Source of the DNA: Pseudomonadota bacterium
Lineage (GTDB): Bacteria; Pseudomonadota; Gammaproteobacteria; Burkholderiales; Burkholderiaceae_C
DNA length: 57,492 nucleotides
Direction: 5' to 3'
Assembly: GCA_021805805.1 (NCBI GenBank)
Contig: JAJZEB010000007.1
Span: 1 to 57,492 of the forward strand
Part shown: positions 1 to 57,492 of the stretch, one piece after another
How the letters are laid out: each line of letters opens with the position of its first letter
Position numbering within the stretch: the first letter of the stretch is position 1
Notes under the pieces: model-generated
Told to the model about the DNA's origin: nothing
What the model saw: only the letters and a program-made list of their open reading frames with translations
Database searches by the model: none
Made by a program: the position numbers and the translations under genes

Positions 1-3000
1 CGGCGTGCGCGGGCGCGGCCAGCTCGGGCAGCTGCAGCCCGGCGCGGCCGATGCGCAGCAGCTCGGCGGCGGCGGCCGGGCACGCGGCGAGCGCGCCGCG
101 CCAGATTTCGTCGCTGGGCGGAAGTTCGTCGGCGTGCAGCGTCCAGCCGTGTTCGCTCAGCTCGAGCACGCCTTGCCGGCGCAGCTCGTCGAGCAGTTGG
201 CGCAGCAGCGGGTGGGCGTCGGCCCAGCGTTGCGGCAGCGTGGCGTCGTGGCGCGACTGCGCGGCCAGGGCGTCGCGCGCGAACGCCGTCGGCAGCAGCT
301 CGAGCAGTGGCGCCACGTCGCTCAGGTAATGGCGCCGCGCGTCGAGCGCGTTGCGCTGCCAGCCCGCGAGTACGGCGCGGGCGAGCACCGCGGTGGGCGC
401 CAGCGCCTGTTGCGCGGCGCTGTGTTCCAGGGGCTGCGGGGTCAGCGCGGTGATCCAGCGCGCGGCTTGCGGCGGCGTCGGCCGCAGCGCGGCGGCGCGG
501 AAGCGGCAGCCTTCGGCCATGGCGAGCAGCTCGCCGCCGGCGCCGCGCAGTTCGAAGTCGACCAGCGCCGAGCGCGGCAGATGGCGGCGCAGCCGCGCAC
601 GGATCTCGTGCGCCTGCGCGGCCGGGCCGAGCAGCGCCAGGCGCTGCACCGCCACCGGCAGGAAGCCCATGGGCGCGGGGCCCGCCGCCAGCCACGCCAT
701 CACGCTCTGGAAGCACTGGTCGAGCAGTGCCGGCGGCATCAGCCAGCCTGGATCGTGCGCGGTGTCGGCCAGCGTGGCGACGAGCTCGTCGCCACGCAGT
801 TCGATGGACTGCAGCAGGCGGAAACCGGCGCCGTAGTCCAGCCCGAGCGCTTGCGCCAGCGCGTACAGCGCGGCGCCGTCGAGCTGGCCGCTGGCGGCGC
901 CGCGCGCCTCGATCGGGCGCCGGTACAGCGTGTCGGGTACGGGGCCGGGCAGCCGGCCTTGCGCGTGCAGCGTCCAGGCGTCGTCGGAAAGCCGGGTGCG
1001 GCCCTCGATGCGAAAGCGCTGCGATTCGGGGGCGAGCTCCAGCCGCAGCGTGCGCGCGTGCTCGCCGTCGAACACCACCGGGGCGACGATGTCGAGCGCG
1101 TCGACGCGCGCGTGCGCGCCGCCGTAGGCCTCGCGCGCCGCGGCCAGCGCCATTTCGGCGTAGGCGGCGCCGGGCAGCACGATGGCGCCGCCGACGCGGT
1201 GTTCGGCCAGCCAGGGGTGCTTGAGGGGGTCGAGATGGACCTCCCACGCCGCCGCCATTTCCTTGAGGCGGTAGCCGAGCAGCGGGTGCACGGCGTGGCG
1301 CTGCAGCAGCGCATAGGCCTCGCTGCTCGCCGCATAGGCGTGGCGCTGGCGCTGCCAGGGGTAGGGCGGCAGCGCGGCGCCGGCGGCCAGCGGCTGCGCG
1401 AACACCGCGCGCGGGTCGAGCGCGGCGCCGAGCAGCGCGGCGCGCAGCACCGCGTCGCGCAGGGCGTCGAGCGTGTCGGCGCGGTTCGGCGCGATCGCCA
1501 GCGCGCGGCCGTCGGCGTGCGCCGCGTCGAGCGTTTCGCCGATGTAGCGCTGCAGGATCGCGTGCGGGCCGATTTCGACGAACACGCGATGCTCGGTGTC
1601 GCGCAGCGCCGAGACGGCGGCGTGGAAGCGCACCGGCTCGCGCACGTTGCGCCACCAGTAATCGGCGTCGAGCGCGCCACCGTCCAGCACGCTGCCGGTG
1701 ACGCTGGAGAAGAAGACGCCACCGCCACCGCGCGGCTGCAGGCCGGCGAGGTCGGCGAGCAGTTGCTCGCGCACCGGGTCCAGGCAGCGGCTGTGGAAGG
1801 CGTAGTCGAGGTCGAGCTCGCGGTAGAACACCGACTGCGCGCGGAGCGCGCGGCGCAGCGTCTGCAGCGCTGCGGGCGCGCCGCTGACGGTGCAGTTGCG
1901 CGGGCTGTTGTGGGCCGCCACCGCAATCGCGTCGTCCAGGCCGAGTTCGAGCAGGCGTTGCTGCATCGCGTCGCCCGCCATCCCGACCGCGGCCATGCGT
2001 CCGGCGCCGCGCGTGAGCGCCTGCGCGCGGCTGCGCGCGACCACCACGCGGCAGGCCTGCGCCAGCTCGAGCGCGCCCGCGGCCCAGGCCGCGGCGATCT
2101 CGCCGACGCTGTGGCCCATCACGGCGTCGGCGTGCAGCCCGCAGCCGCGCAGCAGTTCAGTGGCGGCGACCTGCAGCGCGAACAGCGCCGGCTGCGCCAC
2201 CGCGGTGTCGTCGAGCACCGTGGCGTCGTCGCTGGCCAGCGCCGCGTGCAGGTCGGGGCCGCCGAGCGCGCGGATGCGGGCGTCGACGTCGCCGAACACG
2301 CGCCGGAACGCCGGCGCCGCGGCCAGCAGCGCGCGCCCCATGCCGGTCCATTGCGCACCGTTGCCGCTGTAGACGAAAGCAGCCAGCGCTTGGCCCGGCA
2401 GCGCGCGCTCGCGCAGCAGTTCGGGTGCGTTGCCGCCTGTGGCGAAGGCCTGCAAGGCCGCGGGGGTGTCCGCGGCATGCACGTCGCGCAGTGCGGCGCG
2501 CTCGGCCAGCCAGTCGCGCCGCTCCCACAAGGTCTGCGCAAGAAGCGTGCGCTGCGTTTCTGCGGCACCGGCCAGGCGCTCGGCGAGCTGGCCGGCGCGC
2601 GCGCGCAGAGCGTCGGCGTCGGCCGCGCTGAACAGCAGCGGCGTGGCGCCTGCGGCGGCCATTGAGAGTGGGGCCGCGGACGCGGCGGCGTGCGGGGCCG
2701 ATTGCGGCGAGCCCAGGGGCGCCTGCTCGAGCAGCACGTGGGCGTTGACGCCACCGAAGCCGAAGGAGTTGACGCCGGCGCGCAGCGGTGTATCGCGCAT
2801 CGGCAGCGCTTCGCCGTCGCGCACGACGCGCAAATTCAAGGCGTCGAAATCGATCGCCGGGTTCAGCTCGGCGGCGTGCAGCGTCGGCGGCACGCGGCGG
2901 TGGGCGAGCACCGCGATGGCCTTGGCCAGCCCGGCCATGCCCGACGCCGGCTCCAGGTGGCCGACGTTGCTCTTGATCGATCCGATCGGCAGCTGGCCGT

Positions 3001-4012
3001 CGCGACCGACGCCATACACCGCGCTGATCGCGCTCGCCTCGATCGGGTCACCGACCTTGGTGCCGGTGCCGTGCGCTTCGACGTAGTCGATATCGGCCGC
3101 CTGCAGCCCCGAGTCGTGCAGCACGCGGCGCATCAGTTCGGCCTGCCCGTCGGCGCTGGGGATGGTCAGCGCGCTCTTGCGCGCGCCATCGGTGTTGACG
3201 CCGCTGGCGCGTATCACGGCGTGGATGCGGTCGCCGTCGCGCAGCGCGTCGCGCAGGGGCTTGAGCAGCAGCATCGCGGCGCCTTCGGCGCGCACGTAGC
3301 CGTCGGCATCGGCGGCGAAGGGGCGACAGCGACCGCGCGCCGACAGCATCGACGCCTTGGTGAAGCCGACGAAGGGGTAGGGGTGCAACAGCAGGTTGAC
3401 GCCACCGGCCAGCGCCAGGGGTGCGGCGCCGGCACGCAGCAGCTCGCACGCGTGGTGCAGCGCGACGAACGACGACGAGCACGCGGTGTCCACGGCCAGG
3501 CTCGGGCCGTGCAGATCGAACACGTAGGAGATGCGATTGGCGGCGACACTCATCGTGTTGCCCGTCATCGAGTGCGCCGACATGCTCGACAAGTCGTCGA
3601 GCACACGCATGCCGTAGTCCAGCCCGGAGATGCCGACGTAGACCCCGCAGTCGCTGCCGCGCAGGCTGGAGGCGCGCAGCCCGGCGTCTTCGATCGCATC
3701 CCAGCTCAGCTCGAGCAGCAGGCGCTGCTGCGGATCCATCAGCTCCGCTTCGCGCGGCGAGATGCCGAAGAAGCCGGCGTCGAACGCGCCGACCTTGCCC
3801 AGCGTGCCGGCGGCGAAGGTGATGCTGCGCCCGGGTTCGGCGCGTCTGGGGTGCTGCAGGGTGTCGACGGCCCAGCGCGAGGCGTCGATTTCGGTGACAA
3901 GATCGCGCCCGTCGCTGAGCGCCGCCCACAGTCCGTCGAGGTCGGCGATGTCGCCGGGCAGACGCAGTGCGATCCCGATGATGGCGATGCTGTCGTGTTT
4001 GCTAGTGTTCAT
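1..4012 (-). CDS. Type I polyketide synthase, KS-AT-DH, C-terminus outside window
   Basis: This is the N-terminal 1337 residues of a modular or iterative PKS, reading leftward off the window edge. The ketosynthase (about residues 8-430) has DTACSSS with Cys178, then VEAHGTGTKVGDP and SNVGHLEP, so the Cys-His-His set is complete. The acyltransferase (about 535-840) has GHSVGE with Ser635 and a YAFHS motif, which does not clearly decide malonyl versus methylmalonyl. The dehydratase (about 925-1190) has HxxxGxxxxP at His938 and a DQCFQ motif for the second catalytic site. The remaining 150 residues are helical and may lead into a methyltransferase or reductive domain. There is no loading module: the protein starts directly at the KS. 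It follows cysD-cysNC on the same strand after a 326-nt gap. The product is unknown. Confidence 0.93.
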   Translation of the reverse strand, partial: MNTSKHDSIAIIGIALRLPGDIADLDGLWAALSDGRDLVTEIDASRWAVDTLQHPRRAEPGRSITFAAGTLGKVGAFDAGFFGISPREAELMDPQQRLLLELSWDAIEDAGLRASSLRGSDCGVYVGISGLDYGMRVLDDLSSMSAHSMTGNTMSVAANRISYVFDLHGPSLAVDTACSSSFVALHHACELLRAGAAPLALAGGVNLLLHPYPFVGFTKASMLSARGRCRPFAADADGYVRAEGAAMLLLKPLRDALRDGDRIHAVIRASGVNTDGARKSALTIPSADGQAELMRRVLHDSGLQAADIDYVEAHGTGTKVGDPIEASAISAVYGVGRDGQLPIGSIKSNVGHLEPASGMAGLAKAIAVLAHRRVPPTLHAAELNPAIDFDALNLRVVRDGEALPMRDTPLRAGVNSFGFGGVNAHVLLEQAPLGSPQSAPHAAASAAPLSMAAAGATPLLFSAADADALRARAGQLAERLAGAAETQRTLLAQTLWERRDWLAERAALRDVHAADTPAALQAFATGGNAPELLRERALPGQALAAFVYSGNGAQWTGMGRALLAAAPAFRRVFGDVDARIRALGGPDLHAALASDDATVLDDTAVAQPALFALQVAATELLRGCGLHADAVMGHSVGEIAAAWAAGALELAQACRVVVARSRAQALTRGAGRMAAVGMAGDAMQQRLLELGLDDAIAVAAHNSPRNCTVSGAPAALQTLRRALRAQSVFYRELDLDYAFHSRCLDPVREQLLADLAGLQPRGGGGVFFSSVTGSVLDGGALDADYWWRNVREPVRFHAAVSALRDTEHRVFVEIGPHAILQRYIGETLDAAHADGRALAIAPNRADTLDALRDAVLRAALLGAALDPRAVFAQPLAAGAALPPYPWQRQRHAYAASSEAYALLQRHAVHPLLGYRLKEMAAAWEVHLDPLKHPWLAEHRVGGAIVLPGAAYAEMALAAAREAYGGAHARVDALDIVAPVVFDGEHARTLRLELAPESQRFRIEGRTRLSDDAWTLHAQGRLPGPVPDTLYRRPIEARGAASGQLDGAALYALAQALGLDYGAGFRLLQSIELRGDELVATLADTAHDPGWLMPPALLDQCFQSVMAWLAAGPAPMGFLPVAVQRLALLGPAAQAHEIRARLRRHLPRSALVDFELRGAGGELLAMAEGCRFRAAALRPTPPQAARWITALTPQPLEHSAAQQALAPTAVLARAVLAGWQRNALDARRHYLSDVAPLLELLPTAFARDALAAQSRHDATLPQRWADAHPLLRQLLDELRRQGVLELSEHGWTLHADELPPSDEIWRGALAACPAAAAELLRIGRAGLQLPELAAPAHA

Positions 4013-4338
4013 CAATCTCTTATCGGGGAGCCGGTGCTCGTCCTGTTGTCGCGCATCCCTTAGCGCATGAGCGAATCATGATGTGGCCAATTTGACATTA
4101 AAGCGGTGTTAGAGGGCTATTTTGCAGGTGCAACATGACAAGCACAAGCTGACCATGCCGGCAATGATCAAACGGGCTGTGACAAACATAGAATTTTTGA
4201 AAAATTTGATCGTGCGGGGGCGGTGAGTAGATCACGGGTGCCGTGAGGCGCACCGTCACTCGCTGGCGTTCGCTTGAGCAGGCGGCCGCGAAACAGCGTT
4301 CCGCGGCTTCAGCCGGGTGCCGGCTGGCTATCCGACGC
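4013..4338. other. Intergenic region upstream of the PKS
   Basis: This 326-nt stretch separates the end of cysNC from the start of the PKS. I see no gene in it. It contains an unusually AT-rich patch (about 4080-4210) in an otherwise GC-rich window, with a perfect 7+1+7 palindrome AATTTTTGAAAAATT at 4192-4206. That could be an operator or part of the PKS promoter. A second hairpin (CAGCCGG-GTG-CCGGCTG, 4308-4324) lies 15 nt past the cysNC stop and has no T-tract. It could be a weak or Rho-assisted terminator. No convincing -35/-10 pair was found. Confidence 0.5.
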
Positions 4339-6255
4339 TCAAGCCGCCTCGGGGGCGGGGCGCGCGACCACCCGGTCGGCGAGTTCGGCGACCAGCGCGG
4401 CGATGTCGCCGCGGGCGCCGTCGGCCACGAAATCCGGGTGCTCCGGAGGTTCGTAGGGGCTGTTGATGCCTGTCATATTGGGTATTTTGCCAGCACGCGC
4501 CTGCCGGTACAGTCCCTTCACGTCGCGCTGCTCGCAGACGTCGAGCGGGGTGTCGACGTAGACCTCGATGAAATGCTCCTTGCCGACGACTTCGCGCGCC
4601 ATTTCGCGCTCACGCTTGAACGGGGAGATGAACGAAGTCATCACGACCAGTCCGGCGTCGAGCATCAGCCGGGCCACTTCAGCGATGCGCCGGATGTTCT
4701 CGACGCGGTCGGCGTCGGTGAAGCCGAGGTCGCGGTTCAGTCCCTGGCGCACGTTGTCGCCGTCGAGAATGTAGGTGCGCAGGCCGCGCGCGTGCAGTTC
4801 GACTTCGAGCGCGTTGGCCAGCGTGGACTTGCCCGAGCCGGACAGCCCGGTGAACCAGACGACGCATCCGGCATGGCCATTGAGCCGTTCGCGCTCGTGT
4901 CGGGTCACGGCCAGCGCTTGGCGGTGCACGTTGCGCGCGCGGCGCAGACTGTGGCGGATCATGCCGGCGGCCACCGTGGCGTGGCTGTAGCGGTCGACGA
5001 GAATGAAGGCGCCGAGGTCGCGCTGCTCGGCGTACGGTTGGCAGACCAGCGGGCGGTTGCAGGCGATATTGCACACCGCGATGTCGTTGAGCTGCAGCGT
5101 GCGCGCCGGTTCGTGCGCCTGGGTGTTGACGTCGATGCGGTGCTTGATCGCGGTCAGCGAGGCGGTGGCCCACTGACTGGCAAGCTTGAGTTCGTAGCTG
5201 CGCCCGATCAGGCCCTGTTCGTCGTGCATCCAGACCAGCGTGGCTTCGAATTGATCGGTCATCTCCAGCGGCGCGTCGGCCTTGGCGATGACGTCGCCGC
5301 GCGAGGCGTCGACTTCGCGGTCCAGGCGCAGCGAGACCGCGTCGCCGGTGCCGGCACGCTCGATGCTGCCGTCCATGGTGACGATTTCGGTCACGCTCGC
5401 GACCTGGCCCGAGGCGGTCACGCGCACGGCATCGCCGACGGCGACGCTGCCGGCCGCCACCGAGCCGCAGAAGCCGCGGAAGTCGGCGTTGGGCCGGCTG
5501 ACCCACTGCACCGGGAACACGAGGCGCTGGCCCGGGTCGTGGGCCACTTCGACGCTTTCCAGGTAGCCGACCAGCGTCGGGCCGTGGTACCAGGCGGTGT
5601 GCGTCGAGCGCTGGGTGATGTTGTCGCCCTTCAGCGCGCTGACCGGAATCGCGCCGACGCTGGCAAAGCCGAGCGGGGCGGCGAAGGCTTCGAACGCCTC
5701 GCGGATGGATTCGAAGCGTCCATGGTCGAAGCCGACCAGGTCCATCTTGTTGACCACCAGCAGCACGTGGCGCACGCCGAGCAGCGAGGCGATGGTGGCG
5801 TGGCGTCGGGTCTGGGTCAGCAGCCCGGCGCGCGCATCGACCAGCAGCAGTGCGCAGTCGGCGGTCGACGCGGCGGTGGCCATGTTGCGCGTGTACTGCT
5901 CGTGCCCCGGAGTGTCGGCAACGATGAAGCGGCGCTTGTCGCTGGCGAAGAAGCGGTACGCCACGTCGATGGTGATGCCCTGCTCGCGTTCGGCCGAGAG
6001 CCCGTCGACGAGCAGCGCGAAGTCGATTTCCTCGCCCTGGGTGCCGAAGCGCCGTGACTCGCTTTGCAGCGCGGCGACCTGGTCGTCGAACAGTTGCTTG
6101 GACTCCCACAGCAGGCGGCCGATCAGGGTGCTCTTGCCGTCGTCGACGCTGCCGCAGGTGATGAAGCGCAGCCGGTCCTGGCCGGCCTGTGCAGCGAGGA
6201 ATGCATCGATGCTGGCCGGCGCCGCCGGTGCGGCATCCACGTGCTTGCGTGTCAT
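4339..6255 (-). CDS. cysNC: Bifunctional sulfate adenylyltransferase large subunit / APS kinase
   Basis: This 638-residue protein is the GTPase subunit of ATP sulfurylase fused to APS kinase. Together with CysD it makes APS, then phosphorylates it to PAPS. The GTPase half shows GSVDDGKST (about 36-44), [12 protein letters not shown] and NKMDLVGF. The kinase half starts near residue 455 with the P-loop GLSGSGKST and continues with LDGDNVR and a FISPF segment. The CysN-CysC fusion is the NodQ-type arrangement, often used where PAPS is needed for sulfation as well as reduction. Its ATG shares one base with the cysD stop (TGATG), implying translational coupling. No PAPS or APS reductase is visible nearby. 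Confidence 0.96.
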
Positions 6256-7682
6256 CAGAAGTACCCCTCGCGCTTTTTCTTTTCCATGCTGCCGGTCGAG
6301 TCGGCGTCGATCAGCCGGCCCTGCCGCTCCGAGCTGCGCGCGGTGAGCAGCTCGAGCACGATGTCGGCCACCGATTCGGCGCCCGACTCGAAGGCGCCTG
6401 TCAGCGGATAGCAGCCCAGGGTGCGGAATCGCACCTTGCGATGCTCGATGGCTTCGCCGTCGAGCAGTTCGAAACGATCGTCATCGACCATCAGCAGCAT
6501 GCCGTCGCGCTGTACCACCGGGCGCTCCTTGGCGAAGTACAGCGGTACCACCGGGATGTCCTCCTCGTAGATGTACTGCCAGATGTCGAGCTCGGTCCAG
6601 TTGGACAACGGGAACACACGAATGCTTTCGCCCTGCGCTTTGCGCGTGTTGTAGAGGTTCCACAGCTCGGGGCGCTGGTTCTTCGGGTCCCAGACGTGGT
6701 GGGCGTTGCGGAAGGAGAAGATGCGCTCCTTGGCCCGACTCTTTTCCTCGTCGCGTCGCGCGCCGCCGAACACCACGTCGAAGCGCCCGGCGTCCAGCGC
6801 CTGCTTCAGGCCTTCGGTCTTGGTGATCTGGGTGTGCATCGCTGAACCGTGGCGCAGCGGGCTGATGTCGCGCGCGATCGCGTCCGGGTTGATGTGCACG
6901 CGCAACTCCATGCCGCTGGTGCGGGCCATGGCGTCGCGGAACAGGTACATCTCCTGGAACTTCCAACGGGTGTCGACGTGCAGCAGCGGGAACGGCGGCG
7001 GCGCGGGAAAGAACGCCTTGCGTGCCAGGTGCAGCATCACCGAGCTGTCCTTGCCGATCGAGTACAGCATCACCGGGCGCTCGGCTTCGGCCACCGCCTC
7101 GCGGATGATGTGGATGCTCTCGGCCTCCAGCCGATGCAGATGGCCACCTCGCGCATGCGTGCGCTGCGGCCGCGGCGGCCGCAGCTGCAGCGTGGGCGCG
7201 TAGGCCCCGTCGTGCAGCGCGATCTCGGCGCTGCCTGAGGCGTTGCGCAGCAGCCCGACCAGTTCGCCGTGGGGAAACACCGCGAGGGTCTTGCCCAGAT
7301 GCTGCTGCAGGCGCTGCAACGCCGCGTGCGCGGCCGCGGCGCGGTCGACGCCAGGCTCCAGCGCAAGCCAGTGGCGCCCGCCGCGAGCGTCGTTGACGTG
7401 CAGCCAGGTGTCGTCTTGCGGGCTGGTGTGGAGTTGCGCAAACAGCACCAGTTGCCGCTTGGCACGGGCCTTGGCAACCGCGTCGCGCAGCACCAGCCGG
7501 CGGGGTGGGCGGGCCAGTTCGTCGAGCAGGGTGTCGACGTCCTGCGCTTCGGGCAACAGCCCGAGTTCGTGCAGCCGACGCTCGGCGGTGCGCCGGCTGT
7601 CCGCGTGGCCGCCTTCCTGCAAGGCCGCGCACGCGGTTTCGGTATTCCAGACCGTGGCCAAATCCGGGGCGAAAGGGGGCAT
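6255..7682 (-). CDS. cysD: Sulfate adenylyltransferase small subunit with a ~180-residue N-terminal extension
   Basis: The C-terminal ~295 residues match CysD closely: [12 protein letters not shown], the PP-loop SIGKDSSVM near residue 206, [26 protein letters not shown], and the end [11 protein letters not shown]. This subunit adenylylates sulfate with CysN. Typical CysD has about 300 residues; this one has 475 from the ATG at 7682. No in-frame ATG or GTG immediately precedes the canonical domain, so the extension appears to be translated. It has Ala/Arg/Leu-rich helical segments ([34 protein letters not shown]) and I do not recognise it. The first ATG in the frame (7772) lies only 2 nt from the divergent cysQ start, so 7682 is preferred. 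No good Shine-Dalgarno sequence is visible. Confidence 0.9.
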
Positions 7683-7773
7683 GGTTGGCGTAGATTGCAA
7701 AAATTGCTTTTTTAAAGGTGGTTCTGTCAAATTTATCAGTAAACTGTGCGCGCAACAACTCATTATTTGCATA
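7683..7773. promoter_or_regulatory. Divergent cysD/cysQ promoter region
   Basis: This is a 91-nt AT-rich spacer between divergent cysD and cysQ. On the minus strand a consensus -35 TTGACA (7730-7725) faces cysD, but the -10 at the expected spacing is poor (GCAATT or CAATTT). This would fit an activator-dependent promoter such as CysB control, which is an inference from family knowledge. A small inverted repeat GCAA-AAA-TTGC lies at 7697-7707. Confidence 0.35.
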
Positions 7774-8583
7774 ATGCGCCAATCGATCGAGGCTCTGATT
7801 CAGCCGCTCGTGGCCCTGGCACGAGATGCCGGCGACGCCATCCTGCGCATCTATCAGGCACCGCAGCCGTGCGATGTCGCGATCAAGGACGACTCCAGCC
7901 CGCTGACCGAGGCCGATCTGGCTTCGCAGCATGTCATCGTCGCGGGGCTGGCGCGCTTGACGCCCACGATTCCGGTGGTGTCCGAGGAGGGAGAGCAGGG
8001 GGAGAGCGACGGCGAAGGCGCGTTCTGGTTGGTCGACCCGCTCGATGGCACCAAGGAGTTTGTTCAACGCAATGGCGAGTTCACGGTCAACATCGCGCTG
8101 ATCGAACAAGGGCGGCCGCGCTTCGGCGTGGTGCACGTCCCGGTACTTGGCACGACCTATTGGGGCGGCGCAGGGTTCGGAGCCTGGCGTGCTACGGCCA
8201 CCGCACCCGGTGGCGATGCCATCGCGCTGTCTGTTGCGCCGCCGCCGCTGGCCGGGCAGACGGTGCGGGTGGTGGCCAGCAAGAGCCACCTGAATCCGGA
8301 AACCGAGCGCTTCATCGCGCGCTACGTTCCCCACGAGCTGGTTCAGGCCGGCAGTTCGCTGAAGTTCTGCCGAGTCGCCGAGGGCGCCGCCGATCTTTAT
8401 CCGCGGCTGGCGCCGACGTGCGAGTGGGACACCGCTGCGGCACAGGCCGTGCTGGAGGGGGCCGGGGGCAGTGTCGTCGGCCTTGATGAGCAGCCGCTGC
8501 GCTACGGCAAGGACGAGGTCCTGAACCCGCATTTCATCGCGCTGTCGAGCGTGTCGCTGCTGAACCGCGAGCAGGCGGCATAG
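7774..8583 (+). CDS. cysQ: 3'(2'),5'-bisphosphate nucleotidase CysQ
   Basis: This 269-residue member of the inositol-monophosphatase superfamily hydrolyses PAP (and PAPS) to AMP (APS). It removes the by-product of sulfotransferase or PAPS-reductase reactions. The Mg-binding motifs are visible: [10 protein letters not shown] near residue 70, [19 protein letters not shown] near 88, and [15 protein letters not shown] near the C-terminus. Length and motif order are normal. The ATG at 7774 precedes [12 protein letters not shown]. The reading frame stays open upstream, but that part would overlap cysD antisense and is not credible. Its position opposite cysD-cysNC makes a compact PAPS synthesis and PAP recycling module. 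Confidence 0.95.
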
Positions 8584-8777
8584 CGCTTCCCTCGCGCCGA
8601 GTGCAGCGGCGCCGTGGAATGCAATCAGGCGGTCGTGGCAAAGTCATCGGTGCGGCGGTTCAGGCGCGATGATGCTGCCCCCGTTCCACAGCGTCCACGG
8701 CTCCCGATGCGCTTTGCGAATGAGGTTGCTACGTATCCGGGCGCGCAACGCAGGGGGGTGGGCGCGCGGGTGCTCAG

Positions 8778-9785
8778 TTATCCGTATCGCCGGGCCAGTT
8801 CTTCGGGCGTGACGCGGTAGTAGCGCTCGACGAGAAGGCGGATGTCCTTGTGCCCGGAAAACCGGGCGAGCACCTCGACGGGCATTTTCTTGCTGTGCAG
8901 CGTCAGGAAGGTGGCGCGGGTGTCGTGGAAGTCCAGGTGCGACAAGCCGGTGACGCGGTCGCGTACTTTGCGAAAGGACACGTCGCGATCGTCGTCGTTG
9001 ATTGAAAAAATCCGCTCGCGACCTTTGAACGGCAGCAGAACGCGCATGGCCTGGCGCGTCAGCGGCACGCGCCGCTTTTGCCGGGTGAGGTGCTCGGTCT
9101 TGTGGCTGACGGTGGCCACGGCGGTGTCCCAGCTCATCGTCGGCGTTCCGAGCTGCAGGATTTCACCGGAGCGCATTCCCGTGCGCAGCGCGATGTGAAA
9201 CGCCAGCATCGCTTGTTGCAGGTTGGTTTTCGGCGGTCGGCCGGGTCGATAGCCGGCGTTGCGCCACATGCGCAGGATCTCGCGCCAGCCCCAGGTGTGC
9301 TCGCGCGGTGCCGCGTCGCGCGGGATCTCGAAGCCCCGGAACGGCTCCTCGGGGAAGGGCCAGCGCCATTCGTCGCGAGCCTTGTAGATGGCCGCGCGCA
9401 GCCAGGTCACGTCGCGGTGGACCGACGACTCCTTCACGCGGCCGAGCCGGCGGTCGCGCCACTCGGCAAGATGGGCCGACGAGAGTTTGTCGATGCGCAC
9501 ATCCGCCGTTTCCGGGTAGTCGCGCAGGAAGGCGTTGATGCGGTTGGTTTCTTCGCGCCAGGTCTTTTTCGACGGCGTGACTTTTTCCAGGTAGGTGTTC
9601 AGCACGTCGCGCAGCGTGCGCGTCTCGTCGGGCGCGCGCTCGACCTTAGGCTCGCGTTTGGCGGCCTCGTGTGCGGCGACCCAGTCCTGCGCCAGTGCCT
9701 TGCGCGTGAAGACCTTGGACAGCTTCTTGCCATCCACGCGCACGAAGGCGCGATACCCCTCGCCATGCCGTTGAATCGACCCCAT
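8778..9785 (-). CDS. Tyrosine recombinase / phage-type integrase
   Basis: This 335-residue site-specific recombinase lies beside the 3' end of a tRNA-Leu gene, the classical integration site for islands and prophages. An N-terminal arm-binding region (GSIQRHGEGYRAFVRVDGKK) and a core-binding SAM-like domain (about 65-150) precede the catalytic domain. The catalytic residues are Arg205 (TGMRSGEI), His287 and Arg290 (HDTR), His312 (SGHKD) and Tyr322 or 323 (ERYYRV). All are present, so the enzyme should be active. I chose the ATG at 9785 because GGAGT lies about 8 nt upstream. The upstream in-frame ATG at 9830 would translate the TGGCACAC repeats as HEWHTEWHT. No excisionase or phage gene lies nearby. 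Confidence 0.92.
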   Translation of the reverse strand: MGSIQRHGEGYRAFVRVDGKKLSKVFTRKALAQDWVAAHEAAKREPKVERAPDETRTLRDVLNTYLEKVTPSKKTWREETNRINAFLRDYPETADVRIDKLSSAHLAEWRDRRLGRVKESSVHRDVTWLRAAIYKARDEWRWPFPEEPFRGFEIPRDAAPREHTWGWREILRMWRNAGYRPGRPPKTNLQQAMLAFHIALRTGMRSGEILQLGTPTMSWDTAVATVSHKTEHLTRQKRRVPLTRQAMRVLLPFKGRERIFSINDDDRDVSFRKVRDRVTGLSHLDFHDTRATFLTLHSKKMPVEVLARFSGHKDIRLLVERYYRVTPEELARRYG

Positions 9786-9786
9786 C

Positions 9787-9839
9787 GTGTGCCACTCCGT
9801 GTGCCATTCGTGTGCCACGAAGGGTAGCAAAGTGTGCCG
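9787..9839. repeat. Four iterated GTGTGCC direct repeats in front of the integrase gene
   Basis: The octamer GTGTGCCA occurs at 9787-9794, 9799-9806 and 9810-9817. A 7/8 copy, GTGTGCCG, is at 9832-9839. The repeats sit directly upstream of the integrase ATG and between it and the tRNA. Their position and short direct-repeat form suit arm-type integrase sites or sites for a directionality factor. This is inference. Confidence 0.6.
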
Positions 9840-9858
9840 CAGGGGGGTGGAAACGACA

Positions 9859-9879
9859 ACAGCCGCTCGAGGCGGCTGT
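9859..9879. terminator. Hairpin between the integrase and tRNA-Leu, possible terminator
   Basis: ACAGCCGC pairs perfectly with GCGGCTGT around a 5-nt loop. It lies about 60 nt beyond the tRNA 3' end on the tRNA's strand, with only a weak T-rich tail. A second, looser inverted repeat (CCTGAAAA at 9900-9907 with TTTTCAGG at 9923-9930) lies closer to the tRNA. Either could end the tRNA transcript or belong to the attachment region. Confidence 0.4.
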
Positions 9880-9939
9880 ATCGTAAGTCCTTGTTTTTGC
9901 CTGAAAAATACCTTGGATGGAATTTTCAGGAATTTGAAT

Positions 9940-10024
<85 letters not shown>

Positions 10025-10034
10025 TGAAGCAAAC

Positions 10035-10062
10035 ACTATAGCAGAGTTTCTTTGCTTGTCCA
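10035..10062 (-). promoter_or_regulatory. Promoter of tRNA-Leu
   Basis: On the minus strand a -35 TGGACA (10062-10057) and a -10 TATAGT (10040-10035) are separated by 16 nt. The -10 ends 10 nt before the mature tRNA 5' end. This is one of the best sigma-70-type promoters in the window. Confidence 0.7.
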
Positions 10063-10141
10063 GGCCCCGATCGTTGCGGCGACAATAGTCCGTTTCCACG
10101 GCGCGACACCGCGCCGCAACCGCAAGGACGAAAGGACCACC

Positions 10142-12436
10142 GTGATCGTTGAAGGCATCGTGCAGGGACACCGCGACGGTTACGGGATCGTCGCGGTCGA
10201 CGGCGGGACGGACGTGTACCTGCCGCCCGCGCAGATGCGCGGCGTGCTGCACCTCGATCGCGTGCGCGCGCGCATCGTTCGCCAGGACCGCCGCGGCCGC
10301 GCCGAGGGCCAACTGACCGAAATCGTGGAACGCTCGCCCAGGCCGGTGATCGGCCGCTTGCTGCACGAGAACGGCGTCTGGTTGCTCGCACCCGAGGACC
10401 GGCGCTACGCGCAGGACATCCTGATCCAGGGCGGAGCCCGCGGCGCAGCCCAGGCCGGGCAGGTGGTCAGCGTCGAGCTGATCGGGCCACCGATGCCGCA
10501 GGCGCAGTTGCTCGGGCGGGTCGTCGAGGTGCTCGGCGCGCTGCACGATCCGGGCATGGAAATCGAGATCGCGGTGCGCAAGTACGGCGTGCCGCATCGG
10601 TTCAGCGGCGGTGCGGAAAAACTTGCCGCTGCGCTGCCGACGACCGTGCGCGCACAGGACCGTGCCGGGCGCTGGGACCTGACCGACGTGCCGCTGGTGA
10701 CCATCGACGGCGAGGACGCGCGCGATTTCGACGATGCGGTGTACTGCGAGCCGGCGCGTGTCGGACGTCGCGACGGCTGGCGGCTGATCGTCGCCATCGC
10801 CGACGTGTCGCATTACGTGCAGTCCGGCGATGCGCTCGATGTCGACGCGCTGGAGCGCTCGACTTCGGTCTACTTCCCGCGGCGCGTGATTCCCATGCTG
10901 CCCGAGAAGCTGTCCAACGGTCTGTGCTCGCTGAACCCGGACGTCGACAGGCTGTGCATGGTGTGCGACATGCTGGTCGACGCCGATGGCGTGGTCAAGG
11001 CCTATCAGTTCTACACCGCGGTCATGCGCTCGCATGCTCGGCTGACTTACACCGAAGTCGCCGCGATGCTGGAGAACACACGCGGCGCCGAGGCGCTGGC
11101 ACGCGCCGACCTGCTGCCGCATCTGCTGAACCTGTACGACGTCTTCGTCGCCTTGCTGAAGGCGCGCGGTTCGCGCGGCGCGATCGATCTGGACGTGCCC
11201 GAGACCCAGATCGTCTGCGACGCCAGCGGCCGCATCGAGCGCATCGCGCTGCGCACGCGCAACGACGCGCATCGACTGATCGAGGAAAGCATGCTCGCGG
11301 CCAACGTCTGCGCAGCCGACCTGCTCAAGCGCAACCGCCATCCGGGGCTGTATCGGGTGCACGAGGGGCCGACTCCGGAGAAGCTCGCCACGCTGCGCGC
11401 GTACCTGAAGACGCTGAATCTGCCGCAGCAACTCGGCGATGAGCCGACTCCTGCCGACTACCAGCGTCTGGCCGAAGCGGCGCGCACGCGCGCGGACGCC
11501 ACGCAAGTCAGCATGCTCATGCTGCGCTCGATGCAGCAAGCCGTCTACAGCCCGCACAACGTCGGGCACTTCGGACTCGCCTACGAGGCGTATGCGCATT
11601 TCACGAGCCCCATCCGGCGCTACCCAGATCTGCTGACCCACCGCGCGATCAAGGCCGTGCTGCAGGGCGGCCGCTACGCATTGCAGTTGCCCGATGGATT
11701 CGCGCTGAACCTGCCGCCGCCGCCGCGCAGCGCTGCGGCGAAGCCCCGTGCCAGTGCCGCGGTGGCGTTGTGGGAGCGCGTCGGCCAGCACTGTTCGGCC
11801 AACGAGCGCCGGGCCGATGAGGCCACGCGCGACGTCGAGAGCTGGCTGAAATGCTGGTACATGCGCGACAAGCTCGGCGAGGAATACGTCGGCGCAGTGA
11901 CGGCGGTGACGTCGTTCGGAATATTCGTGCAGCTTGCGCAGCTGTATGTCGAGGGCCTCGTGCACGTCTCGGAGCTGGGCGCCGAGTATTTCCGCTTCGA
12001 TGAGGCGCGCAACGAATTGCGCGGCGAGCGCACCGGCCGCCGCTTCGGTCTCGGCGATCGCGTCGTGGTGCAGGTCGGCAGGGTCGATCTGGACGCGCGC
12101 AAGATCGATTTCCGGCTGGTCGTCGACGCCGCTTCGGCGCCGCGGCGCTCGCGCCCGGCACAGCCTTCGACCTTCGACGGCGGCGGCGACAGCGACCACA
12201 GCACATTCGACCTGCCGGCACCTGCGCGCGCCGCGCCGCCGCCGGAACCCGCGCGCGACAAGGGCAGGGCCAAGGCGGCGCCGAAAGGGCGTGCGCCGGG
12301 CACTGCGGCGAAGAGCGCAAAGCCCGCACCGCGCAAGGCGCGCGCTGCACGTGCGCCCGAGACCGCGCCCAAACCCGCGAAGGCGTCCAAGGCTTCGCGC
12401 GCTGCGGGCAAGCGCAGGGCGCGCACCGGCTCGTGA
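10142..12436 (+). CDS. rnr: Ribonuclease R (RNB-family 3'-5' exoribonuclease)
   Basis: This processive hydrolytic 3'-5' exoribonuclease degrades structured RNA and acts in rRNA, tRNA and trans-translation quality control. From the GTG at 10142 it has 764 residues. The order is N-terminal OB/cold-shock domains, the RNB catalytic core with the metal-binding IDGEDARDFDDAVY near residue 187 and HFTSPIRRYPDLLTHR, then an S1 domain (GAVTAVTSFGIFVQL), and a Lys/Ala/Pro-rich basic tail of about 80 residues. The GTG is preceded by AAAGGA at good spacing. An upstream TTG at 10052 is possible but lacks such a site. It ends 1 nt from the convergent NAD(P)HX repair gene. smpB, its functional partner, is 8 kb away. 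Confidence 0.93.
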   Translation: MIVEGIVQGHRDGYGIVAVDGGTDVYLPPAQMRGVLHLDRVRARIVRQDRRGRAEGQLTEIVERSPRPVIGRLLHENGVWLLAPEDRRYAQDILIQGGARGAAQAGQVVSVELIGPPMPQAQLLGRVVEVLGALHDPGMEIEIAVRKYGVPHRFSGGAEKLAAALPTTVRAQDRAGRWDLTDVPLVTIDGEDARDFDDAVYCEPARVGRRDGWRLIVAIADVSHYVQSGDALDVDALERSTSVYFPRRVIPMLPEKLSNGLCSLNPDVDRLCMVCDMLVDADGVVKAYQFYTAVMRSHARLTYTEVAAMLENTRGAEALARADLLPHLLNLYDVFVALLKARGSRGAIDLDVPETQIVCDASGRIERIALRTRNDAHRLIEESMLAANVCAADLLKRNRHPGLYRVHEGPTPEKLATLRAYLKTLNLPQQLGDEPTPADYQRLAEAARTRADATQVSMLMLRSMQQAVYSPHNVGHFGLAYEAYAHFTSPIRRYPDLLTHRAIKAVLQGGRYALQLPDGFALNLPPPPRSAAAKPRASAAVALWERVGQHCSANERRADEATRDVESWLKCWYMRDKLGEEYVGAVTAVTSFGIFVQLAQLYVEGLVHVSELGAEYFRFDEARNELRGERTGRRFGLGDRVVVQVGRVDLDARKIDFRLVVDAASAPRRSRPAQPSTFDGGGDSDHSTFDLPAPARAAPPPEPARDKGRAKAAPKGRAPGTAAKSAKPAPRKARAARAPETAPKPAKASKASRAAGKRRARTGS

Positions 12437-12437
12437 G

Positions 12438-13997
12438 TCAGCCTGCGCGCGACGGTGCGCCGCGCGCACGGCGCAGCACGTGCCAGGCGCGCAGCATCCA
12501 GTCGCCGAGTTCGCCGGCGCGCAGCGTCGGCCGCCGTGGGCGCGCCAGATCGGCTGCCGCGCCGTGCAACCAGACCGCGGCCTGGCCGGCCGCCAGCGGC
12601 GTCTCGGCGCGTGCCAGCAGCGCGCCGAGCGCGCCTGCCAGCACGTCGCCACTTCCGGCGGTGGCCAACAAGCCGTTGCCGCTGGGGTTGACCGCGCACG
12701 CGCCGTCGGGCGTGGCGATCACGCTGCCCGCTCCCTTGAGCACGCAGACCACGCCGTGTGCGGCAAGCGCGCGCGCCGCGCGCAAACGATCGGCCTGTAC
12801 CGCGCCGGCGTCGCAGCGCAGCAGGCGGGCCGCTTCCTGCGGATGCGGGGTCAGCCAGGCCGGAACCCGGCGTGCGCGCAGCGCGGCCCACAGGCTGCCG
12901 TCGCGTGGCTGCGCAGCGAGCAGATTCAGCGCGTCGGCGTCGAGCACCAGCGGACGGTCGATCGCGACCAGCGCGTCGAGCAGCGCCAGTGCGTCCTTGG
13001 AGGTCCCGGATCCGGGGCCGAAAACCGTGCATTGAGGCGAATCGGCGCGTGCTGCGCCCAGTTGCGCGAGCAGCGCGTCGGGTCGGCGCAGCATCAGCTC
13101 GGGCGCGTGGGTGTCGAGCAATGGCGCGGCCGGGTCGAGCGATGCCGCGTACACGCGTCCGGCGCCGAGCGCCAGCGCCGCGCGCGCGGCAAGCAGCAGC
13201 GCGCCGCCCATGCCGTCTGCGCCGCCGAACACGCGCACGTCGCCGCGCTGGCCCTTGTGCGCGGCCGCGGCCGGGTCGCCGAGCGCGCGCAAGGCATCGG
13301 TGGCGGCCACCAGCCGCGCGGCCGGACGGGCGCCGCAGTCGTCGACGCCCAGATCATCGACCCACAGTTCGCCGCAGGCGGCGCTCGCGCCGAACAGTCC
13401 GGGTTTGAGTCCGAGCAGGCTCAAGGTGACATCGGCACCGGCGCATTCGCCCGGCGTGGCACCGCTGTCGGCGTGCAACCCGCTGGGCAGATCGACCGCC
13501 AGCAGCGGAACGACACGCGCGCGCAGCGCGCGCAGCGCGTCGGCCAACGCACCGCGCGGCGCTTCGCGCAGGCCGATTCCGAGCAAGGCGTCGAGCAGCA
13601 GGTCGCAGCCCGCCGGCAGCGCGCCGTCCCAGCGGCGCGGCTGCACGCCGGCGTCGAGCGCACGCTGCAGCGCGGCGTGCCATCCCGTGCCGCGCGCCGA
13701 CCACGGTGCGGAGCTGCCGCAACCGACCAGAACGACATCGACCGCGCACCCGGCCTTGGCCAGGCAAGCCGCGGCTTCGAGGCCGTCGCCGCCGTTGTTG
13801 CCGGGACCGCACAGAATGCCGATGCGTCGGGCGGCGGCGAAGCGCGCTCGCGCCAGCGCGGCAACTGCCGCGCCGGCGCGGCGCATCAGGGTGTCCGGCG
13901 GCAGTGCGGTGCAGGCGACGCGTTCGCGTTGGCGCAGCGCTGCTTCGTCCCAAAGCGGCAACGCCGCGCCGAGCGTGAGGGCGTCAAGGCGCTGCAT
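12438..13997 (-). CDS. nnr: Bifunctional NAD(P)HX epimerase / ADP-dependent dehydratase
   Basis: This metabolite-repair enzyme epimerises R-NAD(P)HX and dehydrates S-NAD(P)HX back to NAD(P)H. Its 519 residues contain the YjeF N-terminal epimerase domain (about 1-220; GILCGPGNNGGDGLEAA) and a ribokinase-like dehydratase domain (about 230-500; HKGQRGDVRVFGG, FGPGSGTSKDA, LTPHPQEAARLL, NPSGNGLLATAGSGDVLAG). The architecture and length match bacterial Nnr. It converges on rnr and is divergent from aceA, with a 246-nt shared upstream region. Confidence 0.93.
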   Translation of the reverse strand: MQRLDALTLGAALPLWDEAALRQRERVACTALPPDTLMRRAGAAVAALARARFAAARRIGILCGPGNNGGDGLEAAACLAKAGCAVDVVLVGCGSSAPWSARGTGWHAALQRALDAGVQPRRWDGALPAGCDLLLDALLGIGLREAPRGALADALRALRARVVPLLAVDLPSGLHADSGATPGECAGADVTLSLLGLKPGLFGASAACGELWVDDLGVDDCGARPAARLVAATDALRALGDPAAAAHKGQRGDVRVFGGADGMGGALLLAARAALALGAGRVYAASLDPAAPLLDTHAPELMLRRPDALLAQLGAARADSPQCTVFGPGSGTSKDALALLDALVAIDRPLVLDADALNLLAAQPRDGSLWAALRARRVPAWLTPHPQEAARLLRCDAGAVQADRLRAARALAAHGVVCVLKGAGSVIATPDGACAVNPSGNGLLATAGSGDVLAGALGALLARAETPLAAGQAAVWLHGAAADLARPRRPTLRAGELGDWMLRAWHVLRRARGAPSRAG

Positions 13998-14146
13998 CGG
14001 CGGCCCGGCTCCAGGATTTCATCACGTGCAATGGATTTCCCATCATGTGATAAACGAGTGTTGCGCAGCAGTGTGAATCCGTTCAGGATAGCGGAGTCAC
14101 GTTCTGTATAGCGCAACGCAGCGCATAAGATGTTGAAAAATAAAGG

Positions 14147-14175
14147 CTAAAAATTTAGTCTTCTATAAGATAGAA
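14147..14175. promoter_or_regulatory. Twin palindromes upstream of isocitrate lyase
   Basis: Two perfect palindromes lie in an AT-rich block 70-100 nt before aceA: CTAAA-AA-TTTAG at 14147-14158 and TTCTAT-AAG-ATAGAA at 14161-14175. Glyoxylate-shunt genes are commonly under repressor or activator control, so operator function is plausible. The cognate regulator is not identifiable here. Confidence 0.45.
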
Positions 14176-14243
14176 CTCAATGCTGCAGCGCAACGGTGAG
14201 GTAAGCTTCAGCCATCGGTTTTGTTTCTTTCGGAGATCGTCTC

Positions 14244-15551
<1,308 letters not shown>

Positions 15552-15593
15552 GACGGCACGGAAACGACAAATACCCGAGGAGACACGCTGCAG

Positions 15594-15625
15594 CCGGGTC
15601 CGGTAAACGGACCCGGTTTTTTTTT
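15594..15625 (+). terminator. Rho-independent terminator of aceA
   Basis: A perfect 9-bp stem (CCGGGTCCG / CGGACCCGG) with loop GTAAA is followed by nine T residues (15617-15625). It lies 43 nt after the aceA stop. On the opposite strand there is no T-tract, so it is unidirectional. Confidence 0.95.
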
Positions 15626-15648
15626 GTGGTGCGCGACTGCGTGATCGC

Positions 15649-16047
15649 TCAGCGCCGCCCGCCGCCCGGGCCGAAACCGCCACCGCCTCCCGGCCCCATG
15701 CCGCCACCACCTCCCGGCCCCATGCCGCCACCGCCTCCCGGGCCCATGCCGCCACCTCCGCCCGGGCCCATGCCCGCGCCGCGCGGCGGTGGCGTGTCGG
15801 GCAGCTTGAATCCGCGCTCGCGCGCGCGCTGCTGCATCTGTCGGTGGTGCTCGGCGCGGATGCGTTCGCGCTCCGTGGCGCTGTGCGCCGCGCGCAAGCG
15901 CTGCCGGTACTCGATGCGCTCGCGCCGGGTCATCAGCTCGCTGCCGTAGATCTGCTGCTGCGCCTGCGCCGGCAGCGTGACGGCACCGAGCAGTGCGGTG
16001 CCGACACCGAGCAGCATCGCCCGGCGCGAGGTCAAGGTCGTTTTCAT
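15649..16047 (-). CDS. Secreted glycine-rich repeat protein, unknown function
   Basis: This 132-residue protein starts with a signal peptide (MKTTLTSRRAMLLGVGTALL, then PAQAQ). The SRRAML segment resembles a twin-arginine motif, so Tat export is possible. The mature part has an Arg/Gln/Glu-rich helical stretch (YRQRLRAAHSATERERIRAE) and then four copies of an MGPGGGGG unit before a Gly/Arg-rich end. The ATG at 16047 is preceded by AGGAG, and a perfect 20-bp hairpin begins 10 nt upstream of the ATG. I do not recognise a family. The repeats are low-complexity, so similarity searches will be unreliable. Confidence 0.75.
   Translation of the reverse strand: MKTTLTSRRAMLLGVGTALLGAVTLPAQAQQQIYGSELMTRRERIEYRQRLRAAHSATERERIRAEHHRQMQQRARERGFKLPDTPPPRGAGMGPGGGGGMGPGGGGGMGPGGGGGMGPGGGGGFGPGGGRR
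15677..15772 (-). repeat. Four tandem 24-bp repeats encoding MGPGGGGG units
   Basis: Four adjacent 24-nt units (15677-15700, 15701-15724, 15725-15748, 15749-15772) differ only at a few third positions. They lie in frame within the Gly-rich protein gene. Copy-number change by slippage would change protein length in 8-residue steps without a frameshift. Confidence 0.9.
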
Positions 16048-16057
16048 GGAGCTTCTC

Positions 16058-16103
16058 CTGGAATGGCCGGCCGCGCCACCTGAGGCGCGGCCGGCCATTC
16101 CAG
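16058..16103. repeat. Perfect 20-bp inverted repeat, 6-nt loop
   Basis: Positions 16058-16077 (CTGGAATGGCCGGCCGCGCC) are the exact reverse complement of 16084-16103. On the minus strand this hairpin lies in the 5' leader of the Gly-rich gene and its base includes the first bases of the CAGGAG ribosome-binding sequence. A small GGAG-AAG-CTCC stem follows directly before the ATG. No T-tract follows on either side, so a simple terminator is not indicated. Confidence 0.9.
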
Positions 16104-16189
16104 GCTAGTCGAGCGCGCTGCGCGCGACGTTGATCCAGGCGGGATTCGGGGTTCGATGTAACTCGATGTGAACCCCGAGCCGATTCGCC

Positions 16190-16203
16190 TTGATATACGT
16201 CAA
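16190..16203. promoter_or_regulatory. FNR/ANR-like box upstream of the hflKC-nramp-terC operon
   Basis: TTGATATACGTCAA matches the FNR/ANR half-site pattern TTGAT-N4-ATCAA at 9 of 10 defined positions. It lies 113 nt before the HflK-like start. A possible -10 TATGTT (16244-16249) would put the box centre about 60 nt upstream of the transcription start, a class I activator position. No good -35 is present, which fits activation. It could instead serve the divergent Gly-rich gene. Confidence 0.55.
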
Positions 16204-16302
16204 GCCGCCCCGAGTTCGGCGCCGTCGCGGCGTCGATCCATCGTATGTTCGTGCCCTCGGGGACGAGGGGCGCGCGTGGCGCCGCACTTGGAGGAGGATG
16301 CG

Positions 16303-17322
16303 TTGCAGCACGAAGTGGCCGGACCGCCGGCAGCCGGTTGGAAGCCGTGGCTGGGCTACGTCGTCGACGTGCTCGATCTGCGCGGCCGCGGTCGCAGGCT
16401 GCTGCTCGTGCTCATCGCCGTGGGTTGGGTCCTCAGCGGCTTTTACATGGTACAGCCCGACGAGCAGGGAATCGTCCTGCGCTTCGGCCGCTGGATCGGC
16501 ACCACCGCGCCGGGCGCGCATTACCACCTGCCGTGGCCGATCGAATCGGTGCGTCTGCCGCGGGTGACGCGGATCAACGAGATGCAGCTCGGTATCGCCG
16601 CAGGGCCGACCTTGCCCGACGGCCAGCAGATCCCGGCCAACCAGATGCTGACCGGGGACGAGAACATCGTCGAGGTCGGTTGCACGGTGTTCTGGCGCAT
16701 CGGGAGCGCCGGTGACTATCTGTTCAAGGTCAGCAACCCGCAGCACATGCTCAGGATCGCTGCCGAATCCGCGCTGCGCGACGTCGTCGCCCGCACGCCG
16801 CTGCAGGCGACGATGTCCAACGGCCGGCAGCAAGTGGCGCTGCAGACCCAGGCGCTGCTGCAGCACTGGCTCGACGAGGAGCAATCGGGAATTGTCGTCA
16901 CCCAGGTGCAGCTGCAGCGGGCGAATCCGCCGACTCAGGTGGTCGATGCCTTCAACGACGTGCAGCGCGCGCGCGCCGACCGCCAGCGCCTGCGCAACCT
17001 CGGCCTTGCCTACCGCAACAAGGTGATCCCGATCGCGCATGGCATGGCCGCACGCATCGTGCAGGGTGCGTACGCGTATCAGGCGACCACGGTCCACGTC
17101 GCCCGTGGCCAGGCCAAGCGTTTCGACGCGTTGTATGCCACCTACCGCAAGGCGAAGAACGTCACCGCGTGGCGGCTGTATTACGACAGCATGGATGCGG
17201 TGCTGGCGCATGCCGGCAAGGTGGTCGTGATCGACTCGGGCAAGCATTCGGTTCCCGGAGTCATTCCGTACCTGAACCTGCCCAATGCGAAGGCCGCGGC
17301 GAACGCCGGAGGGGCACGATGA
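16303..17322 (+). CDS. hflK: HflK-like SPFH (band 7) membrane protease modulator
   Basis: This membrane-anchored SPFH protein forms the K half of an HflK/HflC-type pair, which normally builds a cage around FtsH and modulates its proteolysis. It has 339 residues from the TTG at 16303, which is preceded by AGGAGG at 5-nt spacing. An in-frame GTG at 16276 is an alternative. A single N-terminal membrane segment (about 28-48) is followed by the SPFH domain starting VQPDEQGIVLRFGRW. It then has GAHYHLPWPIE, LTGDENIVEVGCTVFWRI, and a long helical C-terminus. Its gene context (Nramp and TerC proteins) is not the usual hflX-hflK-hflC locus, so it may be a specialised paralog. Its stop overlaps the hflC start (ATGA). 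Confidence 0.85.
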   Translation: MQHEVAGPPAAGWKPWLGYVVDVLDLRGRGRRLLLVLIAVGWVLSGFYMVQPDEQGIVLRFGRWIGTTAPGAHYHLPWPIESVRLPRVTRINEMQLGIAAGPTLPDGQQIPANQMLTGDENIVEVGCTVFWRIGSAGDYLFKVSNPQHMLRIAAESALRDVVARTPLQATMSNGRQQVALQTQALLQHWLDEEQSGIVVTQVQLQRANPPTQVVDAFNDVQRARADRQRLRNLGLAYRNKVIPIAHGMAARIVQGAYAYQATTVHVARGQAKRFDALYATYRKAKNVTAWRLYYDSMDAVLAHAGKVVVIDSGKHSVPGVIPYLNLPNAKAAANAGGAR

Positions 17323-18197
17323 AACCGAGCTGGCGGGGTGCCGGGTTGATCGCGTCGCTGCTGGTGCTGTGGGGCGCCGCGTCGACGTTCTACGTGCTTC
17401 CGCAGGGGCGGATCGACGTGCTGTTGCGCTTCGGCGCGCCGGTGCGTGTCGACCGCACTGCCGGGCTGAAATTCAAGATTCCGTTCGCCGATACCGTGCA
17501 CATCTACGATGCGCGGCTGCAGACACTCGCGCCGCCGCCACAGGAGTTGATCCTCGGCGATGAAAAACGCCTGGCGGTCGAGACCTTCACGACGTATCGC
17601 ATCGTCGACCCGCTGCGTTTCTACCAGGCCCTGATGACCAACGGTCAGGCCCAGTTCCAGCTCGACCAGCTGGTCGGAACGTCGTTGCGCATGGTGCTGG
17701 GGACGGTTCCGCTGCGCGCGCTGCTTTCGGTGCAGCGCCGGGCGGTGATCGCGCGCGTTGCCGCCGCAGTCAAGGCCAAGGCCGCGACGCTGGGCGTCTC
17801 GGTGCACGAAGTGCGGCTGCACCGCGCCGACCTGCCGCTCGGGGCCAGCGAGTCGATCTACGCGCGGATGCGCTCGTCGCGGCAACGCGAGGCCAAGCAA
17901 CTTCGCGCACAGGGCGCGGAGTGGCAACAGGAAATCGAGGCCGAGGCGAACCGCGATCGCACCGTGATCCTCGCCCAGGCCGAGCAGACCAGCCAGGTCA
18001 TCCGCGGCCAGGCGGACGCACAGGCCAACCGCATCCTCGCCCAGGCGTACGACCAGGATCCGAAGTTCTACCGCTACTACCGCGCGTTGCTGACGTATCG
18101 CCACGCGCTCGCCGCGTCGGGCGCGACTCTGGTGCTGAGCCCGGATTCGGCGCTGCTGCGCGCGCTCAAGCACGGTCCGGCGGCCGGCGTGCGTTGA
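17319..18197 (+). CDS. hflC: HflC-like SPFH (band 7) protein
   Basis: This is the partner of the preceding HflK-like protein: 292 residues with one N-terminal membrane helix (about 7-27; GLIASLLVLWGAASTFYVLP). The SPFH core follows (VLLRFGAPVRVDRTAGLKFKIPF, LGDEKRLAVETFTTYRIVDP), then a charged helical region with EIEAEANRDRTVILAQAEQTS, the hallmark of HflC. The ATGA overlap with the K subunit implies coupled, equimolar translation. Canonical HflC is slightly longer. The Nramp gene starts 23 nt after the stop, and an in-frame TTG overlapping the stop is also possible. Confidence 0.87.
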   Translation: MKPSWRGAGLIASLLVLWGAASTFYVLPQGRIDVLLRFGAPVRVDRTAGLKFKIPFADTVHIYDARLQTLAPPPQELILGDEKRLAVETFTTYRIVDPLRFYQALMTNGQAQFQLDQLVGTSLRMVLGTVPLRALLSVQRRAVIARVAAAVKAKAATLGVSVHEVRLHRADLPLGASESIYARMRSSRQREAKQLRAQGAEWQQEIEAEANRDRTVILAQAEQTSQVIRGQADAQANRILAQAYDQDPKFYRYYRALLTYRHALAASGATLVLSPDSALLRALKHGPAAGVR

Positions 18198-18220
18198 GCC
18201 GGAACGGGTTGTCGGGCGAC

Positions 18221-19453
18221 ATGCAGCGCGAACTCGCCATGCACCACAGGCTGCTGCGCGCAGCCAGCGTGCTCGGCCCCGGACTGGTCGTGATGCTCGC
18301 CGACACCGATGCCGGCAGCGTGATCACCGTGGCACAAAGCGGCGCGCAGTGGGGTTACCGCATGCTGGCTTTGCAGTTGCTGGTGATTCCGCTGATGTTC
18401 GTCGCCCAGGAGCTGACCGTGCGGCTGGCGCTGTGCAGCGGGCGCGGCTTCGGCGAGCTGGTGCTCGAGCGCTACGGCCGCACGCTGGCCTGGATCTCGA
18501 TGGCCACGCTGGTGCTGAGCTGCTTTGGCGCGCTGATCACCGAGATCAGCGGCCTGGCCGGTGCGGGCCAGCTGTTCGGCGTTCCGGTCTGGGCAAGCGC
18601 GCTGGCGGTGTGCACGGCGATTTTCGCGATGGTCGCCACCGGCAGCTATGCTTCGGTCGAGCGCATCGCGCTCGGTCTGGGGGCGTTCGAACTGGCGTTC
18701 CTGGTGGTCGCGTGGGCCGCGCACCCGAACTGGTCGACGATCGGCCGGCAGATGCTGCAGCAGCCGCTTGGCCATCGCGACTACCTGTACCTGGTGGCGG
18801 CGAACCTGGGAACCAGCATCATGCCGTGGACGCTCTTCTACCAGCAGTCGGCGCTGATCGACAAGGGCATGGGCCCCGGCGATCTGCGCGCGGCGCGGAT
18901 GGACACCCTGGCCGGAGCGGTGTTGTGCCAGCTCATCACGGTCGCGGTGCTGGTCGCCTCGGCGGCCGCCTTCGGCGGCGACGCGCGCGCGCTGGACAGC
19001 GTGCCGCAGATCGCCGAGGCGTTCACGCCCGCGCTCGGTCCGCTGGTCGGGCACGTCGTGTTCGCGATGGCGCTTGTCGGTGGCGCGCTGGTCGCGACCA
19101 TTGTCGTCAGCCTTTCCGCGGCGTGGGCGCTGGGCGAGATCCGCGGCGTACGCCATTCGCTGGCCGCGCATCCGCGCGAGGCGCCCTGGTTCTACGCCTC
19201 GTTCGGGCTGCTGCTGGCCGGCGCCGGCGCCGTGGTCGCCTCGGGAGTCAACCTGGTGCGGCTGTCGATCGCCACCGGGGTGCTCAACGCGCTGCTGCTT
19301 CCGGTGGTGCTCGGCCTGCTGTACTGGCTGGCGCGCACGGCGTTGCCCGAGCGCAGCCGACTGCGCGGCAGCTATGCGCTGGCGGTCGGTGCCGCGCTGG
19401 CGGCGACTTCGGCGCTGGCGTTGTTCAGCGGCATTGGCGGAATCATCGGCTGA
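18221..19453 (+). CDS. Nramp-family divalent metal transporter, divergent subgroup
   Basis: This 410-residue polytopic membrane protein has about 11 hydrophobic segments. The TM1 motif is DAGS in LADTDAGSVITVAQSGAQWGY, where canonical Nramp has DPGN: the Asp is kept and Asn is replaced by Ser. In TM6 the canonical MPH is MPW (LGTSIMPWTLFYQQS), so the metal-ligand Met is kept but the proton-linked His is replaced by Trp. The family imports Mn, Fe or, in some clades, Mg; substrate and proton coupling cannot be assigned here. It lies third in the SPFH operon. ATG 18221 was chosen; TTG 18194 overlapping the hflC stop is an alternative. Confidence 0.85.
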   Translation: MQRELAMHHRLLRAASVLGPGLVVMLADTDAGSVITVAQSGAQWGYRMLALQLLVIPLMFVAQELTVRLALCSGRGFGELVLERYGRTLAWISMATLVLSCFGALITEISGLAGAGQLFGVPVWASALAVCTAIFAMVATGSYASVERIALGLGAFELAFLVVAWAAHPNWSTIGRQMLQQPLGHRDYLYLVAANLGTSIMPWTLFYQQSALIDKGMGPGDLRAARMDTLAGAVLCQLITVAVLVASAAAFGGDARALDSVPQIAEAFTPALGPLVGHVVFAMALVGGALVATIVVSLSAAWALGEIRGVRHSLAAHPREAPWFYASFGLLLAGAGAVVASGVNLVRLSIATGVLNALLLPVVLGLLYWLARTALPERSRLRGSYALAVGAALAATSALALFSGIGGIIG

Positions 19454-19476
19454 CGCAGCGAAACGGGAACGCGCAC

Positions 19477-20565
19477 GTGTTTTTCACCTCAGGCAGTCAC
19501 GCCCTCACCGTCATCACGCAGATCGTGTTCGTCGATCTGCTGCTCAGCGGCGACAATGCGGTGCTGATCGCTCTGGTCTGCCGTGACCTACCGTCCGACA
19601 TGAAGGCGCCCGCGCTGGTCGCCGGAACCGTGGCGGCGATCACGCTGCGCACCGTGCTGACCGGGGTTGCCGGCGTGTTGCTGCAACTGCCGTTGATCGA
19701 GATCGGCGGCGCGCTGCTGCTGCTCGTCGTGGCGATCAGGCTGCTCGTCGCCGAGGAGCAGAAATCCGCCGGCAGCGAACCGGCCAGCGGGTTCTGGGGC
19801 GCGGTGGCGACCATCGTCTTGGCCGACCTTGCGATGAGCCTGGACAATGTCGTGGCGATCGCAGGCGCGGCAAACGGTTCGCTTTCCTACCTGTTGTTCG
19901 GGCTGGCCTTGAGCATTCCGCTGCTGATGTTCGGCAGCACGTTCGTCGGGCGGCTGCTGGAGACGCGCCCGCTGCTCGTCCCGGCGGGGGCCGCACTGCT
20001 GGGCTGGATCGCCGGCCATCTGGCGGTGTCCGACCCGCTGTGGGCCGCGACGATCGCGCGCCAACTGCCTGCGCTGCACGTCGTCGTTCCGGCACTGTGC
20101 GCGGTCTTCGTCGTGGCCGAGGGGCGTATCGTGGCCGAGCGGCTGCGCGTCGCCGGGCCCGCGCCGAAGCTGCGCCGGGCCGATTCGGCAGCGGCAGCCG
20201 TACCTGCGCGCGCGCGCGAAGGCACGCCGCCTGTGCCGGCGCCGGCCCTGTGCGTGGTTCCGACGGGTACCTGGGGCGCGGCGGAGCCGGTCGGCGCCGC
20301 GATGAACGACGCGATGAACGACGCGATGAACGACGCAGTGGCCGAACCCGGATGGCCCGGCGCGGGGGCGCTGCGCGGCCCCTCCGACGCGCAGCCGCTG
20401 CCGTTGACGACCTGGCAGCGCATCGAACGCGCCGCGCTGAAGGTGTATGTGCCGCTCGTCGTGGTGTCGATCTTTGCGCTGCTGGCGTGGATGGGATGGC
20501 GCGTGATCGACATCCAGCACTACCTGCCGCCGCCGCGAGCAGCGGCATCGGCGACGAGGCACTGA
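19477..20565 (+). CDS. TerC-family integral membrane protein with extended C-terminal linker
   Basis: TerC proteins are membrane proteins linked to tellurite resistance, Mn export (Alx/MeeF type) or metalation of exported enzymes. This one has 362 residues from GTG 19477. Two conserved acidic motifs are present: VFVDLLLSGDNAVLIAL near residue 18 and LADLAMSLDNVVAIAGAA near 119. A hydrophobic core of about seven helices is followed by a disordered Ala/Pro-rich linker of about 80 residues containing three MNDA units. A final membrane helix (VYVPLVVVSIFALLAWMG) ends it, which is longer than the usual ~220-residue TerC core. It is last in the hflK-hflC-nramp operon. Confidence 0.85.
   Translation: MFFTSGSHALTVITQIVFVDLLLSGDNAVLIALVCRDLPSDMKAPALVAGTVAAITLRTVLTGVAGVLLQLPLIEIGGALLLLVVAIRLLVAEEQKSAGSEPASGFWGAVATIVLADLAMSLDNVVAIAGAANGSLSYLLFGLALSIPLLMFGSTFVGRLLETRPLLVPAGAALLGWIAGHLAVSDPLWAATIARQLPALHVVVPALCAVFVVAEGRIVAERLRVAGPAPKLRRADSAAAAVPARAREGTPPVPAPALCVVPTGTWGAAEPVGAAMNDAMNDAMNDAVAEPGWPGAGALRGPSDAQPLPLTTWQRIERAALKVYVPLVVVSIFALLAWMGWRVIDIQHYLPPPRAAASATRH
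20299..20334 (+). repeat. Three perfect 12-bp tandem repeats in the TerC-like gene
   Basis: GCGATGAACGAC is repeated three times without mismatch (20299-20310, 20311-20322, 20323-20334), encoding AMND units in the predicted linker. It is a possible short variable-number repeat. Confidence 0.95.
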
Positions 20566-20590
20566 CGCGAAGGCGCAGGCGCGCGCGCGC

Positions 20591-21040
20591 CTATTTGGTC
20601 TGGTGCCGCATCAGCCGCGCCTGCTCGCGCTGCCAATCGCGCTTGGATTCGGTGTCGCGCTTGTCGTGCAGCTTCTTGCCGCGGCCGAGCGCGAAGTCGA
20701 GCTTGATGCGGCCATTTTTGTAATGCAGGTTCAGCGGAACCAGGGTGTAGCCGCGTTGCTCGACCTTGCCGATCAGGCGCCGGATCTCGTCCTTGTGCAA
20801 CAAAAGCTTGCGCGTGCGGCTGGCGTCCGGACGCACATGGGTGGAGGCGCTTTGCAGCGGTGTCACGTTCATGCCGACCAGGTACAGCTCGCCGTCGCGG
20901 ATCATGACGTAACCGTCGAGCAGCTGGGCACGCCCGGCGCGCACCGCCTTGACCTCCCAGCCCTCGAGGACGATTCCGGCCTCGTAGCGGTCTTCGAGGA
21001 AGTAATTGAACGCTGCCTTGCGGTTTTCTGCGATGCTCAT
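20591..21040 (-). CDS. smpB: SsrA-binding protein SmpB
   Basis: This tmRNA-binding protein is essential for trans-translation and delivers tmRNA to stalled ribosomes. It has 149 residues, the normal length. Motifs include [42 protein letters not shown] and the basic tail with [19 protein letters not shown], which folds into the mRNA channel. It is divergent from ratA with 62 nt between them and converges on the terC-like gene. The smpB/ratA back-to-back arrangement is widespread in Beta- and Gammaproteobacteria. Confidence 0.98.
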
Positions 21041-21102
21041 CTGCGCGGCGGCTCGCGGCCGTCCGGTTTTCTTACAATCTTTCGATTTTAAGATCCTCGC
21101 CC

Positions 21103-21537
21103 ATGGCCAACGTACACAAGTCCGTTCTGCTCTGGTACAGCGCGCAGCAGATGTATCGTCTGGTGCAGGACGTCGAGTCGTATCCGAAGTTCCTGCCCTG
21201 GTGCGGAGGAGTGGAAGTGCACGAGGCCAATGCGCAGTGCATGCGCGCGACCCTGCGCATCGATTTCAAGGGCGTACGGCAGAGCTTCACCACGTGCAAC
21301 GAGCAGGTCCCGGACCGCGAGATCCGCATGCAGCTGGTCGAAGGCCCGTTCAGCGCGCTGCAGGGGCTCTGGGCCTTCACGCCGCTGCAGGACGACGGCG
21401 CGTGCCAGGTCGACTTCACGCTCGATTACCACTTTTCGAGCAAATTGGTCGAGGCGGTCATCGGACCGGTCTTCGGCCATATCGCCAAGACCTTCGTCGA
21501 GGCTTTCGTGCAGCGCGCCCAGGTGGTGTATGGCTGA
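21103..21537 (+). CDS. ratA: RatA / COQ10-like START-domain protein
   Basis: This 144-residue polyketide-cyclase/START-domain protein has the RatA/COQ10 signatures [28 protein letters not shown] and the C-terminal helix [17 protein letters not shown]. The family is annotated either as a toxin blocking 70S assembly (E. coli RatA) or as a ubiquinone-binding factor. Which role applies here cannot be told from sequence. A -10-like TACAAT (21073-21078) lies 24 nt before the ATG. The last bases overlap the start of rnfH. Confidence 0.93.
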
Positions 21538-21847
21538 CTCCGCACCGATCGCAGTGCAGGTGTTCTGGCAGGCCGCGGACGCCCCGGCGGTGCTGCGCGG
21601 CGTGCTGCTGAGCGCGGGGGCGACGCTGCGCGATGCGGTATGCGCCAGCGGCGTCGACGCGCTGCTGCCTGCGGGGTGGGACGCCGGAGCCTTGCAGCCT
21701 GCAGTCGCGGGCCAGCCGCGCGCGCCCGATGCGCCGGTTTTCGACGGCGAGCGCATCGACCTGCTCAGGCCCTTGCGCATCGATCCAAAGGACGCGCGGC
21801 GCCGGCGCGCGCGGCGGCGCGGCGCGTCCGTGGCCGGAGCCGGTTGA
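21530..21847 (+). CDS. rnfH: RnfH/RatB family ubiquitin-like fold protein
   Basis: This 105-residue member of the UPF0125 (RnfH) family is next to ratA as in many proteobacteria. Visible family features are IAVQVFWQAADAPAVLRGVLLSAGATLRDAV and the C-terminal FDGERIDLLRPLRIDPKDARRRRARRR. The function is undetermined; the beta-grasp fold is known for the family. Its start lies 8 nt inside ratA, and its stop overlaps the next gene by one base (TGATG), so the three genes form an operon. Confidence 0.92.
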   Translation: MADSAPIAVQVFWQAADAPAVLRGVLLSAGATLRDAVCASGVDALLPAGWDAGALQPAVAGQPRAPDAPVFDGERIDLLRPLRIDPKDARRRRARRRGASVAGAG

Positions 21848-22161
21848 TGCGGCGCCTGCGCTGCGCCGTGGCCTTGGTCGCCGGGAGCGCGCTGGTGGCT
21901 GCTTGCGCGCGCACCTTCGATCCGGCGCCGCGCCTGCGTCCAGGCAGCGACCGCGACGCACACGGTTGCATCGGCTCGGCCGGTTACCGATGGTGCGCGG
22001 CGCGGCGAGCCTGCGTGCGTCCATGGACGGTGGCCAGTTCGGCGGTCGACTTCGACGCGCAGTGCGCGAACCCGCCGGCCGGTGGCAGCGGCGCACAAGC
22101 CGACCGGCCCGTGGAGCCGGGGCGCAACGCAGTGGACGCGTCAGAGCAGCGGCGGCGGTAG
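21847..22161 (+). CDS. Small predicted lipoprotein with Cys/Trp motif
   Basis: This 104-residue protein has an N-terminal lipoprotein signal (RRLRCAVALVAGSALVAAC) with the lipobox VAAC, so the mature protein would be anchored at Cys20. The mature part contains GCIGSAGYRWCAARRACVRP, with three cysteines and conserved-looking aromatic residues. This motif occurs in small envelope proteins of unknown function, as far as I recall. It is translationally coupled to rnfH. The last 21 nt overlap the convergent histidine kinase gene. Confidence 0.75.
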   Translation: MRRLRCAVALVAGSALVAACARTFDPAPRLRPGSDRDAHGCIGSAGYRWCAARRACVRPWTVASSAVDFDAQCANPPAGGSGAQADRPVEPGRNAVDASEQRRR

Positions 22162-23520
22162 CGCGTCGAGCGGGTCGCGCGGCAGCCAGATGCGCAGCAG
22201 CAGGCCGCCGCCGCCGGCGTTGCTCAACGTGAGGCGCCCGCCCATGCGCGCGATGGCCTTGTTCGCGATCGACAGCCCGAGCCCGGAGCCAAGGCCCGCG
22301 GTGCGCGCCTGATTGCCGCGGAAGAACGGGCGGGTCAGCAGCGCGATCTGCTCGGGCGGCACTCCGGGGCCGTGGTCGCGAAGGCTCAACAGCATTTCGT
22401 GTCCGCGCCGCGCGAAGTCGACGTCGAGTTCGGAGCGTTGCGTTCCCGGAGTGCGGCCGTAGCGGCGCGCGTTCTCGATGATGTTGACCAGCACGCGGTG
22501 CAGTTCGAGCCCGTCGCCGAGGACGGGCGCGGTCTCGTTGCGCGGCATGCGGATGTCGATGTCGCCGTGCTTGGCGTAGTCGGCGGCGACCTTGGCCATC
22601 AGGTCGGCCAGATCGATGCGCTCGCGCGACGGCAGCGCCGTGCTTGCGTATTCCATGAATTTGCTGATGATCGCGTCGGCCTGCTCGATATCGGACACGA
22701 TGTCCTCGCGTGCCTGCGGATCGGGCACGCTGAGCTCGGCCTCCAGCCGCAGTCGCGCCAGCGGAGTACGGATGTCGTGCGAAATGCCTGCCAGCATCAG
22801 CGCACGGTCCTGCTCGAGTTCGTGCAGGGCTTGCGCCATGCGGTTGAATCCGCGGTTGACCTCGCGCAATTCGGCCGCGCCAGAGTCCTCGTCGAGTTGC
22901 TGGGAGAAGTCGCCTCCGCGCACGCGCGCGATGGCCTGGCCGAGATCGCCCAGCGGACGGTTGACGAAGCCTGCGATCACGGCAGCTCCGATCATCGCCA
23001 GCAGCGTGGCGAGCACCCCGCCGACAACCCAGGTCTGCTCCAGCGAGCTGGCCACGCGCGCTCGCTTGAGGTGCAGCCAGTAAGGGCTCCCGGCGGCGTT
23101 GAAGCCGATCCACACGCCGGCAGCGCCATCGACCGCGTCGGCGAACAGCAGCGGCTCGGTGCTGTCGCGCAGCACTTCGCGTTGCAGGCGGTGCGAGAAG
23201 CTGCCCGGACGCGTCGGCCGCCAGCGGTCGTCGGGCAGGCGCGGCGTCAAGGCAATGTCGTGGTCGCGCGCCAGATCGGCGAGCAGTGCGGCCTGGCCGT
23301 CGGTGGCGTGGCGCAAGGCCAGTCGCGCCAGGTCGACGACGGTCAGGACTTCACGCGCGGTATAGCGCACCTGATCGGTGCGTTGCAGCATGCGAAAGGC
23401 CTGGAACCAGGCCGAGATGCTCAACCAGACCAGCAGCGCGATCAATGCGAACGTGCGCCAGTACAGGCGGGTCGACAGGCCGCCGAACAGGCGCCGCAGC
23501 GCGAGCATGGGCGACCCCAT
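22141..23520 (-). CDS. envZ: Sensor histidine kinase, EnvZ-like
   Basis: This membrane sensor kinase pairs with the response regulator immediately upstream. It has 459 residues. TM1 is about 20-40, a periplasmic domain of about 120 residues follows, then TM2 near 165-190 and a HAMP segment beginning NRPLGDLGQAIARV. The dimerisation/phosphoacceptor helix has ISHDIRTPLARL with His248. The ATPase domain has an N box (VLVNIIENARRYGR), DHGPGVPP and GLGSGLGLSIANK. An alternative ATG lies four codons downstream. The order regulator then kinase, and the HDIRTPL box, match OmpR/EnvZ-type systems. The signal is unknown. Confidence 0.93.
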   Translation of the reverse strand: MGSPMLALRRLFGGLSTRLYWRTFALIALLVWLSISAWFQAFRMLQRTDQVRYTAREVLTVVDLARLALRHATDGQAALLADLARDHDIALTPRLPDDRWRPTRPGSFSHRLQREVLRDSTEPLLFADAVDGAAGVWIGFNAAGSPYWLHLKRARVASSLEQTWVVGGVLATLLAMIGAAVIAGFVNRPLGDLGQAIARVRGGDFSQQLDEDSGAAELREVNRGFNRMAQALHELEQDRALMLAGISHDIRTPLARLRLEAELSVPDPQAREDIVSDIEQADAIISKFMEYASTALPSRERIDLADLMAKVAADYAKHGDIDIRMPRNETAPVLGDGLELHRVLVNIIENARRYGRTPGTQRSELDVDFARRGHEMLLSLRDHGPGVPPEQIALLTRPFFRGNQARTAGLGSGLGLSIANKAIARMGGRLTLSNAGGGGLLLRIWLPRDPLDALPPPLL

Positions 23521-23537
23521 CGATGCCGGCCGGCGAA

Positions 23538-24266
23538 TCAGTTGTCCTTGCTGTCGGGAACGAACACGTAGCCGACTCCCCAGACCGTCTGGATGTAGCG
23601 CGGATGCGAGGGATCGACTTCGACGATCTTGCGCAGCCGGGAAATGGCCACGTCGAGGCTGCGGTCGAAAGCCTCGTAGTCACGACCGCGCGCAAGCTCG
23701 GCCAGGCGGTCGCGCGACAGCGGCTGCCGCGGGTGACGCACCAGCGCCTTGAGCATGGCGAATTCTCCGGTGGTCAGGTTGATCAGCTCTCCATCGCGCG
23801 ACAGCTCGCGGCGTGCGAGGTCCAGGCTGAAGGGGCCGAACTCGACGGTTTCGTCCTCGCGCGCCGGAGCTCCGGGAAGTTCGGGATTGGGCTGCCGGCG
23901 CAGCACCGCGCTGATGCGTGCGAGCAGTTCGCGCGGGTTGAACGGCTTGGGCAGGTAGTCGTCGGCGCCGACTTCCAGGCCGATGATGCGATCGACGTCC
24001 TCGCCCTTGGCGGTCAACATGATGATCGGGGTGAAATCCTTCGACGCGCGCATGCGCTTGCATACGGTCAGACCGTCCTCGCCGGGCAGCATCAGATCGA
24101 GCACGATCAGGTCGAAACGTTCCTTGACCATCACCCGCTGCATCGCCTTCGCGTCCTCGGCGACGAAGACTTCGTAGTTTTCTTGCGCCAGGTAGCGGCG
24201 CAGCAGATCGCGGATGCGCGAGTCGTCGTCGACGACCAGTACCTTTTTCATTTTGTCCTGTTGCAT
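23538..24266 (-). CDS. ompR: OmpR-family response regulator
   Basis: This 242-residue DNA-binding regulator has a receiver domain with DDD at 13-15, phosphoacceptor Asp57 (VLDLMLPGEDG), Thr in MLTAKG and Lys in LPKPFNP. It is followed by a winged-helix domain (LTTGEFAMLKALVRHPRQPLSRDRL, then VDVAISRLRK-like LDVAISRLRKIVE and YIQTVWGVGYVF). It is very similar in layout to OmpR and precedes the EnvZ-like kinase by 17 nt. The start may be Met1 (24266) or Met6, MKKVLVVDDD. Confidence 0.96.
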   Translation of the reverse strand: MQQDKMKKVLVVDDDSRIRDLLRRYLAQENYEVFVAEDAKAMQRVMVKERFDLIVLDLMLPGEDGLTVCKRMRASKDFTPIIMLTAKGEDVDRIIGLEVGADDYLPKPFNPRELLARISAVLRRQPNPELPGAPAREDETVEFGPFSLDLARRELSRDGELINLTTGEFAMLKALVRHPRQPLSRDRLAELARGRDYEAFDRSLDVAISRLRKIVEVDPSHPRYIQTVWGVGYVFVPDSKDN

Positions 24267-24409
24267 ATCGGCTCGTATGGGCTGTCTTTTTCAGAGAGTT
24301 CGGTCGGTGCCGGCCGCAGCGCGTCCGGAGGGCCCCAGCCACGCAACCGTTGCACGCAGCAAATGTAACTGCGATGCGCTGCCCGAGACAAGCCTGGAAC
24401 TGCGTCCGG

Positions 24410-24436
24410 TTGCGTCAGCGGTGGACTGCGTATAGT
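24410..24436 (+). promoter_or_regulatory. Predicted leaderless promoter of the UvrA-family gene
   Basis: TTGCGT (24410-24415) and TATAGT (24431-24436) are separated by 15 nt. The -10 ends 7 nt before the ATG, so transcription would start at or next to the A of the start codon. Confidence 0.5.
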
Positions 24437-24443
24437 TCCGGGA

Positions 24444-27400
24444 ATGAGCGCATCCGTCCCGCAGCCGCCCGCAGACGCCACGATCCGCGTCGTCGGCGCG
24501 CGCCAGAACAACCTGAAGAACCTCGACCTCGACATTCCGCTGGGGCGCCTCGTCGTCGTCACCGGCGTGTCGGGTTCGGGCAAGAGTTCGCTGGCTTTCG
24601 ACACCGTCTACGCCGAGGGGCAGCGACGCTACGTGGAGACGTTCTCGCCGTACGCGCGCCAGTTCCTCGACCGCATGGATCGGCCGCAGGTCGACCGCAT
24701 CGACGGCATCCTGCCGGCGATCGCGATCGATCAGACCAATCCGGTGCGCACCTCGCGTTCGACGGTGGGCACCATGACCGAGCTGGCCGACCATCTGAAA
24801 TTGCTCTACGCCCGCTCGGCGGCGCTGTACTGCCGACGTTGTGCAGCCGAGGTCCGCCGCGACACCCCGGCGTCGATCGCCGCCGACCTGCGGCGTCGTG
24901 CCGACGCGGCCGGCGATCCGCGCCTGGTGCTGAGCTTCCCGCTGCCGCTGCCCGACGGGCTGACCGAAGACAGCGTGCTCCAGGGTCTGGCAGCGCAGGG
25001 GTACACCCGCGTGCACGCGCGCGCGCCCGGAGTGCTGCACGTGGTGCAGGACCGCTTGCGCGCGGCGGCCGTCGACGATACACGGTTGCTCGACGCGCTG
25101 GAGGCCGCGTTGCGGCTGGGCCAGGGGCGCGTCGCGGTGTGGCCGCAGATCGAGGCTGCGGCGCCGTGGCGCTATTCGTCCGGGCTGCATTGCGCCGAGT
25201 GCGACCTGACGTACCGCAACCCGGGCCCTGGGCTGTTCAGCTTCAATTCGCCGCTGGGAGCTTGCGACACCTGCCGTGGCTTCGGTCGTACCCTTGGCGT
25301 GGATTGGGGCCTGGTCGTTCCCGACGCGGCGAAGAGCCTGCGCGGCGGCGCGGTCAAACCCTGGCAGAGCGCGAGTTTCCGCGACGCCCAGCGCGACCTC
25401 GAACGGCACGCGGCGGCGGCCGCAGTGCGGCTGGACGTGCCGTGGGCCGAACTGAGCGAAGCCGAGCGGACCTGGGTCATCGAAGGCGACCCGGATTTTT
25501 CGGGCAAGTGGGAGCAGCAGTACTACGGCGTGCGCCGCTTCTTCGACTGGCTGGAGACGCGCACCTACAAGATGCATGTCCGCGTGCTGCTGTCCAAGTA
25601 CCGCAGCAGCAGTCCGTGCCCGGCATGCGGCGGCGCGCGGCTCAAGCTCGACGGCTTGCTCTGGCGCGTCGGAACGCGCCACGCCGCCGACGCGGCGCTG
25701 GGCGCACGCGCGCGCTTTGCGCCGCATGGCGTGCAATGGAGCGACGCGGTGCGCGATGCGCTTCCCGGGCTGTGTCTGCACGATGTGATGCGCCTGCCGA
25801 TCGAAAGCGCGCATGGCTTTTTCCTCGAACTGGAGCACGATCCGGGCGCAGATGCGGCAACCCGGTTGCTGCTCGACGAAATCCGCGCCCGCCTGCGCTA
25901 CCTGCTCGATGTCGGTCTCGGCTACCTGACGCTGGACCGGCCATCGCGCACCCTGTCGGGCGGCGAGGTGCAGCGCATCAACCTGACCACAGCGCTGGGC
26001 ACGTCGCTGACGCAGACGCTGTTCGTGCTCGACGAGCCGTCGATCGGTCTGCACCCACGCGACCTTCACCGCCTCGGCGCGGTCCTGCACAACCTGAAAC
26101 AGGCGGGGAATTCGCTGCTCGTGGTCGAACACGACCCGCAGTTGATGCTGCAGGCCGACCATCTGATCGAGCTCGGTCCGGGAGCCGGCGAGCAGGGCGG
26201 CGAGCTGGTCTTCGCCGGGACGCTGGAGGCGCTTCGCGCAGCGTCGACGCTGACCGGCGCGTACCTGCGCGGCGAGCGTCGCGTCCAACCCGACCGTGCG
26301 CCGCGCCGGCTGCAACGCGACGCCGATGGCGGATTGCGCGCGCCGCGGCTGATCGTCGAAGGCGCGCGTGCGCACAACCTGCAGCGCCTGGACGTGGAAA
26401 TCCCCTTGCACGCGCTGGTGGCGGTGACCGGGGTGTCGGGCTGCGGCAAGTCGACGCTGGTCGGCGACGTGCTGTATCCGGCGCTGGCGCGGCGGCTGGG
26501 AAAGAGCGCGCCCGAGCCGGGTGCGCATGCGCGGCTGCTCGGCGCCGAACAGATCGCCGACGTGGTGCTGGTCGACCAGAGCGCGCTGGGCAAGACCGCG
26601 CGCTCGAACCCGGTGAGCTTCGTCGGTGCGTTCGATGCGCTGCGTCGTCGATTCGCCGCGCTGCCCGAGGCGCAGCGCCGCGGCTACAGCGCGGGCACCT
26701 TCAGTTTCAACACCGGAGACGGCCGCTGCCCGGCGTGCGGCGGGTCGGGTTTCGAGCACGTCGAAATGCAGTTCCTGTCCGACGTCTACCTGCGCTGCGC
26801 CGAATGCGACGGTCGCCGTTACCGCGCCGAGGTGCTCGAACTCGCGCTCGAAGTCGGCGGCCGCAGCCTGAACATCGCCGACGTGCTCGAGCTGACGGTC
26901 AGCGAAGCGCTGCGGCTGTTCGCGGGCGAACGCGATCTGAGCGCCGGGCTGCGCGCGCTGGCTGCGGTCGGGCTCGACTACCTGCGGCTGGGGCAGCCGA
27001 CGCCGACGCTGTCGGGCGGCGAAGCGCAGAGACTGAAGCTGGCAGCGTTTCTGGTCGAGGCGCGGCGCAGTGCGGGCCGCGGCGCCGCGCGCGGCAGCCT
27101 GTATCTGCTCGACGAGCCGACCACCGGGCTGCATTTCGACGACATCGCCAAGCTGCTGCGCGCGTTGCACGAACTGGTCGACGCCGGCAACAGCGTGGTG
27201 CTGATCGAACACAATCTGGACGTCATCGCAGCCAGCGACTGGATCATCGACCTGGGCCCGGACGGCGGCGACGCCGGTGGCAGGCTGGTCGTCGCCGGAA
27301 CGCCCGACGAGGTGCGGGCGTGCGAGGCCTCGCACACCGGACGCGCGCTGCTGGGCTGGCACGCGCAGTTCGCAGCCGCCGCCAACGACGCCGCGGCACC

Positions 27401-30053
27401 GCAGCTGCGCGCCGCCGAGGCGCCCGGCGCGTATCTGGCGCAGGCCATGCGGCGTGGGCGAGAAGGCTTCATCGCGATCCGCCACGCGCGCGAGCACAAC
27501 CTGCGCAACATCGACGTCGACCTGCCGCGCGGCGGCATGACGGTGATCACCGGGGTGTCGGGCTCGGGCAAGAGCTCGCTGGCGTTCGACGTGTTGTTCA
27601 GCGAAGGTCAGCGTCGCTACCTGGAATCGATCAACGCGTATGCGCGGCAGTTCGTGCAGCCTCCGCCGCGGCCCGACGTCGATGCCATTTTCGGCATCCC
27701 GCCGACCGTGGCGATCGCGCAGCGCACCAGCCGGGGCGGACGCAAGAGCACCGTGGGCACGTTGACCGAGACGCAGCCGTACATGCGGCTGGCGTTCGCC
27801 AAGCTCGGCGTCCAGTACTGCCCGGACTGCGCCGTGGCGATCGCGCCGCAGACCGAACAGGCGATCGTCGCCCAGCTGCTGCGCGATCTGCGGGGCAGCG
27901 CCATCGGCGTGCTGGCGCCGCTGGTCGTGCAGCGCAAGGGCGTCTACACCGAGCTGGCGCAGTGGGCGGCCAAGCGCGGGCACAGCCACCTGTGGGTCGA
28001 CGGCGTGTTCCTGCCCACCGAGCCGTGGCCGCGGCCGGACCGCTTCCGCGAGCACGACATCTCGCTGCCGCTGGGCGAGCTCGATGTCGAACCGGAGAAC
28101 GAGCCCCGGCTGCGCGCGCTGGTGCACGAGGCAGTGCAGCTCGGCAAGGGCGTTGTGCAGGTGATCGCACCGCTGGACCGGTTGCGCCGCGCGATGGCCG
28201 CAGGCGACGTCATCGGCGCGCACGCCGGGCTGCAGCTGCGCACCTTCAGCACGCGGCGCGCATGCCCGAGCTGTGCGCGCAGCTTTCCCGAGCTCGATCC
28301 GCGCCAGTTTTCCTACAACTCGCCGGCCGGCTGGTGCCCGAGCTGCTACGGCACCGGCGTGCGCCTGCCCGGGTTCGACGCCACGCAAAGCGGCGAGGAG
28401 GGCAGCTGGCGCGAGCTCGAAGACGCCGCGGCGTGCGCGGCATGCGACGGCGCGCGACTCAATCCGGTGTCGCGGGCGGTGCGCTTGCACGGACACACGA
28501 TCAGCGAGCTGTCGGCGCTGGCGGTCGACGATGCACGTGCGTGGTTCGCCGCGCTGAAGCTCGATGCGCGCGAACAACGGATCGGCCAGGATCTGGTCGG
28601 CGAAGTCGTGCAGCGGCTGCAATTCCTGCAGCGGGTCGGACTCGGCTACCTGGGTCTGGACCGCGCCGCGCCGACCCTGTCGGGCGGTGAAGCGCAGCGC
28701 ATCCGGCTGGCGGCTCAACTCGGCAGCAACCTGCGCGGCGTGGTCTACGTGCTCGACGAGCCGACCATCGGCCTGCACCCGCGCGACAACCGGCGCCTGC
28801 TCGACGCGCTCGACGTGCTGCGCGCGCGCGGCAGCACCCTGGTCGTGGTCGAGCACGACGAGGACACCATCCGTCGCGCCGACACCATACTGGACATCGG
28901 CCCGGGCGCAGGCAGCGAAGGCGGGCGCGTGGTGGCGATGGGCGACCTGGAGGAGCTGATGCGGCATCCGGATTCGCTGACCGCGCGCTATCTGCGTGAA
29001 CCGTTGCGCCATCCGTTGCTGCCCAGGCCACAGACCGACTCCACGACGCCGGCGCTGGAGCTGCGCGGCGCGTGCCTGCACAATCTGCGCGACGTCGACG
29101 TGCGCATTCCGCGTGCGCGGCTCAGCGTGGTCACCGGGGTGTCCGGCTCGGGCAAGTCCAGTCTGGCGCGCGGCGTGCTGCTGGCCAGCGCGCGCGCGCT
29201 GCTGGGCGCAGAGGGCGCGCCGCGCGGCTGCCGCGCGCTGCTCGGGCTCGACGGCATCGAGCGCGTGCTCGAAGTCGACCAGGCGCCGATCGGCAAGACC
29301 TCGCGCTCGTGTCCGGCGACCTACGTGGGGATCTGGGACGACATCCGCAAGCTGCTCGCGGACACGCTGGAGGCGAGGATGCGCGGCTGGGCAGCCGGGC
29401 GCTTTTCATTCAACACCGGCGCCGGGCGCTGCCCCAGTTGCGAAGGCCAGGGCGCGGTCCGCGTGGAAATGAATTTCCTGCCCGACGTGGTGCAGCCTTG
29501 CGACGATTGCGGCGGCCTGCGCTTCAACGCGCAGACCCTGGAGGTGCGGCTGCGCGGCCTGTCGGCCGGCGACATCCTCAACCTCAGCGTCGACTCGGCA
29601 CTGGAGTTCTTCGGCGCGCATCCGCGCATCATCCGCGCGTTGCGGTTGCTGCACGAAGTCGGGCTGGGCTATCTGCGGCTCGGGCAACCCAGCCCTCAGC
29701 TCTCGGGCGGCGAAGCGCAGCGGTTGAAGCTCGTCACCGAGCTGGCCAGCGCCGCAGCGCGTCCGACCCTGTACGTGCTCGACGAGCCGACCGTCGGGCT
29801 GCACATGGCCGACGTCGACAAGCTGATCCGGGTTCTGCTGCGGCTGGCCGACGCCGGGCACACGGTGGTGGTCATCGAGCACAATCTCGACGTGATGGCG
29901 TCTGCCGACTGGATCGTCGACCTCGGTCCCGAAGGCGGCCGCGGCGGCGGAAGCGTGGTGCACGCCGGCCCGCCGGCGCATTTCATCGGCGCCCCGGGGC
30001 ATACCGCGCAGGCGCTGGGTGGATTCCTGCGCGCGCGGCTGGTCGCGCCCTAG
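24444..30053 (+). CDS. uvrA: Double-length UvrA-family ATPase (tandem excinuclease A)
   Basis: This 1869-residue protein equals two UvrA chains in one. It carries four ABC cassettes: Walker A sites near residues 40 (GVSGSGKSS), 661 (GVSGCGKST), 1034 (GVSGSGKSS) and 1562 (GVSGSGKSS). LSGGE signatures lie near 502, 855, 1411 and 1752. Several CxxC zinc modules occur in both halves ([51 protein letters not shown]). The first half has the spacing of normal UvrA. In the second half the first cassette is about 80 residues shorter between Walker A and signature, consistent with loss of part of the insertion or UvrB-binding region. Normal UvrA is about 940 residues and works as a dimer. The reading frame is continuous, with no frameshift. 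It could be the main UvrA or a paralog; the window cannot decide. Confidence 0.9.
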
Positions 30054-30083
30054 TCCACTGCGTCAGCACGCCGGCCGGCCGGA

Positions 30084-31016
30084 TCAAGCGTCGTCGGCGC
30101 CGAGCGCGGCCAGCGCACGCACGCCCGCGTCGGCCGCGCAGCAGTCGATGACCACGCGCTGCGGCATGGCCCGCAGCCACGTCAGTTGCCGCTTGGCCAG
30201 CTGGCGGGTCGCGGCCAGCGCCTGCGCCTCGAAGGTCGGTGCATCGGTGGCGCCGTCGAGATGGGCCCAGGCCTGGCGGTAGCCGACCGCGCGCAATGCC
30301 GGAAGCTGCGGGTGCAGATCGCCGCGCGCACGCAGCGCGCGCACTTCGTCGAGAAAACCTGCGTCCAGCATGGCGCGCAGCCGCTGCGCGATGCGCGCAT
30401 GCAGCACGGCGCGTTCGCGCGGCTCCAGTGCCAGCACGCGCAGCGCAACGCCGTCGCCGTCGCGCGCGCCGAATTGGGCGCTCAACGGCTGCCCGGTCAG
30501 CATCCAGACCTCGAGCGCGCGCTGGATTCGCTGCGCATCGTTCGGCGCGAGGCGTTGCGCAAGCGTCGGATCGACCCGCGCCAGTTCGGCATGCAGCGCG
30601 GGCCAGCCGCGCTGCGCTGCGCGCGCCGCGAGCTCGGCGCGGATCGCCGGGTCGGCGCCCGGCAGCGCGCTCAGTCCCTGTTGCAGCGCGTGCAGGTACA
30701 GCATGGTGCCGCCGACCAGCAGCGGTTCGCGGCCGCGGGCGCGGATCGCGTCGATCAGCGCGCGCGCGTCGGCTGCGAACGCCGCCGCGCTGTACGCGTC
30801 GCGCGGATCGCGCACGTCGATCAGGTGGTGCGGCACCAGCGCGCGCTCGGACTGACTCGGCTTGGCGGTACCGATGTCCATGCCGCGGTACACCAGCGCC
30901 GAATCCATGCTGATGATTTCGATCGGCCGGCGGCGTGCCAGCTCGAGTGCGATTGCGGTCTTGCCGGCCGCTGTGGGGCCGGCGACGACCCAGACCGGGC
31001 GCATCGAAGCGTTCAT
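30084..31016 (-). CDS. miaA: tRNA dimethylallyltransferase
   Basis: MiaA adds a dimethylallyl group to A37 of tRNAs reading UNN codons. It has 310 residues. The P-loop is AGPTAAGKT near residue 13, with the DMA/tRNA-binding motifs [16 protein letters not shown] and HHLIDVRDP, and the later [17 protein letters not shown]. Its start is 6 nt from the mutL stop, so mutL-miaA is an operon as in many proteobacteria. It ends 30 nt from the convergent uvrA stop. The usual downstream hfq-hflX-hflKC genes are absent here. Confidence 0.97.
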
Positions 31017-31022
31017 CGCGTC

Positions 31023-32840
31023 TCAGCGTCCGCGCAGGAACAGCGCGTCGAGTTCGTTCAGGCCGACCTGGCGCCAGGTCGGGCGGCCGTGGTTGCATTG
31101 GTCCGAGCGCTCGGTGGCTTCCATGTCGCGCAGCAGCGCGTTCATCTCGGCCAGGCTCAGCTGGCGGTTCGCACGCACGGCGCCGTGGCAGGCCATGCTC
31201 GCCAGCAGCGCATTGCGCCCCTGCTCGACGCGCGCGCTGCTGCCGTAGGCCGCCAGCTCGGCGAGCACCGCGCGCGTCAGCCGTACCGCATCGCCGCGCG
31301 CGAGCAGGCTCGGCAGCGCGCGCACGACCAGGCTCGCGGGGCCTCCTGCGGCGATGTCCAGGCCCAGGCAGGCGAGGGTGTCGGCGTGCTCGTCGACCGC
31401 TCCGAGCTCGGCCGCGCTGGCCGCGAAGCTCACCGGCAGCAGCAGCGGCTGGCTCGGCAGCGCGCGCGCGTCCCATGCAGCCTTCAGGCGCTCGTAGACG
31501 ATGCGCTCATGCGCAGCGTGCATGTCGACGACGACCAGGCCGTGCGCGTTCTGCGCCAGGATATAGATGCCGTGCAGCTGCGCCAGCGCCTCGCCGAGCG
31601 GCTGGTGGGCCGGGTCGGGATCCGGTTGCGGCCTCGGCGCGGCCTCGGCCGTGGACAGCGGCGCCACAGCCGGCAGCGGCGCCCAGGGCTGCAGGGCGCT
31701 GCGCAGCGGCAGCGTGCCTTGTCGTGGTGGTGCCCACGGCGCGGCCGGCGCGCTTGCGCGTGGCGCCGCAGGCGCAGGCAGCACGCCGTCGGCGTCGGCC
31801 TGCGCCGCGGCACTGTCGGCCGCCGGCGTGCGCGCACCCAGTGCCGGGGCCAGGGTTTGCTGCACCGCGCGGCGCAGCGCCTGGTGCACCGCCTGCGCGT
31901 CGCGGAAGCGCACTTCGCTTTTCGCCGGGTGCACATTGACGTCGACGCGCTCGGGGGGCAGCTCGAGCAGCAGCGCGTACTGCGGCTGCAGCGCGCCGTG
32001 CAGCACGTCGGCGTAGGCCGCGCGCAGCGCATGCGCCAGCACCCGGTCGCGCACCCAGCGCCGGTTGACGAACAGCCATTGGTGCTCGGCGCGCGCGCGC
32101 GCGGCAGACGGTCGCGTGACCAGCCCATGCACGCGCAGCGGCCCGAATTCGGCGCGCAGCGCCAACGCGTCGGCGGCGAAGGCGCGGCCGAGCACGTCGG
32201 CGATCCGGCGCAGCGGTTCGGCAGGCGCGAGCTGCAGCACCTGGCGCCCGTCCTGCCACAGCTGGAACGCGATCCGGGGGTGCGCCAGAGCCGCCCGGCG
32301 CACCATCTCGACGCACCAGCCTGCCTCGGTGGTGGCCGATTTGAGAAACTGGCGCCGGGCCGGAATTTCATGGAACATGCGCCTCACGTCGACCGTGGTG
32401 CCGGGCGCCCCGGCTGCCGGTCGAACTGCATCGAGGCGACCGACTTCGGCGCGGATCGACGCCGCCGCGGCCGCATCGGAGCGCCGGCTGACGATCTCGA
32501 CTTCGGCCACCGCGGCGATCGACGCCAGCGCCTCGCCGCGAAAGCCCAGGCTGCGTGCCTGTTCGAGGTCGTCCAGGCTGGCGATCTTGCTCGTGGCGTG
32601 GCGCGCCAGCGCCAGCGCCAGCTCGTCGGCGGCGATGCCGCTGCCGTCGTCCTCGACCCGGATCAGCTCCAGACCACCTTGTTCGATGTGGATCGTGACG
32701 CGCGAGGCGCCTGAATCGAGGGCGTTGTCGAGCAGCTCGCGCAGCGCCGAGGCAGGGCGCTCGACGACTTCGCCGGCGGCGATCTGCGAAATCAGGGTGT
32801 CGGGCAGCGCGCGAATCGGCGCAGGAGGCTGCTGCTGCAT
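31023..32840 (-). CDS. mutL: DNA mismatch repair protein MutL
   Basis: This GHKL ATPase couples MutS mismatch recognition to strand excision. It has 605 residues from ATG 32840. N-terminal motifs are IAAGEVVERPASALRELLDNALDSGA, VEDDGSGI and SLGFRGEALASIAAVAEVE. The middle carries an Ala/Pro-rich linker (about 330-420), and the C-terminal dimerisation domain ends CHGAVRANRQLSLAEMNALL and CNHGRPTWRQVGLNELDALF. The endonuclease DQHA motif is replaced by VVDMHAAHERIVYE. That resembles the motif of endonuclease-proficient MutL but has Met in place of Gln, so activity is uncertain. Promoter evidence suggests a leaderless mRNA. Confidence 0.97.
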   Translation of the reverse strand: MQQQPPAPIRALPDTLISQIAAGEVVERPASALRELLDNALDSGASRVTIHIEQGGLELIRVEDDGSGIAADELALALARHATSKIASLDDLEQARSLGFRGEALASIAAVAEVEIVSRRSDAAAAASIRAEVGRLDAVRPAAGAPGTTVDVRRMFHEIPARRQFLKSATTEAGWCVEMVRRAALAHPRIAFQLWQDGRQVLQLAPAEPLRRIADVLGRAFAADALALRAEFGPLRVHGLVTRPSAARARAEHQWLFVNRRWVRDRVLAHALRAAYADVLHGALQPQYALLLELPPERVDVNVHPAKSEVRFRDAQAVHQALRRAVQQTLAPALGARTPAADSAAAQADADGVLPAPAAPRASAPAAPWAPPRQGTLPLRSALQPWAPLPAVAPLSTAEAAPRPQPDPDPAHQPLGEALAQLHGIYILAQNAHGLVVVDMHAAHERIVYERLKAAWDARALPSQPLLLPVSFAASAAELGAVDEHADTLACLGLDIAAGGPASLVVRALPSLLARGDAVRLTRAVLAELAAYGSSARVEQGRNALLASMACHGAVRANRQLSLAEMNALLRDMEATERSDQCNHGRPTWRQVGLNELDALFLRGR

Positions 32841-32845
32841 CGCGT

Positions 32846-32855
32846 CAGTATACTG
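32846..32855. promoter_or_regulatory. Symmetric -10 element shared by mutL and dedA
   Basis: CAGTATACTG is a perfect 10-bp palindrome containing TATACT on both strands. On the minus strand the hexamer ends 6 nt before the mutL ATG (leaderless). On the plus strand it lies 29 nt before dedA. No clear -35 was found on either side. Confidence 0.45.
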
Positions 32856-32883
32856 GCGGGTCCTGCGCGCTGCCGCTTCGCCG

Positions 32884-33525
32884 ATGACCCTGCACGACCT
32901 CGTCAACCTGCTGCTGCATTTCGACTCCCAGCTGGCGCATTTCATCCACGCCTACGGGCACTGGGTCTACGCGCTGCTGTTCGCGATCGTGTTCGCCGAA
33001 ACGGGTTTCGTCGTCACCCCGTTCCTGCCCGGCGATTCGATGCTGTTCGTCGTCGGCGCGTTCGCCGCTGCCGGTCAGCTCGACGCGCGCGTCGCGCTGG
33101 GCGCGCTGTGGGCCGGTGCGGCGGCAGGCGACGCGGTGAATTTCCTCATCGGCAGCGCAGTCGGCCACCGGGTGTTCGGCTGGCGACACAGCCGCTGGTT
33201 CAACCGCAACGCATTCGACCGCGCGCACGCGTTCTATCTGCGCCACGGCGGAGCGACCATCGTGGCCGCGCGCTTCATTCCGCTGGTGCGCACGTTCGCG
33301 CCGTTCGTCGCCGGGGTGGCGCAAATGCCGCCGCGCGCGTTCTTCGGCTACAACCTGCTTGGTGCCACGCTGTGGGTCGGAGGCGTCGGCATGGCCGGCT
33401 ACGCCTTCGGCAACGTGCCGTGGGTGCGCGCGAACATGGGCGCAATGACCCTGGGCGTGGTCGCGCTGTCGCTGGCGCCGATCGTGCTCGGCTGGTGGAA
33501 GGCGCGGCGCGCGCGCGCCGCGTGA
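32884..33525 (+). CDS. DedA-family membrane protein
   Basis: DedA/VTT proteins are polytopic inner-membrane proteins. Some members recycle undecaprenyl phosphate or flip phospholipids. This one has 213 residues and about five hydrophobic segments. Family motifs are FAETGFVVTPFLPGDSMLFVVGAFAA near residue 38, a G-x-x-x-G-D stretch (GAAAGDAVNFLIGS), and RFIPLVRTFAPFVAGVAQMPPRAFFGYNLLGA with the conserved Arg and Pro residues. It is divergent from mutL and sits between the mutL-miaA and tsaE-amiC blocks, which are usually contiguous in other proteobacteria. Confidence 0.93.
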   Translation: MTLHDLVNLLLHFDSQLAHFIHAYGHWVYALLFAIVFAETGFVVTPFLPGDSMLFVVGAFAAAGQLDARVALGALWAGAAAGDAVNFLIGSAVGHRVFGWRHSRWFNRNAFDRAHAFYLRHGGATIVAARFIPLVRTFAPFVAGVAQMPPRAFFGYNLLGATLWVGGVGMAGYAFGNVPWVRANMGAMTLGVVALSLAPIVLGWWKARRARAA

Positions 33526-33540
33526 CGCGGGCTGCGCGCG

Positions 33541-34815
33541 TCACGCCAGCGTGCGGTGCCGCGCCAGCGGAGGCCGGGTCGCGAGGTATTCGCGGATGCC
33601 GTCGAAAATCGCGCGTGCGACCTTGACCCGGTAGGCCGGCGTGCGCAAGCGCGCTTCCTCCTCGGGGTTGCTGATGAACGCGGTCTCGACCAGCATCGAC
33701 GGCACGCTCGGCGATTTCAGCACCACGAAGGCCGCCTGCTGCACCTGGTCGGAGTGCAGGTGCGAGAACGCGCCGAGTTCGCGCAGCGTGCGGCTGGCCA
33801 TTTTCAGGCTGGCGTCGATCTGCGCCGAAGTCGACATGTCGACCATCACCTTGGCGACCTGATAGTCGGGGGCGTGGATGTCGATCCCGCCGACGGCGTC
33901 CGCGGCGTTCTCGCGCTGCGCCATCATCCGCGCTTCGACGCTCGAGGCGCCGTGCTCGGACAGGCAGTAGACCGACGCGCCGCGCGCCTGCGGCGTGTAC
34001 CAGCCGTCTGCATGCACCGAGGTGAACAGGTCGGCGTTGGCGCGCTGCGCCTTCTCGACCCGCGTCCATAGCGGGACGAAGAAATCGCTGTCGCGAGTCA
34101 TCAGCACCCGCATGTTCGGCGTGCGCAATGCGAGGTCGCGCAGATGCCGGGCGATCAGCAGCACGATGTCCTTCTCGTGCGTGCCGCCGGGGCCGGTGGC
34201 TCCCGGGTCCTCGCCGCCGTGGCCGGGGTCGAGCGCGAGCAGAATGCTGCGTTCGGGTCGGCGGTCGCGCCGCGGCGCAAGCGCGCTGCGCGGCGATTGA
34301 GCCAGTTCTTCGCCGAGTTCGGCGCGATGCGCGCGCAGCCAGGCGCCGAGGCTGTCGCCTCCGCTGCCGGCGACCGTGGCGCTGTCCGCGGCGTGCACCG
34401 AAGCCGGGTAGAGATCGAACACCATCCGGTTGCGGTACGCGGCGATCGGCGGCAGCGTGAACACATGCGGACGCACCGGTCGCCGCAGGTCGAACACGAT
34501 GCGTACCACGTCGGGCGCGAACTGGGCCACGCGGGCGCCGGCGATGTACGGGTCGTCGGGGCGGATTTTCGCGACCAGCTGCTTGAGCTCGCTGCTGAGC
34601 TGGAGGCCATGCACGTCGACGACCAGCCGATCCGGGTTCGGCACCATGAAATGCGTGGCGGACAGCGCGCCGTCGGACTCGAGCGTGACCCGGGTGTAGT
34701 CAGCCGCCGGCCACACGCGCACCGCGACGATGGTGGCGCCGTGGGCCAATGCCGGTGCGGCCAGCCACAGCAACAGGCTCGACGAGTGGGTCAGGAACTG
34801 GCGACGTGCGGTCAT
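33541..34815 (-). CDS. amiC: N-acetylmuramoyl-L-alanine amidase, AmiC type
   Basis: This periplasmic zinc amidase cleaves septal peptidoglycan during daughter-cell separation. It has 424 residues. The N-terminus (TARRQFLTHSSSLLLWLAAP) carries a plausible twin-arginine signal, matching the known Tat export of AmiC. An AMIN domain (about 28-135) for septal targeting follows, then the Amidase_3 domain with zinc ligands in LDPGHGGEDPGA, the HEKDIVL Glu and SVHADGW, and the catalytic VETAFISNPEEE. No LysM domain is present. tsaE lies 42 nt upstream on the same strand, forming tsaE-amiC. Confidence 0.95.
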   Translation of the reverse strand: MTARRQFLTHSSSLLLWLAAPALAHGATIVAVRVWPAADYTRVTLESDGALSATHFMVPNPDRLVVDVHGLQLSSELKQLVAKIRPDDPYIAGARVAQFAPDVVRIVFDLRRPVRPHVFTLPPIAAYRNRMVFDLYPASVHAADSATVAGSGGDSLGAWLRAHRAELGEELAQSPRSALAPRRDRRPERSILLALDPGHGGEDPGATGPGGTHEKDIVLLIARHLRDLALRTPNMRVLMTRDSDFFVPLWTRVEKAQRANADLFTSVHADGWYTPQARGASVYCLSEHGASSVEARMMAQRENAADAVGGIDIHAPDYQVAKVMVDMSTSAQIDASLKMASRTLRELGAFSHLHSDQVQQAAFVVLKSPSVPSMLVETAFISNPEEEARLRTPAYRVKVARAIFDGIREYLATRPPLARHRTLA

Positions 34816-34857
34816 GGCGCTCTCCTGTGCGCGCGCCGGGCGGACTCCGCGGCGCGG

Positions 34858-35370
34858 TCAGGCCGGGTGCGTCGCCAACCAGTCCAGCAGCGCGGTGCCT
34901 TCCGCGCTGCCGCTGCGCAACTGCACGATGCGGCCTTCGCCGGACGGTACGAGTTCGATGTCCAGATCGGCGCGCCGCAGCAGCGCAGGTGCGCGCTCCG
35001 GCCACTCGACGAGGCACAGGCTGCGTCCGTCCAGCACATCGCGCAGTCCTGCATCATCCCAGTCATCTTCTGACGAAAACCTGTACAGATCAATATGATA
35101 GACCTGTTTTTCGAGATTTTCGTTGAATTGTAGTCGATCGGCCACGCGATAACGCTCGACCAGGGCGTAGCTCGGGCTCTTGATGCGGCCGGTGACGCCA
35201 AGGCCGCGCAGCACGGCGCGCGCCAGCGTGGTCTTGCCGGCGCCGAGGTCGCCGCGCAGGGTGAGCAGCAGCGCGGGCACGCCGCGGGCGCGCAGCGCCT
35301 CGGCCAGCGCGCGGCCGAGCGCTTCGGTGGCCGCGGTATGCGGACAGGGGCGGGACAGCAGGGCGGGCAT
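34858..35370 (-). CDS. tsaE: tRNA threonylcarbamoyladenosine biosynthesis ATPase TsaE
   Basis: TsaE is the ATPase partner of TsaB/TsaD in t6A37 tRNA modification. It has 170 residues. The P-loop GDLGAGKTTLARAVLRGLG is near residue 44, with KSPSYALVERY, the conserved HIDLYRF and LVEWPERAP. A short AT-rich stretch of DNA around 35090-35135 (encoding part of RLQFNENLEKQVYHIDLYRF) contrasts with the GC-rich surroundings but is in frame and matches the family. The start at 35370 lies 21 nt from the divergent queG start. Confidence 0.95.
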   Translation of the reverse strand: MPALLSRPCPHTAATEALGRALAEALRARGVPALLLTLRGDLGAGKTTLARAVLRGLGVTGRIKSPSYALVERYRVADRLQFNENLEKQVYHIDLYRFSSEDDWDDAGLRDVLDGRSLCLVEWPERAPALLRRADLDIELVPSGEGRIVQLRSGSAEGTALLDWLATHPA

Positions 35371-35379
35371 GGGCGCGGG

Positions 35380-35385
35380 TACGAT
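35380..35385 (+). promoter_or_regulatory. -10-like hexamer of queG (leaderless)
   Basis: TACGAT ends 6 nt before the queG ATG at 35392. No ribosome-binding site precedes the ATG, which suggests transcription starts at the start codon. Confidence 0.4.
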
Positions 35386-35391
35386 GCGGCG

Positions 35392-36573
35392 ATGGACGAC
35401 GGGGGACGCTGGGACGAACTGCTGCAGACGCTGCGCGCAGCCGCCGTGGGTCTCGGATTCTCGCAAATCACGGTCAGCGACGTGCGGCTGGATGCCGCCG
35501 AGCCCGGTTTGCAGGCCTGGCTCGACGCCGGCTGGCACGGCGGCATGGACTACATGGCGCGCCACGGCATGCGGCGTGCGCGCCCGAGCGAGCTGCTGCC
35601 GGGAACGCTGCGCGTGATCAGCGCGCGCATGGACTATCTGCCGCGGGCCGACGCGGACTGGCGCGCGCGCGAGTGGGGGCGGCTCGGTGACGCGCAGGCT
35701 GCCGCCGTGTCGCTGTATGCGCGCGGCCGCGACTACCACAAGGTGCTGCGCGCCCGGCTGCAGCGCCTGGCCGGGCTGATCGCCGCGCATGCGCAGCCGC
35801 GGGTGCTGCGCGTATTCACCGATTCGGCGCCGGTGCTCGAGGTGGAGCTGGCCGCGCGCGGCGGCCTGGGCTGGCGCGGCAAGCACACCTTGCTGCTGCG
35901 CCGCGATGCAGGCTCGATGTTCTTCCTCGGCGAGATTTTCGTCGACCTTCCGTTTCCGGTCGACGCGCCGATATCGGCGCATTGCGGTTCGTGCACGCGC
36001 TGCATCGACGTGTGCCCGACACGCGCGATCCTCGCACCTTATCGGCTCGATGCGCGACGCTGCATCTCGTACCTGACGATCGAGCACGCGGGTCCGATCG
36101 ATCCGGCGTTGCGCCCGTTGCTGGGCAATCGCATCTACGGTTGCGACGACTGCCAGCTGGCGTGCCCGTGGAACCGCTACGCGCGCGCCAGCGCGGTGGC
36201 CGACTTCGCCGCGCGCGCCGAATGGGACGAGCCGACGCTGCTGCAGCTCTGGTCGTGGGATGCGGATACCTTCGGTCGGCGCACCGAAGGCAGCCCGATG
36301 CGTCGCATCGGCTACCAGCGCTGGCGGCGCAATCTGGCCGTCGCGCTGGGCAATGCACGGCGCAGGTTGCCGGCGACCGACCGGGCGCAGTCTGCGATCG
36401 ACGCCGGGTTGCGCGCCGCGCTGGGCACCGCCGACGCGCTGGTCGCTGAACACATCGACTGGGCCCTGCGGCAAGAGCCCGGCGCCGCGTCTCAGCCTCC
36501 GACCAGCAGCAGGAACAACGGCAGCGAGACCGCGCCGAGAATGGTCGACAACGACACCACGCCGGCGACGTAA
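35392..36573 (+). CDS. queG: Epoxyqueuosine reductase QueG
   Basis: QueG is the cobalamin- and Fe-S-dependent enzyme performing the last step of queuosine tRNA modification. It has 393 residues. Two ferredoxin-type cluster motifs are visible: CGSCTRCIDVCPT and CDDCQLACPWN, with RRCISYLTIEHAG between. Other family motifs are GWHGGMDYMARH, DSAPVLEVELAARGGLGWRGKHTLLL and GSMFFLGEIF. The normal family end is near EHIDWALRQE. Here about 30 Ser/Thr/Asn-rich residues are added because the frame continues into the convergent AEC transporter gene for 82 nt. Confidence 0.95.
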   Translation: MDDGGRWDELLQTLRAAAVGLGFSQITVSDVRLDAAEPGLQAWLDAGWHGGMDYMARHGMRRARPSELLPGTLRVISARMDYLPRADADWRAREWGRLGDAQAAAVSLYARGRDYHKVLRARLQRLAGLIAAHAQPRVLRVFTDSAPVLEVELAARGGLGWRGKHTLLLRRDAGSMFFLGEIFVDLPFPVDAPISAHCGSCTRCIDVCPTRAILAPYRLDARRCISYLTIEHAGPIDPALRPLLGNRIYGCDDCQLACPWNRYARASAVADFAARAEWDEPTLLQLWSWDADTFGRRTEGSPMRRIGYQRWRRNLAVALGNARRRLPATDRAQSAIDAGLRAALGTADALVAEHIDWALRQEPGAASQPPTSSRNNGSETAPRMVDNDTTPAT

Positions 36574-37388
36574 GGCGCGTCGCCGCCCATCCGCGCGGCC
36601 AGCACGTAGGCGCTCGATGCGGTCGGCACCGCGGCGAACAGCACGACGACCAGAGTCTGCGCCGGCGGCAGCCGCAGCGCATGCGCCAACGCCCACGCGG
36701 TCAGCGGCACGATCAGGTGGCGGACGGCGATCAGCCACGCGCTCAGGCGCCATTGGCGGTGCAGATCGCCGAGTTGCAGTCCGGCGCCGACGGTCATCAG
36801 GCCCAGCGCGATCGCAGCGCCACCGAGGCGGTCGAACACCGGCCACAGCAGGCGCGGCGGCGCAAGCCCGAGCGCATGCGCGAGCAGCCCGGCGACGGTG
36901 GCCAGCAGCAGCGGGTTGCGCATCAGTTCGCCGAGCAGCCCGCGGCGACCATGACGCGCCAGCGCCCAGACCGCCGCCGCGTTGCTCAGCGGCACGCAGA
37001 ACGCGATCAGCACAGCGACCAGCGAGACGGCCTGGCGTCCGCCGATGCCGTCGGCGACGGCCAGCGCGATGTAGGAATTGAAGCGGAACGCGCATTGAGC
37101 GCCGCTGGCCGCGCAGCGGCGGTCGGCAGCCAGCCCGAGCGCGGCGTAACCCAGTGCGATGCCGACCAGCAGCGAGCCGACCCCGGCCTCGATCAGCGGC
37201 GCAGCTCCGGCCAGCGTGTAGTTCGCCCGACTGCTGGTCGAAAACAGCAGCGCCGGGAACAGCACGTAGTACACCAGACGCTCGACGCCGGCCCACACGT
37301 CGCGTTGCAGCGCGGTCCAGTTGCGCAGCGCGAAGCCCAGCGCGATGAGCGCGAAATCGGGAAACAGCAACAGGACGTCGTGCGACAT
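36492..37388 (-). CDS. AEC (auxin efflux carrier) family transporter
   Basis: This 298-residue polytopic membrane protein of the bile/arsenite/auxin-efflux superfamily has about ten hydrophobic segments. Family-like features are PDFALIALGFALRNW at the N-terminus, VFPALLFSTSSRA-like LLFPALLFSTSS, an internal-repeat start LMRNPLLLATVAGLLAHALGL and AIALGLMTVGAGLQLG. The C-terminal stretch is ALRLPPAQTLVVVLFAAVPTASSAYVLAARMGGDAPYVAG. Members export organic acids or amino-acid derivatives; the substrate here is unknown. The start at 37388 (MSHDVLLLFPDF) was chosen over longer upstream frames that overlap ogt. The 3' end overlaps queG by 82 nt in antisense. Confidence 0.9.
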   Translation of the reverse strand: MSHDVLLLFPDFALIALGFALRNWTALQRDVWAGVERLVYYVLFPALLFSTSSRANYTLAGAAPLIEAGVGSLLVGIALGYAALGLAADRRCAASGAQCAFRFNSYIALAVADGIGGRQAVSLVAVLIAFCVPLSNAAAVWALARHGRRGLLGELMRNPLLLATVAGLLAHALGLAPPRLLWPVFDRLGGAAIALGLMTVGAGLQLGDLHRQWRLSAWLIAVRHLIVPLTAWALAHALRLPPAQTLVVVLFAAVPTASSAYVLAARMGGDAPYVAGVVSLSTILGAVSLPLFLLLVGG

Positions 37389-37451
37389 GGGCAGAGGCTT
37401 GAAACCCACAGCGTAATGGCGGGAGGCAATGCCTGCAGCGAGCCGCGGGCG

Positions 37452-37457
37452 TACGAT
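37452..37457 (+). promoter_or_regulatory. -10-like hexamer of ogt (leaderless)
   Basis: TACGAT ends 7 nt before the ogt ATG at 37465, the same geometry as at queG. No Shine-Dalgarno sequence is visible. Confidence 0.4.
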
Positions 37458-37464
37458 CGGCGCC

Positions 37465-38001
37465 ATGGAACAAGCGCGCATGACGCTGCGGCGCGTCGCC
37501 GAATGGGACGATGCCCCGCGCACCGACTGGGACGCCGTGCTGAGCCTGCCGTTCGGCGTGGTCGGCGTGCGCTGCAGCGATCAGGCGCTGCACGAACTGG
37601 CCTACCTGCCGCGCGGCGTCGCGAGCCGGGCGCCGGCCGCCGCGCGGCAGCCGCTGGTGGACGAACTGCACGCGCAGCTGCTGGCCTATTGCAGCGATCC
37701 CGATCATCGTTTCACGCTGCCGCTGGCAGAGCGCGGCAGCGTGTTCCAGCGTCGCGTCTGGGACCTGCTGTGCGCGATTCCGCGCGGCCAGGTGCTGCGC
37801 TATGGCGAGGCGGCGCGACTGCTCGGCAGCGCCGCCCGCGCGGTCGGTGGCGCGTGTCGGGCGAATCCGTTCGCGCCGCTGATTCCGTGCCACCGCATCG
37901 TCGCTGCCGGCGGGCTCGGCGGCTTCGCCGGCAGCCGGGCCGACGACGCGCTGGGCATCAAGGTCTGGCTGTTGCGTCATGAAGGCGTGCACGGTGTCTG
38001 A
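37465..38001 (+). CDS. ogt: Methylated-DNA--[protein]-cysteine S-methyltransferase
   Basis: This suicide enzyme transfers alkyl groups from O6-alkylguanine (and O4-alkylthymine) to its own cysteine. It has 178 residues. The acceptor site IPCHRIVAAGGLGGFAG contains Cys142. The DNA-binding helix is FQRRVWDLLCAIPRGQVLRYGEAARLLG, with the arginine-finger region following. It lacks the Ada N-terminal domain, so it is of the Ogt type. It overlaps xerD by 23 nt. Confidence 0.96.
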   Translation: MEQARMTLRRVAEWDDAPRTDWDAVLSLPFGVVGVRCSDQALHELAYLPRGVASRAPAAARQPLVDELHAQLLAYCSDPDHRFTLPLAERGSVFQRRVWDLLCAIPRGQVLRYGEAARLLGSAARAVGGACRANPFAPLIPCHRIVAAGGLGGFAGSRADDALGIKVWLLRHEGVHGV

Positions 38002-38938
38002 GGCCTGGCCGGCCGCGCCGGATGGCTGCGTCGCGGTGATCGCGCGTTTCATCGACGCGCTGTGGCTCGAACACGGCCTGGCCGCGAATACGCTGGCCGC
38101 CTACCGCAGCGACTTGACGCTGTTGGCACGCTGGCTTGCGGCCGAGCGTGGCAGCGCACTGCTGCCGGCCAGCGAAGCCGACCTGCTCGGCTATCTGGCC
38201 GCGCGCTTTGCCGGCAGCCGCTCCAGCGCGTCGAACCGCAGGCTTGCGGCGCTGCGCCGGTTCTACCAGTGGGCGCTGCGCGAGCGGCTGCGCGCCGATG
38301 ATCCGACCTTGCGCCTGGAACGCGCCCGGCAGCAGCCGCGGCGCCCGCAGACGCTGTCGGAGGCGCAGGTCGACGCGCTGCTGCGCGCTCCGGGCGCCGA
38401 CGGCGCGCTGGGCTTGCGCGACCGCGCGATGCTCGAACTGATGTACGCCAGCGGATTGCGCGTCGGCGAGCTCGTCGCCTTGCACGGGGTGCACCTGAGT
38501 CTGGCCGACGGGGTCGTCCAGGTGGTCGGCGGCAAGGGCGCGAAGGATCGACTGGTTCCGTTCGGCGAGTCGGCCGCGGCAGCGCTGCGCAGCTATCTGG
38601 CCGGAGCACGCGCCGAGCTGCTCGGCGCAGGCGACAGCCCGTTCCTGTTCGTCACCCGGCGCAGCGCACGATCCGGGCGTTCGGCGCAGGGCGGAATGAC
38701 CCGGCAGATGTTCTGGGCCCTGGTCAAGCGCCATGCGCTGCGCGCCGGAATCGACGCGCCGTTGTCGCCGCACACCCTGCGGCACGCGTTCGCCACCCAC
38801 CTGCTGAACCACGGCGCCGATTTGCGCGTGGTGCAGCTGCTGCTGGGCCACGCCGACATCTCGACCACCCAGGTCTACACCCACGTCGCGCGCGAGCGCT
38901 TGCGCCAGCTGCACGCTCGCCACCATCCGCGTGCCTGA
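37979..38938 (+). CDS. xerD: Tyrosine recombinase XerD
   Basis: This chromosome-dimer resolution recombinase acts with XerC at dif under FtsK control. It has 319 residues. The N-terminal SAM-like domain (about 20-105) contains [20 protein letters not shown]. The catalytic domain contains [11 protein letters not shown] (Arg), [13 protein letters not shown] (Lys), [20 protein letters not shown] (His, Arg), [15 protein letters not shown] (His and nucleophile Tyr). The sequence fits XerD rather than a mobile-element integrase, and it sits in a housekeeping operon. Its stop overlaps the next start by one base (TGATG). Confidence 0.95.
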
Positions 38939-39534
38939 TGAAACACGAAACCTTCGGTTCGGCGCTGGTCCTCTTGCTGCTGGTCATCGACCCGATCGGC
39001 AGCATCGGCGTGTATCTGACGTTGATGCGCGGACTGCCCGAGCGGCGCCGTGCGCGGGTGACGCTGCGCGAAGCTGCGCTGGCCTACGCCGTGCTGCTCG
39101 CATTCATGCTCGGTGGCAAGGGGTTCCTGCGCCTGTTCGATCTCGAGCAGGCGTCGCTGCAGGTCGCCGGAGGGGTGATTCTGCTGCTCGTCGGCGTGCG
39201 CATGATTTTCACCGGCGGCGCCGAACTGTTCGGCTCCCTGGGCAGCGGCGAGCCGTTGCTGTTCCCGCTCGCGGTACCGCTGCTGGCGGGACCGTCGGCG
39301 CTGGCCACCGTGCTGCTGCTGGCCGCCGGCGAACCGGACCGGATGCCGGTGTGGATCGGTGCACTCAGCGCAGCGGTGGCGATCAGCGCAGCGCTGCTGC
39401 TGCTGGCCGACGTGCTGCTGCGGCGCGTCGGCGACGCGGTGCTGCGCGCGGCCGAGAAGCTGATGGGCATGCTCGTGGTGGCGATCGCGGTCAACATGCT
39501 GCTCGGCGGCCTGCGCGGCTACTTCCTCGGTTGA
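38938..39534 (+). CDS. MarC-family integral membrane protein
   Basis: This 198-residue protein has six predicted membrane helices in the UPF0056/MarC layout: an opening with [23 protein letters not shown] (family Asp-Pro motif), a middle [19 protein letters not shown], and [20 protein letters not shown]. The C-terminal [24 protein letters not shown] follows the family pattern. Despite its name, MarC has no proven role in multiple antibiotic resistance, and transport function is unproven. It is translationally coupled to xerD. Confidence 0.93.
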
Positions 39535-39547
39535 TCGCGGCGGCGCA

Positions 39548-40453
39548 TCAGCCGGTTTTCTTCAGCACCGTCATCGCCGATGCGACCAATGCCGCGGCCT
39601 GGCTCATGTCGCCGGGAACGACCAGGGTGGTGCTCGTCTTGGCCAGGTTGGCGTACGCCTCCAGCGCCTGCTGCGCGACCTTGAGCTGCACGGCGTCGAT
39701 TCCGCCTGGCTTGGCGATCGCCGCGGCGACCAGTTCGAGCGCGTGCGCGGTGGCACCGGCCACAGCCTCGATCGCTGCAGCTTCACCCTGCGCGCGGTTG
39801 ATCGCGGCCTGGCGCTCGCCTTCGGAGCGCGCGATGAAGGCCTGGCGCTCGCCTTCGGCCTGGTTGATCTGCTGCTGGCGGGTTCCCTCGGACGTCGCGA
39901 TCACTGCGCGTTTTTCGCGCTCGGCAGTGATCTGGCGCTGCATCGCGTGCAGGATCTCGGCGGGAGGAGTCAGATCCTTGATTTCGTAGCGCAGCACCTT
40001 GACGCCCCACGTCGTTGCGGCCTCGTCGAGCGCCGAGACCACGCTGCTGTTGATGAACTCGCGCTCTTCGAACGTGCGGTCGAGCTCGAGCTTGCCGATC
40101 ACCGACCGCAGCGTGGTCTGCGCCAGTTGCGAAATCGCCAGCACGTAGTTCGACGAGCCGTAGCTGGCGCGCATCGGATCGGTGACCTGGAAATACAGGA
40201 TGCCGTCGACCGTCAGCTGGGTGTTGTCGCGGGTGATGCAGATCTGGCTGGCGATGTCCAGCGGAACTTCCTTGAGCAAATGACGGTAGGCGACGCGGTC
40301 GACGAACGGCACGATGAAGTTCAACCCGGGAGCGAGCGTGCGGTCGTACTTGCCCAGCCGCTCGACGACCCAGGCGTGCTGCTGGGGCACGACCTTGACG
40401 CCGCGGGTGACGATGATCACCGCGATCACGGCGACGATGACGGCGAATTCCAT
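39548..40453 (-). CDS. qmcA: SPFH-domain paraslipin (QmcA / stomatin-like)
   Basis: This 301-residue slipin has an N-terminal membrane anchor (AVIVAVIAVIIVTRGVKVVP). The SPFH domain begins VPQQHAWVVERLGKYDRTLAPGLNFIVPF and includes DIASQICITRDNTQLTVDGILYFQV. The C-terminal coiled coil has repeated EGERQAFIARSEGERQAAINRAQGEA. Slipins organise membrane microdomains and are usually paired with NfeD proteins. The NfeD gene lies 35 nt upstream on the same strand, so this is the standard nfeD-slipin operon, separate from the HflKC-like pair at 16.3-18.2 kb. Confidence 0.95.
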   Translation of the reverse strand: MEFAVIVAVIAVIIVTRGVKVVPQQHAWVVERLGKYDRTLAPGLNFIVPFVDRVAYRHLLKEVPLDIASQICITRDNTQLTVDGILYFQVTDPMRASYGSSNYVLAISQLAQTTLRSVIGKLELDRTFEEREFINSSVVSALDEAATTWGVKVLRYEIKDLTPPAEILHAMQRQITAEREKRAVIATSEGTRQQQINQAEGERQAFIARSEGERQAAINRAQGEAAAIEAVAGATAHALELVAAAIAKPGGIDAVQLKVAQQALEAYANLAKTSTTLVVPGDMSQAAALVASAMTVLKKTG

Positions 40454-40488
40454 CGTGGTTCTCCAGAAGGTGGGGGCAGGGGAAAGGC

Positions 40489-40926
40489 TCAGGAAGCGTC
40501 GCGTGGCCGCAGCACCAGGGTGTTGCCGTCGAGCGCGACGATGCGGTGCAGGCCGGCACGGGCGGGGCAATCGGGCGCCAGCCGGGCCGGCCACTCGGTC
40601 CCGCGGTAGCGTACGCGGGCGCTGCCGTCGGCGTCCCACGCCGCGACCTGCACGGTCTGGCCGATGTCCATTTGCAGGTTCGGATCGCCCGACGCGCGCG
40701 CTGCGCGGGCGTTGCGTGCGCGACGCAGATACAGCACGCCGACCAGCCCGGCGCCGACCAGCGCGGCGGCGATCAGCTGCGCGGGAACCGGCAGTCCCAG
40801 ATGTGCGGCCAGCGCTCCGGCCGCCGCGCCGAGCGCAAGCATCAGCAGGTCGAAGGTGCCGACGGCAAGCTCGAGCGCGACGAGCGCGGCGGCGGCGATC
40901 CACCACAGGGTCGGATGACTGAGCAC
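40489..40926 (-). CDS. NfeD-family membrane protein
   Basis: This is a short NfeD (NfeD1b type): 145 residues from GTG 40926, chosen because GAGG lies 8 nt upstream. It has three or four membrane helices (LWWIAAAALVALELAVGTFDLLMLALG and on) followed by a C-terminal OB-fold domain with GQTVQVAAWDADGSARVRYRGTEWPARL, the family signature. It is the partner of the downstream slipin. An upstream in-frame ATG at 40980 would add 18 residues without a good ribosome-binding site. Confidence 0.9.
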   Translation of the reverse strand: MLSHPTLWWIAAAALVALELAVGTFDLLMLALGAAAGALAAHLGLPVPAQLIAAALVGAGLVGVLYLRRARNARAARASGDPNLQMDIGQTVQVAAWDADGSARVRYRGTEWPARLAPDCPARAGLHRIVALDGNTLVLRPRDAS

Positions 40927-41119
40927 GATGCGGGCCTCGGACGGGTTGCTGAGCAGTTGGGCATGCAGGCACCCAAGCATATACGTGCATCGACACACTG
41001 GCGCGAAATCCACGCACGCAGCAATTTCACCACGCCGCGTTCAGGTCGCGGTCGCACAATTTGCCTAAACTTCGCGGCGGGCTCGAACCGCGAGCCGGAA
41101 CTTCATGCTGGGGCCGCCG

Positions 41120-43372
41120 ATGCGCTTCTCATTCCCGATCGTCATCATCGACGAGGATTTTCGCTCCGAGAACAACTCGGGGCTGGGCATTCGTGCGCTG
41201 GCCGCGGCCATCGAGGCCGAGGGCACTGAAGTGCTCGGCGTGACCAGTTTCGGCGACCTCGCCAGCTTCGCCCAGCAGCAATCGCGCGCCAGCGCGTTCA
41301 TCTTGTCGATCGACGACGAGGAATTCGCCGCCGTCGCCGACGGCGGCGAAGTCCCGGTGCTGAGCAGCCTGCGGCAGTTCATTGCCGAAATCCGTTTCCG
41401 CAACGCCGAGATCCCGATCTACCTGTACGGCGAGACCCGGACCTCGAGGCATATCCCGAACGACATCCTTCGCGAACTCCACGGCTTCATCCACATGTTC
41501 GAGGACACGCCCGAGTTCGTCGCGCGGCACATCATCCGCGAGTCGCGCGCGTACCTGGATTCGCTGGCCCCGCCGTTTTTTCGCGCGCTGGTCGGTTACG
41601 CCGCCGACGGGTCGTATTCGTGGCACTGCCCCGGGCATTCCGGAGGCGTGGCGTTCCTGAAAAGCCCGGTTGGACAGATGTTCCATCAGTTCTTCGGCGA
41701 GAACTTGCTGCGCGCCGACGTCTGCAACGCGGTCGACGAACTCGGACAGCTGCTCGACCACACCGGGCCGGTGGCCGCGTCGGAGCGCAACGCGGCACGG
41801 ATCTTCCACGCCGACCATCTGTTCTTCGTCACCAACGGAACGTCGACCTCGAACAAGATGGTCTGGCACTCGGCGGTCGCGCCCGGCGACGTCGTCGTCG
41901 TCGACCGCAACTGCCACAAGAGCGTGCTGCACGCGATCATCATGACCGGTGCGCTGCCCGTGTTCCTGACGCCGACGCGCAACCACTACGGCATCATCGG
42001 GCCGATCGCGCGCGAGTCGTTCCACCCGGAAGCGATCGAACGCAAGATCGCGGCCAATCCGCTGACCGCGCACCTGGCCGGCAAGGTCAAGCCGCGGGTC
42101 CTGACCATCACCCAGTCGACCTACGACGGGGTGCTGTACAACGTCGACGCGATCAAGCAGATGCTCGACGGCTACATCGATACCCTGCATTTCGACGAGG
42201 CGTGGCTGCCGCATGCCACTTTCCATCCGTTCTACGCCGGCATGCACGCCATCGGCGAGGGGCGGCCGCGCACCCGCGAGGCGCTGGTGTTCTCGACCCA
42301 GTCGACGCACAAGCTGCTCGCCGGACTGAGCCAGGCGTCGCAGATCCTGGTGCAGGACTCGACCAGCGGCAGTTTCGACCGTGCGCGCTTCAACGAGGCC
42401 TACCTGATGCACAGCTCGACTTCGCCGCAGTACGCGATCATCGCCTCGTGCGACGTCGCCGCGGCGATGATGGAGCCCCCAGGCGGCACCGCGCTGGTCG
42501 AGGAGAGCATCGTCGAGGCGCTCAACTTCCGCCGCGCGATGCGCAAGGTCGCCGAGGACTACGGCCACGACTGGTGGTTCCAGGTCTGGGGGCCGACGCA
42601 GCTGGCGCCCGAGGACATCGGCGCACGCGAGGACTGGATGCTCGGCGACGAGGACTGGCACGGATTCGGCCAGCTGGCTGCAGGTTTCAACATGCTCGAC
42701 CCGATCAAGGCCACCGTGATCACCCCGGGGCTGGACCTGCAGGGCCGCTTCGCCGCCACCGGAATCCCGGCCGCGGTGGTCACCCGCTTTCTCGCCGAGC
42801 ACGGCGTGATCGTCGAGAAGACCGGGCTGTACAGTTTTTTCATCATGTTCACCATCGGCATCACCAAGGGCCGCTGGAACACCCTGGTGACGGCGCTGCA
42901 GCAGTTCAAGGACGACTACGACCGCAACCAGCCGCTGTGGCGAATCCTGCCCGAGTTCGTCGCCCGCTACCCGGTCTACGAGCGCGTCGGTCTGCGCGAT
43001 CTGTGCCAGCGCATCCACGCCGCGTACCAGGCCAATGACGTCGCGCGGCTGACGACCGAGATGTACCTGTCGAACCTGCAGCCGGCGATGACGCCGACCG
43101 AGGCCTACGCGCGCATGGCGCACCGCCACATCGAGCGCGTCGATATCGACCGTCTCGAGGGGCGCATCACCACGTCGCTGCTGACGCCGTACCCGCCGGG
43201 GATCCCGCTGTTGATTCCCGGGGAGCGATTCAACGCGCAGATCGTCCAGTACCTGCGTTTCGCGCGCGAATTCAACGTCCAGTTCCCGGGATTCGCCACC
43301 GACATCCATGGCCTGATCGAGGACGAGGTCGACGGCCAGCGCCGCTACTGCGTCGACTGCGTGCGGGCATGA
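41120..43372 (+). CDS. Arginine/lysine/ornithine decarboxylase (PLP fold type I)
   Basis: This biodegradative-type decarboxylase would make agmatine, cadaverine or putrescine and contributes to acid stress response or polyamine supply. It has 750 residues, a normal length. An N-terminal receiver-like wing domain (IVIIDEDFRSENNSGLGIRALAAAIE) is followed by the PLP domain. That domain has SWHCPGHSGGVAF, FVTNGTSTSNKMVWHSAV, DRNCHKS, LHFDEAWLPHATFHP and the PLP lysine in FSTQSTHKLLAGLSQAS. The C-terminal domain has TPYPPGIPLLIPGE. Substrate specificity cannot be fixed by eye; its place beside the lysine-precursor genes makes lysine plausible. ATG 41105 is an alternative start. Confidence 0.92.
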   Translation: MRFSFPIVIIDEDFRSENNSGLGIRALAAAIEAEGTEVLGVTSFGDLASFAQQQSRASAFILSIDDEEFAAVADGGEVPVLSSLRQFIAEIRFRNAEIPIYLYGETRTSRHIPNDILRELHGFIHMFEDTPEFVARHIIRESRAYLDSLAPPFFRALVGYAADGSYSWHCPGHSGGVAFLKSPVGQMFHQFFGENLLRADVCNAVDELGQLLDHTGPVAASERNAARIFHADHLFFVTNGTSTSNKMVWHSAVAPGDVVVVDRNCHKSVLHAIIMTGALPVFLTPTRNHYGIIGPIARESFHPEAIERKIAANPLTAHLAGKVKPRVLTITQSTYDGVLYNVDAIKQMLDGYIDTLHFDEAWLPHATFHPFYAGMHAIGEGRPRTREALVFSTQSTHKLLAGLSQASQILVQDSTSGSFDRARFNEAYLMHSSTSPQYAIIASCDVAAAMMEPPGGTALVEESIVEALNFRRAMRKVAEDYGHDWWFQVWGPTQLAPEDIGAREDWMLGDEDWHGFGQLAAGFNMLDPIKATVITPGLDLQGRFAATGIPAAVVTRFLAEHGVIVEKTGLYSFFIMFTIGITKGRWNTLVTALQQFKDDYDRNQPLWRILPEFVARYPVYERVGLRDLCQRIHAAYQANDVARLTTEMYLSNLQPAMTPTEAYARMAHRHIERVDIDRLEGRITTSLLTPYPPGIPLLIPGERFNAQIVQYLRFAREFNVQFPGFATDIHGLIEDEVDGQRRYCVDCVRA

Positions 43373-43386
43373 GCAGGCGCAGTTCC

Positions 43387-43406
43387 TAGAATCGGGAATT
43401 CCCGAT
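43387..43406 (+). promoter_or_regulatory. 16-bp perfect palindrome overlapping a -10-like element before dapC
   Basis: ATCGGGAATTCCCGAT (43391-43406) is a perfect palindrome whose left end overlaps TAGAAT (43387-43392). It lies 11 nt before the dapC GTG. The arrangement suits a repressor operator covering the promoter. The same GC-rich arms could form a hairpin next to the ribosome-binding site. Confidence 0.5.
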
Positions 43407-43417
43407 AAGAGACTGCC

Positions 43418-44605
43418 GTGAACCCTCTGCTCCAACGCCTGAACCCGTATCCGTTCGAGAAGCTGCGCGCATTGACCGCCGACATCACGCCGAACCCGGC
43501 GTACGCACCGATCAGCCTGGGAATCGGCGAGCCGCAGCACCCGACTCCGCAGTTCATCCGCGATGCGCTGGCCGGAGCGCTCGACGCGCTGGCGCGCTAC
43601 CCGGCCACGGTCGGCAGCCCCGAGCTGCGCGCGGCGTGCGCGGCGTGGCTGCGGCGGCGCCACCGCGTCGCGGTCGACGCATCGACCCAGTTGCTTCCGG
43701 TCAACGGCTCGCGCGAGGCGCTGTTCGCGCTGGCGCAGGTCGTCGTCGACTCCAGCCGGCCCGGCGCCACCGTGGTCAGCCCGAACCCGTTCTACCAGAT
43801 CTACGAAGGCGCGGCGCTGCTCGCCGGAGCGCGCTGCCATTTCGCTCCGGTCGACGCGGGGCGCAATTTCGCCGTCGACTGGAGCGCGGTGCCCGACGCA
43901 GTCTGGCGCGACACCCAGTTGCTGTACGTCTGTTCGCCGGGCAACCCGACCGGCGCGGTGATGCCGCTGGACGAGTGGCAGCGGCTTTTCGAGCTTTCCG
44001 ACCGCTACGGCTTCGTCATCGCCAGCGACGAGTGCTACGGTGAGATCTGGCTGGGCGACACGCCGCCGCTGGGCGGCCTGGAAGCTGCCGCGCGGCTGGG
44101 CCGCGATGATTTCCGCCGGCTGATGATGTTCACCTCGCTGTCCAAGCGCTCGAACGTCCCGGGCCTGCGTTCGGGTTTCGTCGCCGGCGACGCCGCGCTG
44201 ATCAAGGCCTTCGCCCAGTACCGCACCTACCACGGCAGCGCCATGGGCGGCGCGGTGCAGGCGGCGAGCATCGCGGCCTGGGGCGACGAGGCGCACGTGG
44301 CCGAAAACCGCCGCCTGTACCGCGAAAAATTCGATCGCGTGCTGCCGCTTCTGCAGCCCGTGCTCGACGTGGCGATGCCGGACGCCGGCTTCTATCTCTG
44401 GGCAGCGACTCCGGGCGACGACGTCGAATTCAGCCGTTCCTTGCTGCAAAACTACAATTGCGCGGTTCTGCCAGGCAGCCTGCTTGCGCGCGAACACGAT
44501 GGCCGCAATCCCGGCGCGCGTCGCGTGCGCCTGGCCCTGGTCGCCGGCGTCGACGCTTGCGTCGAGGCTGCGCAGCGCATCGCAGCGCAGTGCGCGCGAC
44601 GATGA
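43418..44605 (+). CDS. dapC: Succinyldiaminopimelate aminotransferase DapC
   Basis: This PLP fold-type I aminotransferase converts N-succinyl-2-amino-6-ketopimelate to N-succinyl-LL-2,6-diaminopimelate in lysine and peptidoglycan precursor synthesis. It has 395 residues from GTG 43418. Visible motifs are [50 protein letters not shown] and the PLP-lysine region [19 protein letters not shown]. Its position directly before dapD supports DapC over other aminotransferases. Confidence 0.95.
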
Positions 44606-44637
44606 TCCACCCGCAGTTCCACGCTCCCAAACGAACC

Positions 44638-45459
<822 letters not shown>

Positions 45460-45481
45460 CGCGCGCACCGAGGAGGCCGCG

Positions 45482-46630
45482 ATGTCGACCATGGAAAGGC
45501 TGTTCGCGCTGATGGCCGAAAAGCGCGCGTCGGACATCTACATCAGCCCGCACGCGCCGATCCTGGTGCGCATCAACGGCCAGGCCGTTGCGCTCAACAG
45601 TCAGGTCCTCGGCCCCGACGACCCGGCGCGGCTGCTTGCCGAGGTCATCGACGGCAGCCGCATGCAGCAGCTGTACGACGACCGCGAACTCAATATCGCC
45701 GTGTCGCGCCCGGGCGTCGGCAGTTTCCGCCTCAGCGCGTTCCTGCAGCGCGGCACGGTGGCGCTCGTCGTTCGCTACATCCCCGGGCGCATACCGGCGC
45801 TGAGCGATCTGAATCTGCCTTCGGTCCTCGTCGATCTCGTGATGGAGCGGCACGGCCTGATCCTGATGGCCGGTTCGACCGGAGCGGGCAAGAGCACGAC
45901 CCTGGCGTCGATGCTCGATCACCGCAACCAGTGCTCGACCGGCCACATCCTGACGCTGGAGGAGCCGATCGAGTATCTGTTTCGCAATCGCAAGTCGATC
46001 GTCAACCAGCGAGAGATCGGAATCGACACCAGGAGCCTGCAGGTCGGACTGAAGAACGCGTTGCGCCAGGCTCCGGATTGCATCATGATTGGCGAGATCC
46101 GCGACGCCGAGACGATGACCGCGGCGCTGCACTACGCCTTGTCCGGGCACCTTTGCCTGGCCACGCTGCACGCCTACAACAGCCAGCACGCGCTGAACCG
46201 CATCCTGGGATTTTTCCCGATGGAATCACGCGCCGCGCTGCTGGCCGATCTGGCCGCCGGCTTGCGCGCAGTGGTCTCGCAACGGCTGCTGCAGGCCCGC
46301 GCCGGCGGCCGGGTGCCTGCGGTCGAGGTCCTGCTCAACACCCAGCTGGTGCGCGAGCTGATCGCCAAGGGCGACCTCGCCGCGGTGCGCGAGGCGATGG
46401 AAAAGAGCATGGCCGAGGGCTCGCAGACCTTCGAACAGGTGCTGGCACAACTGGTGCGCGACGACCGCGTCAGTCGCGAGGAGGCGCTGGCCCATGCCGA
46501 TTCGCCGACCAATCTGCTGTGGCGCCTGCAGAACGACTTCGTCTCGCGCGGCGCGACAGCGGAGCCCGAGCCGGAACCCGACGAGCCGTCGTTTCACGAG
46601 ATTTCACTGGATTTGGGAAGCGACCAATGA
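45482..46630 (+). CDS. pilU: Type IV pilus retraction ATPase, PilT/PilU type
   Basis: This cytoplasmic hexameric ATPase would depolymerise type IV pili, driving twitching and DNA uptake. It has 382 residues, the typical PilU length. The Walker [17 protein letters not shown] is near residue 130, the Asp box is [11 protein letters not shown], Walker B is [13 protein letters not shown], and the His box is [15 protein letters not shown]. The C-terminal acidic tail (EPEPEPDEP) resembles PilU. GAGGAGG precedes the ATG. It lies between dapD and dapE, not in a pilus cluster, and its stop overlaps dapE (ATGA). Confidence 0.94.
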
Positions 46631-47784
46631 ACAGCTCGGCAACGCACGCGCTGGCCGAAGCGCTGATTGCACGGGCTTCGGTCACTCCGGATGACGCCGG
46701 CTGCCAGCAGCTGATCGCGGATCGTCTGCGTCCGCTTGGATTCCAGTGTGAAACGCTGCCGGCCGGCCCCGACGGGAACACCGTGCACAATCTGTGGGCG
46801 CTGCGCAGCGGAGCGGCCGGGGCCGATTCGCCGGTGTTCGCATTCGCCGGCCACACCGACGTGGTGCCGCCGGGACCGTCGACGAGCTGGCACAGCGAGC
46901 CGTTCGTGCCGACGCTGCGCGACGGCCGCCTGTACGGGCGCGGCGCGGCCGACATGAAGAGCTCGCTGGCGGCAATGGTCGTGGCCATCGAGCAGTTCCT
47001 TGCCGCGACTCCGAATCCGCGTGCGGCGATCGCGCTGCTGCTGACCAGCGACGAAGAGGGGCCTGCGCTGAACGGCACGGTGCACGTGTGCGATGTGCTG
47101 CGCGCGCGAGGCCAGCGTCTGGACTGGTGCGTGGTCGGCGAGCCGACTTCCGGCGCGCGTTTCGGCGACACGGTCAAGAACGGTCGCCGAGGATCGCTTT
47201 CGGCGCGCCTGACGGTGCGCGGCGTGCAGGGCCACGTCGCGTACCCGCAGCTCGCGCGCAACCCGATCCACACGCTGGCTCCGGCGCTGGCCGAACTCGT
47301 CGCCGAGCGCTGGGACGACGGCAACGCCCATTTCCCCCCGACGACGTGGCAGGTGTCGAACATCCGTGCCGGCACTGGCGCGACCAATGTGATTCCCGGC
47401 GAGGTCGAGGTCGATTTCAACTTCCGCTACAGCACCGAGTCGACTCCGGAACAGCTGCAATCGCGGGTACGTGCGGTTCTCGACAGTCATGCACTGGATT
47501 ACCGGCTCGACTGGACCCTGAGCGGCGAACCGTTCCTGACCGCGCCCGGCGCGCTGTTGGGCGCGCTGGGCGACGCCATCGAGGCCGAGACCGGCTTGCG
47601 TCCGCAGCTGTCGACCAGCGGCGGAACCTCGGACGGGCGCTTCATTGCCAGGCTGTGCCCGCAGGTGGTCGAGTTCGGCCCGTCGAACGCCAGCATCCAC
47701 AAGGTCGACGAATCGATCGCGCTGGCCGAGCTCGATCCGCTGGCAGCGATCTACCGCCGCACCCTCGAGGTCTTGGTCGCGTGA
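46627..47784 (+). CDS. dapE: Succinyl-diaminopimelate desuccinylase DapE
   Basis: This di-zinc M20-family hydrolase releases LL-diaminopimelate from its succinyl form. It has 385 residues. Metal ligands lie in [10 protein letters not shown] and [12 protein letters not shown]; the catalytic Glu is in [13 protein letters not shown]. The dimerisation domain contains [26 protein letters not shown], and the end [13 protein letters not shown] carries the last zinc-ligand His. It completes the DapC-DapD-DapE succinylase branch within 4.4 kb. Its start overlaps pilU by 4 nt. Confidence 0.97.
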
Positions 47785-47809
47785 ACGCACCGCACGCCAC
47801 TGCTGCCCG

Positions 47810-48687
47810 ATGAGCGCGCGCCGCACCTTCGCGGAAGTCTGGCGCGAGGCCACGCAGCGCCTGGACGCTGCGCGGCTGAGCTACGGGCAGGGAACCGAGG
47901 ACGCGGCGCAGGAGGCGGCGTGGATGCTGATCCACGCGCTGCAGTGGCCGCTGCTGGAGACCTTCGCGCGGTTGCACGCCGTGCAGCGCCGCGTGGTGCC
48001 GCAGGCGGCGCTGCAGCGCGTATCGCAGTTGCTTCAGGCACGCATCGCGAGCCGGCGGCCGCTGGCCTATCTGCTCGGCGAGGCCTGGCTGCACGGCCAG
48101 CGCTTCGTCGTCGACGAGCGGGTGATCGTGCCGCGTTCGTTCATCGCCGAGCTGCTCGACGACGCGCTGGCGCCGTGGCTGCGCGATGCGCCGGGGCGCA
48201 TCGTCGATGCGTGCACCGGAAGCGGCTGTCTGGCGATCCTGGCCGCGCAGCGCTGGCCGCAGGCGCAGGTCTGGGCCGGCGACATCTCCGAAGACGCGCT
48301 CGAGGTCGCTGCGGCCAATGTCGCGCTGCACCGCAGCGCCGTGCAGCTGGTGCGCTCGGACCTGCTGCGCCAGCTTCCCGACGCCATCGACCTGCTGCTG
48401 TGCAATCCGCCGTACGTCAATGCGGCGTCGATGCGCGACCTGCCGGCCGAATTCCGCCACGAGCCGCGGCTGGCGCTTGCCGGCGGCGACGACGGCATGG
48501 ATCTGGTGCGGCGCCTGCTGGACGAGGCCGCAGTGCATCTTGCCGCCGAAGGCGTCGCGGTGGTCGAAATCGGGCATGAGCGGGCGCATTTCGAGGCAGC
48601 GTTTCCGAGGCTGCCGGTGGTGTGGATGGCGACCAGCGAGCCTGACCGGGTGTTCCTGGTCGAAGCCGCTGCGCTGCGGGCCGCGCG

Positions 48688-48691
<4 letters not shown>
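47810..48691 (+). CDS. prmB: Ribosomal protein L3 glutamine N5-methyltransferase PrmB
   Basis: This SAM-dependent methyltransferase modifies Gln of ribosomal protein L3 (family knowledge); it is a paralog of PrmC. It has 293 residues. The N-terminal helical domain has SYGQGTEDAAQEAAWMLIHALQWPL, and the linker LLGEAWLHGQRFVVDERVIVPRSFI is a PrmB hallmark. The SAM site is VDACTGSGCLAILAAQ and the catalytic motif is NPPYVN. The start lies 25 nt after dapE, and the stop overlaps the ABC-F gene (ATGA). Confidence 0.93.
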
Positions 48692-50595
<1,904 letters not shown>

Positions 50596-50661
50596 AGAAC
50601 GGGACTCGATCGCGCTGCGCGCGTGCCCGCGCACCTTGCGTCGGGCGATCGGTCGCCGTGT

Positions 50662-52017
50662 TCAGCCGCGGCGCGCGACCGCGCGCAGCAGCAGAAGAAG
50701 ACAGCAGGCAGTCAGCGCCAGGCCGGCAGCATTTCCCATCCAGAATCCGGCCGGGCCGTGCAGCGCCGCCGGCACGTTGCGCACACGATCGAAAGCCATC
50801 AGGTAGCCGCCTCCGAGGCCGATACCCCACAGCGCGATCGCGTACAGCACGCTGGGCACGAGCGCCACATGCCAGGCACGCAGCACGAAGGCGCAGCACA
50901 CCTGCAGTGCGTCGAACACCTGGTAGCCGGCGATGAACAGCAGCAGATGGCACGCGATCGGCTGCACCGCGGCCTGGTCGGTGTACCAGGACACGATCGT
51001 CGTGCGCCCGCTGGCGACCAGAAGCCCCAGTGCGGCGCCGAGCACGACCGCCAGCGCCAGCGTGCGCCATGCTGCGTGGCGTGCAGCTTGCGGATCGCCC
51101 GCGCCCAGGCGCTGCGCCACGACCGTGCTGCCGGCGATCGCCAGCGACAGCGGGGCCATGTAGAGCAGCGCCGCCAGGCTGGCCGCGATCTGGTGCGCGG
51201 CCAGCGCGGTCTGGCCCAGGCGGGCGATGAACAGCGCCATGCCGGTGAACGACGAGACCTCGAACAGCACCGCGGCGCCGATCGGCAGGCCGAGCCGCAG
51301 CAGGGCCCATTGCCCGGCAAGGTTCGGTCGTGGCCAGGTCCGCAGCACGCCGAGAAAGCGCAGCGGGCCGCGGTGCTGCAACACCGCGGCGCCGAGCAGA
51401 AGCCACTGGGTCGCGCAACTGGCCAGCGCGCAACCCAGCGCGCCGAGGCCGTGAAAATGGTGCAGTCCCACATCCTGCGGCAGCAACAGCAGCACGTTCA
51501 GCGCCAGCTTGACCAGCAGCGCCGCGCCCTGCAGGGCCGTGACCAGCAGCGCGCGTCCGATGGACTGCGCCAGCGCGACATGGGCGCGGAACAACAGCGC
51601 CGCCGGCAGCGCAAGCGCCTGCACCCGGAGATACGCCAGCACCCGCGCATCGTGTGCGTGGCCGCCCAGCGCCAGCAGCGGCTGCGGCCACAGCAGCAGT
51701 GCAATCCCGGGCAGGCTGAGCGCGGCGGCCAGCCACACGCCCTGGCCGAACATGCCGGCGACGCGATCGGGCCGGCCTTCGCCATGTGCGCGCGCCAGCG
51801 TCGGCAGCAGCGCCTGCATCACTTCGGCCAGGGTGACGTACAAGGTGATGTAGATCGCTTGGCCCAGCGCCAGTGTTGCCAGGCTCGCCGTGTCGGCGCT
51901 GCGGCCGAGCATCGCGGTGTCGGCGACGCCGAAGCCGATGACCGCGATCTGGCCGACGAACACCGCGCCGGCCACGCGCAGCAGCGCAGCGACCGTGCCT
52001 TCACGCCTGCGGGTCAT
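50662..52017 (-). CDS. MATE-family multidrug/cation exporter
   Basis: This multidrug and toxic compound extrusion transporter has 451 residues and twelve predicted helices. NorM-like features include GQIAVIGFGVADTAMLGRSADTASLATLALGQAIYI in TM1-2, and LGLPIGAAVLFEVSSFTGMALFIARLG opening the second half. Also visible is LAIAGSTVVAQRLGAGDPQAAR. Drug specificity is not predictable. The start at 52017 lies 22 nt after the stop of the orphan membrane protein, so the two are probably co-transcribed. A longer frame upstream would overlap that gene. Confidence 0.92.
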   Translation of the reverse strand: MTRRREGTVAALLRVAGAVFVGQIAVIGFGVADTAMLGRSADTASLATLALGQAIYITLYVTLAEVMQALLPTLARAHGEGRPDRVAGMFGQGVWLAAALSLPGIALLLWPQPLLALGGHAHDARVLAYLRVQALALPAALLFRAHVALAQSIGRALLVTALQGAALLVKLALNVLLLLPQDVGLHHFHGLGALGCALASCATQWLLLGAAVLQHRGPLRFLGVLRTWPRPNLAGQWALLRLGLPIGAAVLFEVSSFTGMALFIARLGQTALAAHQIAASLAALLYMAPLSLAIAGSTVVAQRLGAGDPQAARHAAWRTLALAVVLGAALGLLVASGRTTIVSWYTDQAAVQPIACHLLLFIAGYQVFDALQVCCAFVLRAWHVALVPSVLYAIALWGIGLGGGYLMAFDRVRNVPAALHGPAGFWMGNAAGLALTACCLLLLLRAVARRG

Positions 52018-52039
52018 TGCGCTCGACTCGGTGCCTGGC

Positions 52040-53680
52040 TCAGCGCGGGCCGAGCAACACGAAGGCGTCGTCTGCTTCACCGGGGCGGTGGCCGCGCCAC
52101 AGCACGCGCATATCCGGTGGCAGCCGCCGGTCGGCGTGCTGCAGACGGTAGCGCGCGTGACGGCCCGAGCCGAGGTCGGCGCCGCTCCAGTAACCGAGCA
52201 GCGCCTGCTGCGCCAGGCTCAGGCCGGCGCAATGCACGCCGCCAGCGGCCTGGGTGCGCAGCACGGCGCCGAGCCGGCGCCCCAGCGGGCGGTAGGTGCT
52301 GGCGTAGTTCAGCGCCGGCAGCCACAAAGTCCCCACCAGCACCCAGACCAGCGTGACGCCGCCGGCCGACAGCACCATGCCCTTCCACAGCGGGTGTCGA
52401 TGGCGCCCGGCGCGCCACGCCACCACCGCGGCCCAGGCCAGCGTGGCTGCCAGCGCCAGCAGCGTCGGCAGCGGGTGCAGCAGCGCGTGGTAGCCAGGCG
52501 CCAGCCGCGCGATGTTTGCCGCGGGCTGGCGCGGGAATCCGGTCAGCGTGGCCAGCCAGAGGAGCCAGACGACAAACGCGAACAGGCTGAAGAACATCAG
52601 CGCGAACCAGTCCAGCGCGGCCAGGCTGCCGCGGCGCATCACCGGAAGCGCCAGTGCAGCCAGCAGTGCCGCCGGCGGCAATGCCGAAAGCAGCGCGCCA
52701 CTTCGCGTCGAGACGCGCATTCCTTCGAGCAAGGTCAGCGCAAGGAGCGCGGCAGGCGCCAGCACGTGCCATTCGGTCCACGATGCGCGCCAGCGCCAAA
52801 GCGCCCACAGCGCCAGCGGCCAGGCCGGCCAGAGGAACCACGCGGCGTTGCCCAGGTCGTGTCCGAGCGTGGGCCATGGCGCGCTCGGCAGCGGGCGGGC
52901 GCCGGCGTGCCAGGCGACGACCAGGGCCGCTGCGCCGACCAGCAGCGCGAGCGCGGCCTGCACGCGCACGCCGGCAAGCGCCCGGTGCGCGAGCAGCGCG
53001 GCGCCTGCGAGCAGGGCGCCGAACGCCAGCGTGGGCGCTCCGCCGCCGGCCAACGCGGCCAACGCCAGCGCGCCGAGCGCTGCGGCGCGCCAGGGCGCCA
53101 GCGACATCCAGGCCGCCGCCAGCAGCAGCGAGCTGCTCGCCGTCAACTGCAGCAGGGCGGGGCCGATTTCGTGGCCGCGGCCGAGCAGGCCAAGGCAGGC
53201 CACGAGGCTGAGCAGAGCTCCGTCGGCCATCGCGCGGGCGTAGTCACGCGCGGGAATCGGCGGGGCGAACGCGGGTTGCACCGGAAGCGCGGCGTCGCGG
53301 CGGGCGAGCTGGTAGGCCGCGTACCAGGTCTGGATCATCGACAGCCCGAGCATCAGCGCGAACGGCAGGCGTGCGGCCAGCACCGTGCCCAGCGAGGCGC
53401 CGAGCAGCCGCACCGATGCGGCGCCGATCCAATACGCAAGCCAGCCGCCATCGACCGCGCTGCCGTACAAGGTCGGGTGCAGCCACGACGCGTGGCCGGA
53501 GGCGATCTGCCAGATGGTGCCGAAAGCGACTCCCTCGGCAGTCCACGGATCGCGGCCGATGAAACCGGGCAGCACGTAAATCGCGCACAGCAGCCACAGC
53601 GGCCAGCGCGGCAAAGGGGCCAGAGCCTCGAGCGCGACCACGGGGCGTGCGCGACGGGCTTGCTGCGGAAGGGTCGACAA
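52040..53680 (-). CDS. Polytopic membrane protein, possible GT-C glycosyltransferase-like
   Basis: I do not assign a function. The protein has 546 residues from TTG 53680, chosen because GGAG lies 6 nt upstream. An ATG at 53722 is possible but sits directly against the rpmE2 terminator hairpin. It has about twelve to fourteen hydrophobic segments. The first extracytoplasmic loop contains GFIGRDPWTAEGVAFGTIWQ, placing an Asp early after TM1 in a way reminiscent of GT-C (ArnT-like) enzymes. That is only resemblance. A C-terminal soluble domain (about 100 residues) contains several His/Arg residues. It is followed by a MATE exporter 22 nt downstream. Confidence 0.75.
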   Translation of the reverse strand: MSTLPQQARRARPVVALEALAPLPRWPLWLLCAIYVLPGFIGRDPWTAEGVAFGTIWQIASGHASWLHPTLYGSAVDGGWLAYWIGAASVRLLGASLGTVLAARLPFALMLGLSMIQTWYAAYQLARRDAALPVQPAFAPPIPARDYARAMADGALLSLVACLGLLGRGHEIGPALLQLTASSSLLLAAAWMSLAPWRAAALGALALAALAGGGAPTLAFGALLAGAALLAHRALAGVRVQAALALLVGAAALVVAWHAGARPLPSAPWPTLGHDLGNAAWFLWPAWPLALWALWRWRASWTEWHVLAPAALLALTLLEGMRVSTRSGALLSALPPAALLAALALPVMRRGSLAALDWFALMFFSLFAFVVWLLWLATLTGFPRQPAANIARLAPGYHALLHPLPTLLALAATLAWAAVVAWRAGRHRHPLWKGMVLSAGGVTLVWVLVGTLWLPALNYASTYRPLGRRLGAVLRTQAAGGVHCAGLSLAQQALLGYWSGADLGSGRHARYRLQHADRRLPPDMRVLWRGHRPGEADDAFVLLGPR

Positions 53681-53724
53681 CGGGGACTCCGGAGCGCGAT
53701 CTCGGGCGGGCCTGGTGCCCATGC

Positions 53725-53749
53725 AAAACGGGCAGCGATGCTGCCCGTT
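53725..53749 (-). terminator. Rho-independent terminator of rpmE2
   Basis: On the minus strand AACGGGCAGC pairs perfectly with GCTGCCCGTT around a 3-nt loop (ATC) and runs into TTTT. It lies about 45 nt after the rpmE2 stop. Confidence 0.85.
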
Positions 53750-53794
53750 GATGCCGAAGCACGGGCGGCACAAGCCGCCCGGTGCATTTTGCGG

Positions 53795-54058
53795 TTATTT
53801 CTTTGCCGCAGCGGCGCGAGCGAATTTCTGGCGGAACTTGTCGACACGGCCGCCGAGCGAGTCGATGCTCTTTTGCGTGCCGGTGTAGAACGGATGCGAT
53901 TCGGAAGACGTGTCGAGCTTCATCAGCGGCAGCTCGCGGCCGTCGTCCATCTTGATCGTCTCGCGCGTCTGCGCGGTCGACGGGATCACGAACTTGGTTC
54001 CGTTCGACAGGTCGACGAAGCACACGTCGCGGTATTCGGGGTGGATTCCAGATTTCAT
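53795..54058 (-). CDS. rpmE2: 50S ribosomal protein L31 type B
   Basis: This 87-residue ribosomal protein contains GIHPEYRDVCFVDLSNGTKFVIPST, TIKMDDGRELPLMKLDTSSESHPFYTGTQ and a C-terminal FRQKFARAAAAKK. The zinc-binding CxxC of type A L31 is missing, as in zinc-independent type B paralogs. GAGGAAAA precedes the ATG at 54058. In Burkholderiales it commonly follows rho, as here (136 nt). Type B forms are often zinc-repressed elsewhere, but no Zur box was recognised. Confidence 0.97.
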   Translation of the reverse strand: MKSGIHPEYRDVCFVDLSNGTKFVIPSTAQTRETIKMDDGRELPLMKLDTSSESHPFYTGTQKSIDSLGGRVDKFRQKFARAAAAKK

Positions 54059-54194
54059 CGCATTTTCCTCGAGGCCGGCCAGCCGCGGCACCTCGGCCGA
54101 AGCCCTTTGCCGTACTTAGCCCAAACGCATATTGTCGCACAAGAAGCCCGGCTGGCGGCAGCGCGCGCGTGCACCGGGATTCGCCGAGATGGCT

Positions 54195-55457
<1,263 letters not shown>

Positions 55458-55653
55458 GACGTTGAGCGGGGGGATCCGTGGCGCTGCGCAGCGCAGGCGG
55501 CGCTGCGGCGCGGAACCGGGTTGAATTGCGAGGGGTTGGGGCCGAGACCGCGCTGTCGGGCCGTCGAGCCGGCGATCGCAGCGCGGCGCCGCGTCGGTAC
55601 GTTGCGCCGCCGGCTTGTCGTGCGCGGCCGTTGCGGCAGCGCACGAGTTCCGA

Positions 55654-55980
55654 TTATAGGTGGGCGTCGAGGAAAGAAATCAGTTGCGACTTCGACAGGG
55701 CGCCGACTTTGGTCGCGGCGACGTCTCCGTTCTTGAACAGCATCAGCGTCGGAATTCCGCGGATCCCGTATTTGGCCGGGACGCTGCGGTTCTCGTCGAC
55801 GTTGACTTTCATGATGTTCAGGCGGCCTTCGTATTCGCCGGCGATCTCGCCAAGAATCGGCGCGATCATCCGACACGGGCCGCACCACTCGGCCCAGTAA
55901 TCGATCAGCACCGGAGTCGTCGACTTGAGCACATCGCGCTCGAAATTCGCATCAGTAGTGTGTTTGATCAGATCGCTCAT
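55654..55980 (-). CDS. trxA: Thioredoxin
   Basis: This cytoplasmic disulfide reductase has 108 residues. The active site [10 protein letters not shown] has Cys33 and Cys36, followed by [42 protein letters not shown] with the cis-Pro, and the C-terminal [13 protein letters not shown]. The start MSDLIKHT at 55980 gives the normal length; the frame is open further upstream but that part has no family similarity. It precedes rho on the same strand. Confidence 0.97.
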
Positions 55981-56096
55981 GGAAGTTCCCATCGGGGGCG
56001 GAAGCACAGGCATACGCGCGGGCCGCGGCGGCCGCGCTCCGGGCCGCGACCAACGACGGCTGCGTTGGCGAGCCTGGGTGGACGTGCCCTGAAAAG

Positions 56097-56196
56097 GGGT
56101 GACGAGCCGTACCCCCGGCACTTGCGGGGAACGGCTGTGGCTGCTCCGTTCCCGGCCTGACCAGGTTCACCGCGCCGCAATGCGGGGCGGCCCGTC
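56097..56196 (-). ncRNA. ffs: 4.5S signal recognition particle RNA
   Basis: On the minus strand the region contains the conserved SRP core GGTCAGGCCGGGAACGGAGC followed by AGCC, the internal-loop/tetraloop region that binds Ffh. GGTGAACCT on the 5' side and GTCACC on the 3' side form the closing helices. A -10-like TACAAT (56209-56204) lies about 7 nt before the predicted 5' end. The neighbours trxA and dnaX are consistent; ffs is often next to dnaX. Ends are approximate within a few nt. Confidence 0.9.
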
Positions 56197-56236
56197 GCTG
56201 CGCATTGTATGCCGGTTTGTGGTCGCGCCGGCAACC

Positions 56237-56242
56237 TACAAT
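56237..56242 (+). promoter_or_regulatory. -10-like hexamer of dnaX (leaderless)
   Basis: TACAAT ends 7 nt before the dnaX ATG at 56250. A second TACAAT faces the opposite way at 56209-56204 for ffs, so the two promoters are back to back. Confidence 0.45.
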
Positions 56243-56249
56243 CGCGAAC

Positions 56250-57492
56250 ATGTCGAGCACCGTACTGGCGCGCAAATGGCGCCCGAAAAATTTCGCCGAG
56301 CTGATCGGGCAGGACCACGTCGTGCGCGCTCTCACGCACGCCCTGCAACGCCGGCGCCTGCACCATGCCTACCTGTTCACCGGAACCCGTGGCGTCGGCA
56401 AGACGACGATCGCGCGCATCCTGGCCAAGTCGCTGAATTGCGTCGGCCCCGATGGTCTGGGGGACATCACCGCGCAACCCTGCGGGCAGTGCCAGCCGTG
56501 CCGAGACATCGACAACGGGCGCTTCGTCGATTACATCGAACTCGACGCAGCGTCCAACCGCGGCGTCGACGACATGACGCGGCTGCTCGAGCAGGCCGTT
56601 TACAAGCCGACCGCCGGGCGCTTCAAGGTCTACATGATCGACGAAGTGCACATGCTGTCCAACCACGCTTTCAACGCGATGCTCAAGACCCTCGAGGAAC
56701 CCCCCGAGTCGGTCAAGTTCGTGCTGGCGACGACAGATCCGCAGAAAGTACCGGTCACGGTCCTGAGCAGATGCCTGCAGTTCGCGCTGAAGTCGATGAG
56801 CCCGGGCGCGATCGCAGGCCACCTGCAGCATGTGCTGCAAGCCGAGGGCGTCGACGCCGATCCGGGCGCGTTGCAGTTGCTGGGGCGCGCCGCGCGCGGC
56901 TCGATGCGTGATGCACTGTCGCTGGCCGACCAGGCCATCGCGTACAGCGCGGGCAGCGTCGCCGTCGACGGGGTGCGGCAGATGCTCGGCGCGGTCGACA
57001 CGGGCTATTTGTTCGCGTTGCTGCGTGCGCTGGCGGGCGGCGACGGCGTCGCGCTGCTGCGCCAGGCCGAGGAGCTCGACGCGCGCGGCCTTTCGCTGGC
57101 CGGCGCCATCGAGGAACTGGCTGCGCTGCTGCAGCGCATCGCGGTGCAACAGCTGGTGCCGCAGGCGCTCGATGGCGACGACCCGGATGCTGCCGCGCTG
57201 CGCGAAATGGCCGCAGCGCTGAGCCCGGAAACGGTGCAGCTGTGCTACAGCATGCTGTTGCAGGGACGCGCCGAACTTGCGCTGGCGCCCGACGAACTCG
57301 CCGGGTTCACCATGCTGCTGCTGCGATTGCTCGCGTTCGCCCCGTTGGCGACCGATGGTGGCGCGCACCCGGCAGCAGCGATGCAGGGCGCCGCCGTGGC
57401 GGAGCACGCGCCGGCAGCCGACGCCGGGCGGCCACGCGCCGCGCCTGCCGCGCCTGCCGCGCCTGCCGCGCCTGCCGCGCCTGCCGAGCAAG
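56250..57492 (+). CDS. dnaX: DNA polymerase III subunit tau/gamma, C-terminus outside window
   Basis: This is the clamp-loader ATPase; 414 codons are present before the window ends. Domain I has LARKWRPKNFAELIGQDHVVRAL and P-loop GTRGVGKTTIARILAK near residue 46. The zinc module has Cys at NCVGPDG and CGQCQPC, Walker B is YMIDEVHMLS, and the sensor is SRC in TVLSRCLQF. Domain III follows to about residue 370, then a Pro/Ala linker begins with five APA repeats. Any programmed frameshift site for gamma would lie outside the window. Confidence 0.97.
   Translation, partial: MSSTVLARKWRPKNFAELIGQDHVVRALTHALQRRRLHHAYLFTGTRGVGKTTIARILAKSLNCVGPDGLGDITAQPCGQCQPCRDIDNGRFVDYIELDAASNRGVDDMTRLLEQAVYKPTAGRFKVYMIDEVHMLSNHAFNAMLKTLEEPPESVKFVLATTDPQKVPVTVLSRCLQFALKSMSPGAIAGHLQHVLQAEGVDADPGALQLLGRAARGSMRDALSLADQAIAYSAGSVAVDGVRQMLGAVDTGYLFALLRALAGGDGVALLRQAEELDARGLSLAGAIEELAALLQRIAVQQLVPQALDGDDPDAAALREMAAALSPETVQLCYSMLLQGRAELALAPDELAGFTMLLLRLLAFAPLATDGGAHPAAAMQGAAVAEHAPAADAGRPRAAPAAPAAPAAPAAPAEQ
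57441..57485 (+). repeat. Five perfect 9-bp tandem repeats in the dnaX linker
   Basis: GCGCCTGCC is repeated five times without mismatch, in frame, encoding Ala-Pro-Ala units at the start of the tau linker. The array may continue in degenerate form past the window edge. Confidence 0.95.

Follow-up and report, generated by a model that had tools for sequence, protein, structure and literature searches.

An HflK/HflC-like gene pair that recurs beside a tailed TerC gene, and often beside an Nramp-like transporter gene, in two classes of proteobacteria

Both TerC proteins and SPFH cages occur widely, the mechanisms of either are still largely to be established, and to our knowledge a cargo has been identified for few SPFH domes. 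Among the closest described systems, the HflK-HflC-FtsH complex of E. coli (PMC12048511, PMC13220708) has adjacent hflK and hflC genes, which in beta- and gammaproteobacteria are described as part of an hflX-hflK-hflC locus (PMC13086221). In B. subtilis, SecDF, FtsH and FloA are reported to co-purify with both TerC proteins, MeeF and MeeY, and SecY and FloT with MeeF as well (PMC10550928). Domes of human stomatin enclose AQP1 and UT-B in cryo-EM work available as a preprint (PMC12407830), while a flotillin-associated rhodopsin cluster is described as placing a divergent pump paralogue beside an SPFH gene, with a normal copy elsewhere (PMC10308929). NRMT transporters, such as EleNRMT, display the binding-site motif DxxG-TxxA/T (PMC8806188). 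The locus analysed here shares with the E. coli system two adjacent genes whose products align with HflK and HflC. In contrast to that system, the pair, termed HflK2C2, lacks the HflK_N domain, lies outside the hflX-hflK-hflC locus, is linked to TerC and often to Nramp, and coexists with a further HflK above the family cut-off in 21 of the 23 genomes of its clade.

The locus is located in a stretch of 57,492 nucleotides (the window), where an ORF check reveals four adjacent genes for an HflK-like protein, an HflC-like protein, an Nramp relative and a long TerC protein, with isocitrate lyase on one side of the operon and smpB on the other. The HflK-like SPFH protein (339 aa, 16303–17322, forward strand) starts at a TTG codon at 16303, preceded by GGAGGAGG at 16290–16297, and its stop ends at 17322; an upstream alignment indicates that this start region is kept in three relatives. 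Its gene overlaps by 4 nt (ATGA) with that of the HflC-like SPFH protein (292 aa, 17319–18197, forward strand), an assignment that rests on family-profile matches and trees. Gaps of 23 nt each separate the HflC-like gene from that of a PF01566 (Nramp/NRMT-like) transporter (410 aa, 18221–19453, forward strand), and the latter from a GTG-initiated gene for a TerC/YjbE-type membrane protein (362 aa, 19477–20565, forward strand), whose TerC core extends to approximately residue 226. The original prediction of four packed membrane-protein genes with this overlap and these gaps agrees with both the ORFs and the family profiles. No Rfam riboswitch reached the gathering threshold in the window, where matches were confined to tRNA and small SRP RNA outside the operon.

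Both SPFH proteins pass their NCBIfam cut-offs, with 237.7 bits for the HflK-like protein against TIGR01933 hflK (cut-off 159.4) and 176 bits for the HflC-like protein against TIGR01932 hflC (cut-off 134.4). The HflK-like protein aligns with residues 77–372 of E. coli HflK, including the cage-forming part, and the HflC-like protein aligns with E. coli HflC in two stretches. The check for a second HflKC located a complete der-hflX-hflK-hflC-hisZ-purA locus elsewhere in the same genome (G000:C197), which rules out that the pair is a sole or relocated canonical HflKC. The suggestion that it stands apart from canonical hflKC is likewise sustained by separate clades in the HflK and HflC trees, which are quick trees computed without bootstrap. 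The HflK2 clade comprises 23 rows from two proteobacterial classes, with an SH-aLRT support of 100 in both the 71-row and the 88-row tree; in the HflC tree, which includes all but one of the 23 sequences, 22 of 70 rows fall on one side of a branch with a support of 100. HflK_N (PF12221) was detected by Pfam in 0/23 clade members and in 48/54 other HflKs, the domain being absent also from 6/54 HflKs outside the clade, and a looser N-terminal motif of HflK occurs in 0/23 clade members versus 70/79 others. The extra HflKs present the looser motif in 8/17 cases and the Pfam domain in 13 of the 16 scanned, with L236 left out of the HflK_N scan as its match holds a stop.

These family assignments are also compatible with a different function, possible although doubtful, in which HflK2C2 would be a second modulator of the ordinary FtsH, recruiting it to TerC-associated translocons or controlling TerC/Nramp turnover upon metal change, with the partners co-transcribed as clients. 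At least two HflKs but only one FtsH are encoded in 13 of the 23 clade genomes, and thus any FtsH role there uses a shared enzyme. In the B. subtilis report FtsH, which co-purifies with both TerC proteins, becomes essential once meeF and meeY are lost (PMC10550928). When HflK R185 is replaced together with two other residues, FtsH binding is reported to weaken (PMC13220708), and position 185 (E. coli numbering) is R or K in 17/23 clade members, in line with an FtsH modulator. In contrast, R141 is found in 1/23 and E142 in 4/23; both vary among 48 other HflKs as well (R141 in 23, E142 in 0), and the FtsH-contact residues were therefore dropped as evidence. The absence of HflK_N from the entire clade argues against a modulator of FtsH, as does the tail specific to the linked TerC proteins, which points to TerC as a structural partner.

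A TerC gene adjoins HflKC in 22/23 clade members, the exception (L039) being cut by a contig end, and the TerC HMM found TerC in 30/30 positive controls but in 0/27 other HflK loci and 0/17 further loci with 1.5-kb flanks. The tree includes 25 of these 27 other loci, all outside the clade, and lacks L169 and L178; the flanks of the 27 reach at least 2.8 kb on both sides, except for L181 (89 bases on one side). The 23 loci were gathered from several searches and first split by tblastn score (at least 298 bits versus at most 285) with the TerC hits already visible, and the HflK clade was afterwards computed without TerC. The Fisher p value of 2.6e-13 is not a true probability because the rows are related. 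Nramp adjoins HflKC in 14/23 clade loci; in the remaining nine no Nramp was detected beside the core, the contigs of L160, L162 and L172 ending near the cluster. The linkage is kept over four gene orders, K-C-N-T, N-T-K-C, K-C-T and T-K-C (beyond the window, gene starts are placed only approximately). Thus, of the proposed co-occurrence of four families, a stable HflK-HflC-TerC core stands, whereas a fixed four-gene system does not. The operon is carried by 4/28 genomes of the genus and, besides the window's own, by ten of 399 in the order. Single-contig genomes such as G288, G402 and G252 are among the carriers of the module. The cut-offs of E <= 1e-60 in the order search and of E <= 1e-88 in a further search could hide divergent members. 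The arrangement extends beyond one genome, recurring within the genus and the order and in another class, and chance neighbours in a single genome are ruled out by this recurrence.

In the midpoint-rooted HflK tree the neighbours of the clade are HflKs from other classes, with named alphaproteobacterial sequences among them, and this position together with the patchy distribution makes horizontal transfer likely. Both observations, and the nine loci that lack a detected Nramp, could be accommodated by co-transferred and functionally separate genes, namely TerC, alone or with Nramp, as a metal-stress cassette and the SPFH pair as an envelope-stress function, with a shared promoter and mobile history. 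This seems improbable, however, since a linkage maintained through four gene orders is hard to explain by hitch-hiking, the linked TerC is the only TerC in eight genomes and the TerC tail goes with the linkage.

In the neighbour clusters of the loci no gene beyond the core recurs across most families. Some clusters join two families, for example c3 and c6 (the window's genus and L120) and c11, which combines f28 with L179, a locus that is not part of the clade. Plasmid searches matched 69 records, all below 60% identity, and the best three matches (two Azospirillum, one Tistrella) contain HflKC and a DegQ gene with no annotated TerC and fall outside the clade.

The window TerC scores 136.4 bits against Pfam TerC (cut-off 27.8) and 186.8 bits against TIGR03717 YjbE (cut-off 134.8), and its two Asp-Asn motifs, D26-N27 and D123-N124, are invariant in nine linked TerCs. 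The core is followed by a low-complexity linker and a C-terminal membrane helix at approximately residues 312–347. An extra membrane helix is present in the tail of 19/22 linked TerCs, compared with 0/7 and 0/21 (28 in all) of the unlinked TerCs that match the window protein. The TerC of L170 bears a response-regulator receiver domain instead of the helix. Its tail is thereby assigned to the cytoplasmic side, and an outward crossing of the usual extra helix is suggested. In L120 and L163 the tail shows no helix above the cut-off and no receiver domain either. The comparison covered 30 TerC loci out of many more TerC matches, and 11/30 had no tblastn match in the tail comparison, nine of them being other builds and L194 and L198 the rest. 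In four of the nine, which are longer TerCs, the core is followed by a hydrophobic segment; the five of 568–576 aa lack this segment and have a long soluble part, identified as a CBS-CorC fusion in the two tested. TerC extensions as such are thus not unique, since other TerC kinds in the same genomes extend too. The linked TerCs are barely supported as a clade in the TerC tree (support 24), and the structure model is poor, with a mean pLDDT of 60.3 and no match among solved folds. MeeF and MeeY belong to the same TerC family, and their co-purification with flotillin and FtsH (PMC10550928) parallels the gene linkage seen here; in contrast, the SPFH partner in this operon is HflKC-like and encoded alongside, and the TerC tail usually bears an extra membrane helix.

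The Nramp-like protein matches Pfam Nramp with 206.9 bits (cut-off 29.8) and remains below the cut-offs of the NCBIfam models MntH, nramp and Nramp_1. Its best PDB match, by both sequence and structure, is EleNRMT (152 bits, TM-score 0.85; MntH 73 bits). The binding site is formed by D30-A-G-S33 and T198-S-I-M201-P-W203, a DxxS-TxxM arrangement that is neither DxxG-TxxA/T as in NRMTs nor DxxN-AxxM as in classical members. This site rules out a plain NRMT; a plain MntH is excluded by the absence of DxxN-AxxM with alpha-6b histidines, both proton-pathway histidines being lost (W203, then no histidine in PWTLFYQQ). The divergence originally read from the DAGS and MPW motifs is real, although the protein is not simply degenerate, as the tryptophan at the first proton-pathway histidine is shared with the proton-uncoupled EleNRMT and the methionine ligand M201 is kept in 13/14 linked Nramps. 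The linked Nramps depart from EleNRMT, as described in PMC8806188, also in the alpha-10 glutamine, which 12 of the 13 readable sequences replace by Gly or Ala. The proximity to EleNRMT, a Mg2+ transporter, opens the option of a magnesium module, with Mg2+ and not Mn2+/Fe2+ as the ion carried by both TerC and the Nramp-like protein. This option concerns the ion only, is compatible with either a dome or an FtsH modulator, and is given little credence here because the change that marks NRMTs, from methionine to alanine or threonine, is absent and DxxG-TxxA was seen only in unlinked paralogues. The L170 Nramp groups apart from the other 13 at a point of the tree where long branches meet, and a second recruitment is only suggested.

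The reading favoured here, tentatively and just short of being probable, is that HflK2C2 is a dedicated SPFH assembly that forms a dome around TerC, and around Nramp where its gene is present, for metal export or metalation. It draws on the HflK2 and HflC2 clades, the TerC linkage through four gene orders, the second HflK in most of the genomes, the missing HflK_N domain, the TerC tail, the alignment with the cage-forming part of E. coli HflK, and the MeeF/MeeY and stomatin precedents. Against it stand the nine loci with no Nramp detected, the tails of L120 and L163, the extensions of other TerC kinds, the weak TerC tree and model, the six HflKs outside the clade that also lack HflK_N, and the HflK and HflC family scores together with the single FtsH of 13 genomes. 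A membrane-anchored periplasmic dome would surround the TerC-type metal exporter or metallochaperone together with the Nramp/NRMT-like metal transporter. In this model Mn2+ (or a similar ion) would leave TerC beneath or next to the dome and serve metal-requiring membrane or exported proteins, and the ion would be supplied or balanced across that patch of membrane by the Nramp-like carrier. Docking of TerC into the dome would fall to its C-terminal linker and extra membrane helix. Stomatin offers a parallel in principle, an SPFH dome around a transporter, although the protein there is human, the cargo differs and the enclosure is seen by cryo-EM (PMC12407830, preprint), whereas here it is a proposal. 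The flotillin-associated cluster is similar in its genetic logic but combines flotillin with rhodopsin (PMC10308929) where HflKC is combined here with TerC/Nramp. A more elaborate version, rather unlikely, is an FtsH-free microcompartment in which HflK2C2 would keep TerC, in many lineages together with an uncoupled carrier of the Nramp type, next to the secretion machinery, so that exported metalloproteins would be loaded with metal in a shielded periplasmic dome, the whole spreading as a gene module. The linkage raises the prospect that metal handling is enclosed, in some bacteria, within a small membrane compartment. An HflKC paralogue evolutionarily bound to a tailed TerC provides a defined pair with which to ask whether bacterial SPFH domes enclose transporters, and the same operon allows the question of whether TerC acts inside an SPFH compartment.

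FNR-type operators follow the consensus TTGAT-N4-ATCAA. Upstream of the operon, an FNR/FixK-type inverted repeat, TTGAT-ATAC-GTCAA (TTGATATACGTCAA, 16190–16203, no strand assigned), agrees with nine of the ten consensus positions, a score reached in 2/2000 mononucleotide shuffles of the upstream region. Three relatives display TTGAC-ATGC-GTCAA, and the box is kept as an inverted repeat in 4/4 operon-carrying genomes of the genus. Outside the genus it is not conserved, the upstream regions scoring mostly at chance level. A CRP/FNR-type regulator, its kind suggested by the box, probably controls the operon in the window's genus. Oxygen control, which had been proposed from the FNR-like box, is only partly supported, as conservation holds within the genus (four genomes) but not beyond it. 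Downstream of the box, TATGTT (16244–16249, forward strand) is a possible -10 element that the alignment reveals to be kept in the four genus members.

The four ORFs of the cluster, encoding HflK-like (16303-17322), HflC-like (17319-18197), Nramp-like (18221-19453) and TerC (19477-20565) proteins, are present in the window as tightly packed as originally described, with a 4-nt overlap and two 23-nt gaps, and are assigned by Pfam and NCBIfam, in gene order, to Band_7/hflK, Band_7/hflC, Nramp and TerC/YjbE. For the HflK-like gene, TTG 16303 is the most likely start, since GGAGGAGG is located 5 nt upstream and the start region is kept in three relatives. An isocitrate lyase gene (14244-15551) precedes the cluster and smpB (20591-21040), on the opposite strand to the operon, follows it. 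Between isocitrate lyase and the cluster lies a small secreted-looking gene on the minus strand (15649-16098), whose product displays a Gly/Met/Pro repeat tail, has no Pfam match and clusters with genes that occupy the equivalent position in three relatives. No riboswitch was found near the cluster with Rfam at the gathering threshold. Contig C197 of the window's genome (G000) carries another HflKC pair, in the order der, hflX, hflK, hflC, hisZ, purA, to which the window proteins are 34% (HflK) and 31% (HflC) identical. This is the canonical hflKC setting (hflX/hisZ/purA) named originally, and it rules out the window pair as the only HflKC of the genome. At least one further HflK above the TIGR01933 cut-off is present in 21/23 genomes with window-type HflK, the other two being G019 (81% complete) and G1153.

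The 23 window-type HflKs form one side of a branch with an SH-aLRT of 100 in a midpoint-rooted tree of 71 rows, where their neighbours include HflKs of named Alphaproteobacteria such as Azospirillum, Tistrella and Reyranella, and they are still together once 17 further HflKs from the class of genome G942 are added (88 rows). The HflC tree concurs, with 22 of 70 rows on one branch (support 100). The proposed co-occurrence of the four families recurs in other genomes with respect to TerC, which adjoins HflKC in 22/23 clade loci (at L039 the contig stops within the Nramp gene), whereas Nramp is found beside the core in only 14/23; the gene orders are K-C-N-T, N-T-K-C, K-C-T and T-K-C (K, HflK; C, HflC; N, Nramp; T, TerC). 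Neither TerC nor Nramp was detected by tblastn at 27 other HflK loci, and a TerC HMM that recovers all 30 TerC loci serving as positive controls finds TerC at 0 of the same 27 loci and at 0 of 17 more with 1.5-kb flanks. The linked TerC, encoded beside the HflKC genes of the clade, is the sole TerC in 8 genomes. Window-type HflK is carried by 4/28 genomes of the window's genus, by ten of 399 genomes of the order besides the window's own (four families; matches above 300 bits) and by 3 of 398 in a phylum sample. A sample of G942's class (385 genomes) holds 18 that match at E <= 1e-88, with G942 inside the clade and the remaining 17 outside, and a sample of the window's class (369 genomes) gives two matches besides its own, both outside the clade. 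The scan of named genomes yields 15 loci: three genus members again, six counted outside and six new clade members, from uncultured Rhodospirillaceae (2), Ancalomicrobiaceae (2), Rhizobiales (1) and Alphaproteobacteria (1). In family f28, loci L116, L117, L118, L119 and L121 display a DUF1615-cluster gene after the HflKC cluster, and L116-L119, not L121, a DUF4337-cluster gene ahead of it, both labels coming from Pfam on the L116 genes only.

The HflK_N domain (PF12221) is missing in 23/23 clade HflKs and present in 35/38 and 13/16 HflKs outside the clade, and the remainder of the window HflK aligns with E. coli HflK 77-372. Linked TerCs keep a core with two Asp-Asn motifs, after which a tail of 49-242 residues extends. 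An extra hydrophobic helix is found in 19/22 linked tails versus 0/7 among the unlinked TerCs with a match to the window TerC in these genomes. A further eleven TerC loci there mostly have different builds and are not directly comparable, and four of the eleven do bear a hydrophobic segment past the core. In the reverse approach, 30 high-scoring TerC loci were taken from 290 order genomes, 9 of them beside HflKC/Nramp genes, and the tail helix is present in 8/9 of these versus 0/21 unlinked ones. In a low-confidence AlphaFold model, the window TerC has a helical core, an unstructured stretch (230-306) and a helix (312-347). In the linked TerC of L170 (L170:2951-4354) the tail bears, in place of the helix, a receiver domain of the response-regulator type (PF00072, 58.6 bits), a fusion that suggests phospho-signalling to a TerC protein. 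The linked TerCs of loci L171, L172 and L122 have about 80-100 extra residues beyond the tail helix, and in L171 and L122, the two tested, Pfam matches nothing more. Separate TerC-CBS-CorC fusions of 568-576 aa occur at f28 loci L216 and L219, in module-carrying genomes.

The closest PDB sequence for the window Nramp is EleNRMT (152 bits versus 73 for MntH), and its predicted structure (pLDDT 78.9) is also closest to EleNRMT, with a TM-score of 0.85/0.88. The metal site differs, as NRMTs carry the motif DxxG-TxxA/T (PMC8806188) and the window Nramp reads DxxS-TxxM. Among the 14 linked Nramps, 13 of which fall in one clade with L170 outside, 13 retain the serine, 13 the aspartate (Glu in L122), 13 the methionine (Asn in L170) and all 14 the tryptophan, and the alpha-10 glutamine position is Gly or Ala in 12/13 readable sequences. 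Loss of two histidines is tied to lost proton coupling in NRMTs (PMC8806188), and the linked Nramp may be a proton-uncoupled carrier, with transition-metal preference possibly retained. The genus also holds two more PF01566 paralogues away from HflKC/TerC (loci including L042, L043, L046, L048 and others), one with the NRMT motif DxxG-TxxA, the other reading DxxS-AxxM with glutamate replacing the alpha-10 glutamine; G000 showed only the latter (L041, G000:C130:5469-6662).

Lasting linkage, separate clade, HflK domain loss and TerC tail are observed directly, and from them we infer an SPFH dome whose cargo would be TerC, and Nramp. By analogy, the stomatin domes that corral AQP1 and UT-B (PMC12407830, preprint) support such a dome, and the flotillin-rhodopsin cluster displays a similar pairing of an SPFH protein with a transporter (PMC10308929). 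The main rival is that the window-type pair, HflK2C2, acts as a second adaptor for a shared FtsH. According to PMC10550928, SecDF, FtsH and FloA co-purify with both MeeF and MeeY, SecY and FloT additionally with MeeF, and loss of the two Mee proteins makes FtsH essential; these data lend support to the dome and suit the second-adaptor reading equally well. One FtsH (PF01434) is encoded in 15 of the 23 genomes, two in 7 and none was found in 1, and 13 of the 23 combine at least two HflKs with a single FtsH. Two FtsH-type proteases are found in the window's genome, on G000:C97 and G000:C169. Joint replacement of E. coli HflK R141, E142 and R185 weakens FtsH binding (PMC13220708), and these sites do not settle FtsH contact in the clade because they vary among other HflKs as well. 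No paper joining HflK, HflC, Nramp and TerC was found in the open-access full texts searched, and papers naming TerC with HflK or with HflC are, by their titles or abstract openings, omics or annotation work. Other literature listings contain no title on this gene linkage among the matches listed, and TerC is absent from the main text of a study that covers nine P. aeruginosa SPFH proteins.

Upstream of the HflK-like gene lies the inverted repeat TTGATATACGTCAA (16190-16203), and the same site in three relatives is TTGACATGCGTCAA, a perfect inverted repeat with half-sites TTGAC/GTCAA that is followed by a conserved TATGTT. A CRP/FNR-type site upstream of the operon is likely in the window's genus, since the box is conserved there and scarce at other clade loci, where 16 of 19 score <=7/10 and three 8/10 (L172, and L160 and L162, which share one site). 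The FNR-like box of the original prediction is thus retained for the genus but not for most of the clade, and oxygen may be its signal, to judge from the consensus. Elsewhere in the window, a further SPFH gene on the minus strand (39548-41017), with Band_7 and Band_7_C domains and a long N-terminal part, adjoins a MarC-family gene.
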